This document shows positions 1-64,000 of a stretch of 64,000 nt of DNA, piece by piece. This DNA is from an uncultured Alphaproteobacteria bacterium (GTDB lineage: Bacteria > Pseudomonadota > Alphaproteobacteria > Rhodospirillales > Rhodospirillaceae). Each line of letters begins with the position of its first letter. Positions within the stretch are counted from its first letter, which is position 1. A program made the position numbers and the translations under genes. The stretch is from positions 62,001 to 126,000 of the forward strand of contig CACGTM010000001.1 in assembly GCA_902575965.1 (NCBI GenBank), read 5' to 3'. Below the pieces are notes generated by a model. The model saw only the letters and a program-made list of their open reading frames with translations, had not been told where the DNA came from and ran no database searches.

Positions 1-204
1 TATAGTTCCAGCTAATATATACAAAGGAATAGAGAGTAGAACTTCGCGATTCGATGCATCCCACATGTCATAGACGACATTCATCAGCTCCCCTCCGCCA
101 TAAAAATAATATGACCAAAAGGTTGCTACCCCTAATAAAACAATAATATTCATCCGAAGAATGAGAAGAGTAATTAGAATAATAGCTAGAATGATACCGC
201 TCAT
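1..204 (-). CDS. TRAP transporter large permease (DctM-like), N-terminal part; runs off window start
   Basis: Minus-strand translation MSGIILAIILITLLILRMNIIVLLGVATFWSYYFYGGGELMNVVYDMWDASNREVLLSIPLYILAG; directly downstream of DctQ-like ORF. Confidence 0.8.
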   Translation of the reverse strand, partial: MSGIILAIILITLLILRMNIIVLLGVATFWSYYFYGGGELMNVVYDMWDASNREVLLSIPLYILAGTI

Positions 205-209
205 AATTT

Positions 210-713
210 TTAGTTATTTCTTGGTGTTTCAGGAGGAATAGGTCTTAATTCTAAAAAAATTCCGTAAATTGTATGCCTAATAGCAACAAGGGTAAACCCG
301 AGAACTATTACACTTTGTATTGGCCAAATAGGCCAACGGAGCACTGCGGTTACATCTTGTAGTTCGAAGCTTTCTTTCGTAACACTGAAAGCTATGAATG
401 CAACAAAAAAGCAAAAGAGTGCAAACCCAAATTCACTAATTCTGTTTGCTGCGTTATCCCATTTTATTAAAATGTTATCTGCAAATCGGGGGCGAAAATG
501 TGATCCGTTGGCAGAGGCTAAAGCAATACCAATATATGCGACAACTATCATCCCCACTACTCCGACTTGAGGTGCACCAAACCATCCTGATCCAGTTATT
601 TCTCGACTAAGAACATCGCCCATAAGCGCGCCAGCCATTACAACAAAGGCAATAAAGCACATAAGTTGCTCAAAAATTTTGAGAAAGTGTAAAAATTTTT
701 TTGCTATTTGCAA
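210..713 (-). CDS. TRAP transporter small permease (DctQ-like)
   Basis: 167 aa, four hydrophobic segments, DctQ-like pattern, adjacent to DctM. Confidence 0.8.
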   Translation of the reverse strand: MQIAKKFLHFLKIFEQLMCFIAFVVMAGALMGDVLSREITGSGWFGAPQVGVVGMIVVAYIGIALASANGSHFRPRFADNILIKWDNAANRISEFGFALFCFFVAFIAFSVTKESFELQDVTAVLRWPIWPIQSVIVLGFTLVAIRHTIYGIFLELRPIPPETPRNN

Positions 714-876
714 AGATAATCTCCAAAATGAAATTTGTAGTTTGAGGTTTACTTTATATTCTTTGGGTGGTTTTGCAAACCGCTCCTATTAAAGATATTA
801 ACTTTAATATAATAATTGATGTTTATTGAAGTTAATTAAATAAGTATTGAGATTTTTACAAAGTTTAGAGGGTTAT

Positions 877-1569
877 ATGATAAAATTATATTACTGGCCA
901 ACACCAAATGGGCATAAAATACCCATAATGCTAGAGGAATGTAGTCTTGAGTACGAGGTGTTTCCAGTAAATATGTTAAAAGGTGAGCAATTTGAGGATG
1001 ATTTTCTCAAAATTAATCCAAATAATAAAATTCCTGCGATTGTTGATACGGATGGTCCAAATGGAGAGAATATTTCTATATTTGAATCAGGTGCTATTCT
1101 TCTTTACCTAGCTGAAAAAACTAAAAAGTTTATTCCCAAATCTCCCTCAAAGAGGCTTGATGTAATTCAGTGGTTATTCTTTCAAGTTGCAAATGTTGGT
1201 CCTATGTTCGGACAATGTGGACATTTTCTTCAATATGCGCCCAAAAAGGTTGAGTACGGAATAAATCGTTATCAAACAGAAACGAAAAGGTTATACAGGG
1301 TAATGGATAAGAAGCTGGGCGATACTCAATTCTTGGCAGGGGATTATTCTATTGCAGACATGGCAACCTATCCTTGGGTGAAAATAAATTATTTTCACGA
1401 AATTGATATTGATGATTATCCTAATGTGAAAAGGTGGAGAGAAGATGTGGGGTTAAGGCCAGCTGTTATAAAAGGATGCGGGCTATTGGAGGATATAATG
1501 AAATTAGGTGACCCAGATGATGAAGCTTTTAAAAATTTGTTTGATCGTCAAAAAGAAGATAGGAGATAA
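877..1569 (+). CDS. Glutathione S-transferase family protein (YfcG/Ure2p-like)
   Basis: MIKLYYWPTPNGHKIPIMLEE...; ATG at 877 with GAGGG upstream preferred over TTG at 847. Confidence 0.85.
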   Translation: MIKLYYWPTPNGHKIPIMLEECSLEYEVFPVNMLKGEQFEDDFLKINPNNKIPAIVDTDGPNGENISIFESGAILLYLAEKTKKFIPKSPSKRLDVIQWLFFQVANVGPMFGQCGHFLQYAPKKVEYGINRYQTETKRLYRVMDKKLGDTQFLAGDYSIADMATYPWVKINYFHEIDIDDYPNVKRWREDVGLRPAVIKGCGLLEDIMKLGDPDDEAFKNLFDRQKEDRR

Positions 1570-1574
1570 ATCTT

Positions 1575-2126
1575 TTGGTTCTGGAAAAAGAAAATTCTCA
1601 ATTGCTGGTTGTTGATATTCAAGAAAAATTAGTATCGGTAATGTCTGAAAGAAAAAAACTAATAAGAAATAGCCTAGTTTTAATTGAAAGTGCAAATGAA
1701 TTTCATATACCAATAACATTTTCAACCCAATACACAAAAGGATTAGGAGGTTTGCATCCAGATATTACAAAATTTAGTAATGGTTGTGATGTTTTTGAAA
1801 AGATATCTTTTTCATGTTCAAAAGATAATAAAATTAATGACTCTATAAGCCATAAGGTTAATCTTGGTCATTCACAGTTAATAATTTTTGGAATTGAATT
1901 GCATATTTGTGTTTTACAGTCTGCTCTTGGATTCAAACAAAAAGGATTTGAAGTTTATGTAGTAGTTGATGCAACATCGTCACGAGAGAAGGAGTCAATG
2001 GAAATTGCTATTACAAGACTTACTAAATACAATATAAGCATAGTGACAACAGAAATGGTAATTTTTGAGTGGCTTAAGTATTCAGGTACAGATACATTTA
2101 AAAAATTAAGTCAACTTATAAAGTAA
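1575..2126 (+). CDS. Isochorismatase-family cysteine hydrolase
   Basis: LLVVDIQEKL, IIFGIELHICVLQSALGF motif; TTG start. Confidence 0.8.
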   Translation: MVLEKENSQLLVVDIQEKLVSVMSERKKLIRNSLVLIESANEFHIPITFSTQYTKGLGGLHPDITKFSNGCDVFEKISFSCSKDNKINDSISHKVNLGHSQLIIFGIELHICVLQSALGFKQKGFEVYVVVDATSSREKESMEIAITRLTKYNISIVTTEMVIFEWLKYSGTDTFKKLSQLIK

Positions 2127-2132
2127 CTACTT

Positions 2133-2150
2133 GTACACTTAAAAGTGTAC
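2133..2150 (+). terminator. Rho-independent terminator
   Basis: Perfect inverted repeat GTACACTT-AA-AAGTGTAC followed by CTTTTATTTATTTTT. Confidence 0.75.
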
Positions 2151-2182
2151 CTTTTATTTATTTTTAGTTTTTGAGTTATTTA

Positions 2183-3028
2183 ATGAACCTAGTTAATAAT
2201 AGAAAATTGTCAGGCGTCGTAATTATGATTTTGGCAATGTTTATTATGACAGTAATGGATGCTGCAGTTAAGTGGCTTGTTTCCGATTATAGTATCCAGC
2301 AAATAAATTTTATTAGAAGCATTGTTGCTATGATTGTTTTGCTCCCTCAGGTATATTTTGACGGAGGGCTCTCAGCTTTTAAAACAAACAACAAAAAAGT
2401 TCATTTATGGAGAGTATTCTTGATGATTGTCATAAGTTACTCTTGGTTTTATGCACTTGGAAAAATGGAACTCGCAGAAATTGGCGCCTTAGTTATGGTT
2501 TCTCCTCTTTTTATAACAATACTCACTCCTATTCTTTTAAAAGAAGGAGTAAGCAAAAAAAAATGGTTTGCTGTTTTATTCGGTTTTTTTGGGATGTTAG
2601 TTATTATGAGGCCTGGATTTGAAGTTTTTCGTCCGATTTCAGTCCTGCCTGCTAGCGTTGCACTTGGATACGCTTTATTGCTTATATCTAATAGATCAAA
2701 TAGAGAAACTGAAACTCTTACGTCTTTAGTCTATTACCCATTAGTTGGTATTTTTATTTTTTCTTTATGCTTATTACCACTTGGTTGGATAACCCCATCT
2801 TTTTTTGATTTATCATTAATGTTCTTTATCGGGCTTTGTGGGGGTATTGGTCACTTTTGCCTTACTTTAGCATTTAGATATGCTTCCCCACCAACGCTTG
2901 CCCCACTTGAGTACACAGGTTTATTATGGGCAATTCTTTTAGGGTACTTAATTTTTAGAGAGATTCCAGATACATGGACTATCACTGGTATGGTATTAAT
3001 TACCATAGCTGGGTTTTTTTGTAATTAA
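2183..3028 (+). CDS. DMT/EamA-family transporter
   Basis: About 10 TM segments, EamA repeat features (YTGLLWAILLGYLIFREIPD); ATG at 2183 likely. Confidence 0.8.
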   Translation: MNLVNNRKLSGVVIMILAMFIMTVMDAAVKWLVSDYSIQQINFIRSIVAMIVLLPQVYFDGGLSAFKTNNKKVHLWRVFLMIVISYSWFYALGKMELAEIGALVMVSPLFITILTPILLKEGVSKKKWFAVLFGFFGMLVIMRPGFEVFRPISVLPASVALGYALLLISNRSNRETETLTSLVYYPLVGIFIFSLCLLPLGWITPSFFDLSLMFFIGLCGGIGHFCLTLAFRYASPPTLAPLEYTGLLWAILLGYLIFREIPDTWTITGMVLITIAGFFCN

Positions 3029-3217
3029 GAGAGAAGAGCAAAATCAATAGTAAGAGAAAAAATATTTTTTATTTAATTATTATTTAGTTTGGCATTAATA
3101 TAATTATTACAATCCAAAAGAAAATAGCTACAAGAAAATACAAAAGAAAAGAGTGCATGAGTTTTGACCAAGTTTATAAGTATGAATTTATTTAAATAAT
3201 ATTTCTTAGGTAAGAAA

Positions 3218-4957
3218 ATGGCACAAAATTTACAAACATCAAATAAAAAAAAACTTAAGGCAGGTGGGCAAGTGATTGCTGAATTGATTCAGCAAAAGGG
3301 GATCAAGTCTGTGGCCTGTTTATCTGGTACAGCCCATACTTATTTACTTTTGGCACTTGAAGAGTTGGGTATAGATATTATTTCAAGTCGTCATGAAACT
3401 GCTACTGTTGGAATAGCTGATGGATATGCAAGAGTATCAGGTAAACCCGGGATTGCTCTAATAAAAGCTGATCAAGGTATGCCAAATGCCATGACTGGAA
3501 TAATAACTGCTAATCAAGCATGCTCACCTGTAATTGTTTTAGCTTCTCTCTCTCCTGATGGTAAAAGAGAAGCAAATGATGAATGGTCAAATGATTGGTT
3601 AGATATTGTTAAGCCATTTGTCAAATGGGCCAGGGTTGTTCCAGATGTAGATAGGATTGAGGAATTTCTTAATACAGCTTTTATTCAATGCTGTAATGGT
3701 AGGCCAGGTGTTAGTGTACTTGGGGTTCCACAGCATTTTGAGTCACAAACTACGAGAAATTTTTCCTTTAATAATAATATGTATTCCAAAGTAGGGTGTC
3801 CAGATTTAGGGTCTATAGAAGCAGCAGCAGAACTATTACTCAATGCAAAGAGGCCTATGATTATTGCAGGAAGTGGCGCTGCATTGTCAGAATCTGGAGA
3901 GATACTTCAAAAGATTGTTAAAGACTTTTCTATACCTATATTGGCAAACTCTTTGGGAAGGGGGTTAGTGCCTGAGGATATGAGATTAAGTTTTTCTTGG
4001 CCTCTCGCACAAGTTGCTGCCAAGAAAGCTGATGTGGTTCTTGCAGTGGGAATACGCCTTACCCAAAGGCTCGGTTATGGATTGGCTCCAAGATTTAGTT
4101 CTCAAGCTAAGTTTATACAAGTTGATATTCATCCAGAAGAAATTGGAAGGAATAGAAACATTGATGTTCCTCTAAATGGAGACGCAAGACTAACTCTTGA
4201 AAGTCTATATAAAGTTATAATAAAAAAAGGGATGAAGCCTGCACCGAATATCGAATGGCTTCATAAATCACTTGAACCACGTCTCAAAAGAATAAAAGAA
4301 GTTGAAAGTGAGCCTAGAGATATAATTCACCCTTACCAATTAGCCCGAGAGCTGGTTAGGCAAATGCCCGACGATAGTATTTATGTAGGCGATGGTGCAG
4401 ATATCCAAAATTGGATGCACGCTATTCTTAAAATTAAAACTAAAAGAGGCTTTCTTGATCATTATCCTCTTGGTTCAATGGGCATTGGAACTCCTTTATC
4501 AATTGGCGCTGCTGTTGCTGCGCGAGATAATGGTTCAAAAAGTCCGGTTGTTCTGGTTACTGGGGACGGTGCATTTGGTTTTTATTCCTCTGAGCTGAAT
4601 GCTTTAGCTTTGTCTGGTATAAAAATAATTTGTATAATTTCTAACGATGGTGCTTGGGGAACTGAAAAGCATGGACAGATTAATGCCATAGGAAAATCAG
4701 TTAATTGTGAACTAGGGCAGTGGGATTATCATCTTTTAGCGCATATTTTTGGGGGTAATGGCGAGAAAGTTACATCAATACATGAACTAAAGCCAGCGCT
4801 TGAAAGAGCATTTAATTCAAAAAAATTCTCAGTGATAAATGTTATTACAGATCCAATGGCAGGTTTAATGCGAAAGAAAGATCCAAAGTTACAAATGATT
4901 GCATTTGAAGACTTAGTAACAAGTCTTAAAACTCACTATACTCCAGAAGTTGAATAG
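3218..4957 (+). CDS. Thiamine pyrophosphate-dependent enzyme (acetolactate synthase/oxalyl-CoA decarboxylase-like)
   Basis: N-terminal RHETATVGIADGYARVSGKPGIA; C-terminal TGDGAFGFYSSELNALALSGIKIICIISND TPP motif. Confidence 0.85.
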   Translation: MAQNLQTSNKKKLKAGGQVIAELIQQKGIKSVACLSGTAHTYLLLALEELGIDIISSRHETATVGIADGYARVSGKPGIALIKADQGMPNAMTGIITANQACSPVIVLASLSPDGKREANDEWSNDWLDIVKPFVKWARVVPDVDRIEEFLNTAFIQCCNGRPGVSVLGVPQHFESQTTRNFSFNNNMYSKVGCPDLGSIEAAAELLLNAKRPMIIAGSGAALSESGEILQKIVKDFSIPILANSLGRGLVPEDMRLSFSWPLAQVAAKKADVVLAVGIRLTQRLGYGLAPRFSSQAKFIQVDIHPEEIGRNRNIDVPLNGDARLTLESLYKVIIKKGMKPAPNIEWLHKSLEPRLKRIKEVESEPRDIIHPYQLARELVRQMPDDSIYVGDGADIQNWMHAILKIKTKRGFLDHYPLGSMGIGTPLSIGAAVAARDNGSKSPVVLVTGDGAFGFYSSELNALALSGIKIICIISNDGAWGTEKHGQINAIGKSVNCELGQWDYHLLAHIFGGNGEKVTSIHELKPALERAFNSKKFSVINVITDPMAGLMRKKDPKLQMIAFEDLVTSLKTHYTPEVE

Positions 4958-4960
4958 TTT

Positions 4961-6322
4961 TTAAATCCAGGATGAAGCAAGAATAAAAAATATACCAATT
5001 GGGCAAATATAACGAATTGAAAATCTCCAGCATGAAAAGAATATGCGATTCTTCCCAAGTTCGTATTCTAGAATTTCGTCTTTAACATACCATCCTGTAA
5101 AAATTGCAATCATCATACCACCAAGTGGTAGCAAGAGTTGCCCGGTAAAATAGTCGGTTAGATCTAACATTGAGTATGTTTGAAATTTAGTGATAAAGCT
5201 AAGCAAATAGACATCTGACAAGATATTTGTTGAAAGAGCAGAACTAATGCCGGTCAACCAGACTAAAAATCCTATCAATAAGGAGGCACTTTTTCTTGAC
5301 CATCCAGGAATTTCTTCAAGCCATGACACGGGGACTTCAAGGAGAGAAATTGCTGAAGTTAATGCTGCGAATGCTAGTAGTAAATAAAATGCGACACCAA
5401 TGAATTCGCCACCGGTCATCTGCCCGAATGCAATTGGGAGGGTCATAAAGACAAGACTTGGCCCCGCACTTGGATCCAAGCCATTTGAAAATACAATTGG
5501 AAATATAACTAATCCAGCAATTATAGCTACAAAGGTGTCTGCAAATGCAATTGTAATACATGCACTGGGAAGAGAAATATTTTTTGGTAAATATGCACCA
5601 TAAGTAAACATTATTCCTATTCCAACCCCAATAGAAAAGAATGCTTGACCTATAGCAGCTAATATTACTTCAGGTGTTATCTTACTAAAATTAGGCATGA
5701 ATAAAAAGCTTATACCCCCTAATCTGTCCGCTTGAGAGAGAGAAAATAGACATAGGAAAATTAGAATTATAAATAGTGAGGGCATCATAAACTTGACAGC
5801 TAGTTCAAGTCCTCCTTTTATTCCCCTCATAACAATTAATGTGCTAAGTAAAATGAAAAATGTATGCCAAGAGATTACTCTGGTAGGATTACCTGTAATG
5901 TTTTCAAAAAGCTCTGAACTTTTTGAAGAGTCTAGGTTTTCAAACATGCCCATTACTGAGAAAGGAATATAAGAAAAAACCCATCCGCCAATAACACTGT
6001 AGAAAGAGAGTATTAGAAAAGCTGATGCAACACCAAGCCATCCAACAACAGACCATTTTCTGGACGTATTAGAATTTTCTGCGACTTTAGCCATTGAAAC
6101 AGGTGGACTCATTTGTCCATTTTTGCCTATCATTGTTTCTGCTATAAGCACAGGAATTGCAATTGCAACTACAGCAATAAGATAGATTAATACAAATGCA
6201 CCTCCTCCATTTGTTCCAGCCATATAAGGAAAACGCCATATGTTACCTAACCCAACAGCAGCTCCTATAGCGGCAAGTAAGAATATACTTTTAGAAGACC
6301 AGTTCTCATGTTTAAAAGCCAT
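4961..6322 (-). CDS. Sodium-dependent (NSS/SNF family) transporter
   Basis: AAIGAAVGLGNIWRFPYMAGTNGGGAFVLIYL signature. Confidence 0.9.
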   Translation of the reverse strand: MAFKHENWSSKSIFLLAAIGAAVGLGNIWRFPYMAGTNGGGAFVLIYLIAVVAIAIPVLIAETMIGKNGQMSPPVSMAKVAENSNTSRKWSVVGWLGVASAFLILSFYSVIGGWVFSYIPFSVMGMFENLDSSKSSELFENITGNPTRVISWHTFFILLSTLIVMRGIKGGLELAVKFMMPSLFIILIFLCLFSLSQADRLGGISFLFMPNFSKITPEVILAAIGQAFFSIGVGIGIMFTYGAYLPKNISLPSACITIAFADTFVAIIAGLVIFPIVFSNGLDPSAGPSLVFMTLPIAFGQMTGGEFIGVAFYLLLAFAALTSAISLLEVPVSWLEEIPGWSRKSASLLIGFLVWLTGISSALSTNILSDVYLLSFITKFQTYSMLDLTDYFTGQLLLPLGGMMIAIFTGWYVKDEILEYELGKNRIFFSCWRFSIRYICPIGIFFILASSWI

Positions 6323-6364
6323 ATTGTATAGATACCCTAGTTATTTAAGTTGGAGGAAATTCCT

Positions 6365-7024
6365 ATGAGGTTTAGATTCTTTTCTGTCTGCTCTTTACTA
6401 ATAATATCTATATCCTGTTTTGCCAAAGAGCAAGAAAATCATGAAAGTAAAGTGCTACTTGACTTTATAAACAAAAATTTACCAGGTTTTTATCAGACTA
6501 TACCCAATAACAGATCTATAAAGAATGGAAATAATTTTACTTTAAGCACAATTATAGTGCCTTTAAAGAAAGATGACGTTGGATACAATTTATTTTATCT
6601 AGAAGAGTTTAAAGATAACAACCCAAAGATGGTTGTTCGACGGAGGATATATTCTTTTTGGATAGAAAATGACAAAGTAAAATTAAAACTATTTAACCCT
6701 CGTAAAGAGCTAAAATTTCCTCCTCTTGATTTAAATTATCAAAATGGAATACCATTTAGATTGGACTTCATAAAATCACTAAGCTCTGAAGATTTTTATG
6801 CAGACAGAGATGTTTGTATTCTTCATATAAATAAATTTATGAAAAAAGTAGTAGCTAGGATGGGAACTCATAAATGCAATAGAGAAGAAACTTGGATTGA
6901 TTACGAATTAATAATTGGAAAAGATGGCATGTGGACATGTTTTGCAAGAAGAAATATTAAAGATGATTCTCTTTTTTGGTTACAATCACCAGACGCACCT
7001 TGTTTGTGGCAGCTCAGAAATTAG
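6365..7024 (+). CDS. Exported protein, possible CpeT/CpcT-like fold
   Basis: Signal peptide MRFRFFSVCSLLIISISCFAKE, then LPGFYQTIPN, VVRRRIYSFWIEND; weak family-level resemblance. Confidence 0.4.
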   Translation: MRFRFFSVCSLLIISISCFAKEQENHESKVLLDFINKNLPGFYQTIPNNRSIKNGNNFTLSTIIVPLKKDDVGYNLFYLEEFKDNNPKMVVRRRIYSFWIENDKVKLKLFNPRKELKFPPLDLNYQNGIPFRLDFIKSLSSEDFYADRDVCILHINKFMKKVVARMGTHKCNREETWIDYELIIGKDGMWTCFARRNIKDDSLFWLQSPDAPCLWQLRN

Positions 7025-8226
7025 GAAATTTTTTTCTTAGATAAGAATAATGCAAAAAATATTGCAAAAAAACTTGCTATCTTGAGTGTTGTACTAGGGG
7101 TGGTAAAACTTGCAATGTATCCCCAAAATGGACTGGATAATGCTGTCGCGCCCATAAAAACTGTTGTTATCAGTGCAAGACCTCTTCCTCGAATTTCATC
7201 AGGAAACTTTTGTTGAGCACTTACTTGCAATGAAGTCATTACAAAGAAAGAAGTAGCGCCCATTAGAATCATGAGGCACCCTAAAGAAAAAATATTTTGC
7301 GTTAATGATAAAAGTAATAAAATTATACCATGAAGGCATATCCCTATATTAATACCATTAGTTTTTGATATGAGGTTTGACAAAATACCGTAGAGTGAAG
7401 CCCCAATTACAGCTCCAGTTCCAAATAACCCGTATAAAAATCCAAAGTCTTTTGGATCTTCTAACATCAGAGGTATTATTCCAAGAATAGTGGACCAAGT
7501 GCAGAAATAAAGACCTCCCCTTAGAAGAATAATTCTATATGTTTTTTCTTTTGAAGAGTAGGTAATAATCCCTTCAATTTTGTTTAAAATTTGAGGGTAA
7601 GTTAATTTGATAATACTAAATTTGCTGGGTAGGTTTAGTAAAATTACTATATAAAAAAAATATACGAAAGAATTTGCAATCAAAAGAAATGCAGCTCCAA
7701 TTATGGGTAGGAGAAATCCTGCCATTGCTGGGCCAATAACCCTTCCTCCATTTACCGACATACTATTTAGTGCAATTGAGAATGGCATGAGACTCTTGCT
7801 AGTAAGAGATACTAAGTATGCAGACTGACAAGGAAGTTTCATGGCATTACCAATGGATAACATAGCTGTTGCAGTAAGCAAGGCAATAGGGCTTCTTGTA
7901 TCGGTTAAAACTAAAAGAGAAATAATGAGAGGGGGAATCATCATCCATAATTGTGAGAAAATAAGAAATTTACGTCTGTCAAAAATATCTGCGAGAATAC
8001 CGAAAGGTAATGAAAGAAGCATGGCCGGAAGAAAAAGCGCTGTTTGGACAAATGAAAGCATTAACGCATCGCTGTTTGTCCAGCTTATCATTAGAGAAGT
8101 AGCAATTATATTCTGCATCCAAAATGCAATTGTTGATAGTGACATACCAGCCCAAAAAATTCTAAAGTCAAAAATTTTTAGAGGGCTCCAAATTGATAGC
8201 TGAGTTTTATCGCAAATATTTGACAT
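7021..8226 (-). CDS. MFS transporter (TMEM/enterobactin exporter-like)
   Basis: 12-TM pattern; LPFGILADIFDRRKFLI; NGGRVIGPAMAGFL. Confidence 0.8.
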   Translation of the reverse strand: MSNICDKTQLSIWSPLKIFDFRIFWAGMSLSTIAFWMQNIIATSLMISWTNSDALMLSFVQTALFLPAMLLSLPFGILADIFDRRKFLIFSQLWMMIPPLIISLLVLTDTRSPIALLTATAMLSIGNAMKLPCQSAYLVSLTSKSLMPFSIALNSMSVNGGRVIGPAMAGFLLPIIGAAFLLIANSFVYFFYIVILLNLPSKFSIIKLTYPQILNKIEGIITYSSKEKTYRIILLRGGLYFCTWSTILGIIPLMLEDPKDFGFLYGLFGTGAVIGASLYGILSNLISKTNGINIGICLHGIILLLLSLTQNIFSLGCLMILMGATSFFVMTSLQVSAQQKFPDEIRGRGLALITTVFMGATALSSPFWGYIASFTTPSTTLKIASFFAIFFALFLSKKKIS

Positions 8227-8288
8227 AAGTCTTTTTAAATGATTATTCTTTTACTGGATAGTAAATAATTTTTTTGAAATTTTAATTC

Positions 8289-10583
8289 ATGTCATCATTA
8301 AAAAAGTCTTATGGCCCCCTTAAGGGTTTGCGTGTTCTAGATTGCGGAACTGCAATCGTAGGTCCGTGGGCAGCTACTCTTCTTGCATTCCTCGGTGCAA
8401 AGGTTATTAAGCTTGAGAGACCATCAGGTGAAATAACAAGATTGGCAAGGCCTCACCAGAATAATTGGTCAACAGCTTATACTGTTGCAAACTTATGTAA
8501 AATGTCTGCAGAAGTAGATTATAAGGATCCTAAAAGTAAAAAACATGTTGAAATGTTATTATCCGAAGCAGATGTGATTATAGAAAATTTTAGGCCAGGT
8601 GTTGCAGATAGAGTAGGAATTGGATTTCAGAAAGCTAAATCTCTAAATAAAAATATTGTATATGCATCTAGCTCTGGATGGGGTTATGAAGGTCCTATGC
8701 GAGACATGTCTGCTGTTGACTCACATTTACAGGCTTTTAGTGGTTTCGCATCATTAAATGGAGAAAAGGGAAAAAAACCTGAGATCTTAAGATATACGCA
8801 CATTGACCCGAGTGGAGGAGCCTTTTTAGCTGCGGGAGTATTATTAGGTGTTTTATTCCAAAAAAGATTTGGTTTAGCTAATCATATAGTAACAAGTCAT
8901 TTAGCAATGTCCTTGACAATGCAAGCTTCTAAGTTAGCAGAGTCATTATCTACCAATAAGCCAATTGATAGATTTGGAAGTGAATGTTCGGCTAGTGTTC
9001 CAAATTCATGTTTTCTGACGTTAGATAAAAAATATATCTCAATATCTGTACAAAATAATCGGCAGTGGGAATCTTTTTGTAAAGCTCTTGACGAAGTCTC
9101 TTTGCTTAGAGATGAGCGTTTTTCAACAAATTTGTTAAGAGTTACTAACAGGGATGATTTAAAAAAAATTATTTCAGATAGAATCTCTTCTTTACCTCTT
9201 AGGTGGTGGAATATTCGTTTTTTAAAATTTAATGTACCTGCCAGTCCAATTATGGATGCCGATAGTTTATTTTCAAATATTCATGTTAGGGATAATGAAT
9301 TTATAGTTGATATAAATACACCACATGCGGGTGTAATTAAAACAGGTGGCTTGCCATGGTCTTTTAAAAATAATCCCGCCTCTATGGATCAAATTTCCTC
9401 CTTTCCAGGTGCAGATACCGCCAAGGTTTTGAAAAGTGGTTTTGGTAAAAAACAAAAAAATATTGATAGAACCTATAAAAAGCCATTAGATTCACTTCCT
9501 CTTACAGGTTTTAGAGTTGTTGACCTTTCTAGTGGATATGCAGGTCCTTTCATAAGCCTATTACTAGCAGATTCTGGTGCACTTGTTAAAAAAATTGAAA
9601 TTGGCGATGGCGATTGGTCAAGGGAACTTGCTCCAAAATCAGATAAAGCTAGCGCTGTTTTTGAGGCAATGAACAGAAATAAAGAAATTATAAAATATAC
9701 AACTATTAATGATGAATCAAAAAGTCAAATATCTGCAATGATAAAGGAGTCAGATGTTGTTATATACGACTCGAATGAAATATCTGGGTTTGAATTAAAG
9801 GAAATCATAAAGGAAGGAATGCATCCAAAACTTATTTCTTTAGGTTTATCTTATTATGGTGAGTATGGATATCTTAGTGGCAAGGAAGGAAGTGAGCTGA
9901 CGGTACAAGCTATGTCTGGATATTTGAGGTCTTTAGGTTCTATTGAGAATGAGCCCATACGGGTTGGTGCTGATATTTCTGAGAGTGCAGCGGTTTCAAT
10001 GGGGTTAGTTTCAATTCTCGCAGCTTTATACAATAGAGAGGATAGTGGTATAGGAGATAGTATACACGTTAGTAGACTAGGTGCACTTTTGTCTTTGCGT
10101 TCATTACAGTGGGCTGCTGTTAGTGAGCCAGATAGTTGGCTTGGCCCGTCTTATTGCTTAGCCGAGACAGATGAGCCTAGATATGGTTATAAAACTAAGG
10201 ATAAAAATATATTTGTTTCTATGATGAACTTGCGTGAAGAGAATTCATTTAAGATGATACTTGAAGATTTAGGAATGATAGAAGATTTGAAAAGTAACGA
10301 GAAATTTATTAAAGAAGGGAAAAACACAATTGGAATGGGCTACCTTACCCGGGAATACCATCATGTGTGGGAAAAATATTTTATAAATTTCACTTCAAAA
10401 GAGTTGTTAGATATATTTAATAAACATGGAGCAACGGCTGTTGAATTCCTTGAGTTAAATGAGTTATTCTCAAATAGTCAAATTATATCTCTAGGTATTA
10501 TACATGATCATAGGGGTCGCAAATTTCTCAGAGCACCCTGGGTGGGGTTATGGCCTCAGCCTGATATATTTACTGGATTTTAA
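8289..10583 (+). CDS. Double-domain CaiB/BaiF (class III) CoA-transferase
   Basis: N-half LKGLRVLDCGTAIVGPWAATLLAFLGAKVIKLE; C-half LTGFRVVDLSSGYAGPFISLLLADSGALVKKIE; two family III domains in 764 aa. Confidence 0.85.
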   Translation: MSSLKKSYGPLKGLRVLDCGTAIVGPWAATLLAFLGAKVIKLERPSGEITRLARPHQNNWSTAYTVANLCKMSAEVDYKDPKSKKHVEMLLSEADVIIENFRPGVADRVGIGFQKAKSLNKNIVYASSSGWGYEGPMRDMSAVDSHLQAFSGFASLNGEKGKKPEILRYTHIDPSGGAFLAAGVLLGVLFQKRFGLANHIVTSHLAMSLTMQASKLAESLSTNKPIDRFGSECSASVPNSCFLTLDKKYISISVQNNRQWESFCKALDEVSLLRDERFSTNLLRVTNRDDLKKIISDRISSLPLRWWNIRFLKFNVPASPIMDADSLFSNIHVRDNEFIVDINTPHAGVIKTGGLPWSFKNNPASMDQISSFPGADTAKVLKSGFGKKQKNIDRTYKKPLDSLPLTGFRVVDLSSGYAGPFISLLLADSGALVKKIEIGDGDWSRELAPKSDKASAVFEAMNRNKEIIKYTTINDESKSQISAMIKESDVVIYDSNEISGFELKEIIKEGMHPKLISLGLSYYGEYGYLSGKEGSELTVQAMSGYLRSLGSIENEPIRVGADISESAAVSMGLVSILAALYNREDSGIGDSIHVSRLGALLSLRSLQWAAVSEPDSWLGPSYCLAETDEPRYGYKTKDKNIFVSMMNLREENSFKMILEDLGMIEDLKSNEKFIKEGKNTIGMGYLTREYHHVWEKYFINFTSKELLDIFNKHGATAVEFLELNELFSNSQIISLGIIHDHRGRKFLRAPWVGLWPQPDIFTGF

Positions 10584-10602
10584 GAATCTTATTTAAAAAA
10601 GG

Positions 10603-11760
10603 ATGACCAGCTTGGAATTAGATTTACCAGAAGAAACATTAATTATCAAAGATATGGTTCGAAAATTTGTTGAACGTGAACTTATCCCACTTGAAGAAAG
10701 GCTTAAAGATAGAAAAAATTCATATGATCTACCAGATAGAATTAAAAGTGATTTAGAAAATAAGGTTAAGAATATTGGCCTATGGGCCATGGATGCCCCG
10801 AAGGAAATAGGTGGTGCTGGTCTAAACTTACTAGACCATTGTGTGGTTATTGAAGAGGCATTTAAGGCTACAGTTGGGAGGTGCTTGTGGTCATCATTAT
10901 TCTTTCCTGTACTATATAAACTAGGTAATGATAAGCAAAAAGAAAAATATCTGAATCCTTCGGTTAATGGTTTCTTTCATGGGGCTGCTGCATATAGTGA
11001 ACCAAATGCAGCAGGGGATTTGGCAGGTATCCAAACCTCGGCAGACCAAGTTAAAGGAGGGTGGATTATTAATGGTAATAAGTGTTGGATTAGCCATGCT
11101 CTTACAGCGAAGTTTTTTCTTGTTCTAACTAGAGTAAAAGGTACTAAAAGGCATGATGGTATAACTTGGTTTATCATTGATAGGGAAACAAAAGGTTTTT
11201 CAGTTGGTAGAGAGCAAGGTATGATTCATGGTCAGCCTACCTATGAATTGTCTTTAAACGAATGTTTTGTAAGCAACGACCAACTTCTTGGAAAACCAAA
11301 TCAAGGTTGGGTCGCAGGTGAGGAAGCACTATTTAGAGGAAGATTGCTTGTTTCTGCTCGAGCTATTGGTATTGCTCAAAGATGCTTTGACATGATGGTA
11401 AAGTATTCAACAGAGCGGGTTACATTTGATAAACCTCTATCCTCTAGGCAAGCAATTCAGTGGATGATAGCAGATTCTGCTACAGAAATTCATGCATCAC
11501 GTCTCATGCTTTATCATAGTGCGGTAAAAGCACAGAAGAAAAATAAAATACACTCTGAGCTCGCAATGTTAAAATTATTTACAAGCGAAATGGCAGGAAG
11601 AGTTGTTGACCGCGCAGTTCAAATTCATGGTGCTATGGGATTGTCTGATGAAACTATTTTGGAGAGGTGCTATAGAGATGTGAGGCCAATGAGGATTTAT
11701 GAAGGGTCATCTGAAGCTATGAGAAGCCTTGTCGCGAAAAATATTATAAAAAATGTATAG
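10603..11760 (+). CDS. Acyl-CoA dehydrogenase
   Basis: AYSEPNAAGDLAGIQTSA; VQIHGAMGLSDETILERCYRDVRPMRIYEGSSEAMR. Confidence 0.9.
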   Translation: MTSLELDLPEETLIIKDMVRKFVERELIPLEERLKDRKNSYDLPDRIKSDLENKVKNIGLWAMDAPKEIGGAGLNLLDHCVVIEEAFKATVGRCLWSSLFFPVLYKLGNDKQKEKYLNPSVNGFFHGAAAYSEPNAAGDLAGIQTSADQVKGGWIINGNKCWISHALTAKFFLVLTRVKGTKRHDGITWFIIDRETKGFSVGREQGMIHGQPTYELSLNECFVSNDQLLGKPNQGWVAGEEALFRGRLLVSARAIGIAQRCFDMMVKYSTERVTFDKPLSSRQAIQWMIADSATEIHASRLMLYHSAVKAQKKNKIHSELAMLKLFTSEMAGRVVDRAVQIHGAMGLSDETILERCYRDVRPMRIYEGSSEAMRSLVAKNIIKNV

Positions 11761-11765
11761 TTAAT

Positions 11766-13319
11766 TTAATTGGCTATTTTTATTTTTTCATAAGCCACAC
11801 CTGTTGGTTCAACAACAATATCTTTTATAAATTTGCTAAGCCCAATTATACTTCCATATTCAATAATATTGATTGATGGAGCCAAATAATTCATTTCACT
11901 CATGATATCTTCTAATTGCTTTTTTCTTTTTTTAGTATTCATTTCCAACTTACTTATTTGTATTTTTTTAGTAATTTCTTTATTGCAGAAAAAGGGGTTT
12001 ACTTTAATACACGAAAAAGAATCTAACGACCGACCGGTATCATTATAAGGAGAGTTATTCCAGAGAATTGAAAAAGCATCTATTTCCTTCCAGTCATTCG
12101 TAAAATATTTTCTTGTTCTTTCTGTATATGTGGTTGTTCTCAACAAAACCTTAATATTTATTTTGGATAAATCCTGAACGATTCTTTGATAAATAAGTGA
12201 ATCAGCAGGGCCTAGACCAACTAAAACCTCTAAAATAAGACTAAAGCCTTTATTATAACCAGCTTCTTTGAGAAGTATTCTGGCTTTTTCCGGGTCAAAG
12301 CTATATGGAGTGATATTTTCATTATACCCAAAATTTTCTTTTGTAGCTCCTTGAGTTGCAATATTAAAGTGTCCTCCTAAAATATCCCTGACAATTGATT
12401 TTCGATCAATCGAATAGCTTAATGCCTGTCTTACTTTTATATTATTAAGGGGCGATCCTTTTTTATTCATATTGGGAAGGGCTATTGCAAGAACTTGTTT
12501 TGAGTGATTTATTTTAAATGATAATTGGTTATCCTTGATTATATCTATGTCATCTGGTGATAGTCCAAGCGCTATATCGACCTGTCCAGAAATAAGGGCT
12601 TGCACCCTGCTGATGGGATCCTTAAGTGGATAAATTTTTAAATTGTTAATTTTATTAGTAGTATCCCAGAATTTTTTGAATCTGGTAAATTTCACCGCAC
12701 CTCCCTCGTTCCACGATTTAAGAAAAAAAGGTCCGGTTCCAATTGGTTCTTTAGAGTAATAGTCTGCACCAATTTTTGACCATGTTGCAAAATCAACAAT
12801 TCTCATTAGGCTTAGTTTTTTTGGGAGCATCGGGTCGCGTTCATGTGTTGTTATTTCTAAAGTAGAATTATCAATAGGCCTTGCATTTGAAATTGACTTC
12901 AATTCAACTGAAATGGGATATACAAGATTCTCTTCTTTGATAATGAAGTTTATGTTTTGGGCAATGTTCTCAGTAGAGTTTAAAATATTATTATGAAAGT
13001 AGACACCATCTCTAATTTTAAAAATCCATTTTCTATTTCCATCGTTTTCCCAAGATGTTGCTAGTGCGGGTTGAAGCTGACCGTCTTCATCAACAAAAGT
13101 TAATCCATCGTAGACCAACCCAAGTAAAGACCCCGGGGTAACAGAGATACTTTTATAAGGATTCCCAAGATTACTTGGTAACTGTGTACCTGCCACATTG
13201 ATGCTGGTGCAATAGGCTATTGATGAGATATTTAGACTGATTATAAAATATATAACTAAATATATTTTTTTATTAAGAAGGATATTTTTTTTTTTTAAAT
13301 ATTTTATTGTTGTAAAAAT
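11766..13319 (-). CDS. ABC transporter substrate-binding protein (family 5, peptide/nickel type), extended 5' to include signal peptide
   Basis: SBP_bac_5 body (FRIRDGVYFHNN, TGPFFLKSW, LSYSIDRKSIV); ORF track starts at GTG 13196, but the in-frame upstream FTTIKYLKKKNILLNKKIYLVIYFIISLNISSIAYC is a signal peptide; ATT at 13319 has AAGGA 8 nt upstream. Confidence 0.75.
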   Translation of the reverse strand: MFTTIKYLKKKNILLNKKIYLVIYFIISLNISSIAYCTSINVAGTQLPSNLGNPYKSISVTPGSLLGLVYDGLTFVDEDGQLQPALATSWENDGNRKWIFKIRDGVYFHNNILNSTENIAQNINFIIKEENLVYPISVELKSISNARPIDNSTLEITTHERDPMLPKKLSLMRIVDFATWSKIGADYYSKEPIGTGPFFLKSWNEGGAVKFTRFKKFWDTTNKINNLKIYPLKDPISRVQALISGQVDIALGLSPDDIDIIKDNQLSFKINHSKQVLAIALPNMNKKGSPLNNIKVRQALSYSIDRKSIVRDILGGHFNIATQGATKENFGYNENITPYSFDPEKARILLKEAGYNKGFSLILEVLVGLGPADSLIYQRIVQDLSKINIKVLLRTTTYTERTRKYFTNDWKEIDAFSILWNNSPYNDTGRSLDSFSCIKVNPFFCNKEITKKIQISKLEMNTKKRKKQLEDIMSEMNYLAPSINIIEYGSIIGLSKFIKDIVVEPTGVAYEKIKIAN

Positions 13320-13320
13320 T

Positions 13321-14280
13321 TTATAGATCCTTCGCTATCCTGAATCCAAAAATATGCGAAGATAAATTTTCTGGATCGCGACCTCTAAAAGATGGTCTAT
13401 GTCTTGAAATCTTAGACAACCAGCTTCCGCCTTTGACGCTTCGTTTTTCACAGTGTCCTCTTACTTGATTTGGTTTCTCATCTAATTGGCCACTTTTATA
13501 TTCAGTTTCTGAACAATCCTCTATCCATTCCCATACGTTGCCAGTAATATCGTATACCCCAAATGAATTTGGTGTGAAGGAGCCTACAGGGGCAACCCTT
13601 GCAAATCCGTCTGAGCAGTTAGTTGGCTGCCATGTGGCGAATTTTTTTGCATAACTTGACGTTGTTCCATCAATATCAAATACATTGGAGTATTTACATG
13701 CATCGGATGCGTTATTGCCCCAGGACCATGTATGATTTTTTTTATCCTTTGCAATATATTCCCATTCAGCTTCTGATAAGAGTCTATATTTTTGATTAGT
13801 TATGCCAGAAAGCCATACCGTATATGCCTTAGCATCGTACCAAGAAACACATACAACTGGCTCATTGTCTTTTGGCTTTCTTTCATAATCGGGATCTAAC
13901 CAATTACCGTTGAATTGAATAACTTGACCTTTCCATTTTGTACATGATTGAGAGGGCCTATAATTTGTACTATCTATGAAATATTTAAATTCTTTATTTG
14001 ATACTTCAAACATGCCCACAGCAAAAGAGTTATTAATTTTTCTTTCATGCACTGGCCCCTCAGTTCGTATTAATCCTAGTACTTCTTCAGTAAAGTCAGA
14101 GCCCATTTGAAATTCTCCAGGAGGGATTACAACCATTTTAGGACACAGTTCACAATCTTTAAAAACATGTTCTTGGTTGGATGAAAGGAGGCTCCTGTCA
14201 GAGGTGGCTAAAATCGTAAAAAAAGATAAGAAAAATATAATGAAAAACTTAGAGGGTATTTTTTTAAAAAATTGTTTCAT
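13321..14280 (-). CDS. Exported formylglycine-generating-enzyme/SUMF1-family protein
   Basis: MVVIPPGEFQMGSDFTEE..., EPVVCVSWYDAKAYTVWLS, YRLLSEAEWEYIAKD, VYDITGNVWEWIEDC, VKGGSWLS, FGFRIAKDL; N-terminal hydrophobic signal. Confidence 0.85.
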   Translation of the reverse strand: MKQFFKKIPSKFFIIFFLSFFTILATSDRSLLSSNQEHVFKDCELCPKMVVIPPGEFQMGSDFTEEVLGLIRTEGPVHERKINNSFAVGMFEVSNKEFKYFIDSTNYRPSQSCTKWKGQVIQFNGNWLDPDYERKPKDNEPVVCVSWYDAKAYTVWLSGITNQKYRLLSEAEWEYIAKDKKNHTWSWGNNASDACKYSNVFDIDGTTSSYAKKFATWQPTNCSDGFARVAPVGSFTPNSFGVYDITGNVWEWIEDCSETEYKSGQLDEKPNQVRGHCEKRSVKGGSWLSKISRHRPSFRGRDPENLSSHIFGFRIAKDL

Positions 14281-14494
14281 GTTCTTTAGCTAAACTCTAA
14301 GGATAAAATAAATTGGTTTGATATAAAATTGAATGGAAAAATATCTTATCATTTTACATTTTTTATGTCCGTTTCATAGTAAATTTTGTTTGAAAACTGT
14401 AATTCTCTTTATATAACTTATACCAAATTGTAATTAGAAACTTCTAGCAATAGATCTAAGAAGGTAATAAATTGACTAAAATACGCAAAATAGT

Positions 14495-15490
14495 TTGAAT
14501 AAAATGCTAGATAAACAAATTACATCGTCAAATAAAACATCAATAGCTGCAGTAGATCTTGGGACAAATAACTGTAGAATGCTCATTGCACATACTGATG
14601 GGAAAAAATTTGCAGTAATTGATTCTTTTTCAAGAATTACGAGGCTTGGTGAGGGGCTAACGGCTTCAAGAAAGCTCTCATCTGAGGCAATGGAACGAAC
14701 GATTGAGGCTTTAAAAGTTTGTGCCTCAAAGATGAAGAAGCATAGGGTGAAGTTTTCAAGAAATGTTACTACAGAAGCTTGCAGGCGGGCGGAAAACTGC
14801 AGGGACTTTGTTGAAAATGTAAAAAAGGAAACTGGTATTTTTCTTGAGATTATTTCTCCAGAGGAAGAAGCAAGGCTTGCATTAAGTGGCTGTCATTCAT
14901 TAATTGATCCTGAATCAAGATATATCATTGTTTTTGATATTGGGGGTGGAAGTACAGAGGTAATTTTTGTTTCTTTAGAATCTCTAGGTAAGCCAGAAAT
15001 AATTGATCTAATTTCAATGCCTTTTGGTGTTGTAACAGTTTCAGAAGATTGTGGAGGAGGAGATCTCACTGATAGAAGTTATAATGAAATCCTAGGTAAG
15101 GTAAAATCACTACTTTTAGATTTTGATTATAAGAATCAGATTTCCAAAAAAATTTCTCTTAATCAAGTTCAGATGATAGGTGTATCAGGTACAGTTACAA
15201 CATTGGGTGGATTAAATCTTAATCTTATTAAATATGACAGAAATGTTGTGGACGGATCTGAACTCTTATTTGATGATATAAAGAGACATACTCTAAACCT
15301 TCGTAAAATGGATTTAGCTTCTAGAGCATCTTTACCATGTATAGGTTGGCAAAGAGCAGACCTGCTTTTAGGAGGATGTGCAATTTTAGAAGGTATTTGC
15401 GATTTATGGCCAGTGGGTTCACTAAAGATTGCTGATAGGGGGTTAAGAGAGGGTATCCTTAATGGTATATTGGAAAATATAAATTCATAG
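14495..15490 (+). CDS. Ppx/GppA phosphatase family protein
   Basis: IAAVDLGTNNCRMLIA; VFDIGGGSTEVIFV; GVSGTVTTLGGLNL. Confidence 0.85.
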   Translation: MNKMLDKQITSSNKTSIAAVDLGTNNCRMLIAHTDGKKFAVIDSFSRITRLGEGLTASRKLSSEAMERTIEALKVCASKMKKHRVKFSRNVTTEACRRAENCRDFVENVKKETGIFLEIISPEEEARLALSGCHSLIDPESRYIIVFDIGGGSTEVIFVSLESLGKPEIIDLISMPFGVVTVSEDCGGGDLTDRSYNEILGKVKSLLLDFDYKNQISKKISLNQVQMIGVSGTVTTLGGLNLNLIKYDRNVVDGSELLFDDIKRHTLNLRKMDLASRASLPCIGWQRADLLLGGCAILEGICDLWPVGSLKIADRGLREGILNGILENINS

Positions 15491-15505
15491 AGTAATTTAT
15501 TTATT

Positions 15506-16180
15506 ATGAAAAGTAAGCCTTTCGTTCGTGGATTGACCACAAAGCTTAAGAAGAAAAAGGGGAGAAAACTCTCATCTACAACATGGTTGAGTCGACAGCT
15601 TAACGACCCATATGTAAGAGAGGCTGGTGTCCGAGGCTATAAATCTCGGGCAGCATTTAAACTTATTGAAATGGATGACCGCTTTCAATTTCTCAGACAA
15701 GGCCTTAGGGTTGTCGACCTCGGAGCAGCTCCAGGCGGTTGGACACAGGTTGCACTGGAGCGCGTTGGGACTAATGGTAAGGTAATTTCTTTGGATAAGC
15801 AGGAAGAGTGGGATGGAGTTCCCGGTGCAGTATGTATCAAAATGGATTTTACCTTTGATTCTGCAATTGAAGAGTTATTAAAAGCTTCAAATGGAACCGT
15901 TGATATCGTTCTGTCAGATATGGCAGCCTCGTCAACAGGTCACGCAAAAACAGATCACTTGAGGATTATGGGTCTTGCAGAACATGCCTGGGACTTTGCT
16001 TCCCAAATACTTTCACCTAAGGGCGTTTTCATTTGCAAAGTTCTTCAGGGAGGCGCTGAAGATACATTGCTAAAAGAAATTAAGAAGAGCTTTGTTAATG
16101 TAAAACATGTGAAACCCCCTTCAAGCAGAAAGGATTCATCTGAGATGTATCTTTTTGCAGAGGGTTTTAAAAAATTATAG
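15506..16180 (+). CDS. rlmE: 23S rRNA (uridine-2'-O)-methyltransferase RlmE (FtsJ/RrmJ)
   Basis: RSRAAFKLIEMDDRFQFLRQGLRVVDLGAAPGGWTQVA; VLSDMAASSTGHAKTDHLRIM. Confidence 0.9.
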   Translation: MKSKPFVRGLTTKLKKKKGRKLSSTTWLSRQLNDPYVREAGVRGYKSRAAFKLIEMDDRFQFLRQGLRVVDLGAAPGGWTQVALERVGTNGKVISLDKQEEWDGVPGAVCIKMDFTFDSAIEELLKASNGTVDIVLSDMAASSTGHAKTDHLRIMGLAEHAWDFASQILSPKGVFICKVLQGGAEDTLLKEIKKSFVNVKHVKPPSSRKDSSEMYLFAEGFKKL

Positions 16181-16257
16181 TTAAATCATTTCATAAAAAT
16201 TAATCTAGCCATCTTGAGGAAAAATTAATTTAGTGTAGAATACGTTATGTTTAATAA

Positions 16258-19288
<3,031 letters not shown>

Positions 19289-19296
19289 AGGGTTGC

Positions 19297-19327
19297 TCTG
19301 AAACCCTTATAAACAGTGGGTTTCAGA
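19297..19327 (+). terminator. Hairpin downstream of guaA (probable terminator)
   Basis: Perfect 10-bp inverted repeat TCTGAAACCC-N11-GGGTTTCAGA 9 nt after the guaA stop. Confidence 0.6.
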
Positions 19328-19462
19328 ATTTCAAATTTCTAAATCTGATTTTTTAAGTTATTGATTTTATTACCTTTTAAAAATCTTACTACAAAGAAAC
19401 TCACAAACCAGAGTAGCCATTGTAAACGATTATGACTTGTTTCATTATTAAACAAACTAATG

Positions 19463-19678
19463 TTAATGATTCATCTTTTCTCGTGATGAAAATGGAGAAA
19501 CATACTTTATTTGAGCTGAACTCAAGTCTTTAAGTACATCACGATCTAATTGCAGAACAAGATGATATTCATAATTAGAGACAATACTAAAAGCAGGAAA
19601 GTCAGCTTCGTATCCAGGATTTCTATCACATACTAATCTATAATATGGAGTTTTATTATTATCGATTAGATGTCCCAT
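19463..19678 (-). CDS. Small hypothetical protein
   Basis: 71 aa ORF in a long intergenic region; no recognisable motif. Confidence 0.3.
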   Translation of the reverse strand: MGHLIDNNKTPYYRLVCDRNPGYEADFPAFSIVSNYEYHLVLQLDRDVLKDLSSAQIKYVSPFSSREKMNH

Positions 19679-19729
19679 AATGTTTCTTCTGCCAAATTAC
19701 AAACTTTGTAGTAATTATCTTGTAGCGAG

Positions 19730-19915
19730 CTCAAATTTTACTCGCTCTGTAGCCCCCATAAACAAAGGGCTTGTGACAGCACTGTTTATGAGTGGGTAAG
19801 TTCATGTAGGCGTGGTAAGCGTAATTGACGCTGATACACATGTGATGGGGCTTACCCTGTATGAGCACGTTAGCTCAGAGAGGTAAGTTTTTGCAGCAGC
19901 GATGTGCTGAAGAGG
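19730..19915 (+). other. Hairpin-rich leader/structured region upstream of GC-rich gene
   Basis: Nested inverted repeats: AGCGAG/CTCGCT, CATAAACA/TGTTTATG (19757-19790), GGGTAAG/CTTACCC (19794-19857) enclosing CATGT/ACATG and GCGT/ACGC, TGAGC/GCTCA (19862-19877), CAGCA/TGCTG (19894-19909). Confidence 0.5.
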
Positions 19916-19921
19916 TGGTTT

Positions 19922-20776
19922 ATGAATTTTATGAAAAAGAATAGTTTGTGTGTTGCGGCTGCCTTGTTTGGTTTGGCTCATGCATCCGTTGTTGTTGCAG
20001 AAGGTACTAAGCAGCTAGCAGCGGAGCAATCAGCGCGTCCGCTTTCGGCTTTCTTTGGGTTAGACAACAATCTGCCCTTTGGCGCTAATGTCCTGTGTTT
20101 AGGCGCGTGGGGTGAGGACGGTATGCCGGTGGTTTTGAGCCACACCGTTAACCCAGATTCATTGCAAGCTGAAGACTTCCGTGTGGTAAGGCTGTCCGGA
20201 GCCACTAACACTCCTATGTGTGTCACCCTGCGTCCAGCAAGCGACGTGGATGAAAATCGGACGGTTTTGCTGATTGGTGAATTTGGTAATGCCGATGATG
20301 ATCCGCCAGTTAAGGTGTTGATCGTAGACGATGTGCTTTCAGACGCCACCGACAGTCCCCAGCTGAACTTTCGTGGTACCCAAGTCTCGGTTATTCCTCT
20401 CGACGCCGGCCCAGAGATTATTTTGGCTGCGGCGGTGCCAAAGGATATCTGGTCGCTGTCGGGTCGGGGAACGTCTTGCCCCACCGCCACCAAACAAGTG
20501 GTGCGGGTGACCTGGACAGGTGGCGTGAGACTGCCCAACAGAGATGAGTTGGGCGAGGCACAGAGGAAGTTATATAAGGTAAGCCTCACCGCTGCGGATG
20601 GCTCTCGGTCCGAGGTGAGTCCGGCAGCATTGGCAGAACTAGGCGACGCCGACAACAACCACTTTCTTTGTCTGGACACGACCACGCCCGCTACCGCCGT
20701 GGCTTTTCCTGCGGGGCATTTGGTTGATCCGAACGGTGATCTAAATGCAGATTCCAAGGTTATGGTTCGCAGATAG
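19922..20776 (+). CDS. Exported protein of unknown function in GC-rich, probably horizontally acquired cassette
   Basis: ATG with GAGGTGG upstream; signal peptide MKKNSLCVAAALFGLAHASVVVAEG; codon usage (GCC, CTG, CGC, GGC) clearly unlike neighbours. Confidence 0.7.
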   Translation: MNFMKKNSLCVAAALFGLAHASVVVAEGTKQLAAEQSARPLSAFFGLDNNLPFGANVLCLGAWGEDGMPVVLSHTVNPDSLQAEDFRVVRLSGATNTPMCVTLRPASDVDENRTVLLIGEFGNADDDPPVKVLIVDDVLSDATDSPQLNFRGTQVSVIPLDAGPEIILAAAVPKDIWSLSGRGTSCPTATKQVVRVTWTGGVRLPNRDELGEAQRKLYKVSLTAADGSRSEVSPAALAELGDADNNHFLCLDTTTPATAVAFPAGHLVDPNGDLNADSKVMVRR

Positions 20777-20812
20777 TTCTAACCTGTACATTTTATCAAT
20801 GAAGATATAGAA

Positions 20813-20834
20813 ATTGGCAGAGCATACAGCCAAT
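20813..20834 (+). terminator. Hairpin after GC-rich gene
   Basis: ATTGGC-N10-GCCAAT inverted repeat followed by AT-rich sequence. Confidence 0.4.
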
Positions 20835-20864
20835 CTGTATAAAATAAAATATTAGAGAAAAAAG

Positions 20865-21470
20865 TTGTCAAAAAAAATTTTAAGAATTTCTGAAAGCCAA
20901 ATACCTGAAAGATTGAGAGATAACCGTCTTAAGCTATTAAGAAAGCTTGGAAGATTTGTCATCAATGTATCTGGTTGGGCTATAAAAGGAAAGATTCCTG
21001 ATGAGGAGAGAATTGTTCTAATTGCTGCTCCTCATACGTCAAATTGGGATTTTGTTTTGGCAATGTTTGCAGTTTTAGGTTTAAATATTAGGGTAAGATG
21101 GCTTGGAAAACATTCGTTATTTAAACCTGGTATTAAAAAGTTTTTTGAATGGTTAGGTGGGATACCTGTTTATAGGGATAATCCATCAACATTAATTGAA
21201 AATGTTGTAGATATAGTTAAAAAAGAAAAAAGTATTGCCATTGCTATAACACCTGAAGGAACCAGAAAGAAAGTAAAAAGATGGAAAACAGGTTTCTTGA
21301 GAATTGCAAAACAAACACAATCAAAAATAATATTAATTTCTATTGATGCACCGACAAAAACTATAGAGATAGGTAAGATGTTTGAGCCTACTGGTAATAA
21401 TGAAGAGGATTTAATGTATATCCAAAAATATTATAGTTCCTTCAGAGGAATTAAGCCCCAGAATTCTTAA
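20865..21470 (+). CDS. Lysophospholipid/glycerol-3-phosphate acyltransferase family (PlsC-like)
   Basis: APHTSNWDFVLAM, FEWLGGIPVYRDN, ITPEGTRKKVKRWKTGF; TTG start. Confidence 0.8.
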   Translation: MSKKILRISESQIPERLRDNRLKLLRKLGRFVINVSGWAIKGKIPDEERIVLIAAPHTSNWDFVLAMFAVLGLNIRVRWLGKHSLFKPGIKKFFEWLGGIPVYRDNPSTLIENVVDIVKKEKSIAIAITPEGTRKKVKRWKTGFLRIAKQTQSKIILISIDAPTKTIEIGKMFEPTGNNEEDLMYIQKYYSSFRGIKPQNS

Positions 21471-21577
21471 TTAAATATACTTCGAATTATTCAGAGAAAA
21501 TCGCTACCACGTCTGATAAAAAATGGCAGGGAGTTCTGGGGGTTGATTTCTATGCTTATGTTCGCATATTATCCTGC

Positions 21578-21814
21578 ATGGAAAATCAGCAGATCTTAAA
21601 GCAAATCGAAAACCTCAAAGGGCGCCGAGCATACGAGGAAAAGAGAGCCGCTAAACTCGGTTTTGCCTCTTTATACGCTTATTTTGAGCATAAAATTCAA
21701 AAATCTGTATTAGCTGCGGAGGAGAAATCAGCGCAGATGGAACGATTTAGAATTGAGAAAGAGCTCGCAAGAAGTGCGAAGGCTGAGAAAAAGAAAAACT
21801 GCGGTTGCTGCTAA
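21578..21814 (+). CDS. Small conserved-looking hypothetical with C-terminal CGCC
   Basis: 78 aa, charged/helical, ends KKKNCGCC. Confidence 0.5.
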   Translation: MENQQILKQIENLKGRRAYEEKRAAKLGFASLYAYFEHKIQKSVLAAEEKSAQMERFRIEKELARSAKAEKKKNCGCC

Positions 21815-21826
21815 CAAAGTTATTTT

Positions 21827-22126
21827 TTAACTAGGGTCGAAGGTTGATTTGATTATTTCCGGTGTCATAAATACCAAACCACTTTGCTGATCTCCGAGTT
21901 CACACAAATTGAAGAGGGCATCGAAAACCGCATCTTTTTGTTCTGTATCAGCAATTATACTCACTATTGCAGCCTCACCAAAGGTGCCGAATTGTTTCTC
22001 TTCAAAAAGATCGCTAGACCTTCCAGCTACTACAGTAATGCTTTTTACACCATCGAAGTCATTTAATTCTTCTAGAACCTTATGACCAAAGTCTTTACTA
22101 AGAAGCGCTCCAATTTCAACTGTCAT
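21827..22126 (-). CDS. PII-like signalling protein (divergent)
   Basis: 99 aa, MTVEIGALLSKDFGHKVLEELNDFDGVKSITVVAGRSS...; follows a PII-like gene in the same operon. Confidence 0.5.
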   Translation of the reverse strand: MTVEIGALLSKDFGHKVLEELNDFDGVKSITVVAGRSSDLFEEKQFGTFGEAAIVSIIADTEQKDAVFDALFNLCELGDQQSGLVFMTPEIIKSTFDPS

Positions 22127-22136
22127 CTTATGCTCC

Positions 22137-22493
22137 TCAAGCGATTTCTTTCAGAACTGATTCAGGTATATAAGTGGCAACACGGTCTAACTTAGTCATG
22201 AACATAATACCCTTTCCTGGAGTATCAAGGCCACCCGCAAGAAACATAGCTTCAAAAACTCTATCAGCCTGCTCTTCCGAGACGATTATCCTGATCACTT
22301 CTTTCTGCTCATCAATGGTTACACCGAGCAGTCCCATTCTTTCTCGTACACCTGTGCCTCTTGCATACGTTATGGTTGCACCTTGAGCGCCGCAATTTTT
22401 GGCAGCCTCTAACACCCCTTCAGCCAGTCCAGTCTGCAGAACGCATGTTATTAAGTTTGCTTCAGATAGATACGTTATATTTCTTCCAGCCAT
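22137..22493 (-). CDS. PII (GlnB/GlnK)-like regulatory protein
   Basis: LITCVLQTGLAEGVLEAAKNCGAQGATITYARGTGVRERMG...EEQADRVFEAMFLAGGLDTPGKGIMFM; PII-like ferredoxin fold. Confidence 0.7.
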   Translation of the reverse strand: MAGRNITYLSEANLITCVLQTGLAEGVLEAAKNCGAQGATITYARGTGVRERMGLLGVTIDEQKEVIRIIVSEEQADRVFEAMFLAGGLDTPGKGIMFMTKLDRVATYIPESVLKEIA

Positions 22494-22524
22494 GTCTGAT
22501 ATCCTTATCTATTAGTTAAATCTT

Positions 22525-24258
22525 TTAGCTTTCTTGATTTACGTTTGTCTTCTGGGTCATTTGTATCACTAGTCCCATTGTTAAAACCGCGACAATTGGG
22601 CAAATACTAGCTAGCGATAATATACCAAACCCTTCCACTGCAGAAACTGCATTGCCTAAACCTAATCCCATAGCAAGAACCAAAGGAACAGTTACGGGTC
22701 CTGTTGTAACACCTGCACTATCCCAAGCAACATTCACAAACTCCTCTGTGGAGAGAAAGGTTAAAATGATACCAATTGTATAAAGTGGTAATAGCAACAT
22801 CATGAGATCTAGGTGAAAAATTAGCTTGGCAACACCAAGTGCGATACCAACAGCTACGCCACCAGCAACACTATACATAAGCATGGATTTTTTAAATGCG
22901 CCATTAGTCAGTTCCTGCACAGTCAGTCCAAGAGCATTCAGAGCAGGCTCTGCTAACGTTGAACCAAACCCAAGCAAAAATGCAAAACTAACACATATTA
23001 CAAATCCAATTATCTCTGGATAATGAGGGGAGTTTTCAACAATCGGCAACTGCATAAAGGCAGAAGGAAGTGCGCTTCCTGTTTGAGACCCAATTGCCCC
23101 AAGCCCATATGTTAAGCCAATGTTAAAGATACACATTCCCAATATTGAAAGTGTTAGTCCATAAATAGTAACCATTCTATTGGGAAGGGTTGAACGGAGG
23201 ACGATAAAAAGAACGAACATAAGGAATATAACGAGCGGTAAGATAGCTCTTACACCTAAAACAATTTCAACTAATGGTGTTTGATCCCATATACTTAGTT
23301 CTGTCTGTACGGAACCACCAGCGCTGGCTGCAGCAGCAATGATCTGTTCGGGTGTTACCGTGAGCGATACAAAAACTGAAAGAATTAAAACAGCCAAAAT
23401 TGGAAATAAAGACGCTAAAGTAACAACACCAAATCCTGAAAGGGATGAATTACCTTTACCTGCAGCATTTGCTATTCCTATACCGAGGGATAAAACCAAG
23501 GGTACTGTGACTGGGCCTGTTGTTACCGCACCACAATCCCAGGCTAAACCAAGTATACTTGCTAGGTTAGGGTCATTCCAAGCATAGAGAGAAAGTAAAG
23601 CAACCGGGGTTAATGCCCCATAAATCATTGGTTTAAGAGACCAACCCTTTACAAATCTCACTGTTCCTAAAATTGCAGCAATACCAACCCCTGCACCAAC
23701 CATAAGAACAAGGGGAAGCGTCCAATTATTTAATAATTCATATAGGTATGGTGCTTTTGTAACATCTACTGAGGCACCAAATGCCTGGAGAGCGCCGATT
23801 GCGGGTTCTGCAAAGGTTACTCCGACCCCAAGAATACCAATAATTACATAAACGACTGCCATTGAGGCTTTTTTGGGGAGATTATCACCAATAATCTTAC
23901 CGAATGGCATAAGTCCTGTGCTTAACCCTTCCATGAAAACAGCCAAACCGACTATAACGGCTGCTAAGCCTACAGTAAGGGAGATCGCCGCATCAATTGG
24001 TGTTCTTAATAGTAACATTTGAAAAAGAATTAAATATAACGCTAGAGGCACAACAGCTTTGATTTGGTCCATAATCCTCACGTAGCTGTAAGGGCCAAGT
24101 AGGTCTAATGCGCTCTTTAGAGTAACATTTATTTTTTTGGGTTTCAGAGCGTCTGGGTCACCATCGACTGGCTTAGGGGTCAGCAAATTATAGCTAACTG
24201 TTTTATAGCTGACATTTGTTTTTGCCAGGTACTGCGAATAACGCATGCTTCTCTCCAT
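22525..24258 (-). CDS. DUF1538 (UmpA/UmpB-like) membrane protein, internally duplicated
   Basis: Two copies of a motif: LAWDCGAVTTGPVTVPLVLSLGIGIANAAGKG and VAWDSAGVTTGPVTVPLVLAMGLGLGNAVSAVEG; also two GFGSTLAEPALNALG/GVTFAEPAIGALQAFG motifs. Confidence 0.8.
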   Translation of the reverse strand: MERSMRYSQYLAKTNVSYKTVSYNLLTPKPVDGDPDALKPKKINVTLKSALDLLGPYSYVRIMDQIKAVVPLALYLILFQMLLLRTPIDAAISLTVGLAAVIVGLAVFMEGLSTGLMPFGKIIGDNLPKKASMAVVYVIIGILGVGVTFAEPAIGALQAFGASVDVTKAPYLYELLNNWTLPLVLMVGAGVGIAAILGTVRFVKGWSLKPMIYGALTPVALLSLYAWNDPNLASILGLAWDCGAVTTGPVTVPLVLSLGIGIANAAGKGNSSLSGFGVVTLASLFPILAVLILSVFVSLTVTPEQIIAAAASAGGSVQTELSIWDQTPLVEIVLGVRAILPLVIFLMFVLFIVLRSTLPNRMVTIYGLTLSILGMCIFNIGLTYGLGAIGSQTGSALPSAFMQLPIVENSPHYPEIIGFVICVSFAFLLGFGSTLAEPALNALGLTVQELTNGAFKKSMLMYSVAGGVAVGIALGVAKLIFHLDLMMLLLPLYTIGIILTFLSTEEFVNVAWDSAGVTTGPVTVPLVLAMGLGLGNAVSAVEGFGILSLASICPIVAVLTMGLVIQMTQKTNVNQES

Positions 24259-24485
24259 CCTAAAGAAAAAGATTACTGATAATAGTTAAATTCCTCAGTT
24301 ATTACAATGATTTCTAAGTTTTGGATAATTTTGGTAATTTTTAGTTTAAGAAAGAATCTTTTTTTAATCAATATTATCAATATCTTGCGAGTAAAAAAAC
24401 GATTATGAGGGAATAAGCAATACTCAAAATAAAGAGAAATCTGATAAATTAGGGATAATAAAGTTTAAAAAAAGAGGAAATAATT

Positions 24486-24746
24486 TTATCTCTTTAGAGT
24501 TTTCATCAATTCCTCAACTTTATCTTCAAACCCTTGATCGCTTTTTAGTGCACCTTTTAAACACGCTTTTAAATGACTTTGCAGAATTTTACCCTCAACT
24601 GTCGACAATGCATTTTTTACCGCTTTTATTTGGTTAAGAATATCGATACAATATTTTTCCTCTTCAATCATTTTAGCAATACCACGAACTTGACCTTCAA
24701 TTCTTTTGATGCTTGCTAATTGTTTTGTGTGTGATGGGTGGCTCAT
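24486..24746 (-). CDS. CsoR-type metal-sensing repressor
   Basis: 86 aa, IKRIEGQVRGIAKMIEEEKYCIDILNQIKAVKNAL...LQSHLKACL; Cys33-His58-Cys62 spacing matches Cu(I) CsoR (C36/H61/C65 in M. tuberculosis CsoR). Confidence 0.85.
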   Translation of the reverse strand: MSHPSHTKQLASIKRIEGQVRGIAKMIEEEKYCIDILNQIKAVKNALSTVEGKILQSHLKACLKGALKSDQGFEDKVEELMKTLKR

Positions 24747-25108
24747 ACCAATCTCGGAACAATATATGTGAAAATCGTTGCAAAAATAAATAATATCACA
24801 GACAAGTAATATACATATCGGGAGTTTTTTCTAGTCTTCATGCAGGCCTTTCCTAACTCAGGGTCTGTTGGACAAGGCATTAGATATGTTTTGTAGTTTA
24901 TATAACCAGCAAGAGTGATTGTTATAAATGCCAGAGCAGAGATATAAACTTTATATTTAGAGAGTATAATTAAAAATGGAAAAACAAGAATCAAGTTTGC
25001 AAAAGCTGCACCAGCACCAATTGCAACAAATAATGCAGGGAGGGCACAGCATATAAGTGTAGACGATGAAGCAAATAATGTCAGTAAATTAACAGATTTA
25101 TCATTCAT
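24743..25108 (-). CDS. MerT-like small membrane protein (heavy-metal uptake type)
   Basis: TLICCALPALFVAIGAGAA vicinal CC in TM1; second Cys pair CPTDPELGKAC. Confidence 0.6.
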   Translation of the reverse strand: MNDKSVNLLTLFASSSTLICCALPALFVAIGAGAAFANLILVFPFLIILSKYKVYISALAFITITLAGYINYKTYLMPCPTDPELGKACMKTRKNSRYVYYLSVILFIFATIFTYIVPRLV

Positions 25109-25113
25109 AACTT

Positions 25114-25542
25114 TTATAATTTAATAATCTGCATTCCTGTTGCATTTTGACCATTAGATAAAATTTTCTGCTTAATATCATTAAAATCAATTTCTGCTTC
25201 TGAAGTATATGCAATTAAAACTTTTCCTTGGTTAAGGTCCACATCAATTCTTTTCACATTTATGTCCTTCAAGAAAGTTTTTTCAATACCTCTTGCGCAA
25301 AAGTCACATACCATACCCTCAACATTCACAACAGCAATTTGTGATCCGGTTAGGTTTTCAATAAATTTAATAAACCTCTCTGAATCCACCTCTGCATTTT
25401 TTTCAATAACCAATTGATTATAGTGGTGATCATGACTATGGCCATTGTGCTCTAGCGTGGTAGTATGATTCATATGTTCGTGGGCATGAGCGCTCCATGA
25501 TAAGGGTGCAAATAATACAAATATCAAAAAAGTTCTTTTCAT
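25114..25542 (-). CDS. Exported His-rich protein with heavy-metal-associated (HMA) domain
   Basis: Signal peptide ...SWSAHA, HEHMNHTTTLEHNGHSHDHHYN, HMA motif GMVCDFCARGIEKTF. Confidence 0.8.
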   Translation of the reverse strand: MKRTFLIFVLFAPLSWSAHAHEHMNHTTTLEHNGHSHDHHYNQLVIEKNAEVDSERFIKFIENLTGSQIAVVNVEGMVCDFCARGIEKTFLKDINVKRIDVDLNQGKVLIAYTSEAEIDFNDIKQKILSNGQNATGMQIIKL

Positions 25543-25551
25543 CTTCTCCTC

Positions 25552-26157
25552 CTAAAATCTATACATAAGATGTAAATCCCATTCAGTTTTATCATTATAC
25601 CCGAATTCCATAAGAACATTTCCTTTAAAGAATTTTAATACTGGGTAAGTTGACCATTCACTAATTAATGAATTCCTCTTTGTTTTTAACATTATCCAAG
25701 TATGAAGGTCCCCATAATTTCCTAAGTAGGGAGCAAACCCTAATTGGTAAGATTGATCATAGTAATCTTTTTTTTCGTTCTCAACTTGTTTAAGACTAAA
25801 GCCAAAAAACAACCTTCTAGTTTCCCAATCACCGTGAATTCCATAAAAGAAATTGTCAAATCCCTTGGAGCTTACCCCTGATTGGAAATAAAGATTTCTC
25901 TGAGAATTTTGGGTATTTTTACGATCTAAAAGATATGTAAATCTAAAGTAAGAGTAATTACTCCCAAAAAACTTGTCTTCAATGGCTTCTATTCCTAGTG
26001 AGTATTTGTGGCTTGGAGAGAAATGGTAGTAGATTGAGTTTTTCATATTATCTGAGAATGTCATCGCCGTTGAGCCCCCAGAATATGAGATAGGTCTCGT
26101 TTCACCACTATTTGAGACTAAAAAAAAGAATAGTATAATTAGTAACCTTATACCCAT
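25552..26157 (-). CDS. Outer-membrane/beta-barrel-like exported protein, first gene of metal operon
   Basis: Internal Met MGIRLLIILFFFLVSNSGE starts a signal peptide; alternating aromatic strands and C-terminal WDLHLMYRF. Confidence 0.55.
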   Translation of the reverse strand: MGIRLLIILFFFLVSNSGETRPISYSGGSTAMTFSDNMKNSIYYHFSPSHKYSLGIEAIEDKFFGSNYSYFRFTYLLDRKNTQNSQRNLYFQSGVSSKGFDNFFYGIHGDWETRRLFFGFSLKQVENEKKDYYDQSYQLGFAPYLGNYGDLHTWIMLKTKRNSLISEWSTYPVLKFFKGNVLMEFGYNDKTEWDLHLMYRF

Positions 26158-26167
26158 AGGGGGTATA
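26149..26167 (-). promoter_or_regulatory. Candidate CsoR operator
   Basis: Perfect palindrome TATACCC-N5-GGGTATA; TTGACT -35-like box at 26187-26192 upstream on the minus strand. Confidence 0.6.
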
Positions 26168-26223
26168 TTGTACGAAATTTGATTTAAGTCAATGTTTTTA
26201 TAATAGAAAGGTTTGAGAATAAA

Positions 26224-26595
26224 ATGTCTTATCAAAAAGATGTAGAAAAATTTATGCTTGCTGGAGAGCAATCAATTAACAAAGCCCTTGATCTTGAAAA
26301 CGACCAGTCTCGCCTATATATGAATCTTATCACTGAGGAATACAAAGAAACACTATCTGCTTATGAAGATGGTGATATGATAGAAGTAGCTGATGGTCTA
26401 GCAGATATGGTTTGGGTTATCATGGGAATGTGCAACAGTTGCGGTATTAATTTTGACTCTGTTTGGGAAGAAGTAAGAGCATCAAATATGAGTAAATTCA
26501 TAGATGGAAAATCTATAAAAAACGAACATGGTAAAATTATGAAACCAGCTACATACTTTAAGCCTAATATAAAGAAAGCTTTGGATATAGAATAA
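26224..26595 (+). CDS. MazG-like/phosphoribosyl-ATP pyrophosphatase-like nucleotide pyrophosphohydrolase
   Basis: LYMNLITEEYKETLSAYEDGDMIEVADGLADMVWVIMG: E-x-x-E and E-x-x-D pattern. Confidence 0.75.
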   Translation: MSYQKDVEKFMLAGEQSINKALDLENDQSRLYMNLITEEYKETLSAYEDGDMIEVADGLADMVWVIMGMCNSCGINFDSVWEEVRASNMSKFIDGKSIKNEHGKIMKPATYFKPNIKKALDIE

Positions 26596-26652
26596 TTTTT
26601 TTTATGTAACTAAACTTTTAATTTTAACGAGATAAATATTTATAATTAAATT

Positions 26653-27663
26653 ATGGATCCAATAACACAAGGCGCGGTTGGTGCGGCATTTGCACAGTCA
26701 TTAAGTAAAAGAAACAATTTATTACAGATTGCTTTGATTGGTTTTCTTGCTGGATTGGCTCCTGATCTAGATGTTTTGATTCAATCCTCAGACGATCCAA
26801 TCCTTTTTCTTGAATACCACAGGCAGTTTACTCATTCTCTTTTTTTTATTCCCATTGGTTCTTTAATTGTTGCTGAATGTGCTTTTCCTTTCTTTAAAAA
26901 AACACTAGGCTTTAAGATAGTATATAGAGCAAGTTTTTTTGGTTATGCAACACATGGTATTTTGGATGCTTGTACATCATATGGGACTTATATCTTTTGG
27001 CCTTTTTCTAATGAGAGAGTAGCGTGGAATATTATATCGATAGTTGATCCACTTTTTACTATTCCCATTATAATTCTTATAATTATTTCAATTGTAAAAA
27101 GAAAAATGATATTTAGTTTTTTTGCCGTTGGGTGGTTTGCGTTTTATCTATCTTTAGGTTTCTTGCAATATGAAAGAACATATATTGCAGCAAGAGAGCT
27201 TGCATATTCTAGGGGGCATAAAGCTGAACGACTGACCCTTAAGCCTTCATTTGGTAACATAATTTTATGGAAGTCAATTTATCAGCATGAACAAACTTAC
27301 TATGTTGATGCACTCAGGACACTTTATTCATCAATATGGTGTCAAGGTAGCAGTACAAAAGTTTTTGACTTTAATTATCATTTACCTGGTATTGACAAAA
27401 ATAGTCAGCAAGCAAAAGATGTTGAGAGGTTTCGTAGGTTTTCACAAGATTATTTAGGCTATGATAAAAAGAAGAGTCTTGTTACAGATATTCGTTACTC
27501 AATGCTTCCAAACCAAATTACTCCAATGTGGGGAATAATTATAGATGAAAAAAAAAGTAAATATGATCATGCTGTTTGGTGGATAAGTCAGAGTTTAGGG
27601 CAAGATCAATTAAAACTATATAGAGATATGTTAATTGGTAAAGCGTGTATAGTTTTCAAATAA
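26653..27663 (+). CDS. Membrane-bound metal-dependent hydrolase (YdjM/DUF457-like)
   Basis: MDPITQGAVGAAFAQSL; APDLDVLIQSSDDPILFLEYHRQFTHSLFFIP. Confidence 0.8.
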   Translation: MDPITQGAVGAAFAQSLSKRNNLLQIALIGFLAGLAPDLDVLIQSSDDPILFLEYHRQFTHSLFFIPIGSLIVAECAFPFFKKTLGFKIVYRASFFGYATHGILDACTSYGTYIFWPFSNERVAWNIISIVDPLFTIPIIILIIISIVKRKMIFSFFAVGWFAFYLSLGFLQYERTYIAARELAYSRGHKAERLTLKPSFGNIILWKSIYQHEQTYYVDALRTLYSSIWCQGSSTKVFDFNYHLPGIDKNSQQAKDVERFRRFSQDYLGYDKKKSLVTDIRYSMLPNQITPMWGIIIDEKKSKYDHAVWWISQSLGQDQLKLYRDMLIGKACIVFK

Positions 27664-27697
27664 GATAAAACTATTAGCTTATATAATTCCGTGTTTG

Positions 27698-28711
27698 TTA
27701 ATGGTTTATAACAATTTTTCCTATATGCGACTGAGATTCCATATAAGCAAGAGCTTCTTTTGCTTCACTAAAATGAAACTCCTTACCTATATAGGGCTTA
27801 ATAGCGTTAGTTTGCATACACTTTAAAAGTCTTTCTAGCATTTCAACACTGCCAACTGCGATACCTCGGAGATTAATATTTTTTCCTATTAAAGGCATCA
27901 TGTCCAATGATGTATTTGCATTGCCAGATAAGAAGCCGATTAAACCAATCAGGCCATTGAATGACATAGCTTCAAATGTATGTGCCATAGTATTTGGTCC
28001 ACCTGTTTCAATTGCAATATCTGCACCTGTCCCATTAGTTGCTTCTAAAACATTTGCTGCCCAATCTTTATTACTTTTATAATTTATACAGTGATCAGCT
28101 CCTAATGATTTTAACACTTCAAGCTTTTTATCACTTGATGATGTTATGATTGCGTTTGCTCCCATTGCTTTTGCTATTTGGACTCCAAATACTGAAACGC
28201 CTCCTGTTCCCAAGAGCAATACATTACTTTCTTTGTTTACTTTTCCTGCTTCAAAAATTGTGTTCCAGGCTGTTACACCTGCACATGGAATGCATGCGCC
28301 TTCTGCGTATGAGAAACTACTAGGTAATTTAACGATGCCATGAGCTGGAAAAGCCCCATATTCAACAAGCGTACCATTTGTTGATCCACCAAGATCTGAC
28401 GAAAAATATTTGGGATGTATGGGCCCATTAATCCAATCAGAAAAAAAATTCACGCAGACTCTATCACCTATTTTTAGATTTTTTACATTGGTGCCGATTT
28501 CAACAATTTCTCCTGCACCATCACTAAGTGGTATCAAGGTCTCAGGCTTTAAGCCTCCATACCACTGGTTCAAAATCATATAGTCTCTATAATTTAATGA
28601 GTGTGAATGAAATTTAATTATAGCCTCATTGTCATTACACTCTGGCTCCTGCATATCTACAAACTTAAGAGAGTTTATTCCCTTTTGATCTCCTACAATA
28701 TAACCTTTCAT
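27698..28711 (-). CDS. NAD(P)-dependent zinc-type alcohol dehydrogenase (MDR superfamily)
   Basis: LIPLSDGAGEIVEIGTNVKNLKIGDRVCVNF; VLLLGTGGVSVFGVQIAKAMGANAIITSSSDKKLE. Confidence 0.85.
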   Translation of the reverse strand: MKGYIVGDQKGINSLKFVDMQEPECNDNEAIIKFHSHSLNYRDYMILNQWYGGLKPETLIPLSDGAGEIVEIGTNVKNLKIGDRVCVNFFSDWINGPIHPKYFSSDLGGSTNGTLVEYGAFPAHGIVKLPSSFSYAEGACIPCAGVTAWNTIFEAGKVNKESNVLLLGTGGVSVFGVQIAKAMGANAIITSSSDKKLEVLKSLGADHCINYKSNKDWAANVLEATNGTGADIAIETGGPNTMAHTFEAMSFNGLIGLIGFLSGNANTSLDMMPLIGKNINLRGIAVGSVEMLERLLKCMQTNAIKPYIGKEFHFSEAKEALAYMESQSHIGKIVINH

Positions 28712-28923
28712 GTAATCCTCACTGGAAAAATAGGTAAGATATTTTCTAATTTTAACTTAAGTATCTTATAAACTATAATATTGGCGTCAACTATAAGTAA
28801 ATTAAGAATTATTATACAAATAATTTTTTTATAATTCTTTTTCAAATGCTAAATTTATAATAAGTATTTCTTAATTTAAAATTAACTTACTCTCATTCAT
28901 TTTTATGTGTTAGATTTTTAAAT

Positions 28924-29391
28924 ATGATAGATCAAGATAAGCATTCAAGAAGAATTTTTTTTTCCTCCGCTGTTCTCGGGGCATTTGGATTGTGCCTTTC
29001 TCCCTGTAATACGTCTTTTACAATGCAATCCAAAAAGAAAAATTTTCTATATGAACCAAAATTAGGTTTTGCAAAATTAGATAGTAATGAAAACCCTTAT
29101 GGCCCTAGCCCAAAAGCGCTGGAAGCAATTAACAAAGCCTCAAAAAGAGGTGCTTATTACGTTAAAGCTTCAGGAAAATTTCTTAGAGAAATGATAGCGG
29201 AAAAACATAATCTCTCACCTGATCATGTCATGCTTAGTTCTGGATCGACAGCAGCCTTGGCTAATATAGCTTTTGCAGCAATTGTATCGGCAAAAATTGC
29301 AGTAGAAAAGTTAATAGATATTATTAACCAAACTGATTTATCTCAAACTGGGTCTTTTATTAACATTGATGGAGAAGAGCTTCCTTGGTAG
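28924..29391 (+). pseudogene. Chimeric remnant: N-terminus of Tat-type PLP aminotransferase (HisC-like) fused to C-terminal tail of an SDR
   Basis: SRRIFFSSAVLGAFG signal; AKLDSNENPYGPSPKALEAI...SSGSTAALANIAFAA then IDIINQTDLSQTGSFINIDGEELPW, an SDR C-terminus. Confidence 0.65.
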
Positions 29392-29437
29392 TTGAGTATA
29401 TGTCTTACCTCATAATATTTATGAAATAATTGTGTCT

Positions 29438-29769
29438 ATGTCTCCAATACAGGATTGGTATGAAGTTGCAGAAACGCACAATATGCGTAAACTAGATTTT
29501 TTACTTGATGATAATGTTGTTTTTTACTCCCCAATTGTTTCTTCCCACAAAGGGGTAAAGAAGTTACTAAAACTTATTTAATTGCAGCAAGTAAAGTTTT
29601 AGATCAAAAGAAATCATTACGATATGTTAAAGAGTTTATTAGTGGGTATTCAGCTGTACTAGAATTTGAGACAGAAGTTGATGGGGTCTACATTAATGGA
29701 ATTGATTTAATCAGTTGGAATAAAAAAGGTAAAATAACTGAATTTAAAGTTATGGTTAGGCCTGTGTGA
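29438..29769 (+). pseudogene. Frameshifted NTF2/SnoaL-like protein
   Basis: MSPIQDWYEVAETHNMRKLDFLLDDNVVFYSPIV in frame 1, then RGKEVTKTYLIAASKVLDQKKSLRYVKEFISGYSAVLEFETEVDGVYINGIDLISWNKKGKITEFKVMVRPV in another frame; switch near 29540-29556. Confidence 0.75.
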
Positions 29770-30040
29770 GCTATTAATAAACTTCAGGAGAAAATGAAAA
29801 GGCTCCTTATTGTAAAAAAGTTGAGCTACTTCAATTGGTTAAATAAATTCTTGCTGAGAAAATAACCCACTTAGAACCTTTTTTATTTCATTTTTCACCA
29901 ATAAAGTTAATAGAATCAATTATTATACTAAGATATTGTTTTTACCACGCTGTGTCTTTAGAAATTATATTAATAAATATAGAATAATTATACAGAAGCT
30001 TTTAAATTTATGATCAATTAAAGGACTTAAAGGCCTCGCT

Positions 30041-30613
30041 ATGAGCAAAACAAGTGCCGAAAAAAAGGTTACCTCAAAGTTTCACGATGCACAGGTTGAA
30101 ATTCGCCATCTTTACGAAACAATTTCTTTATTACGCAACCAACTTGAGAGTAAGCAATTTGAGAAAGATACAGCTGTCCAGCAGGCAGTCCAGAGGTCTG
30201 CTGATGAAATAAAACTCCTAAAGGATACAGCTACCAGTCTTCGTGACGAGTTAGAAAGTCTAAGGTTTGAAAAAGACGCAGCTGTCCAGAAGGCAGTCCA
30301 GAGGTCTGCTGATGAAATAAAACTCCTAAAGGATACGACTACCAGTCTTCGTGACGAGTTAGAAAGCCTAAGGTTTGAAAAAGACGCAGCTGTTCAGAAA
30401 GCAGTCCAGGGCTCTGCTGATGAAATAAGAACCCTAAAAGATACAGCTACCAGTCTTCGTGATGAGTTAGAAAGCTTAAGGTTTGAGAAAGACGCAGCTG
30501 TTCAAAAAGAAGTTCAACGTTCTGCTGATGAGGTTGGTCAGTTAAAGGAAATGTCATCTAAGCTTAGGGTTGAGGTTGAGAGATTAAAGAATTTAACCAA
30601 TAAAAATACATGA
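30041..30613 (+). CDS. Coiled-coil repeat protein
   Basis: 190 aa with four tandem 36-aa repeats FEKDAAVQKAVQRSADEIKLLKDTATSLRDELESLR. Confidence 0.8.
   Translation: MSKTSAEKKVTSKFHDAQVEIRHLYETISLLRNQLESKQFEKDTAVQQAVQRSADEIKLLKDTATSLRDELESLRFEKDAAVQKAVQRSADEIKLLKDTTTSLRDELESLRFEKDAAVQKAVQGSADEIRTLKDTATSLRDELESLRFEKDAAVQKEVQRSADEVGQLKEMSSKLRVEVERLKNLTNKNT
30158..30589 (+). repeat. Tandem repeat, 4 x 108 bp, in frame
   Basis: Near-identical DNA copies at 30158, 30266, 30374, 30482; the last copy is the most diverged. Confidence 0.85.
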
Positions 30614-30632
30614 GAAGAGCCGAGGAGGAAGC

Positions 30633-33008
30633 ATGGTAGTGAGAACAAGTAAAGTTAAAAGTCCATCTGTTAAGGATTTTACTAAACCTAAATCAAAAAA
30701 GCCATACGACTTAGATGCTGAATTAGAGCGTACAAAGGCAAAATTGCGTAAAACAGAAATGCTTTTGTCGGTTTCACAGAAAATTGCTAGTAAAAAAAAC
30801 CTAAGTGAAATTTTATGGACATTAATTGAAATGACAACTGAAGAGTTAGGTGCAGATAGGGGAAGTCTCTTTCTTAACGACTTTTTGACTGGTGAACTGT
30901 ATTCTCGTGTTGCACAGGGCGATCTTACGCGGGAGATTAGAATTCTTAATTCAAGTGGTATAGCCGGTTCTGTTTTTCACTCTGGTAAAGGAGAAATAAT
31001 TCATAATGCTTATGACGATGATAGGTTTAACTCTAAAATTGATGAACAGACAGGGTTTAAAACAAAAAATATAGTTTGTGCTCCAATAAAAACCGTTCGA
31101 GACGACACAATAGGCGTCATACAAATATTGAATAAAAAAAAGGGTAGGTTCACCAAAGAAGATCTTGATATTGTGGAAGCAATTACCTCTCAAGCTGCAG
31201 TTACTCTTCAAAATGCTCAAGGTATGGAAGAGATGGAAAAGTCACGAGAGAAAGAGATGCAGTTTCTTGATGTTGTTTCAGATGTTACAGCTGAGATAGA
31301 GCTTGGGTCTTTATTGCAGAGAGTCATGGTAGAGTCCACTCGAATGCTTAAGGCGGATCGTGCAACGCTTTTTCTTAATGATCCTAAAACAAATGAGCTT
31401 TTTTCTAGAGTTGCTATGGGTGATGGCATTGGGGAAATTCGGCTTCCGAATAATGTTGGAATTGCTGGAGCTGTTTATCAGTCTCAGGAAACAATAAATA
31501 TCCCACATGCATACGCAGACTTAAGGTTCAATCCAAGTTTTGATAAACAAACAGGTTACTTTACACGCTCAATTTTATGCGTACCAATAATGAATAAAGA
31601 TGGAGAATGTATTGGTTGTACACAGGCTTTAAACAAAACAGGTGGTGGTTTTACCGATGAAGATGAATCCCGTCTTAAGGCATTTACGCAACAGGTAGCT
31701 ATAGCTCTAGAAAATGCTAAATTATTTGAGGATGTATCTAAAGAGCGCGCATATAACTATAGTATGTTAACAAGCATGTCGAATGCAGTTATTACTATTG
31801 GTGCTGATGGAAAAATTATTACTTGCAACAAAGCAGGTTTAAAAATTTTAAAGGTAAGTTCATCAGACATTGTTGGTAAAAAAACAGAAGAGTTCTTTGT
31901 AAATGGACGTTCATGGATACAAGAAAAAATAAAAAAATGTGAGGAGTCTAAAGAAAGTGAACTATTAATGGATGCCGAGTTTGAGGTTGGAAATAAAGAA
32001 GATGAAAGCCTTGAAACTGTTTCAGCAAACATAAGCTTTCTTCCCTTGGAAAACGATGACCCAGACGGAAGAATGGATCAGGCTCAGGATTATCTAGGCA
32101 CTTTGGTAATGATTGAAGATATTTCTGATGAAAAAAGAATGAAATCAACAATGTCTCGATATATAGACCCAGGAATTGCTGAGAAGCTCATGAGTGACGG
32201 AACAGATATTATGGGAGGCCAAGAGACGGAGGCAACTCTGTTATTTTCAGATGTGCGAAGTTTTACAACAATTACTGAAACTTTGGGTGCGCAAGGGACC
32301 GTGGCTCTTTTAAATGAATATTTTGATATAATGGTAGAAGCAATAACTGAACAAGGGGGTATGGTTGATAAGTTTATTGGTGATGCCATCATGGCAGGAT
32401 TTGGAATTCCAATAGCTAATGAAGATGATGAAGATAGAGGTGTTCGTGCTGGTATAAACATGATTAAAAGAATGTGGGAATGGAATGAACAAAGGGAAAA
32501 GAATGGTAAAATGCCAATTGACATGGGACTTGGTCTTAATACAGATAAAGTTGTTTCAGGAAATATTGGTTCATCAAAGAGAATGGATTACACAATGATT
32601 GGTGATGGTGTAAATCTTGCCGCAAGGCTTGAAAGCGCATGCAAAGCTTACTCTGCAAGAATTCTTATAAGCGATTTTACTTATAAAAAACTTAAAGGGA
32701 CATATCAGATTAGGTACATAGATGATGTTATTGTTAAGGGCAAGACTGAACCAGTTGGAGTAAGAGAGGTTTTAGATTATCATACGTCACATACGTTTCC
32801 AAATTTAATGGATACAGTTAATCATTTTAATGAAGGAAGAGTCTCGTTTAAATCAGGTAATTGGGAGAAGGGAATAAAGTCATTTAAAGAATGTCTTAAG
32901 GCAAACCCTGAAGACAAATTGTCTAGTACTTACATCGATAGGTGTAAAATTATGAAGCAGAAAGACCCAAAAGATTGGGATGGAATTTGGGTGATGGATT
33001 CAAAATAA
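30633..33008 (+). CDS. GAF-GAF-PAS class III adenylate/guanylate cyclase
   Basis: Two GAF domains with RFNSKIDEQTGFKTKN / RFNPSFDKQTGYFTRS; PAS-like segment; cyclase TLLFSDVRSFTTITETLG, DKFIGDAIMAGFG, GLGLNTDKVVSGNIGSSKRMDYTMIGDGVNLAARLE. Confidence 0.9.
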   Translation: MVVRTSKVKSPSVKDFTKPKSKKPYDLDAELERTKAKLRKTEMLLSVSQKIASKKNLSEILWTLIEMTTEELGADRGSLFLNDFLTGELYSRVAQGDLTREIRILNSSGIAGSVFHSGKGEIIHNAYDDDRFNSKIDEQTGFKTKNIVCAPIKTVRDDTIGVIQILNKKKGRFTKEDLDIVEAITSQAAVTLQNAQGMEEMEKSREKEMQFLDVVSDVTAEIELGSLLQRVMVESTRMLKADRATLFLNDPKTNELFSRVAMGDGIGEIRLPNNVGIAGAVYQSQETINIPHAYADLRFNPSFDKQTGYFTRSILCVPIMNKDGECIGCTQALNKTGGGFTDEDESRLKAFTQQVAIALENAKLFEDVSKERAYNYSMLTSMSNAVITIGADGKIITCNKAGLKILKVSSSDIVGKKTEEFFVNGRSWIQEKIKKCEESKESELLMDAEFEVGNKEDESLETVSANISFLPLENDDPDGRMDQAQDYLGTLVMIEDISDEKRMKSTMSRYIDPGIAEKLMSDGTDIMGGQETEATLLFSDVRSFTTITETLGAQGTVALLNEYFDIMVEAITEQGGMVDKFIGDAIMAGFGIPIANEDDEDRGVRAGINMIKRMWEWNEQREKNGKMPIDMGLGLNTDKVVSGNIGSSKRMDYTMIGDGVNLAARLESACKAYSARILISDFTYKKLKGTYQIRYIDDVIVKGKTEPVGVREVLDYHTSHTFPNLMDTVNHFNEGRVSFKSGNWEKGIKSFKECLKANPEDKLSSTYIDRCKIMKQKDPKDWDGIWVMDSK

Positions 33009-34267
33009 TGTTATATTTACTTCATTACTTAAAGTATAGTGATGAATTTTTTGATATAAGGGATTTCTTTTTAAAAATAAAAAATGTATTGGGTTTTTTA
33101 TTTTTACTATTTTTCATTTCTGGTTGCGCAAGAATTGAGAGATTAAATTTTGCAATGTCTCTCTTCTCAGGAAAAGAACAATATCAGAATTTTCATCGTA
33201 TTGATGAAATACTTCCTGTCAAAAGATTATCTCCATCAGACTCTCCCCTAATTTTTGATAGAGCTCAGTCTATAAAATTACCTTCGAGCTTTTCGTTTAA
33301 TAATCAAAAAATTGAAACTGAAGATTTTTTATTTCGAACAGATACCTCAGCCTTACTTATAATTAAAGGTGGAAAAATAGTTTATGAGAACTACTGGTTA
33401 ACAGGAGGTAAAGATAAGAAGTGGATTTCTTTTTCTATGGCAAAAAGTTTCGTTTCTGCTTTAATTGGAATTGCAAATAATCAGGGTTATATAAAGAATG
33501 TTAAAGACCCCATTACAGATTACGTGCCCAAATTAAAGGGAAGTGCTTATGATAATGTAAGAATAAAAGATATTTTGCAGATGTCATCTGGGGCCTCATG
33601 GAATGAAGATTATAGTGATAATTTTTCAGATATTAATCGAGTTGGGAGAATTTTTGCTATAGGTGGTTCACTCGATAAAATAGCAATGGGTTTAAGAAAT
33701 GATAAAACTCCTGGAACTTACAACAGTTACAATTCAATAGACACACAGGTTTTAGGAATGCTCCTAAGGGAGTCAACAAATAAATCTATAACTGAATTTA
33801 TGATAGAAGTGCTTTGGAACCCAATTGGAGCAGAACATGATGGTTTTTGGGTCGTTGACTCAAATAATATGGAGTTAGCATTTGGAGGTTTTAATGCTAC
33901 AGCACGTGATTATGCTAAACTTGGGGAGCTTTATAGGCAAGGAGGTAAGTTAAACGGAAATCAAATTGTTCCAGCTAAATGGGTTAAAGATTCTATTACG
34001 CCTGATGCACCGCATTTGATGCCTGGAAATCAACCACAATCAGGTAATGATAGGGGTTATGGATATCAATGGTGGTTACCTGATTTAGAGAGCGGTGATT
34101 TTATGGCTATCGGTGTTTACAACCAATTTATATATGTTGCCCCTCAAGCAGAGAAAGTCATTGTCAAGTTATCTGCAAATAGCCTATTTGGGACTAGCGC
34201 TGAGGCTAATGCCAAAAGTGTAGCAGAGTCAATTTCTTTTTTTAAATCAGTTACAATGGATAAATAA
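33008..34267 (+). CDS. Serine hydrolase, beta-lactamase family (class C-like), lipoprotein
   Basis: Lipobox FFISGCARIE; SMAKSFVSALIGIA (SxxK), YNSIDTQVLG; ATG at 33008 overlaps the cyclase stop. Confidence 0.8.
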   Translation: MLYLLHYLKYSDEFFDIRDFFLKIKNVLGFLFLLFFISGCARIERLNFAMSLFSGKEQYQNFHRIDEILPVKRLSPSDSPLIFDRAQSIKLPSSFSFNNQKIETEDFLFRTDTSALLIIKGGKIVYENYWLTGGKDKKWISFSMAKSFVSALIGIANNQGYIKNVKDPITDYVPKLKGSAYDNVRIKDILQMSSGASWNEDYSDNFSDINRVGRIFAIGGSLDKIAMGLRNDKTPGTYNSYNSIDTQVLGMLLRESTNKSITEFMIEVLWNPIGAEHDGFWVVDSNNMELAFGGFNATARDYAKLGELYRQGGKLNGNQIVPAKWVKDSITPDAPHLMPGNQPQSGNDRGYGYQWWLPDLESGDFMAIGVYNQFIYVAPQAEKVIVKLSANSLFGTSAEANAKSVAESISFFKSVTMDK

Positions 34268-34293
34268 TGATTGAATAAAATATTTTTAAGTAA

Positions 34294-34512
34294 TTATTCT
34301 TTAACGAAAGTTACAGAGTAATATTCTTCACCATTGAATAAATCACTTGCATTACCAGGTCCATCTATCATCTGGAATTTCCTTGGAACAATTCGATCTT
34401 CCATTCGGTACCCTTTTTCACTCATATTTTTTCTATGAAATTCCATGGCTGCAGGTGTGAATTCTTTAGCAAGAACTGTAATTCGCTCGATTTTTTTTTC
34501 TGAATCATTCAT
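34294..34512 (-). CDS. Small hypothetical protein
   Basis: MNDSEKKIERITVLAKEFTPAAMEFHRKNMSEKGYRMEDRIVPRKFQMIDG...; start at internal Met 34512 preferred. Confidence 0.5.
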   Translation of the reverse strand: MNDSEKKIERITVLAKEFTPAAMEFHRKNMSEKGYRMEDRIVPRKFQMIDGPGNASDLFNGEEYYSVTFVKE

Positions 34513-34514
34513 TC

Positions 34515-34670
34515 TTATATATACCTTCTGATTGCTTCCAATGCATATGTTAACCCTAAACAAGCGTTATACCCTACCACACGGCCCATAAAAGTAGTAT
34601 CAATTATTTTAAACTTATTAATATATTTTATGTCTTCCCAATCTAACCTTAGTGAATTAATAGTTATTTA
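34515..34670 (-). pseudogene. Possible degenerate C-terminal fragment of a GMC-type oxidoreductase
   Basis: Minus-frame NSLRLDWEDIKYINKFKIIDTTFMGRVVGYNACLGLTYALEAIRRYI, 2 nt before the next ATG; resembles the NLyvvDtSvfp..g.NP.lti.AlA.R tail. Confidence 0.3.
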
Positions 34671-34893
34671 GTACACCTGATGATTAAGTGTTTTAATGGC
34701 TTTTGCGTAGCCTTATAAAAAAACTCTATCAATTTAACTGTGTTTTTTAAGGGTATGCTCTCTAATGAAACAAAAGTTTTATAGATTGTATTTTAAATTA
34801 ACTTATTGTTTATATGTCTTAATATTATATATATACTAATTCCTGAGAAAATTCTTTATATCCAATATTGTTAAGTAAATTTGTAGGATTTGA

Positions 34894-36348
34894 ATGGTTA
34901 AAAACAAATATAAAGATGACCGTTTAAGAGAGGAGTGTGGGGTTTTTGGTGTTTTCGGCCATCCTGACGCTGCTGCTCTTACCGCATTAGGTTTACATGG
35001 CTTACAACATCGAGGGCAAGAGGCGGCTGGCATTGTAAGTTTTGATGGAAAACATTTTCACGCTGAAAAAAGGATGGGTTTAGTAAGCGATCACTTTACA
35101 AAGAAAGACATACTTAACAGATTAAAGGGATCTTCTTCGATTGGACATGTAAGGTACTCTACAAGAGGCGCAACGGTTATAAGGAATGTTCAACCTCTTT
35201 TTGCGGATCTACCGGGGGGCGGATTTGCAATTGCTCATAATGGCAATCTTACTAATGCGCTTTCTCTTAGGGATGAGTTGGTAAACGCTGGTTCAATTTT
35301 TCAGTCAACTTCGGATACAGAAGCTATTTTACAGCTTGTCGCTCGTTCAAAAAGAGGAAATACACTTTCAAGATTTATCGATGCTCTTTTTCAAATTGAG
35401 GGCGCATATGCTTTGGTGGTGATGACTAATAAGAAGCTTATTGGCGCAAGAGATCCTTTGGGTATAAGACCATTGGTAATTGGAGAATTAGATGGGCATT
35501 ACATATTAGCATCAGAAACTTGTGCCCTTGATATTATTGGAGCTAAGTTTTTAAGAGAGGTAGAAAACGGTGAAATAGTAGTTATAACTGACAAGGGTCT
35601 TGAAAGTATTAAGCCTTTCCCTCCTCTAAAAGCCCGACCATGTATCTTTGAATATATTTACTTCTCTAGGCCTGACAGTATTGTTGGGGGAATGAATGTT
35701 TATGAATGCCGTAAGGCTTTTGGGAAACAGTTAGCAAGAGAATCAAATGTTGATGGAGATGTTGTTATCCCGGTTCCAGACAGTGGTGTACCAGCAGCGA
35801 TAGGATATGCCCAAGAATCTAAGATACCTCTTGAGTTGGGAATTATTAGAAATCATTATGTAGGCAGAACATTTATTGAGCCTCAGCAGTCAATTAGATC
35901 TTTGTCTGTGAAATTAAAGCATAATGCAAATAGAATCCTAGTTGGTGGTAAGAAAATAGTTTTGGTAGACGATTCAATTGTGAGGGGGACGACTTCTGTG
36001 AAGATTGTAGATATGCTAAGAGATGCGGGAGCAAGTGAAGTTCATATGCGTATTGCTGCACCGCCAATTACTCATCCTGACTTCTATGGGATTGATACTC
36101 CGTCACAAGATCAGTTGTTAGCATCAAATCATAACTTAAAGGAAATGTGCGAATATATTGGGGCAGATAGTCTTGTATTTTTGTCTGTTGATGGGCTTTA
36201 TAAGGCAATGGGTCATAAAAATGGAAGAGATCCCAAGAATCCAGCATATACAGATCACTGTTTTACTGGAGACTATCCAACCCAGCTTAAGGATCAAACA
36301 AGTGATGATCGTATTCAGCAACTTTCACTTTTATCAGACCACCGCTAA
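34894..36348 (+). CDS. purF: Amidophosphoribosyltransferase
   Basis: REECGVFGVFGHPDAAALTALGLHGLQHRGQEAAGI; VLVDDSIVRGTTSVKIVDMLRDAGA. Confidence 0.96.
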   Translation: MVKNKYKDDRLREECGVFGVFGHPDAAALTALGLHGLQHRGQEAAGIVSFDGKHFHAEKRMGLVSDHFTKKDILNRLKGSSSIGHVRYSTRGATVIRNVQPLFADLPGGGFAIAHNGNLTNALSLRDELVNAGSIFQSTSDTEAILQLVARSKRGNTLSRFIDALFQIEGAYALVVMTNKKLIGARDPLGIRPLVIGELDGHYILASETCALDIIGAKFLREVENGEIVVITDKGLESIKPFPPLKARPCIFEYIYFSRPDSIVGGMNVYECRKAFGKQLARESNVDGDVVIPVPDSGVPAAIGYAQESKIPLELGIIRNHYVGRTFIEPQQSIRSLSVKLKHNANRILVGGKKIVLVDDSIVRGTTSVKIVDMLRDAGASEVHMRIAAPPITHPDFYGIDTPSQDQLLASNHNLKEMCEYIGADSLVFLSVDGLYKAMGHKNGRDPKNPAYTDHCFTGDYPTQLKDQTSDDRIQQLSLLSDHR

Positions 36349-36354
36349 CAAAAA

Positions 36355-37215
36355 ATGAATAGTAAGTATATTTTAAATTTTTCTTGCCCTGATCAGTTTG
36401 GCATTCAAGCAAGAGTGGCTGGTTATTTATTTGACAGGGATGCATTCTTGACAGATGTTCAATCTTATTCTGATCAAGATACAGGAATTTTTTTCTCCAG
36501 AATTGTTTTTTCTTTTAAAGAAAAAAAGTTTGTAGACGAAGAATTTAATCGTTCTTTTAATAAAATTGCAAGAGACCTTTCTATAAGATGGGAGATAAGT
36601 GAAGAAGGAGAGAGGCTTAGAACTATCATAGCAGTCTCAAAGCAGGGTCACTGTCTTAATGATTTACTTTATAGAACTAAATACAGAAAATTGCCTATAG
36701 AAATTGTTGGTGTTGTATCTAATCATGAAGATTTTAGAAATATTGTTGAATTTAGTGGGATAAAATTTCATTATTTGCCGGTGCTTCCTGATAAAAGTAA
36801 TAAGCTCAAGCAGGAAAAAATGTTTTCTAATTTAGTTAGTAGCGAGAGTATTGATCTTGTAGTTTTAGCAAGGTACATGCAAATAATTTCTCCAGATTTG
36901 AGTAAAGAATGGTTTGGTAAGTGTATTAATATTCATCACAGTTTTCTTCCAAGCTTCAAAGGTGCACGAGCATATCATCAAGCACATAACCGGGGAGTTA
37001 AAATTATTGGAGCAACTACGCACTATATTACTCCGGATCTTGATGAAGGGCCTATAATTGATCAAGATACTGAAAGAGTAACTCACAAGAATACTCCAGA
37101 AGAATTGATACAAAAAGGCAATGATATTGAGGCAAGAGTTTTAGCAAGGTCGGTAAAGTGGCACGCGGAAAAAAGAATTCTAATTAATGGAAAAAAAACT
37201 ATCATTTTTGAATGA
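36355..37215 (+). CDS. purU: Formyltetrahydrofolate deformylase
   Basis: N-terminal ACT-like NFSCPDQFGIQARVAGYL; LARYMQIISPDL, INIHHSFLPSFKGARAYHQAHNRGVKIIGATTHYITPDLDEGPII. Confidence 0.93.
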   Translation: MNSKYILNFSCPDQFGIQARVAGYLFDRDAFLTDVQSYSDQDTGIFFSRIVFSFKEKKFVDEEFNRSFNKIARDLSIRWEISEEGERLRTIIAVSKQGHCLNDLLYRTKYRKLPIEIVGVVSNHEDFRNIVEFSGIKFHYLPVLPDKSNKLKQEKMFSNLVSSESIDLVVLARYMQIISPDLSKEWFGKCINIHHSFLPSFKGARAYHQAHNRGVKIIGATTHYITPDLDEGPIIDQDTERVTHKNTPEELIQKGNDIEARVLARSVKWHAEKRILINGKKTIIFE

Positions 37216-37559
37216 GTTGCTCAAAATACATTAGAAGCTATATGCAATATTTAACCTTATTATCAGCCATCATTCTTGAAGTTTGTGGAACTTTACTTTT
37301 GCCTTACACTCAACAGTTTACTAAACTGTTTCCAACTATAGGAATGATTATTTGTTACGCTTTATCTTTTTATTTTCTTACTATTGTCTTGAAGTATTTG
37401 CCATTGGCTGTAGTTTATGCCACTTGGAGTGGTTTGGGAGTTTTTGGTATTGCCTTGTTCTCTTACCTTATTTTAAATCAATCATTAAGTTGGCAAGTTG
37501 TTGTTGGTTTAGTGCTTATAGTAAAGGGTGTTATTCTTGTGAACATTTATACAAATTAA
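37212..37559 (+). CDS. Small multidrug resistance (SMR/EmrE) transporter
   Basis: 4-TM, LAVVYATWSGLGVFGIALFSYLILNQSL. Confidence 0.8.
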   Translation: MSCSKYIRSYMQYLTLLSAIILEVCGTLLLPYTQQFTKLFPTIGMIICYALSFYFLTIVLKYLPLAVVYATWSGLGVFGIALFSYLILNQSLSWQVVVGLVLIVKGVILVNIYTN

Positions 37560-37575
37560 ACGAAATGAAAAGAAC

Positions 37576-38820
37576 TTGACAACCGTTAATCTTAAATTGG
37601 AGCAAAGTTATAATTTTATTTTTTATGGTTTTTGCCTGTGTTTTTTTTCTGGATTTGGTCAAACTTATTTCGTAGCAATATTTAACTCTTTTTTTTCTCA
37701 AGATCTAAACTTATCTTTTAGCGAGTTAGGTGGCTTGTATGGTGCGGCAACTTTTGCGAGTGCATTGATATTAATTCCGGTTGGTAAGTTAATTGACGAA
37801 ATTGATCTTCGATTATTTACATTTCTCTCATTCGTAATTTTGTCTTTTGCGTGTTTTTCTTTATCGAGAGCTGATAGTTATCTTTCTCTATTTTTTTCTT
37901 TTTTAATTCTTAGGTTGGGTGGACAGGGATTAATGTCACATACTGCAATGACAAGTATGTCTCGCTATTTTAAGAAGAAAAGAGGGCTGGCAACTAGTAT
38001 ATCAAATATTGGCTTTGCCGCAGGGATTGCTTTTTTTCCCATCCTGGCAGCAAAATCGACGCAATTATTTTATTGGAGAGATATTTGGCTTATTTGCTCA
38101 TTGATAGTAATATTTTTTTTGATGCCTCTTTCTATTTTTCTTTTAAAAGGACACTCACTAAGACATAATGAATATATCAAAAGTCAAACAAATTTAAAAA
38201 ATGCCCAACCAAATGAATTTATGCACGGTTGGTCAAGAAGGCACGTAATAAGAGATATTAACTTTTACCTTTTACTACCGCTTATCATGACCTTGCCATT
38301 TATTGCTACAGGTATTCAATTTCATCAACTTGTACTTGTCTCTGAGAAGGGTTGGTCTCTCACAACTTGGGCATCAGGTTATAGTCTCGCAGCATTATTT
38401 AATGTTTTTGGAGGACTGTTAGCAGGTTTTATTACAGCTCGTTATTTAAGTATTGGAAAAATGGTACCTTGGTTTATTTTGCCACTATTTATCTCTCTAA
38501 TTCTTTTAATATTTTTTGAAGACCCAATAACGATCTGGTTATTTATGTTGTTTAATGGACTAGCTGGTGGTACTTACGCAGTAGTCAATAATATTTTGTG
38601 GGCTGAAGTATATGGTACTAAAAATATAGGCTCCATAAGATCATTAATAATGTCTATAGGTATTTGTGCTGCTGCAGCTGCCCCAGCTGCTATGGGTTAT
38701 CTTATAGACATTGGTTGGAGTATGAGGCTTATTTCAATAATTAGTTTATTATATTTAGTGATTTCTATGTTTATTGCTTTTTTTGCTGATATAAGATCTA
38801 GACCAAATCCAGAGTTGTAA
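37576..38820 (+). CDS. MFS transporter
   Basis: 12-TM; FSELGGLYGAATFASALILIPVGKLIDE; GAAAAPAAMGYLID-like C-terminal half. Confidence 0.8.
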   Translation: MTTVNLKLEQSYNFIFYGFCLCFFSGFGQTYFVAIFNSFFSQDLNLSFSELGGLYGAATFASALILIPVGKLIDEIDLRLFTFLSFVILSFACFSLSRADSYLSLFFSFLILRLGGQGLMSHTAMTSMSRYFKKKRGLATSISNIGFAAGIAFFPILAAKSTQLFYWRDIWLICSLIVIFFLMPLSIFLLKGHSLRHNEYIKSQTNLKNAQPNEFMHGWSRRHVIRDINFYLLLPLIMTLPFIATGIQFHQLVLVSEKGWSLTTWASGYSLAALFNVFGGLLAGFITARYLSIGKMVPWFILPLFISLILLIFFEDPITIWLFMLFNGLAGGTYAVVNNILWAEVYGTKNIGSIRSLIMSIGICAAAAAPAAMGYLIDIGWSMRLISIISLLYLVISMFIAFFADIRSRPNPEL

Positions 38821-38858
38821 TATAAGTTAAAGTTGGCTTTCATTATTAAGAGGTTAAT

Positions 38859-39473
38859 ATGGAAATAGTTTGTCTTGATCTTGAAGGAGTATTGATACCA
38901 GAAGTTTGGATAGCTTTTGCTGAAAAAACAGGTATTGATGATTTACGTGCGACTACACGTGATATTCCCGATTATGATGTTTTGATGAAGCAGAGGCTTG
39001 AGATTTTAGAGAAAAATAATTTTTTATTAAATGATATACAGGATGTAATTTCCTCTTTAGAACCTCTACCAGGTGCAAAAGTTTTTCTTGATTGGCTTAG
39101 GGAAAGATTTCAAGTAATAATTCTTTCTGATACTTTTTATGAGTTTTCTAGTCCCTTTATGAAAAAACTAGATTGGCCTACTTTATTTTGTCATAAATTA
39201 TTAGTTGACTCGAGTGGTAAGGTTTTAGATTACCAACTCAGGCAAGATAACCCAAAAGGTTCTTCTGTGAAAGCCTTGAAGGCTCTTAATTATGAAGTAT
39301 TTGCTGCTGGTGATTCATATAATGATATTTCTATGTTGTCTGAAGCAGATACTGGGATCCTAATACATGCGCCGCAGAATGTGATTAATGATTTTCCACA
39401 GTTTAATTCTGTTAATAGTTATGAAGAGCTTAAAACTAATCTTATAAATTTAAGTAATAGGCCCTTATTTTAA
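38859..39473 (+). CDS. thrH: Phosphoserine phosphatase/homoserine phosphotransferase ThrH
   Basis: MEIVCLDLEGVLIPEVWIAFAEKTGI; ILSDTFYEFSSPFMKKLDWPTLFCH; AAGDSYNDISML. Confidence 0.9.
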   Translation: MEIVCLDLEGVLIPEVWIAFAEKTGIDDLRATTRDIPDYDVLMKQRLEILEKNNFLLNDIQDVISSLEPLPGAKVFLDWLRERFQVIILSDTFYEFSSPFMKKLDWPTLFCHKLLVDSSGKVLDYQLRQDNPKGSSVKALKALNYEVFAAGDSYNDISMLSEADTGILIHAPQNVINDFPQFNSVNSYEELKTNLINLSNRPLF

Positions 39474-39497
39474 TACAAAGTTTAAATTAGACTTAAC

Positions 39498-40472
39498 ATG
39501 CCAGTTGTAAACCAATTTATAATTAAACATGCAAATAAAAATTATAAGACGATTGTTGCATCGTTTTATAAGTTTATTAAGATTAGTGAGCCAGAAAAAA
39601 TAAAAATAGCATTACTAGAGCTTTTTAATAAAGACAATATTCTTGGAACTATTCTTATAGCGCCTGAAGGCCTTAACGGTACAATCTCAGGAAATAAAAT
39701 TGCTATAGAAAGAGTTATTAATTTCTTAAGGGAAGATAATAGGTTTGTTGATTTAACGCCAAAGATATCATTTTCTAATAATAAAACTTTTAATCGGATG
39801 AAGGTTAAAATAAAAAAAGAGATCGTAACAATGGGAGTTGATAATATAGAACCTGATAAGATAAGCGCAAAATTTATTGATGCAAATCATTGGAATGAAT
39901 TAATTTCAGACCCAGGTACAATTTTAATTGATACTCGTAATCATTATGAAACCTCAATAGGGACCTTCAAGGGTGCTATTTCTCCATCAACAGATTCATT
40001 TAGAGATTTCCCGACTTGGGTTGATAGCCTTGATGAAAAGTATAAGAAAAAGAAGATTGCTATGTTTTGCACGGGGGGTATTAGATGTGAAAAAGCATCT
40101 TCAATGATGTTAAAAAAAGGCTTTAAAAATGTTTACCAGCTCAATGGTGGTATTCTTAAGTATCTTGAAGAGATTAATCAAAATGATAGCTTGTGGGAGG
40201 GAAGTTGTTTTGTTTTTGATGATAGAGTTGCACTTAATCATGGACTTGAAGAGAGTATTTATGAAATGTGCCATGCATGTAGAACTCCCTTTCATCCAGA
40301 TGAAAAAATGAGTAAATATTTTGTTGAAGGAGTTAGTTGTTCTAAATGCTATAATAACTATTCAGACGAACGAAAGGAGAGGTTTGCTGAGCGACAGAAA
40401 CAAATTGGTTTAGCAAAGAAAAGGAATGAAGATCATTTAGGAAAAAAAATGAGATCAAGGAATAATGACTAA
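39498..40472 (+). CDS. trhO: Rhodanese-family tRNA uridine hydroxylase TrhO (YceA)
   Basis: LIAPEGLNGTISG; MFCTGGIRCEKASSMMLKKGFKNVYQLNGGILKYLEE; C-terminal CHACRTPF ... CSKCY. Confidence 0.88.
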   Translation: MPVVNQFIIKHANKNYKTIVASFYKFIKISEPEKIKIALLELFNKDNILGTILIAPEGLNGTISGNKIAIERVINFLREDNRFVDLTPKISFSNNKTFNRMKVKIKKEIVTMGVDNIEPDKISAKFIDANHWNELISDPGTILIDTRNHYETSIGTFKGAISPSTDSFRDFPTWVDSLDEKYKKKKIAMFCTGGIRCEKASSMMLKKGFKNVYQLNGGILKYLEEINQNDSLWEGSCFVFDDRVALNHGLEESIYEMCHACRTPFHPDEKMSKYFVEGVSCSKCYNNYSDERKERFAERQKQIGLAKKRNEDHLGKKMRSRNND

Positions 40473-41130
40473 ACTGCCTATTCTATATAGTTTTAGAAGA
40501 TGTCCTTATGCAATGAGAGCACGTATGGCTTTACTCATAAGCAACATAACTTGTGAGATAAGAGAGGTACGGTTATCAAATAAACCTTCAGAAATGTTAA
40601 CTTTATCGCCAAAGGGAACTGTTCCAGTCCTTCTTTTGGAGAATGGTTTAGTTTTAGATGAGAGTTTAGATATAATGTTTTGGGCCCTAGAGAGGAATGA
40701 TCCCAACAGCCTTCTGCAAGACTACTTGATTAATGAGAGTGAAAATAAAAAAATCCTAAATATGATTGATAATGACTTCAAATTTGCGCTTGATAGATAC
40801 AAATATCCGAATAGGTATGATGACATTGACCCGCTAAAATACAGAGATATTTGCGAGAATATACTTGTTAGCATTAATAATAAAATCAATGAATACAATT
40901 ATATATACGGTAAACATTTGTCTTTTCTTGATATGGCGGTTCTTCCATTTATTAGACAATTCAGAATTGCCAATCCGGTATGGTTTGATAATGAGATGTC
41001 CCAGATAAAAATAAAGTTCTGGCTTGAGAACTTTCTAAGTCTCACTACATTCAAGAATGTCATGATTAAGTACCCTGAATGGGTTAATGCAAGAGAAAAG
41101 ATTATTTTTCCAAATAATGGAGCAGTTTAA
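40465..41130 (+). CDS. Glutathione S-transferase-like protein
   Basis: LYSFRRCPYAMRARMALL; GTVPVLLLENGLVLDESLDIMFWAL. Confidence 0.8.
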   Translation: MTKLPILYSFRRCPYAMRARMALLISNITCEIREVRLSNKPSEMLTLSPKGTVPVLLLENGLVLDESLDIMFWALERNDPNSLLQDYLINESENKKILNMIDNDFKFALDRYKYPNRYDDIDPLKYRDICENILVSINNKINEYNYIYGKHLSFLDMAVLPFIRQFRIANPVWFDNEMSQIKIKFWLENFLSLTTFKNVMIKYPEWVNAREKIIFPNNGAV

Positions 41131-42182
41131 TGAAAAGTTTATTGATGCTAAGCATTTCTTTAATTTTTTTCTTCTTTTTAGGGTTCTGTAAATTTTCTTT
41201 AGCAAATTCACCTACTGAAACTTTTAGTGTTACGAAACGCCCATGGCAGGAAGTTGTTATAAGCGTTAGTAATCTGGAGAGGGCATCAGATTTTTTTATA
41301 AAAATTGGAAAGTACGTTGTTCTTCATGAGGGTGAGGTATCTAAAGAAGCTCTAAAATATTATGGATTAAGTAATGATTTTAAAGCTCATGAGATGTTGA
41401 TTAAAGAAAGAGATTCTTTGCACGGTTTTATTAGATTAATTAATTTTACTTCTAAGTATAAAAAGATGCCGATGAGGCCCGGAGCTAGAGCATGGGATAC
41501 AGGATGTTTCTTTAGTGTAATGCTTAGAATGAAGGGCATGGATCAGATTTATAAAGATGCAATAAATCTAGGATGGTGGACTGAAACTCCAATTATAAAT
41601 TACTCTGCTTTTGGTTCTAACCTAAAGATTATTATTTTCAAAGGTCCAGATGGCATACAAGTTTCTGGATATGAAAGATTATCTCCCCCATTGCCTGTTG
41701 AATTTGATGGGCTGGAAGTTTTTTCTCAGCCATTTAATATAATGCAAACTGTAAAAGATGCAGAAGTTACTAAGAGATTTTATATGGATACACTAGGCTT
41801 TAAGCTTTGGTATGATGGTAAACCGTTTGTTGGAAAACAAAAGGCGCTTCATCCCTTAGGGATTCCTTTTAGCTTAACAAACTCAACTAGATATAAGGCA
41901 AAGATTTTATTCCCAATGAAAGGTGAGTTTGGCAGAGTGGAAATGGTAGAGTTTATGGATTTAGAGGGTCTAGATTACAGTAAAAGCTGTGACGCTCCTA
42001 ATTTAGGCCTCTTGTCAATCAAATTTCCAGTAAAGGATATTATTCGGGCTAGGAAAACTATTCTTAATCGAACACCTGATCTAAATTTGGACATTAAGAG
42101 TATAAATGTTGTCCCTTACGGTGATATTCAAATTATATCTCTAAAGACACCAGATGGGGCAAATATTGAATTTTACAAGTAA
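41130..42182 (+). CDS. Exported VOC (glyoxalase/bleomycin) superfamily protein, two modules
   Basis: WQEVVISVSNLERASDFFIKIGKY; DAEVTKRFYMDTLGFKLWYDG; LKTPDGANIEFY. Confidence 0.7.
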   Translation: MKSLLMLSISLIFFFFLGFCKFSLANSPTETFSVTKRPWQEVVISVSNLERASDFFIKIGKYVVLHEGEVSKEALKYYGLSNDFKAHEMLIKERDSLHGFIRLINFTSKYKKMPMRPGARAWDTGCFFSVMLRMKGMDQIYKDAINLGWWTETPIINYSAFGSNLKIIIFKGPDGIQVSGYERLSPPLPVEFDGLEVFSQPFNIMQTVKDAEVTKRFYMDTLGFKLWYDGKPFVGKQKALHPLGIPFSLTNSTRYKAKILFPMKGEFGRVEMVEFMDLEGLDYSKSCDAPNLGLLSIKFPVKDIIRARKTILNRTPDLNLDIKSINVVPYGDIQIISLKTPDGANIEFYK

Positions 42183-42203
42183 ACTGCATAGCCCTTTAGG
42201 ATA

Positions 42204-43604
42204 ATGAGAAATTTAGTTTGGTTTAGAAATGACTTAAGAGTACTTGATAATCCCGCGCTTTATCACGCGTGCTCTGAGACAGGCGAAGTAGTGGGCTTAT
42301 ATTTTTTATGTGAAAAACAATGGCTTATACATGGTGATGCTGCCTGTAAAATAAACTTTTGGATAAGAAATCTCCAATGTTTGCAGACTTCTTTAAAGCT
42401 TCTAAATATACCCCTTATTGTAATAAAGGCTCCTCTATATCAAGATATTGAGAATAAAATTCTTAGTTTTGTTGATGAGCATAATATTACATCAGTTTAT
42501 TTTAATAATGAGTATGGTGTTAATGAGTTACGCAGGGATAGAAAAGTTTATTCTGTTCTCCTAAACAATCAAATTAATGTATCTAATTTTCATGAACAGA
42601 CCATACACACTCCAGGTACTCTAAAAACACAAGCAGGGGATAACTTTAAGGTCTATAGTCCCTTTAAAAGGTCATGGTTTAAAAATCTTAAGAAAGAACA
42701 TTTAGAAATCTTACCTGTTCCTAAAAGACAGAATAATAGCAGTTTTGAAACGTCTTCTTTAGCTCATTACCTTTCTTCATATACCTCAGACATTGATGAG
42801 TCTTTATGGCCGGCTGGTGAAGAATATATACATGATCATGTTGATAATTTTCTTTCACAAAAGGGAAGTTCATACAAGCTTAACAGAGATTATCCATCAT
42901 TAGATGCAACTTCTAAGTTATCACCATACTTAAATACAGGAGTAGTTTCTTCAAAGTGGTGTTTAAATAAAGCGCTTGAATATAATGGTATGAAACTTGA
43001 CTCTGGAGACAAGGGAATTGTTCATTGGGTTTCAGAAATATTGTGGAGAGAGTTTTATCGGCATATTATTTATAATTTTCCTAAAGTTTCAAAAAATAAA
43101 CCATTTGTGGATAAGACTTCAAAAATAAAGTGGAATCATGATGATTTTCTTTATCAAAAATGGGAAGATGGTAAAACTGGGATACCAATTGTAGATGCTG
43201 GAATGAGGCAGCTGAAGAAAACTGGTTGGATGCATAACAGAATAAGAATGATAACTGCGATGTTCTTAAGTAAAAATTTATTGATGGATTGGCAAAAGGG
43301 TGAAAAATATTTTATGCAAAACCTAATTGATGGGGACATAGCATCTAATAATGGTGGCTGGCAATGGAGTGCTTCAACAGGAACGGATGCTGCTCCTTAC
43401 TTTAGAATTATGAATCCTGTAAGTCAGTCAAAAAGATTTGACCCTAAAGGAACTTATATCAGGACTTGGGTTCATGAGTTAGAAAAATGTCCCTTAGAAG
43501 ATATCCATGAGCCTAAGAATCCTGAACAATATGGATACTATGAACCAATTGTAGATTTAAAACTCTCTAGGAAAAAAGCTATCGATGTATTCAGTAATTT
43601 ATAA
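42204..43604 (+). CDS. phrB: Deoxyribodipyrimidine photolyase
   Basis: LVWFRNDLRVLDNPAL; GIPIVDAGMRQLKKTGWMHNRIRMITAMFLSKNLLMDWQKGE..., NNGGWQWSASTGTDAAPYFRIMNP. Confidence 0.95.
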   Translation: MRNLVWFRNDLRVLDNPALYHACSETGEVVGLYFLCEKQWLIHGDAACKINFWIRNLQCLQTSLKLLNIPLIVIKAPLYQDIENKILSFVDEHNITSVYFNNEYGVNELRRDRKVYSVLLNNQINVSNFHEQTIHTPGTLKTQAGDNFKVYSPFKRSWFKNLKKEHLEILPVPKRQNNSSFETSSLAHYLSSYTSDIDESLWPAGEEYIHDHVDNFLSQKGSSYKLNRDYPSLDATSKLSPYLNTGVVSSKWCLNKALEYNGMKLDSGDKGIVHWVSEILWREFYRHIIYNFPKVSKNKPFVDKTSKIKWNHDDFLYQKWEDGKTGIPIVDAGMRQLKKTGWMHNRIRMITAMFLSKNLLMDWQKGEKYFMQNLIDGDIASNNGGWQWSASTGTDAAPYFRIMNPVSQSKRFDPKGTYIRTWVHELEKCPLEDIHEPKNPEQYGYYEPIVDLKLSRKKAIDVFSNL

Positions 43605-43795
43605 TAATCTATTCTTCACGTTTTTTTAAGGTAATTTAATGGACGTAAAGGCCTAGATTTTTTTAGAACCATCCTTTTTTTATGTATTTTTGGGTATAAA
43701 TTACTCTAAAGTCCTTTTTTTATTCTTTGTTAGGTATATATTTGTCTATAAACCATTTTTAATCAGTTCTTATTTTAATCAACAGAAGATGAAAT

Positions 43796-44992
43796 ATGCA
43801 AGAAAAACGGTCATTGCTCTCCATTGATGCTATTCCCAGGGAAACTCATGATGAGGCTTCGAGGCAGAAATATGTATCTTTTTTAAGAAAATTTATTATG
43901 AGTGATCTTTCTTCTGAGATGAAGGATTTCTACTTTAAGGATGTTTCTAAAGCTATTGTATATGATGATGCAAACAAGCAATCACAAACTGTTAAAATAA
44001 GAAGAGCCATGGAAAAGACGTTATTTTATAAAGTTTGGTCATCCTTAAGGTTTAACGCACAAGAGATGACATGGTCTTCTGTTCAGAACCAAGTTGAAAG
44101 ATCATTGCCTGACTTAGTTAAGGTTTCTAAAGATGCTGCTAAAATAAAAACGGATAAGGCTAGTCTAAGTTTGGATCCCAATCTTGAAGTTCCTAAATAT
44201 GTAAGTAAGTTGGACATTCATCAAATGCCGGGATGCTTTCATACCGAATATGTTTCAGGTGACGTTGCTGTCGGTGCTGTTTATGCACACGGAACTAAAG
44301 TTTTTGGTGGCGCTATGAAGAAATCTGCTAATCCGGGTAAAGGTGGTGTTGCTGATACAATTAGTAATTATTTAAAAATCAAATATCCTAACTTTAAGCC
44401 AAAAAGAATATTAGATATAGGATGTACAATTGGTTCTAATCTTCTCCCATATAAAAAAGTTTTTCCTGAAGCAGAATTATATGGCATAGATGTTGGTGCT
44501 CCTGTGCTAAGATATGGCCATGCACGGGCCGTTTCAATGAATATCCCAGTGCATTTTTCACAGCAGAATGCAGAAAAAACGAACTTTAGTGATGGTTTTT
44601 TTGATCTAATTGTTTCAAGTTTCTTCTTTCATGAAATCCCAACCAAATCTTCAAAGTTAGTAGTTAGGGAGATATACAGATTGCTTTCATCAAAGGGTAT
44701 AACTGTTCATATGGAACTTCCCTCTGTCCATGAGGTTGACCCATATTATAATTTCTATATTGACTGGGACGCTTATCATAATAATGAACCGCATTATGCT
44801 TCCTTTAGAAAACAGAATCCCATAGAACTTTTGGTTAACTCAGGTTTTAAAGAGGAAAACTCTTACATACTTCATCTTCCTGACAGGGGTGGAGTCAGTG
44901 ACCATGATTTTAGTAAAGCCGTAAAAGGAGATGGAAGCCCTCCTAAACATGGTAACTATTCTAGTTATTATTTTTTTGGTGCTTTAAAGTAA
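43796..44992 (+). CDS. SAM-dependent methyltransferase-like protein with unique N-terminal domain (tandem copy 1)
   Basis: RILDIGCTIGSNLLPYKKVFPEAELYGIDVG (motif I), FFDLIVSSFFFHEI; N-terminal HDEASRQKYVSFLRKFIM. Confidence 0.75.
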   Translation: MQEKRSLLSIDAIPRETHDEASRQKYVSFLRKFIMSDLSSEMKDFYFKDVSKAIVYDDANKQSQTVKIRRAMEKTLFYKVWSSLRFNAQEMTWSSVQNQVERSLPDLVKVSKDAAKIKTDKASLSLDPNLEVPKYVSKLDIHQMPGCFHTEYVSGDVAVGAVYAHGTKVFGGAMKKSANPGKGGVADTISNYLKIKYPNFKPKRILDIGCTIGSNLLPYKKVFPEAELYGIDVGAPVLRYGHARAVSMNIPVHFSQQNAEKTNFSDGFFDLIVSSFFFHEIPTKSSKLVVREIYRLLSSKGITVHMELPSVHEVDPYYNFYIDWDAYHNNEPHYASFRKQNPIELLVNSGFKEENSYILHLPDRGGVSDHDFSKAVKGDGSPPKHGNYSSYYFFGALK

Positions 44993-45017
44993 ATCTTTTA
45001 TAATTTGGAGGCGGCCA

Positions 45018-46199
45018 ATGACAAAAATAAAGAATATTGATGATTGTTATAATGCATCTCATGACGAAGCGTCACGTCAAGGTTATGTTTCTTTAATGAG
45101 AAAATTTATAATGAATGACATCTCCAAGTTAATGAGGCAAGATTATGATAAAGAGGTAAAGCCAGATTTTTTTAGTAAAGAGACTAGGTTTCCAAGCTCT
45201 GGAGAAGAAGTAAGGCAAAGTATTGAAAAAACTGAAATTTATAAGTTTTGGAGTTCTCTTAGATATAATGCTCAAGAAATGGTATGGGAGTCAGTAAGAA
45301 AGGGTGTTGAGAGAGAAATACCAAATTTAATTTCGATATATAATAATGCACTTAAAGATAAATCACGCTTGGCAACTCTTGAATTAAACAGTGATTTAGC
45401 AATGCCAGATTATGTCGCATTGCGAGATGTTCATCTAATGCCAGGTTGCTGGCAAAATGAATATACCAAAGATGACCTCTCTCAAGGAGCAATGTATGCT
45501 CATGGAGGATCGGTTTTTAGGGGCTCATTTATGCCAAGTAAAAAAAGAAGTGGAGTGGCTTCTTCAGTGAGTAAGTGGTTGTCCATAAGGTATCCAGATT
45601 TTAATCCTACTAATATCCTCGAACCTGGTTGTACAATTGGCAATAATCTCTTTCCTTACCTAGAGATTTATCCCAATGCAACTTTAAATGGTGTTGACTT
45701 AGCTGCTCCATGTTTGAGATATGCTTTTTCTAGAGCAGTAGAAAAGGGTATTAAGGCTAATTTTTACCAACAAAATGCAGAACAAATGAGTTTTGAGAAC
45801 GATTCATTTGATCTGATAGTTTCTAGCTTTTTCTTTCATGAGTTATCAGTGGACGCAACGAAAAAAGTTATTAAAGAATGTTATCGTGTTTTAGCTCCGG
45901 GGGGTATTTTGGTTAATATGGAACTACCATCATCATCTCAGGTTGACCCATATTATAATTTTTATTTAGATTGGGATAATGAGCATAACAATGAGCCTCA
46001 TTATAGGGACTTTAGGTCTCAGGACTTTCAGCAACTTTTAAATATTTCAGGTTTTGATTTTAATAATTGTTTTAATGTAACGATCCCAGACATAGGGGGC
46101 TCTTCTGCAAAGTATTTTAGTGATGTTGCTTTAGGTAAAACTGAACCGCCAAAGCATGGTAATTATACTTCTTGGTGTCTTTTTGGTGCAATAAAGTAA
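45018..46199 (+). CDS. SAM-dependent methyltransferase-like protein with unique N-terminal domain (tandem copy 2)
   Basis: NILEPGCTIGNNLFPYLEIYPNATLNGVDLAAPCLRYAFSRA; SHDEASRQGYVSLMRKFIMNDISKLMR; paralogous to copy 1 over full length. Confidence 0.75.
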   Translation: MTKIKNIDDCYNASHDEASRQGYVSLMRKFIMNDISKLMRQDYDKEVKPDFFSKETRFPSSGEEVRQSIEKTEIYKFWSSLRYNAQEMVWESVRKGVEREIPNLISIYNNALKDKSRLATLELNSDLAMPDYVALRDVHLMPGCWQNEYTKDDLSQGAMYAHGGSVFRGSFMPSKKRSGVASSVSKWLSIRYPDFNPTNILEPGCTIGNNLFPYLEIYPNATLNGVDLAAPCLRYAFSRAVEKGIKANFYQQNAEQMSFENDSFDLIVSSFFFHELSVDATKKVIKECYRVLAPGGILVNMELPSSSQVDPYYNFYLDWDNEHNNEPHYRDFRSQDFQQLLNISGFDFNNCFNVTIPDIGGSSAKYFSDVALGKTEPPKHGNYTSWCLFGAIK

Positions 46200-46253
46200 A
46201 TCTTTAATTATTTAGCAGATCAAATATCTTAAATAGATGGAATTTGATTAATT

Positions 46254-47528
46254 TTGATTAAAATTTTTTTTCTAATGCTTTCTGTAGTGCTTTTATATGG
46301 TTGCTCGAGTGGTTCTGAAAAGCCATTTAGAAAAATTGATGGTTATGCTCTTACAAAAACTATTTACGAGACGCCTCCCTCCTTTAACGCTTCTGAATTA
46401 CTACCTAAGTCTATACTTAGCGGGCCTCTTCATGATATTAGGGAAAAAGTAATAAACGATGGTTTAGAAAATGAATTTATTATTGATTCTGAATTTGGAG
46501 AATTTATTGCTCATAGAACAGATTTTGTATCTGAGAGAATTAGTGAAGTTTATGCTATAGATGAGCTGAATAAGGTTACAAGATCTGACGCATTTGCGCA
46601 GGGTATAGCAAAAGCAGCAACAAGCCCATTAAGGGCTATAAAGGGTTTATTTACAAGGCCAGGTAAAACCATTTCACAGACCATAAAAGGTGTTGGTTCA
46701 GTCTTCAAGCAGGCAGGTGAGCTGGTTAGGGGAAAAAGAAGTGAATTAGATGGATCTATTGCCAGAGAAATTGTAGGTTTTGGAGAAATTAAAAGGTCAA
46801 TTGCAGATGTATTAAATGTAGATGCATATTCTACAAATTCTACTCTCCAGGAAGGGATGGGTGAAGTTGCTTGGGCAGGTTATGCTGGAGGAGTAGGCTT
46901 GAGGCCTTTGACATCACAAATTGGTGGTGATGTTGGGTCTGCTATTTCAGGTCTAAAGAATACTCAAACTTTAAAGAGTTTTTATAATTCAAAATCACCA
47001 GAGATTCTAAGAACAAACAATCGTAAACTAATGGTAGAAATGGGGGTAAGTAAGGAAATTATTAACCAATTTCTTGATCACAAATGGGTTTCGCCTAGGC
47101 ATGAATCAGTCATGGTTGAAGTTTTATCTAACTTGAAAGAAGCGGATAACCAGGATGCTTTTTTCCTCCATGCATCTAGCTCAAAGGGAGAAGAAGATTC
47201 AATTTTTATGATGAGACTTGCAGAGGCAATTCTAGGGTTTGATCAAAATGTAGCAACAATCAAATATTTCAAAAGACTCAATGGCATTCTTATGATTTAT
47301 ACAATAGATGGCAGAGAAGTTGTTATACTTCCAGCTGATTTCCTAATTTGGAGTCTTGAGGCTAGTATAATAGCTGATCAATTCTCAAAAAATAATTTAA
47401 AGAGGGAGCTATGGTTAACTGGTTCTATAAGCAAAAGAGCTAGAATTGAGTTTGAGACTAGGGGCTGGAGTATAATCTTAAGTGAAGGATTGTTACTCCC
47501 TCGTCTACCTGCTAATAAAGGCGTTTAA
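46254..47528 (+). CDS. Lipoprotein of unknown function
   Basis: 424 aa, lipobox VVLLYGCSSG; TTG start; no recognisable domain. Confidence 0.65.
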   Translation: MIKIFFLMLSVVLLYGCSSGSEKPFRKIDGYALTKTIYETPPSFNASELLPKSILSGPLHDIREKVINDGLENEFIIDSEFGEFIAHRTDFVSERISEVYAIDELNKVTRSDAFAQGIAKAATSPLRAIKGLFTRPGKTISQTIKGVGSVFKQAGELVRGKRSELDGSIAREIVGFGEIKRSIADVLNVDAYSTNSTLQEGMGEVAWAGYAGGVGLRPLTSQIGGDVGSAISGLKNTQTLKSFYNSKSPEILRTNNRKLMVEMGVSKEIINQFLDHKWVSPRHESVMVEVLSNLKEADNQDAFFLHASSSKGEEDSIFMMRLAEAILGFDQNVATIKYFKRLNGILMIYTIDGREVVILPADFLIWSLEASIIADQFSKNNLKRELWLTGSISKRARIEFETRGWSIILSEGLLLPRLPANKGV

Positions 47529-47595
47529 AATATTTAAAAAGTCCTGTAAAATTATTACCCTTTAATATTTTTAATAAAAGAAATAAGAGAGATTT

Positions 47596-48330
47596 ATGAG
47601 TTCCCAAGATAATAAAAAAGACGCCTTATCAGAAGAAAAGCAAAAAAAAAGGGAAGATGAAGATAAGGTTGCTGTCGATTCTTTTCTTACTGAAATTGAG
47701 TCAGATATACGTGATGAGCAACTTCAAAAGCTTTGGTTAAAATATAGAAGTCTTTTTTTTGTATCTCTTGCTGTTTTAGTAATAGGTGTTGCCTCATACC
47801 AATTTTGGACCAAGTTAGAAAAAGATAGTATTTCCCAACAGGCAACAGTCTATGATAATGCATTAGCTCTCATGAATGCAGAGGATTTTGAGCCTGCTTT
47901 AGAGCTATTTTCACAGGTTAGTAATGATGGAGGGAATTATGCAGCACTTGCTGATTTACAAAGGGCTTCGATTCTTATTAATCAAGGAAAAAAAGAGGAT
48001 GCATTAAGTATTTATAGGTCTCTTGCAGATAAAAGAAATATTTCAGATAAATTTAAAAACCTTGCTCTTTTATTGGAGGTTTTGCACGGGGTTGAATTAA
48101 TGGATACTGAGTATTTATCGAATAATATATCTGATTTAACAAACCCTAGTAATCCATTTGTCTATAATGCTTTAGAGTTAAAAGCCTTAATTCAATATAA
48201 GAATGGTAATATTAATGGTGCAATAGATACCTTAAAGAACTTAATCAAAGATGAAAGAACACCGGTTGATATTTTACAAAGGGCAAATGAAGTGATAACA
48301 GTCTTAGAATCTGGCTACTCTAATTCTTGA
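47596..48330 (+). CDS. YfgM/TPR-like membrane-anchored protein
   Basis: Single TM followed by tetratricopeptide-like helices; immediately upstream of bamB-der. Confidence 0.75.
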   Translation: MSSQDNKKDALSEEKQKKREDEDKVAVDSFLTEIESDIRDEQLQKLWLKYRSLFFVSLAVLVIGVASYQFWTKLEKDSISQQATVYDNALALMNAEDFEPALELFSQVSNDGGNYAALADLQRASILINQGKKEDALSIYRSLADKRNISDKFKNLALLLEVLHGVELMDTEYLSNNISDLTNPSNPFVYNALELKALIQYKNGNINGAIDTLKNLIKDERTPVDILQRANEVITVLESGYSNS

Positions 48331-48407
48331 TATGTTAATGTCATCAGTATTATAGGTAATGTGTTTGTGTCTTTCTAGGCATAAAAAAAATAAAGTTCAG
48401 GGTCAAC

Positions 48408-49760
48408 ATGAAATCTAAATTTTTAAAAAATAGCTATATAAAACATATATGTCATATTTTATTTTCCGCCTTCATCTTATCAGGTTGTGAAACAGGACTA
48501 TTTGATAGTGGGCCTGATGAAGAAGAAGTTGCTGGAACTAGGATATCTGTTTTAGCTCTGGAAAGAGAACTTAGACCTAGTTTGAATGCTGTTGATACGC
48601 AGATTTATTTACCCGTTCCTGAGGATACAAAAGAGTGGTCGCAAGCTGGTGGCTTTTCTAATCATGCTATGCATCATCTAACAATTGGACCATCTCCAAG
48701 GGAATTATGGCGGGTTAATGCAGGTCCCAAGTCAACAGATAGGAATAGAAACCTTGGAGAGCCAGTTATTGCTGAAGGTAAGATATTTATTCTTGACTCC
48801 AAAGCTAGAGCCTTGGCGTATAATGCAAAGAACGGTAAATTGATATGGCGTAAAGGATTAGTTCCAAGAGAAGAAAAAGGAGCTAATTTTCTTGGTGGTG
48901 GATTAGCATATGAGAAGGGAAGAATTTTTGCATCTACTGGTTTTGCCTCTGTAGTTGCATTGGATGCTAGAAATGGAAATGAATTATGGAGGACACAGCT
49001 TCAAGCTCCCATGCGTGCGGCACCAACTATAAATGGCGGAAGAGTTGTTGTTGTAACAGTTGATAATCAGGTTCAAGCTATCTCTGCAAAAGATGGAAAA
49101 AGACTATGGACATATTCTGGAGTAGGAAATCAAACAATATTATTAAATTCTGGTTCTGTTGCAATTGATGGTGGGGTTGTAATTGCTCCTTTTACAAACG
49201 GTGAGATTGCAGCGCTTAGAGTTGATAATGGCTCAGTCCTATGGAGTGATTCTGTTATTGCTATAAGAAGGACAGAGGCTGCAGCAAGTATAACTGATAT
49301 AAGTGGAAGACCCGTGATTGATAGAGGAAGGGTATATGCCGTGGGGCATTCTGGGATACTTGTTGCGATTGATCTACGTACTGGACAGAGAATATGGGAT
49401 GTTCCGGTCCCAGGAGTCTTTCAACCATGGATAGCGGGTGATTTCTTGTATGCAACAACTATAGATTCTGAAATAGTTTGTGTTGATGTTAGGACTGGTC
49501 AGATTCTTTGGGTAACTCAACTGAGACGTTTTAAGGATATTAAAAATCAAGAAAAAAGAATTATTTGGACAGGTCCGTCAATTGTTGGTGATAGATTGTT
49601 GATTTTTGGGTCTAATAAAGTTGCTCTTTCAATTTCACCGTATACAGGTTCTGTTCTTGGAGAACTCCGTTTAAGAGCACCTGTTACAATTCCGCCCGTT
49701 TTTGCAAATTCAATGATGTATGTTTTTGATGATAATGGTGATTTAACAGCTTATCGTTAG
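48408..49760 (+). CDS. bamB: Outer-membrane assembly lipoprotein BamB
   Basis: Lipobox LSGCETG; repeated PQQ-like blades (NAKNGKLIWRKGL, DARNGNELWRTQL, DLRTGQRIWDVPV); next to der. Confidence 0.88.
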   Translation: MKSKFLKNSYIKHICHILFSAFILSGCETGLFDSGPDEEEVAGTRISVLALERELRPSLNAVDTQIYLPVPEDTKEWSQAGGFSNHAMHHLTIGPSPRELWRVNAGPKSTDRNRNLGEPVIAEGKIFILDSKARALAYNAKNGKLIWRKGLVPREEKGANFLGGGLAYEKGRIFASTGFASVVALDARNGNELWRTQLQAPMRAAPTINGGRVVVVTVDNQVQAISAKDGKRLWTYSGVGNQTILLNSGSVAIDGGVVIAPFTNGEIAALRVDNGSVLWSDSVIAIRRTEAAASITDISGRPVIDRGRVYAVGHSGILVAIDLRTGQRIWDVPVPGVFQPWIAGDFLYATTIDSEIVCVDVRTGQILWVTQLRRFKDIKNQEKRIIWTGPSIVGDRLLIFGSNKVALSISPYTGSVLGELRLRAPVTIPPVFANSMMYVFDDNGDLTAYR

Positions 49761-49787
49761 TTTTTGTCTTTCTAGGTTTTCCGTATT

Positions 49788-51149
49788 ATGTCAATCAATA
49801 TAATAATTGTTGGGCGTTCCAATGTTGGAAAGTCTACACTATTTAATCGTTTAGTTGGCAGACGTTTAGCCTTGGTTCACGACATACCTGGAGTTACAAG
49901 AGACTTAAGGGAAGGATACATAAAAAATACCAATGAGTTTTATAAGCTTAATGATACAGCTGGATTCGAAGACCTAAACAAATGTTTTTTGAATGATAAA
50001 ATCCAGAATAAAACTAAAGATTTTTTAAAAATATCCGATCTTGCCCTTCTTGTTGTTGACGGAAGAGCAGGTATAACAAAAGATGACCTCAACTGCTTAA
50101 GTCAAATAAGGAAAATCATAAGTAATATTATTCTTGTTGTTAATAAATGTGAAGGTATTGAATTTAAGCAGCATCTTAATGATTTTTATTCAATGGGACT
50201 AGGCAACCCTATCTTTATTTCTGCTGAACATGGAAATGGAATTGAAACCTTGCTAAATTCTATTAAAGTGCTGACAAGTCAGAAGAATTTAAACCAAAAA
50301 GAAGATATACCATCGCTTGAAACAAGTAATTATAAAAATGATTTACTTAAGTTGACTATTGTAGGAAGACCTAACACAGGGAAGTCAACATTATTTAATT
50401 ATTTAGTTGGAAGCCAGAGAGTAATAACTAGTAATGAACCAGGCGTAACACGAGATTCAATTCAACAACGGATTTCATTTGATGGGAGGTTTTTTGATTT
50501 AATTGATACAGCTGGGCTTAGAAGAAAATCCAAAGTAATCGATGTTGTTGAAAAATTGTCTGCTATGGATACGATTAAGTCTATAAAAGTTTCTGATATA
50601 GTTATTTTGTTAATAGATGCAACGAAATTTATTGATAAGCAGGATCTTACAATTGCTTCTTCTGTAATTTCAGAAGGAAGAGGGTTAATTATAGGTCTCA
50701 ATAAATGGGACTTAATTAATGACCAAGATTCTGTTCTTCGAAATGTAAAAGAAAGACTCAAAGAATCACTTTCACAAATTAAAGGTGTGGAAATCATTAC
50801 TCTTTCAAGTAAAACAGGATTAAGAGTTTCTGTTTTAATTGAGAAATCATATGATCTTTATAATTTATGGAGAATAAGGTTAGAGACTTCAAAACTCAAT
50901 AGATGGCTAGAAAGTGTTACCAGACTTAACCCTCCTCCATTATCTTCAAGAAAAAAGCGGGTAAGACTAAAATATATCACTCAAGTGAAGTCTAAACCCC
51001 CATCTTTTATTATTTTTACTACCAGCTCAAATGAAGTTTCTGAAAGTTATAAGAGATTTTTGAAGAATGATTTAATTAAACAATTTAACCTCCATGGTAT
51101 TCCAATAAAACTGGGTATTAGGAAGCAGAAGAATCCCTATGATAAATGA
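49788..51149 (+). CDS. der: Ribosome-biogenesis GTPase Der (EngA)
   Basis: Two G domains: GRSNVGKSTLFNRLVGRR and GRPNTGKSTLFNYLVGSQR; C-terminal KH-like domain. Confidence 0.95.
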   Translation: MSINIIIVGRSNVGKSTLFNRLVGRRLALVHDIPGVTRDLREGYIKNTNEFYKLNDTAGFEDLNKCFLNDKIQNKTKDFLKISDLALLVVDGRAGITKDDLNCLSQIRKIISNIILVVNKCEGIEFKQHLNDFYSMGLGNPIFISAEHGNGIETLLNSIKVLTSQKNLNQKEDIPSLETSNYKNDLLKLTIVGRPNTGKSTLFNYLVGSQRVITSNEPGVTRDSIQQRISFDGRFFDLIDTAGLRRKSKVIDVVEKLSAMDTIKSIKVSDIVILLIDATKFIDKQDLTIASSVISEGRGLIIGLNKWDLINDQDSVLRNVKERLKESLSQIKGVEIITLSSKTGLRVSVLIEKSYDLYNLWRIRLETSKLNRWLESVTRLNPPPLSSRKKRVRLKYITQVKSKPPSFIIFTTSSNEVSESYKRFLKNDLIKQFNLHGIPIKLGIRKQKNPYDK

Positions 51150-51161
51150 GTGAGTGAAGAT

Positions 51162-51884
51162 TTATTTTTTAACAATAATATGTTGACCATTTTTCTTACA
51201 AGAAACCTCAGTTAGTTCTATATAGCGATCTGCTATATCAGATGCATTGGCAAGAAGCCGCTGATTTTCACCTGGAAAAACACTTCTTCTTAATTCTGAA
51301 CGTACTGGCCCAGGGTCGATTAGGTTTGTGTAAACAGTTGTTTCTTCCATTTCTTTTGCATAAATTTTTATTAATTGTTCCAATGCGGCTTTAGATGCCC
51401 CGTAAGCTCCCCAAAATGGTTTTGGTAGAGATGATTGGCTGCAAGTAGTAAAGACAAGGTTTGCATGTTTTGATGATCTTAGAAGTTTATCAAAGGTCTT
51501 TAATAGATGAAAGTTGGATAAAAGATTTATTGCGAATACATTATCCCAGTCTTTATTCGTAATATGACTTACAGGTGAGAGATTTCCTGTAATTGCCGCT
51601 GTGCTAATTAAAATATCAATTTTTCCAAACCGATTTTGTATTGCCTGACCAATAGTCTCGATTATTTCGGGCTTAGTTAAGTCTTCATTGACAATAATCA
51701 TATTCCTATCAGAAATTTTTCTGATTTTGTCGTCTAGTTCAAGAAGCAGTTTTTTATTTCTAGATATACCTATAATTATTGCACCTGCCCTTGCAAGCTT
51801 AAGCGAGACGGCGCTTCCTATACTTCCAGAGGCACCTGTTATAATAGCTACTCTTTCTTTTAGATTTGTAATTTTAGTATTCAT
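51162..51884 (-). CDS. SDR-family oxidoreductase (YciK-like)
   Basis: ITGASGSIGSAVSLKLARAGA; YGASKAALEQLIKIYAKE. Confidence 0.85.
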   Translation of the reverse strand: MNTKITNLKERVAIITGASGSIGSAVSLKLARAGAIIIGISRNKKLLLELDDKIRKISDRNMIIVNEDLTKPEIIETIGQAIQNRFGKIDILISTAAITGNLSPVSHITNKDWDNVFAINLLSNFHLLKTFDKLLRSSKHANLVFTTCSQSSLPKPFWGAYGASKAALEQLIKIYAKEMEETTVYTNLIDPGPVRSELRRSVFPGENQRLLANASDIADRYIELTEVSCKKNGQHIIVKK

Positions 51885-51919
51885 GTTATTCTGCTTGACG
51901 ACATAGAATCTATAAAGTC

Positions 51920-52606
51920 CTATTTTTTTTCAGTTTCTTGAGTGCTTTGGAATAATCTATCCATTCTATTCCTAGTTCCTTGGTTGTAACCACCATCTTT
52001 TTTTTCATCAACGTTTTTAGATGAATTTTTCTTTGTGAGTTCATCTATTTTTTTCTCTAAATCATATCCATCAAGACTCTTATCACTTTCATCAATATAA
52101 ATATTATATCGTTGAACAAAATCTTTTGGTAAAGTACTTATTAAAATTTTAGAAGTTGTATCTACAATAGGTAATAATTTTGCTTTATTTATTAAATGAG
52201 GTCTTTCGTTTTCAGTTGAAAACCAGTCAAAAATAATAAGGATTACAGATAATATGATTACCCCTTTTAGAATTCCAAATAAGAATCCTAGAGATTTATC
52301 GAGATTATTTAGAGCGCTAGATTTTACATAAACTGTTAGAGATCTAATGGTTATTGATAATGTGACTAGAACAAAAATGAAAGTTGATATGTAGGTTGCA
52401 AACTCTGATAAAATTTTATTTTCAATTAATAGTTGGGATGCCTCAAAGAAAAAAGGTGAAATATAAATTGAACTAAAAATTGCTCCAACCCAGGCGGCAA
52501 TTGAAAGTCCTTCCTTTACAAACCCTCTGAATGAAGAAATTATACCTGATGAAATTATAATAAGAAGTGATATTAAGTCTAAAATATTGATTGGGAATGT
52601 ATCCAT
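51920..52606 (-). CDS. cvpA: CvpA family protein
   Basis: ILDLISLLIIISSGIISSFRGFVKEGLSIAAWVGAIFSSIYISPFF; downstream of radA. Confidence 0.85.
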   Translation of the reverse strand: MDTFPINILDLISLLIIISSGIISSFRGFVKEGLSIAAWVGAIFSSIYISPFFFEASQLLIENKILSEFATYISTFIFVLVTLSITIRSLTVYVKSSALNNLDKSLGFLFGILKGVIILSVILIIFDWFSTENERPHLINKAKLLPIVDTTSKILISTLPKDFVQRYNIYIDESDKSLDGYDLEKKIDELTKKNSSKNVDEKKDGGYNQGTRNRMDRLFQSTQETEKK

Positions 52607-52628
52607 TGATTATTCTCTAAGGTTTATC

Positions 52629-54008
52629 TTAATCAAATTTCTCATTTAGGTCTCTGATGTGACCAATAGGTTTTAATAAGATCTTATCAGTTTTATACTC
52701 TCTTTTATTCAGCTTACTTGTTTGCTTTGGAATCCAGGCCTCGGTAAAACCAAGCTTTTCAGCCTCTTTTATTCTATGCTCCATCTGAGTTACAGCTCTA
52801 ATTTCGCCCGATAATCCTATTTCACCAAACATAACAGCCTGGGGTGGGCAGGGTTTATCTTTTATAGATGAAATTAGTGATGCGGCTACAGCAACATCCG
52901 CAGCGGGCTCAGAGATTTTTAATCCGCCGGCTACATTAAGAAAAATATCCTGAGCTGTTAAGTTTATATCTGCACGCGCTTCTAAAACTGCGGCTATCAT
53001 CGATAATCTTCCCTGATCCCAGCCAACAACATTTCTTCTTGGTGTTGTACCTATTGAAGATGCAACTAATGCTTGAATTTCCATAAGTAAAGTTCTTGAA
53101 CCCTCAAGGCCTGCAAATACAGAACATCCAGATACTTTACCTCTTCGGTCTGCAAGAAAAAGTGCAGACGTATTTTTTACTTCAATAAGCCCATCAGAAG
53201 ACATTTCAAAAACACCAATCTCATCTGTCGTACCAAAACGGTTTTTTACTGCTCTTAGTATTCTGAATTGATGTCCTTTATCTCCTTCAAAGTATACTAC
53301 TGTATCAACCATGTGTTCTAGTATCCGTGGGCCAGCTAATGTCCCTTCTTTAGTAACGTGTCCTACTAAAAATAATGTAAATCCTTGGCTCTTAGCCACT
53401 CTTATTAGTTCTTGAGCACATGTTCTGACTTGAGTAACTGTCCCAGGTGACGAATCGACTGAGTCTGTAAACATTGTTTGAATTGAGTCTATGACTACTA
53501 GGTCTGTATCTTTTTCATCCTTTAAGGAAGCGATAATATTCTTTATATTGGTCTCTGTTGCGAGAAGAACACTTTTTTTTTCCAGGCCAATTCTTCTTGC
53601 CCTTAGTCTAACCTGATCAATTGCTTCTTCTCCAGAGATGTAAATACATTTAGAGCCTTCTTTTAACTTTGAGCATGCTTGCAACAGTAAGGTTGATTTT
53701 CCTATTCCCGGATCCCCACCAACTAAAATTGAAGAACCAGATACTAATCCTCCACCGCATACTCTATCCAGTTCATTTATATTGGTTTTTAATCTTGGAT
53801 TGGGTTTGTCTATGCCTCCAAGTGAGAAAAAAGAAATTTTATTACCACCAGCTCCTCCACTAATATTTTTTGGTAGCAAGGTATCTTTAATTTCAATCAC
53901 ACTTTGAAAAGTTTTACAGTTCTCGCATCTTCCAACCCACTTATGGTGCTTATGATTGCATTTTTCACAAACCCATAATTTATTATGCTTTGCCATATTA
54001 TTAGCCAC
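52629..54008 (-). CDS. radA: DNA repair protein RadA
   Basis: CEKCNHKHHKWVGRCENC zinc finger; GGDPGIGKSTLLLQ; KNRFGTTDEIGVFEM. Confidence 0.95.
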   Translation of the reverse strand: MANNMAKHNKLWVCEKCNHKHHKWVGRCENCKTFQSVIEIKDTLLPKNISGGAGGNKISFFSLGGIDKPNPRLKTNINELDRVCGGGLVSGSSILVGGDPGIGKSTLLLQACSKLKEGSKCIYISGEEAIDQVRLRARRIGLEKKSVLLATETNIKNIIASLKDEKDTDLVVIDSIQTMFTDSVDSSPGTVTQVRTCAQELIRVAKSQGFTLFLVGHVTKEGTLAGPRILEHMVDTVVYFEGDKGHQFRILRAVKNRFGTTDEIGVFEMSSDGLIEVKNTSALFLADRRGKVSGCSVFAGLEGSRTLLMEIQALVASSIGTTPRRNVVGWDQGRLSMIAAVLEARADINLTAQDIFLNVAGGLKISEPAADVAVAASLISSIKDKPCPPQAVMFGEIGLSGEIRAVTQMEHRIKEAEKLGFTEAWIPKQTSKLNKREYKTDKILLKPIGHIRDLNEKFD

Positions 54009-54772
54009 TAAATTTCCATTTTGATAGGACCATTTGCATTACCATTTATAAACTGGTCAACATGTTCATTTCTAGAATTATCTATCTCATTAGGACCTCC
54101 GGACCATATAATCCTTCCTTCATGGAGCATTGCGATTTTATCAGAGATTTTTCTAGCTGAACTCATATCATGTGTTATTGATAAAGCTGTTATTCCTTGA
54201 TCTTTAACACATTCTATAATTAGATTATTGATTATATCAGCCATGATGGGGTCAAGGCCCGTAGTTGGTTCATCAAAAAAAATTATTTCTGGTGAGTTGG
54301 CTATTGCCCGAGCTAAACCTACTCTTTTTTGCATTCCACCTGATAATTCTGAAGGATAAAGCGTTGACACTTTTTCATTTAGTCCAACTTTCTTCAATAC
54401 CTCCAGGGCTGTCTCTTTTGCATCATCTCTCTTCATTTTATTATTTTGAATTAGACCAAATGATACATTCTCCCAGACCATTAGACTATCAAATAATGCA
54501 GCGTTTTGAAAAAGCATACCAATCTTCTGATTAATTAGAGACCTTTTAGAATTTTTGAGATTTAATATGTTACTCCCATCTACAAGTATTTCTCCCTTAT
54601 CAGGGTTCATTATTCCTAGGATACATTTTATTAAAACAGACTTTCCTGTTCCAGACCCCCCAATTATTACAAATGATTCCCCATTGGATATTTCCAGATT
54701 AAGTCCTTTAAGCACCTCTTTTTTCTCGAAGTTTTTGTGTATGTTTATAAGTTCAATTTTTTTATTAGTCAT
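54008..54772 (-). CDS. mlaF: ABC transporter ATP-binding protein (MlaF-like)
   Basis: Walker A GGSGTGKSVLIKCILG; ELSGGMQKRVGLARAIA; FFDEPTTGLDPIMAD. Confidence 0.88.
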   Translation of the reverse strand: MTNKKIELINIHKNFEKKEVLKGLNLEISNGESFVIIGGSGTGKSVLIKCILGIMNPDKGEILVDGSNILNLKNSKRSLINQKIGMLFQNAALFDSLMVWENVSFGLIQNNKMKRDDAKETALEVLKKVGLNEKVSTLYPSELSGGMQKRVGLARAIANSPEIIFFDEPTTGLDPIMADIINNLIIECVKDQGITALSITHDMSSARKISDKIAMLHEGRIIWSGGPNEIDNSRNEHVDQFINGNANGPIKMEI

Positions 54773-55545
54773 ATTGAGAAGAAAATTTCCGTAATGATAT
54801 AATTTGCCGTCAAAATTAAAATAGATGCTGATACTACGGCATTAGTTGTTGAGATGCCAACACCTTGAGCACCTCCTTTAGAGTGAAACCCATGGTAACA
54901 TCCCATTAATGTAATAATTAAACCAAATACTGATGCCTTAACTAAGCCAGAAATTACATCTAAAGGTTCAACAAAATCAATTGTATTAGAAATATATACA
55001 TTGGGGTTGAAGTCTAATTTAAATATTCCAACAATATATCCCCCAAAAACTCCTATAATATCAGCTATAATTACTAAAATTGGTAATACAGTCACTCCTG
55101 CAATAATTCTCGGTACAATAAGGTATTTATATGGGTTTGTGGAAAGAGTGGATAGTGCATCGATTTGTTCAGTTACACGCATTGTCCCAATTTCTGCGGC
55201 CATGGAGGCCCCAACCCTTCCTGCAACCATGAGACCTGCTAAAACTGGACCCAATTCACGAGTAATTGACAGAACAACTACGTTGGCAACAGCACTCTCT
55301 GCATTGAATCTTGAAAAGCCAGTGTGACTTTGCAACGCAAGAACCATTCCAGAGAAAATTGCTGTTAGGCCTACAACAGGAAGCGAATAAAAACCAATTT
55401 CAACCATCTGTTTAAATATTGAACTTATATAGATTGGGGGCCTGAAGCAGTGTGAAATACAAATGGTGGAAAACCTTATAAGGTTTCCAAGGCTATTAAA
55501 AAAAGAAATAGTTATTTTTCCAATTAAATATAAAGATTTTATCAT
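54769..55545 (-). CDS. mlaE: MlaE-family ABC permease
   Basis: ELGPVLAGLMVAGRVGASMAAEIGTMRVTEQIDAL signature. Confidence 0.9.
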   Translation of the reverse strand: MIKSLYLIGKITISFFNSLGNLIRFSTICISHCFRPPIYISSIFKQMVEIGFYSLPVVGLTAIFSGMVLALQSHTGFSRFNAESAVANVVVLSITRELGPVLAGLMVAGRVGASMAAEIGTMRVTEQIDALSTLSTNPYKYLIVPRIIAGVTVLPILVIIADIIGVFGGYIVGIFKLDFNPNVYISNTIDFVEPLDVISGLVKASVFGLIITLMGCYHGFHSKGGAQGVGISTTNAVVSASILILTANYIITEIFFSI

Positions 55546-56684
55546 AGTTTTTTTTCAAAGTTTTCTGAAATATATTCTTTTTTTACTCTTGAGCCAAGAG
55601 ATGTAAGTAGCTCGTAGGAAATGGTATTAGCTTGACCTGCTATATCATCAATTTCTTGCTTGTCAGAAATTATATCAATCCAATCACATTTTTGTAGTAT
55701 CTTTTCAGGTACATTTGATACATCGAAAGTTGCCAGATCCATAGAAATTTTACCTGCAACTTTTATTTCAATATCATTTATATGTGCTTTTCCAGATTTA
55801 CTCAATGATCTCAGTAAACCTTCAGCATATCCAAGAGCTACTATTGCTACTTTTCCTTTTTTATTAAATTTAAAATTTCCTCCGTAACCAATCGTTTCAT
55901 TAACATTAACATCACGGATCTGAAGAATTCTTGTTCTCAAAGTAATAACCTGTTTTAGTACATTCTTTTTTTCAGGAATTGGGTTAATTCCGTATAAAGC
56001 AGCCCCTGGTCTTACCATATCAAAATGCCACTCTGGACCAAGAAAAATACCACTGCTATTAGCAAGGGTTGCCTTCAGTTTAAGTGATTTAATTTCAAGA
56101 GCTTTTATTAGCTTAGTAAATCTTTGGAGTTGTAATCGATTTTTTGTGTTGTTGACTTGATAGGCGCAAGATAGATGACTCATTATATATAAAATATTAT
56201 TTTTAATTAAATCCTCATTGTTTTCTATCAGTAATTGAAATTCTTTTATTGAGAGACCAAGTCTATTCATTCCTGTATCAATTTGTATTATAGCATTAAT
56301 TTTTTGATTTTTAATTTTTTGAAATTTATCCCAGGCACTTGTATCTTTGTGAGTGTTGAGAACTGGAGTTAAGTTATAATTTAAAAAATATTCTTCATTT
56401 TCAAAGAAATGATCATGCATAACAATTATTCTAACGTTTTTAGCTAGATCTTTTCTAAGTCTTATTCCCTCCTCAAGTGAAGCAACATGAAACACAGAAC
56501 ATCCAAAGGAGTAAAGTGCTTGAGAAACCTCCTTAGCTCCAAGTCCGTAGGCATCCGCTTTAACAACAGGTGCACAAATACAATTTTTTATTAACTGTGA
56601 CTTTAGGAATAACCAATTGTCAATTATTGCATCTAAGTTAATTGTTAGTTCATTTTTTTTCTTAGCTATGCTTTTTGTCAACAT
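55542..56684 (-). CDS. alr: Alanine racemase
   Basis: CAPVVKADAYGLGAKEV; DTGMNRLGL; GYAEGLLRSLS; ISMDLATFDVS. Confidence 0.93.
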   Translation of the reverse strand: MLTKSIAKKKNELTINLDAIIDNWLFLKSQLIKNCICAPVVKADAYGLGAKEVSQALYSFGCSVFHVASLEEGIRLRKDLAKNVRIIVMHDHFFENEEYFLNYNLTPVLNTHKDTSAWDKFQKIKNQKINAIIQIDTGMNRLGLSIKEFQLLIENNEDLIKNNILYIMSHLSCAYQVNNTKNRLQLQRFTKLIKALEIKSLKLKATLANSSGIFLGPEWHFDMVRPGAALYGINPIPEKKNVLKQVITLRTRILQIRDVNVNETIGYGGNFKFNKKGKVAIVALGYAEGLLRSLSKSGKAHINDIEIKVAGKISMDLATFDVSNVPEKILQKCDWIDIISDKQEIDDIAGQANTISYELLTSLGSRVKKEYISENFEKKL

Positions 56685-56687
56685 ACT

Positions 56688-58208
56688 TTAGAAGTTTTCT
56701 TTTTCCATCTCTTGATGGGAATGATTGCTAAAATGTGTAAATTCAGGTTGAAAGTGGAGTAAAACCTTTCCTACTGGACCGTGACGCTGCTTTCCAACTA
56801 TAACTTCTGCTTTATTATGAACTTCATCCATATCATTTTGCCACTTATTTAGTTTTTGTTGAAAAAGCTCACTTGACTCAAAATTTGACTCCTGGGGCAT
56901 TTTTTTTTCTAAGTAATACTCATCTCTATAAACAAACATAACTACATCAGCATCTTGCTCAATAGATCCAGACTCCCTTAGGTCTGCAAGTTGGGGGCGC
57001 TTATCTTCTCTCTGTTCGACAGCCCTTGATAGCTGTGATAAAGCTAAAACTGGTACATCTAAGTCTTTTGCTAAAGCTTTCAGACCCCTGCTTATTGCTG
57101 AAATTTCTTGAACTCTATTATCATTTTGATTTCTTTTTCCTGGGTCTAATAGTTGTAAGTAATCAATAACAATTAAACCTAAACCTTTATGGTGATTATT
57201 CCTACTGGCTCTTGCTAATCTCCTGCATCTTGTTCGAATGGCTGCTATTGTTAGGGCTGGAGAATCATCAATCATCAAAGGTAAGCCTCTTAATTTTTCT
57301 GTACATAAAATAAGTTTGTCAAATTCATCTTCATTCAGTCTGCCTGTCCTTATATCATGTGAGTTAATTCTGGCTTTTTCGGCTAAAAGCCTTGTTGCAA
57401 GTTGCTCTTCACTCATTTCTAGGGAAAAGAAGGCAACTTTCTTTCCTTTGTCCTCTTCCTTATTCGTCTCTTGGAAATATTTAGAAGCGTTATAGGCTAC
57501 TGTTGTTGCCAGTGCAGTTTTTCCCATAGAAGGTCTTCCGGCTAAAATGATTAAATCAGAAGAATGAAGACCACCTAATTTTGAGTCTAAATCTAGCAAT
57601 CCAGTTGTTGTTCCAGCAAGGCTATCATCACGTTTGTATGCCGCTTCAGCAATTTTTATTGCACTTGAAATTGCATCATCAAAATTATTTAAATCATTAA
57701 TTGAGTCTGTATTTGAAGAAAGTTCAAATAATCGTTGCTCAGTAATTTCTATCTGATTTACAGCAGTTTGATCGGGATCTGCTTCAAAAGCATTATTTAC
57801 TACAACCTGGCCAAGGTCAATTAGCTCCCGCCTGAGGTATAAATCGTATATAATTCTGCCATATTCTTTTGCGTTAATAATAGTAACTGTAGAGTTTGCT
57901 AGTTCTGTTAATAAATTGAATCCTTTTTTTTCTACGATTTCGGGCTCTTTTTCAAGATAAGTGCTTAGACTTATTGGATTAGCATTCTGACCCTGTTCGA
58001 TCAATTTTGATGCTGACTCAAAAACTTTTCCATAAAAGCTGTAGGAGAAATGCTCTTTTTTTAAATAATCAGAAACATCATCGTATGCTTTATTATTAAT
58101 CATTATTGCACCAAGTAAAGCTTGCTCAGCTTCAATATTTTGAGGGGGAGACCTCAATGGCTCAGATTTAAATTCATTCTTAGTGGGTGTAGATGATAAC
58201 TTGTTCAT
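56688..58208 (-). CDS. dnaB: Replicative DNA helicase DnaB
   Basis: PPQNIEAEQALLGAIM; LIILAGRPSMGKTALAT; LGLIVIDYLQLL; LADLRESGSIEQDADVVMFVYRDEYY. Confidence 0.96.
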   Translation of the reverse strand: MNKLSSTPTKNEFKSEPLRSPPQNIEAEQALLGAIMINNKAYDDVSDYLKKEHFSYSFYGKVFESASKLIEQGQNANPISLSTYLEKEPEIVEKKGFNLLTELANSTVTIINAKEYGRIIYDLYLRRELIDLGQVVVNNAFEADPDQTAVNQIEITEQRLFELSSNTDSINDLNNFDDAISSAIKIAEAAYKRDDSLAGTTTGLLDLDSKLGGLHSSDLIILAGRPSMGKTALATTVAYNASKYFQETNKEEDKGKKVAFFSLEMSEEQLATRLLAEKARINSHDIRTGRLNEDEFDKLILCTEKLRGLPLMIDDSPALTIAAIRTRCRRLARASRNNHHKGLGLIVIDYLQLLDPGKRNQNDNRVQEISAISRGLKALAKDLDVPVLALSQLSRAVEQREDKRPQLADLRESGSIEQDADVVMFVYRDEYYLEKKMPQESNFESSELFQQKLNKWQNDMDEVHNKAEVIVGKQRHGPVGKVLLHFQPEFTHFSNHSHQEMEKENF

Positions 58209-58308
58209 CCAGATACATTATCAAAATTTATAAGTTTATGGGATACCAGTTGGCATGTGAACTGAGTGTAACATGGGGATAAATCAAAAAAAGTTAAATT
58301 AATATTAA

Positions 58309-58328
58309 AATCCTAAACAAACAGGATT
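58309..58328 (-). terminator. Terminator hairpin of rpsF-rpsR-rplI operon
   Basis: AATCCT-N8-AGGATT, then T-rich on the minus strand, just after the rplI stop. Confidence 0.55.
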
Positions 58329-58340
58329 AAAATAGCTCAT

Positions 58341-58901
58341 TTACTTTTCTACATTATTAGGATTATTGGTTTTATTTTCTCCATCTTTTGAAGAATTTTC
58401 CAAATTAATATCGTTTGTTTCATTATTTTGCCCTTCAATATCATTTTCAGAGAGTTCTTCAGACCGTGAAACGGTAATTGAAATCTCAATTTCTACCTCA
58501 GGGTGAAGTTTAACTGGTATACTGTATTTTCCAAGTTCCTTAACAGGAGAATTAAGATCAATTTGTCCCTTTTCAATCTTTATTCCCTGTTCTTTAAGAG
58601 CGGCTGTAATATCTCTAGAGCTAACAGATCCATATAGTTGACCGGCTTCACTAGCTTGTCTAACTATAATAATGTGAAGCCCCTCCATCTTGCTAGCAAC
58701 CCTTAAAGCTTCATCTTTTCTTTTTAGGTTCACTGCTTCAAGTTCTGCTCTTTTGTCCTCAAAGTATTTTCTATTGGTTTTATTAGCCCGAAGTGCTTTT
58801 TTTCTTGGCAACAAAAAATTCCTGGCAAAACCATTTTTAACTTTGACAACATCTCCCATTTGCCCAAGTTTATCTATTCTCTCAAGTAAAATTACTTCCA
58901 T
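58341..58901 (-). CDS. rplI: 50S ribosomal protein L9
   Basis: MEVILLERIDKLGQMGDVVKVKNGFARNFLLPRKKALRA. Confidence 0.96.
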   Translation of the reverse strand: MEVILLERIDKLGQMGDVVKVKNGFARNFLLPRKKALRANKTNRKYFEDKRAELEAVNLKRKDEALRVASKMEGLHIIIVRQASEAGQLYGSVSSRDITAALKEQGIKIEKGQIDLNSPVKELGKYSIPVKLHPEVEIEISITVSRSEELSENDIEGQNNETNDINLENSSKDGENKTNNPNNVEK

Positions 58902-58922
58902 TATTGAAAACTCCGTTAAAGA

Positions 58923-59159
58923 TTATTCATTAACAACATAAGGGAGAAGAGCCAAATATCTAGCTCTTTTGATAGCTATTGTAAGTTCTCTCTGTTTTTT
59001 TGCAGATACAGCTGTGATTCTGCTTGGTATGATTTTTCCCTTTTCTGAGATGTATCTTTGCAGGAGTCTAATATCCTTGTAATCAATTTTTGGCGAGTTG
59101 GGAGAAGAAAAAGGACAGCTTTTTTTTCTCTTTGTAAATTGTTTTTGTCTTTGATTCAC
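58923..59159 (-). CDS. rpsR: 30S ribosomal protein S18
   Basis: [50 protein letters not shown]. Confidence 0.96.
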
Positions 59160-59605
59160 TTGCTATCTCCCTTATTGGAGCTTGTATTTATTTCGTTCGT
59201 GTTAGACTTTTCTCTACCATTTCCAGTATTTTGTTTCATTTCAGCTTCTGTATTTGTTGATTCTGACTGTAGACCTGTCTTTCCTCTGCTGGATATAATT
59301 ATTGATTCATTTTCTTCATGTTCATCAACCCTAATTGTTAGATATCTTAGGACCTGTTCCATGATTCTCATTCTTCTCTCATAATCATTTATAGCATCAG
59401 GTTCTCCTTGAATATTAAAAAGAAGATAATGACCTTTTCTATTTTTTTTAATTCTATAAGCTAGGCTTCTAAGTCCCCAATTTTCCCTCTTTAATACTTT
59501 GGCGCCTTGCTCTTCAAGTATTTTAGAAAGATCATCTGCTAGAGCCTCTGCTTGAGTTACAGATATGTCTTGACGTGCAATTACTACACTTTCATAGAGT
59601 TGCAT
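59156..59605 (-). CDS. rpsF: 30S ribosomal protein S6
   Basis: [30 protein letters not shown]..., [24 protein letters not shown]. Confidence 0.95.
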
Positions 59606-59648
59606 AAAAAACTCTCCTTATGGCTTGTCTCATCCCTAATTTTACAAA

Positions 59649-59690
59649 TAATGGGCATAGCCGTTTTACCGGCGAGGAGTTAAAAAAAGG
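59649..59690 (-). promoter_or_regulatory. Candidate S6:S18 autoregulatory leader hairpin
   Basis: GCCG-GTAAAA-CGGC GC-rich hairpin in the AT-rich rpsF 5' leader. Confidence 0.3.
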
Positions 59691-59800
59691 AATATACACA
59701 ATTTACATATTCTATCAAGACCTTGCTTGTATATTACTTTGTGGGTTAATTTATTGCTAATCTAATAAATTAAGGAATTAATTTTTTTGGGAAATTTATT

Positions 59801-60745
59801 ATGAAGCGCGCATTTGTATTCCCTGGTCAAGGCTCTCAGGCTGTTGGAATGGGTAAAGATTTAAATAAGGCGTTTATAGAGGCAAAAGAAGTATTTCAAG
59901 AGATTGATGATGCTATTAGCCTATCATTATCAAAGTTAATGTTTGAGGGGCCTGATAGTGAATTAATGTTAACTGAAAATGCCCAGGTGGCGATAATGGC
60001 TGTAAGTATTGCAGCTATCAGGATTATTGAACGCCAGGGGAATCTTAAAATTTCTGAAGTCGCAGACTTTGTTGCTGGTCATTCATTAGGGGAGTACAGT
60101 GCTCTGGCAGCATCCAGATCAATACCCCTCTCAGAAACAGCCTCTTTATTAAGAAAAAGAGGAAAATCAATGCAAAATGCTGTTCCTTTGGGCGAAGGAG
60201 CAATGGTTGCCCTTATTGGCTCAAGTTTTGAAGATGTTCAGGCTTTGATCGGGCAAAGTAAACTAAAAGGAGAAATATGCTCAATTGCTAACGACAATGC
60301 TCCTGGTCAGCTAGTTGTTTCAGGAAATAAAAAATCTGTTCTCAATACTATTGATAAATCAAAAGATTTTGGAGTTAAAAAGGCGGTATTACTTGCTGTC
60401 AGTGCACCTTTTCACTGCTCGTTAATGGAGCCAGCAAAAAATGTAATGAAAGATGAGATTGAAAAAGTGAAATTTTATAATTTGGAATTGCCAATTGTAA
60501 CTAACATATCAGCTCAGCAGGAAGAGGATACTGATAAAATTAAACAATTATTAATCGAACAAATTACAGGAATGGTAAGGTGGCGTGAGAGTATAACTAA
60601 TCTTTACCACAATGGTGTTGGTGAAATAATTGAAATTGGGGCAGGAAAAGTTTTATCTGGACTTAATAAGAGAATCAATAAGGAAATAACCTCCCGAAAT
60701 ATTGAAAATGTCCAGGATATTGATAATTTTTTGGAGAGCTTATAG
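59801..60745 (+). CDS. fabD: Malonyl-CoA:ACP transacylase
   Basis: AFVFPGQGSQAVGMGKDL; VAGHSLGEYSALAA. Confidence 0.95.
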   Translation: MKRAFVFPGQGSQAVGMGKDLNKAFIEAKEVFQEIDDAISLSLSKLMFEGPDSELMLTENAQVAIMAVSIAAIRIIERQGNLKISEVADFVAGHSLGEYSALAASRSIPLSETASLLRKRGKSMQNAVPLGEGAMVALIGSSFEDVQALIGQSKLKGEICSIANDNAPGQLVVSGNKKSVLNTIDKSKDFGVKKAVLLAVSAPFHCSLMEPAKNVMKDEIEKVKFYNLELPIVTNISAQQEEDTDKIKQLLIEQITGMVRWRESITNLYHNGVGEIIEIGAGKVLSGLNKRINKEITSRNIENVQDIDNFLESL

Positions 60746-60763
60746 GCTTGAAGGGGGATAAAT

Positions 60764-61501
60764 GTGTTTGACTTAAATGGAAAGGTAGCCCTTGTAACAG
60801 GAGCAACTGGAGGCATAGGATCAGCAATTTGCAGGGTATTAAGTGAAAAAGGTGTAACAGTAGTTGGAACTGGAACAAGAGAGGAAGAGCTTAAAAAAGT
60901 TGTATCAAGCCTTACAAATAATGCTCATGCAATACCTTGTGACTTGAGAAGCAGTGAGTCGTTAAAAAGTTTTACTCAAAAGCTTGAGAAAGCTGTTGGT
61001 GTCCCAGATATTCTGGTAAATAATGCTGGAATAACTAGAGATAATTTATTTATAAGAATGAATGATGAGCATTTTAATGAGGTCTTAGAGCTTAATCTAA
61101 AGTCAGTTTTTAGAGTCACTAAATCACTAATTAAGGGGATGTTGAAGAGGAGAAGTGGAAGAATTATATCTATATCATCAGTTGTTGGTTCTACGGGAAA
61201 TCCAGGACAAGTTAACTATTCTGCGTCTAAAGCAGGAATTGAAGGGTTTACTAAGTCTCTGGCATTAGAAGTTGCGTCAAGAGGCATTACGGTCAATTGT
61301 ATTGCTCCAGGGTTAATTAATAGCCCAATGACTGATTCTCTTTCAGAAGAGAGAAAAGATAATATCTTGAAAACTATTCCTTGTGGTAGTTTTGGGGCAG
61401 GAGACGATGTTGCTGCAGCTCTAGTTTTTCTTGCTTCTGATGAAGCAAGTTATATAACTGGGCAAACAATTCACGTAAATGGGGGCATGGCAATGTATTA
61501 A
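60764..61501 (+). CDS. fabG: 3-oxoacyl-ACP reductase
   Basis: VALVTGATGGIGSAICRVL; NYSASKAGIEGFTKSLALEVASRGITVNCIAPG. Confidence 0.95.
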   Translation: MFDLNGKVALVTGATGGIGSAICRVLSEKGVTVVGTGTREEELKKVVSSLTNNAHAIPCDLRSSESLKSFTQKLEKAVGVPDILVNNAGITRDNLFIRMNDEHFNEVLELNLKSVFRVTKSLIKGMLKRRSGRIISISSVVGSTGNPGQVNYSASKAGIEGFTKSLALEVASRGITVNCIAPGLINSPMTDSLSEERKDNILKTIPCGSFGAGDDVAAALVFLASDEASYITGQTIHVNGGMAMY

Positions 61502-61624
61502 GCTATTTCCAGGGGGTTGCCTCTATAGCCATGTTGAATTAAGTATAGATTTAAAGTTTTATGCATAATAAAGTATAATAATAAGTAAGTAGTTTATTTT
61601 TTTAATTTTGTGGAGAAGGACAGC

Positions 61625-61861
61625 ATGAGTGACGTTGCAGATAGGGTAAAGAAAATTGTTTTGGAACATTTGGGCGTTGAAGAATCTCAAGTTACAGAGA
61701 ATGCAAGCTTTATAGATGACCTTGGGGCAGATAGTCTTGATACGGTTGAGCTTGTAATGGCCTTCGAAGAAGAATTTGGTACAGAGATATCAGATGATGC
61801 TGCAGAAAAAATTCTAACAGTTAAAGATGCAATAGCTTATATAGAAGAAAACATATCATAA
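61625..61861 (+). CDS. acpP: Acyl carrier protein
   Basis: [21 protein letters not shown]...[33 protein letters not shown]. Confidence 0.97.
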
Positions 61862-61935
61862 TAACTCTTACTAATTGTTAATGGTCAATGTTTTGGCTCT
61901 TTCTTTTTTTTTGCTAATTTCATTAGGGTTGGTTT

Positions 61936-63198
61936 ATGACAAGAGTTGTTATAACTGGCATGGGTCTTATTACTCCATTAGGTAGGGGTGTAAATGCAAA
62001 CTGGAAATCCTTGATTTCTGGTGTTTCTGGGATTACCTCAATTAGTAAATTTGATACAAAAGACTTTACCTGTAAAATTGGTGGAGAAGTTCCAGTTACC
62101 AATGCGCATAAATCTTTTTTTGATGTAGATGCATTTATCTCTCCCAAAGAAAAAAAAAGAATGGATGATTTTATTCTTTTCGGCTTGGCAGCTGCTGATG
62201 ATGCAATAGCTGACTCAGGATGGAAGCCCCAAAATGAATTACAATGTCAGAGAACTGGGGTTATTATAGGCTCAGGTATTGGGGGTCTTCAAACAATATA
62301 TGATAATTCTATAGTTTTGAAGGAGCAAGGTCCTAGAAGAATATCGCCATTTTTTATTCCCTCAAGTTTAATAAATTTAATTTCTGGACAGGTATCAATT
62401 AGACACAATTTTAGAGGTCCAAATCATGCAGTTGTTACGGCTTGCTCAACAGGTGCTCATGCAATTGGTGATGCCGCGAGAATTATAAAATATGGAAATG
62501 CAGATGTAATGATTGCTGGTGGGGCTGAAGCTGCTTTATGCCCACTTGGGGTTGCGGGTTTTTCTTCAATAAAAGCTCTTTCCACCTCATTTAATGATCA
62601 ACCTGAGAAAGCCTCGAGGCCATGGGATCAGTCTAGAGATGGGTTTGTTATGGGCGAGGGTTCAGGTATTGTGGTTCTTGAGAGTTATGAGCATGCAAAG
62701 TCAAGGAATGCAAAAGTATATGGTGAAATACTAGGATACGGCCTTTCAGGTGATGCATATCACATTACAGCACCTGCAGAAAATGGAGATGGAGGTTTTA
62801 GAGCAATGAAAAGCGCAATTAATGATGCAAGTCTAGACTTACCAGATATTGATTATATTAATGCTCATGGAACATCGACCCCCAAAGGTGACATGATTGA
62901 ATTAAATGCAGTTAAAAGATTATTCAAGCAAGATGTAAATAATTTATCAATGTCCTCAACAAAGTCTTCAACAGGTCATTTGCTTGGTGCATCCGGTAGT
63001 GTTGAATTTATTTTTTCAGCTCTATCCATAAAAAATCAAATTGCTCCACCAACACTAAATTTGGATAACCCTTCAGATGGGTGTGATATTGACTTAGTCC
63101 CAAATTCAGCAAAAGAGATAAAAATTAGACATGTATTATCTAATTCTTTTGGTTTTGGAGGAACAAATGCATCCCTAGTATTAGGGCCCTCACCATAG
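61936..63198 (+). CDS. fabF: 3-oxoacyl-ACP synthase II
   Basis: TRVVITGMGLITPLGRGV; VTACSTGAHAIGDAARII; NAHGTSTPKGDMIE. Confidence 0.95.
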   Translation: MTRVVITGMGLITPLGRGVNANWKSLISGVSGITSISKFDTKDFTCKIGGEVPVTNAHKSFFDVDAFISPKEKKRMDDFILFGLAAADDAIADSGWKPQNELQCQRTGVIIGSGIGGLQTIYDNSIVLKEQGPRRISPFFIPSSLINLISGQVSIRHNFRGPNHAVVTACSTGAHAIGDAARIIKYGNADVMIAGGAEAALCPLGVAGFSSIKALSTSFNDQPEKASRPWDQSRDGFVMGEGSGIVVLESYEHAKSRNAKVYGEILGYGLSGDAYHITAPAENGDGGFRAMKSAINDASLDLPDIDYINAHGTSTPKGDMIELNAVKRLFKQDVNNLSMSSTKSSTGHLLGASGSVEFIFSALSIKNQIAPPTLNLDNPSDGCDIDLVPNSAKEIKIRHVLSNSFGFGGTNASLVLGPSP

Positions 63199-63210
63199 GT
63201 GAGTTTTTCT

Positions 63211-64000
63211 ATGCACAAATTGAGAATCTTTTTATCAATCCTATTCTTATTACTAATAATTTTTATTTCTTTTTTTCTTTATTTTTTGCAAAGTTTAAAT
63301 TCTTCAGTTGGTCATATTGCTCAAGACACCAAATTTATCATAAATCCAGGTCAAAGCCTCGGGGAAATATCGGATCAACTTCAGGATTTAGGAATTATTT
63401 CATCCGCCCAGTATTTCAAGTTTTATGCAGTTATTACAAGGAAAGATCAAAGTCTTAAGGCAGGCGAATATTTATTTGAACCTAATGAGAAGATAGTCAC
63501 AGTTTTAAATAAAATAGTTAATAATGATACTTATGAGAGATATTTAACTATACCTGAGGGTTTAACTTCCATTCAAATTTTAAATTTAATAAATAATGCT
63601 GAAGGTATGAATGATGCTCAACTAGAGACACTTGATGAGGGTTCTATTCTTCCTGAAACCTATAATTATTCTTGGGGGGGAGATAGAAAGGAATTGCTTC
63701 ATAGAATGAAAAAGTCTCTTGAAGATTTTGTAGAAAAGGCTTGGTTATTAAGAAAAGATAACCTTCCTTTTTCTTCAATAAATGAGGCTTTGATATTAGC
63801 TTCAATAGTTGAAAAAGAAACAAGCTTGGAAAGAGAGAGGTCTAAAGTAGCTTCAGTTTTTGTTAATCGGCTAAGAAAAGGAATGCGTTTACAGTCTGAC
63901 CCAACAGTTATATATGGTATAGATAAGAATGGTTTTCTGGGAAGAAAAATTACTCGTTCTGATTTAAATGGTTATACCGAATTTAATACTTATAAAATTC
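63211..64000 (+). CDS. mltG: Endolytic transglycosylase MltG, truncated by window end
   Basis: MHKLRIFLSILFLLLIIF...; IPEGLTSIQI; LILASIVEKETSLERERSKVASVFVNRLRKGMRLQSDPTVIYG. Confidence 0.92.
   Translation, partial: MHKLRIFLSILFLLLIIFISFFLYFLQSLNSSVGHIAQDTKFIINPGQSLGEISDQLQDLGIISSAQYFKFYAVITRKDQSLKAGEYLFEPNEKIVTVLNKIVNNDTYERYLTIPEGLTSIQILNLINNAEGMNDAQLETLDEGSILPETYNYSWGGDRKELLHRMKKSLEDFVEKAWLLRKDNLPFSSINEALILASIVEKETSLERERSKVASVFVNRLRKGMRLQSDPTVIYGIDKNGFLGRKITRSDLNGYTEFNTYKI

Follow-up and report, generated by a model that had tools for sequence, protein, structure and literature searches.

The question raised by this locus is how a GC-rich block with a single gene came to lie behind guaA, the gene for GMP synthase, in an otherwise AT-rich alphaproteobacterial genome. 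We addressed it in a stretch of 64 kb (hereafter the window), for which the first-pass annotation had described a GC-rich segment of about 1.1 kb unlike its AT-rich surroundings, carrying one open reading frame (ORF) with its own SD. Both points hold. The best three-segment GC model of positions 19289-21470 places a block of 1.03 kb at 19743-20770 with 53.1% GC, compared with 29.7% and 30.9% on its two sides, and none of the 1-kb windows across the 64 kb approaches the GC content of this block. Its only ORF, 19922-20776, has GAAGAGGTGG directly 5' of the start, and its GC (53.8%) and GC3 (55.0%) lie 6.0 and 8.1 standard deviations, respectively, from the means of the other 55 long ORFs, which are 35.0% for GC (s.d. 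3.1, maximum 42.5) and 25.0% for GC3 (s.d. 3.7, maximum 35.6), the reference for this comparison being the ORFs of the 64-kb window only.

One scan of the genome collection returned seven relatives of the gene (loci L004-L010), and their DNA, together with the change point in composition, allowed the block and its surroundings to be described as follows:

19800-20782, + strand: GC-rich transferred cassette, delimited by the change point and by the DNA match to L004-L010.
19922-20776, + strand: coding sequence of a predicted exported protein of 284 aa (281 aa if the start is at 19931).
20777-20782, + strand: right end of the block common to the SAR86 copies (TTCTAA), with no attachment core visible.
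20865-21470, + strand: AT-rich acyltransferase-like gene (PF01553); one also follows the gene in the SAR86 locus L007.

Compared with the protein of the window, those of three proteobacterial MAGs (L004, L008, and L010) are 94-95% identical, those of two SAR86 loci (L005 and L007) 90-91%, that of the K189A gammaproteobacterium (L006) 85%, and that of a Thermoanaerobaculia MAG (L009) 60-64%. A third SAR86 copy is found in L019, and distant relatives are present in two other alphaproteobacteria (L012 and L013) and in another complete proteobacterial genome (L157), the last with a lipoprotein-like signal at its start. At synonymous sites, the gene of the window differs from that of L004 by a dS of 0.11, from those of SAR86 by 0.24-0.28 and from that of L006 by 0.53, and among all the 85-95% identical relatives, which span different classes, dS is 0.07-0.53; yet in the same genome pairs the GuaA proteins are only 73% (L004) and 52% (SAR86) identical, and the dS of guaA is saturated or above 2. 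The SAR86 copies also have 51% GC vs 36-37% in the surrounding 20-kb loci. Given the low dS and the 85-95% identity of proteins in genomes whose guaA genes are so diverged, the recent horizontal acquisition proposed in the first-pass annotation is strongly supported, and horizontal transfer as such is, on these sequence comparisons, certain. An ancestral gene of the family, which would have kept its composition and been lost from most relatives, might be suspected from the fact that L004, syntenic with the same-family genome G024, also has the gene behind guaA. This reading is contradicted by the contrast in dS between the gene and guaA in the window and L004, as well as by a GC3 of 55% where the regional mean is 25% and by the distribution of the gene, which, in 60 relatives searched, was found in the window's own genome and G024 only, the latter being the single one among the 59 others; we therefore consider it barely credible.

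The gene itself offers few clues to its function. The ORF starts with ATG, while the start of its relatives corresponds to the codon at 19931 (MKKNS), and its N-terminus, read by eye, resembles a Sec signal peptide, as had been suggested. No match to the protein was found in Pfam, NCBIfam, PHROG, phage, plasmid, Rfam, or PDB sequences, which agrees with the earlier failure to recognise a domain, and the decision to leave its role without assignment still stands. When seven mature sequences of the family are aligned, four cysteines prove invariant and a DxDNN motif is conserved. AlphaFold2, with eight sequences as input, gave pLDDT values of 44 and 47 and no usable fold; the immunoglobulin folds proposed by Foldseek, with a TM of about 0.15, are not evidence, and an internal duplication of the two halves of the protein was not supported. 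This is an undescribed and rare family of predicted exported proteins, present in 3 of the 204 SAR86-order genomes and in 3 of 290 genomes of the class of the window, its own genome included. Our guess at its role, although a somewhat unlikely one, would be binding or an accessory function outside the cytoplasm, by a protein rich in beta structure.

A chimeric contig, or contamination from another member of the community, could also place a foreign gene in this context. The assembly of the window's genome is only 58% complete, and the copies in L008, L010, and L019 stop inside the gene at a contig end, a pattern to be expected when genomes of a community share a sequence and the assembler is confused by its near-identical copies in several organisms. 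Against this, the contig has 174 kb and both flanks are alphaproteobacterial: the upstream order ppx-rrmJ-guaB-guaA and the downstream order at 43.8-51.1 kb, two methyltransferases-YfgM-BamB-Der (names given by reading the translations), correspond to those of L004 and G024, and positions 23.5-28.8 kb of the window are shared with the same-genus genome G001, whose assembly has no guaA. Moreover, the gene lies behind guaA in independent assemblies, including SAR86 genomes with single-cell names. From these sequence data a chimera, which would have undone the annotation, is unlikely, and in our judgment very much so.

Between the syntenic flanks, the alphaproteobacterial backbone holds a variable region with SAR86-like genes: a metal-dependent hydrolase (26653-27663), a CsoR-type regulator (24486-24746), and an ORF at 25552-26271 are 60-71% identical to SAR86 genes behind guaA. 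In the same region, where the window has a sequence like the end of guaA (ACGATTATGAGGGAATAA, 24399; region 24395-24420), G001 (L166, G001:C65) has an insertion of 3 kb with an aconitase B gene. The left junction of this insertion reads ACCATTGAGTTTGAATAG and then TTCATAAGTTATTGATATT and closely resembles DNA behind guaA in L005; it is possibly an occupied secondary site.

In SAR86, the last 4 bp of a dienelactone hydrolase (DLH) gene overlap the start of the transferred gene, and this DLH gene moved together with it (dS 0.12-0.19); outside SAR86 the neighbors vary. The acyltransferases that follow the gene in the window and in L007 are only 50% identical and thus did not travel recently with it. 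On the right side, the shared block ends six nucleotides after the stop codon (about 20782), where the window, L005, and L007 have TTCTA(A) in common and then diverge fully, and no attachment core was found at this border in any of the three. The two block ends have no clear inverted repeats, and the pair ATTGGC/GCCAAT (20813-20818/20829-20834) previously taken for a border has to be abandoned: its arms have 6 bp, in AT-rich DNA, it lies about 30 bp outside the shared block, and it is absent from the flanks of the other copies.

In the window, L004, L005, and L007 the gene lies directly behind the guaA 3' end region, starting 0.6, 1.5, 3.3, and 7.4 kb after guaA, respectively. These are four of the five near-identical copies for which a long stretch of upstream sequence is available. 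The copies of L006 and of the distant L009 are away from guaA, and no guaA was found within 17 kb upstream of the gene in L019/L020. The 3' end of guaA is a published hotspot of integration with the core GAGTGGGA, used by GIsul2 (PMC9376610), and the repeat of ICERspD18B at guaA is ACAATNGAGTGGGAATNNTT (PMC7775301). The following features occupy this end of the window:

17738-19288, + strand: guaA (GMP synthase; ORF end TIEWE*), the C-terminal part of the protein being 74-83% identical to GuaA of alphaproteobacterial relatives; the 3' end of the gene is the presumed chromosomal attachment site.
19271-19288, + strand: putative attachment core ACAATTGAGTGGGAATAA, containing GAGTGGGA, at which guaA islands integrate according to published work (PMC9376610, PMC7775301).
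19295-19323, + strand: X box 1, GCTCTGAAACCCTTATAAACAGTGGGTTT, an inverted repeat at the left end.
19463-19678, - strand: small ORF of 71 aa in the guaA-proximal segment, known from its sequence and translation.
19696-19714, + strand: arm-like repeat ATTACAAACTTTGTAGTAA, resembling the TACAAA/TGACAAACT repeats at the same position in SAR86 right ends.
19744-19772, + strand: X box 2, with 76% identity to the first box.
19785-19799, + strand: diverged copy of the guaA-end core, TTTATGAGTGGGTAA, which follows X box 2 with the box-core spacing of L005.

The core at 19785-19799 is presumed to be both the attR of the guaA-proximal segment and the left border of the GC-rich cassette. The score of box and core together (19744-19799) was reached by none of 400 dinucleotide shuffles, and no other 5-kb segment of the 64 kb, except that of X box 1 itself, has a rival site; the diverged core alone (GAGTGGGT) is not significant without its box, and a profile trained on SAR86 picks up the site at 19696-19799 only marginally. 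Direct repeats of the guaA end with GAGTGGGA at the far side are clear in SAR86, while the window has one diverged copy, found jointly with the X box. Positions 19204-19456 are 85% identical to the guaA end and following DNA of the SAR86 locus L007, with about 170 bp of the match, X box 1 included, lying behind guaA, and the 71-aa ORF had no homologue in the guaA regions compared. The picture of an isolated cassette without a mechanism is therefore superseded by that of a gene preceded by a diverged site and lying behind the guaA hotspot.

We compared the DNA downstream of guaA in 20 SAR86 and 20 alphaproteobacterial genomes, and counted the core pattern in 44 genomes, where the guaA-downstream regions have 20 occurrences on the + strand and none on the - strand, nearly all in SAR86. 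There, most cores come after an inverted-repeat box (near GGAAACCCTTATAAACACTGGGGTTTCAGA) and TACAAA/TGACAAACT repeats, and the cassettes stand in tandem, with one or a few genes between cores and a copy of the 3' end of guaA between one cassette and the next. In L005, the guaA end ACTATTGAGTGGGAGTAG is present at guaA (6693) and again at 9184-9201, directly before the pair formed by DLH and the gene, with a near copy at 8493; L020 has a core copy (16927-16991; E = 4.8e-8) directly before the same pair, L007 a guaA-end copy at 6909, and L004 a diverged core 20 bp after the gene. The same chromosomal place holds different cassettes in different genomes: a 108-aa cassette lies at the guaA stop codon in L086 and 4.8 kb from guaA in L085, and a 114-aa cassette with cores on both sides is common to L081 and L085, whose arrays are otherwise different. 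Not all junctions are of the core type, since the one before the 108-aa cassette of L085 has no core. Among the other SAR86 cassettes behind guaA (L005, 6827-8245; L007, 2854-6734), a protein with weak integrase-repeat units (PF14882) is encoded, as is a methyltransferase-helicase pair resembling a type III restriction system. In G042, G039, and G486 (L119, L120, and L099), guaA is followed by longer partial copies of its own 3' end.

In keeping with the annotation, which saw no transposase or integrase, none was found among the ORFs of the locus, and no integrase was found in cis near the gene or the guaA island. Genes of PF00589 were present in 18 of the 19 genomes searched, most SAR86 having only two, of XerC/XerD size, and the window's genome, with its assembly 58% complete, has one, on another contig (C23). 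The extra integrases of G530, G524, and G510 and two of G350 have no GAGTGGGA core near them and are probably not the guaA recombinase.

Taken together, we consider it probable that the GC-rich block is a transferred cassette in an additive flexible island at the guaA 3' end. A tyrosine integrase recognising the end of guaA (core GAGTGGGA) would insert small circular cassettes there, each insertion restoring guaA and duplicating the guaA end on its right side, so that cassettes already present would be moved downstream by every new arrival. The GC-rich gene of the window would be such an older cassette, displaced by a later insertion of 0.5 kb (19289-19799). As no integrase lies nearby, we infer mobilisation in trans, with the enzyme presumably encoded outside the island, on a helper element. 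Alternatively, the single gene may have arrived as naked DNA taken up by the cell, or through a gene transfer agent or phage, and been joined by illegitimate or short-homology recombination, the guaA site merely tolerating insertions. The gene-precise junctions, with no core at the right border in the window, L005, and L007, would fit such an origin, as would the coreless junction of L085 and the copies of L006 and L009, which are not at guaA; but three unrelated lineages carry the gene behind guaA, and a core copy precedes it in L005, L020, and the window and follows it in L004, and we regard this route as improbable. More tentatively, and with some doubt, the cassette reading may be extended to a guaA cassette-exchange system shared by uncultured marine SAR86 and alphaproteobacteria and resembling integrons, in which mini-elements that lack an integrase and have a compact site, composed of arm repeats, an inverted-repeat box, and a guaA-end core, would be inserted in tandem by one recombinase acting in trans, single genes being traded across classes.

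Few mobile elements can be recognised in the streamlined bacteria of the ocean, which nevertheless exchange genes. If there is a defined entry point and its borders can be read, this would explain the passage of single genes between SAR86 and alphaproteobacteria, and such borders make the gain and loss of cassettes countable in metagenomes. Several known systems are comparable. The guaA islands GIsul2 and ICERspD18B also insert at the guaA 3' end, with the core GAGTGGGA in direct repeat (PMC7775301; PMC9376610), but are larger and have their own integrase, whereas the units described here have 0.3-5 kb and one to few genes, lie in tandem and have no integrase in cis. The additive flexible islands of Methylopumilus (fGI-2) and Alteromonas likewise have variable cassettes at the same locus and repeats of the target-gene end; in fGI-2 the repeats are the last 20 bp of tRNA-Lys and sizes start from 330 bp (PMC10872708), and flexible-island cassettes are gained and lost by site-directed recombination (PMC5217437). 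They differ from the present case in its protein-coding target, its inverted-repeat box and arm-like repeats, and the same cargo gene across classes. Tycheposons are cargo islands in streamlined aquatic bacteria as well, but they are bordered by tRNA genes and carry a tyrosine recombinase (PMC10872708), while the border in the window is guaA and no recombinase was found at the locus. Integron arrays share the small tandem gene cassettes and the directional sites; however, no integron integrase was found at the locus, and what is repeated there is the end of guaA. Traits of insertion sequences or transposons were not found in the block, a single ORF without family match and with no clear inverted repeats at the block ends. 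Since guaA islands and additive flexible islands are known, the arrays of integrase-less mini-cassettes are a new variant of these systems and not a categorically new one.

Follow-up and report, generated by a model that had tools for sequence, protein, structure and literature searches.

The hairpin-rich stretch at 19730-19915 of the window (the whole 64-kb stretch of DNA that was analysed) is probably the junction at which two mobile cassettes, inserted in succession at the guaA 3' end, meet. In the proposed scheme, the right end of the first cassette (about 19697-19796) would close with a decayed copy of the attachment core GAGTGGGA, and the second cassette would comprise a leader (19797-19921) and, as cargo, a GC-rich secreted-protein gene. 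Circular cassettes would be joined to the core by site-specific recombination, catalysed by a guaA-specific tyrosine recombinase that acts from elsewhere or has since been lost. Each insertion would rebuild the end of guaA and leave one more core between neighbouring cassettes. The features on which this reading is based are collected in Table 1.

Table 1. Features of the guaA region in the window. Where two positions are separated by a slash, they are the first bases of the two arms of an inverted repeat.
Feature	Position	Strand	Basis or remark
guaA (GMP synthase)	17738-19288	+	ORF
Last codons of guaA, ATTGAGTGGGAATAA	19274-19288		Contain the attachment core GAGTGGGA at 19277-19284
End of guaA and left end of inserted element, with palindrome GAAACCCTTATAAACAGTGGGTTTC (19300-19324)	19259-19456	+	DNA identity
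71-aa ORF	19463-19678	-	Translation; only candidate cargo of the first cassette (about 0.5 kb)
TTACAAACT arm-type repeat	19697-19705	+	Sequence; similar to the repeat before the palindrome in the right-end alignment
AGCGAG/CTCGCT	19724-19746 (19724/19741)		Inverted repeat within the predicted right end
Predicted right attachment end, palindromic block TGTAGCCCCCATAAACAAAGGGCTTG and core GAGTGGG (19790-19796)	19748-19796	+	Weight matrix, nhmmer
CATAAACA/TGTTTATG	19757/19783		Inverted repeat pair
Compound hairpin GGGTAAG..CTTACCC, with inner stem GTGGTAAGCGT/ACGCTGATACAC	19794-19857	+	Folding compared with shuffles
GGGTAAG/CTTACCC	19794/19851		Outer stem
CATGT/ACATG	19803/19838		Inner pair
GCGT/ACGC	19819/19828		Inner pair
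TGAGC/GCTCA	19862/19873		Inverted repeat pair
Putative 5' UTR travelling with the gene	19881-19921	+	Alignment to K189A homologue
CAGCA/TGCTG	19894/19905		Inverted repeat pair
Secreted-protein gene, mobile cargo	19922-20776	+	DNA identity across genomes

Left end of the first cassette

The guaA gene ends 0.5 kb upstream of the predicted right attachment end. The segment that covers the end of guaA and the left end of the inserted element matches its counterpart at guaA in the SAR86 genome G482 with 91% identity over 198 bp; in G482 the element at guaA carries genes for a DNA methylase and a ResIII helicase. The first 170 bp after guaA in the window belong to this matching stretch, and the left end is also 87–90% identical over 124 bp to the elements of G613 and G522. 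Despite the 91% identity of the left-end DNA, the GuaA proteins of the window and G482 are just 52% identical. The product of the 71-aa ORF that follows has no Pfam or NCBIfam match. A match of locus L002 to window positions 19365-19412 was dismissed as a chance similarity of AT-rich DNA.

In 63 oriented guaA-downstream regions, amounting to 978 kb, ATTGAGTGGGARTRR with at most one mismatch was found 20 times on the same strand, with no occurrence on the opposite strand and none for the reversed control.

Right end of the first cassette

The 5' half of the stretch includes, in this order, an TTACAAACT arm, a palindromic CCC..ATAAACA..GGG block, 20 bp, and GAGTGGG. The order and spacing of arm, block and core match those at the right ends of cassettes inserted at the guaA 3' end, and at cassette right ends in other genomes the palindrome GAAACCCTTATAAACAGTGGGTTTC precedes the core by about 20 bp. 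A weight matrix trained only on ends from other genomes revealed two outstanding sites in the window, at 19299 (the left end) and at 19748 (in the leader). For the palindromic block and the core at the proper spacing, 19748 ranked first among 127,888 positions, and none of 500 shuffles of the region equalled it. An nhmmer profile of 31 right ends, trained on SAR86 and K189A, matched 19734-19796 with 9.7 bits (E 0.066 in 64 kb), the next match outside the guaA segment reaching 3.5 bits. The family and order of the window were kept out of the training of this profile, and in that family and order it lands on independently found cores (for instance 24.5 bits in L088 and 12.6 bits in L099). As the foreign-trained matrix and profile agree on the site, we take the 5' half to be the first cassette's right end, which would extend over about 19697-19796. 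No full-length relative of the 5' half was found. The AGCGAG/CTCGCT pair lies within a stretch of approximately 25 bp that, judged by alignment spacing, is extra to the consensus right end.

The core of this right end, GAGTGGG-T, retains 7 of the 8 bases of GAGTGGGA, differs in the final base and lacks the usual ARTRR tail. Second cores are perfect in SAR86 and others. Because the final base of its core has changed, the right end in the window is probably no longer active.

Inverted repeats and the question of a structured RNA

A sequence-only reading had described the stretch as a multi-hairpin leader that could be a cis-regulatory RNA, a small RNA or the footprint of an integration. All of the short inverted repeats that it listed were found at their places in the sequence (Table 1), as were three copies of GGTAAG at 19795, 19814 and 19882. 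A 200-nt stretch contained 21 perfect inverted repeats with 5-nt arms, as compared with 8.9 in dinucleotide shuffles (1 of 300 shuffles), and 9 with 6-nt arms, as compared with 2.3 (4 of 300). The inverted repeats are real and exceed chance expectation. The excess of folding energy over shuffled sequence, which the same reading had named as a check, was weak on the forward strand (z about -1.8) and clear on the reverse strand, where z was -3.5 to -3.7. With the opposite strand folding better than the strand of the gene, the pattern gives no indication that the structure belongs to a transcript of the gene downstream. The sub-hairpin at 19790-19857, the limits of which were picked after the hairpin had been seen, gave z values of -3.9 on the forward and -3.7 on the reverse strand and was equalled in none of 300 shuffles.

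A cis-regulatory or small RNA that controls the secreted-protein gene, with hairpins folding in the transcript, draws support from the excess of inverted repeats, from the sub-hairpin that outfolds all 300 shuffles, and from a portion of the final ~40 bp of the leader that is common to the K189A homologue. However, the forward strand exceeds shuffles only slightly and the opposite strand does better relative to them; Rfam gave no match above the gathering score in 64 kb, and no sigma-70-like promoter was seen. Compensatory changes, another expectation for an RNA, did not emerge in the palindromic block taken alone, where one pair had changed on both sides and 316 of 500 shuffles scored equally high. 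The SAR86 copies of the gene have no such leader, and their start overlaps the preceding gene. An RNA of this kind is thus considered unlikely, and on present evidence the stretch is not a new RNA family. Of the three options raised at the outset, the integration footprint is borne out for the 5' half, whereas the searches for Rfam families, covariation and a promoter gave nothing in favour of a cis-regulatory or small RNA.

The 5' half is missing upstream of the same secreted-protein gene in other genomes, and a DNA search of 98 relatives with only the leader matched its own genome alone. A scan revealed no tRNA or tmRNA, and a sigma-70 promoter or a terminator was rejected as an explanation of the stretch. 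The 3' half, with few homologues, could still hold a regulatory hairpin.

The secreted-protein gene and its leader

The secreted-protein gene has a G+C content of 54%, as compared with 35% in the window, and homologues suggest that it starts at 19931. Its product has no match in Pfam, NCBIfam or PDB, and the AlphaFold model (pLDDT 45) was too poor for use. Copies of the gene were found in a MAG labelled Alphaproteobacteria from the window's own family (L007, 95.6% DNA identity), in SAR86 (L008 and L010, about 91%) and in a K189A genome (L009, 83%), with partial copies in L011 and L013 (95–97%). In L007, L008 and L010 the identity extends from 19928/19931 to 20777/20782, a few bases beyond the stop codon. 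At the DNA level the gene of the window is 91–96% identical to the copies in SAR86 and in the window's own family, whereas guaA is only 64–68% identical. No match was found in phage and plasmid collections, nor any IMG/VR pattern; hence no viral vector is visible.

The surroundings of these copies also involve guaA. The L007 copy sits about 1.5 kb beyond guaA, and its stop codon is followed by a guaA-end-like sequence. In SAR86, the gene comes after a core-started cassette in L008, L010 and L142, and in L008 the guaA 3' end, ATTGAGTGGGARTAR, occurs twice more ahead of it. A right end after the gene was not found in the window.

These comparisons bear on the possibility that the gene is an ordinary horizontally acquired one, preceded by a chance hairpin-rich intergenic region and close to guaA by coincidence. 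Bacterial intergenic DNA often contains short inverted repeats, and the core in the window is imperfect. Against this stand a left end that is common to SAR86 elements at guaA, a right end that ranked first and was equalled by no shuffle, and the position of the same gene in other genomes, where it is found at guaA or after a guaA-type core. Coincidence is strongly disfavoured and, in our estimate, very improbable; a junction of two cassettes is preferred.

The secreted-protein gene carries the segment 19797-19921 as its leader. As DNA identity is confined to the gene, from the start codon to just past the stop, the leader is not common to the copies, except for 27 bp (19881-19907) that align without gaps upstream of the K189A homologue in L009 (1 of 200 shuffles). 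The hairpin at 19794-19857 overlaps the right core, and no relatives of it were found when looked for. It may belong to the second cassette's leader, or be another worn site or an element that acts as RNA; the cassette junction leaves it without explanation. A second attachment site at 19812-19845, suggested by eye from a likeness to L007 3859-3890 downstream of the L007 copy of the gene, was considered and is not claimed, as 12 of 200 shuffles did equally well.

Two side observations concern other copies. In SAR86 L143 (G578, reverse strand, about 1504-1615) the gene breaks off after some 35 bp and passes directly into a cassette right end with a core. Contigs L011 and L013 both break, at their own position 1, inside the mobile gene, as expected for a gene that occurs in several contexts in a metagenome.

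Cassette arrays downstream of guaA in other genomes

SAR86, K189A and relatives of the window contain guaA-anchored arrays of small cassettes bounded by ATTGAGTGGGARTRR. The SAR86 arrays, in genomes chosen by the palindrome, have 3–6 cores about 0.3–5 kb apart, mostly with a few genes at most between them. Examples with ATTGAGTGGGARTRR separators and 5–6 cores each are L175 (G547, 6716-10497), L180 (G578, reverse strand, 317-9562) and L167 (G528, reverse strand, 93-8208).

A 1001-bp cassette with an alpha/beta-hydrolase gene is 99.0% identical, from core to core, in G602 (L169, 9746-10747) and G628 (L178, 8187-9188; both reverse strands). It stands second in the array of one genome and first in that of the other, its neighbours differ, and guaA of the two genomes is 67.8% identical. 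Several longer elements have left and right ends of about 165 bp in common and carry different cargo. A 293-bp near-empty element between two cores in G522 (L172, 8979-9272) is hardly more than two ends and is possibly a non-autonomous shell. Sequence comparison shows repeated cores, common cassette ends and the exact movement of a cassette between genomes.

The guaA-linked tyrosine recombinase

In K189A and in SAR86 G578 the gene after guaA encodes a tyrosine recombinase, and in some genomes such a gene heads the array; an integrase adjoins guaA in G481, G578, G408 and others. The guaA-linked recombinase was found in 3 of 151 SAR86 relatives, with all three matches within about 340 bp after guaA. 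In the order of the window, the same holds for 10 of the 11 strongest loci (E<1e-20, among matches listed), the exception (L189) having no guaA end in its flank. Recombinases that sequence comparison assigns to one family thus lie beside guaA in relatives, and we infer that it is this enzyme that moves the cassettes. No relative of it was found in the host genome (G000, 58% complete). Given its scarcity in SAR86 and the lack of a match in the host, most arrays would be served in trans or be relics. In the K189A array of G481, a second, broken guaA-type integrase gene lies just past the next core (L184; C5 80279-81226).

Small arrayed cassettes, palindromic recombination ends and a recombinase gene at the head of some arrays would also fit a classical integron, with the stretch as an attC site or part of a cassette array. 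However, the core is GAGTGGGA and not GTTRRRY, and the recombinase scored 19.5 bits against the XerA/integron-integrase model, for which the cut-off is 220, and is encoded beside guaA in the same orientation. A classical integron is therefore extremely improbable.

Relation to known systems

The guaA cassettes share with integrons a fixed entry site and small, palindrome-ended cassettes that are shuffled and common to different species. They differ from integrons in the core, the direct-repeat arm sites, the recombinase and the location of the entry site in a housekeeping gene. Integrase-less segments between att copies that are moved in trans are also found in CIMEs and in the tandem accretion of integrative elements; as compared with the usual examples, the units described here are smaller and more numerous per locus.

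GIsul2 islands insert at the 3' end of guaA, use the core GAGTGGGA and can contain a series of att copies; an integrase-less unit flanked by two att sites (CR2-sul2) can likewise be moved by their integrase (PMC9376610). Insertion site and core are the same in the window. Unlike GIsul2, the units here are often 0.3–2 kb with one or two genes, form arrays of 3–6 cores, are mostly without a linked integrase and have a palindromic right end in common; the window itself has no integrase gene next to guaA in a host genome that is 58% complete. Close kinship with the GIsul2 integrase is not claimed, as the guaA integrase of K189A had no match in the plasmid collection at 1e-5.

On the basis of these comparisons, the arrays appear to be a variant of known site-specific insertion with an integron-like organisation. 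A broader claim, to which we give about an even chance, is that marine SAR86, K189A and the window's family (apparently Alphaproteobacteria) have a second, independently evolved integron-like system at guaA with cassettes crossing between classes. In such a system the guaA 3' end would be the entry site, the small cassettes would bear palindromic right ends and the GAGTGGGA core, and the guaA-linked tyrosine recombinase would shuffle them. Arrays of guaA cassettes in such a form are apparently undescribed, no description having been found in the literature searched, coverage of which was incomplete.

Streamlined marine bacteria, SAR86 among them, are generally regarded as poor in mobile elements. 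An array at guaA would explain the transfer of single genes between streamlined lineages at over 90% identity. It would also provide a defined spot in metagenomes at which recently traded genes can be found, and a testable recombination system.

Elsewhere in the window, a short ORF at 28924-29391 has, as read from its translation, a start similar to that of a histidinol-phosphate-type aminotransferase and an early end, and is possibly a truncated gene.
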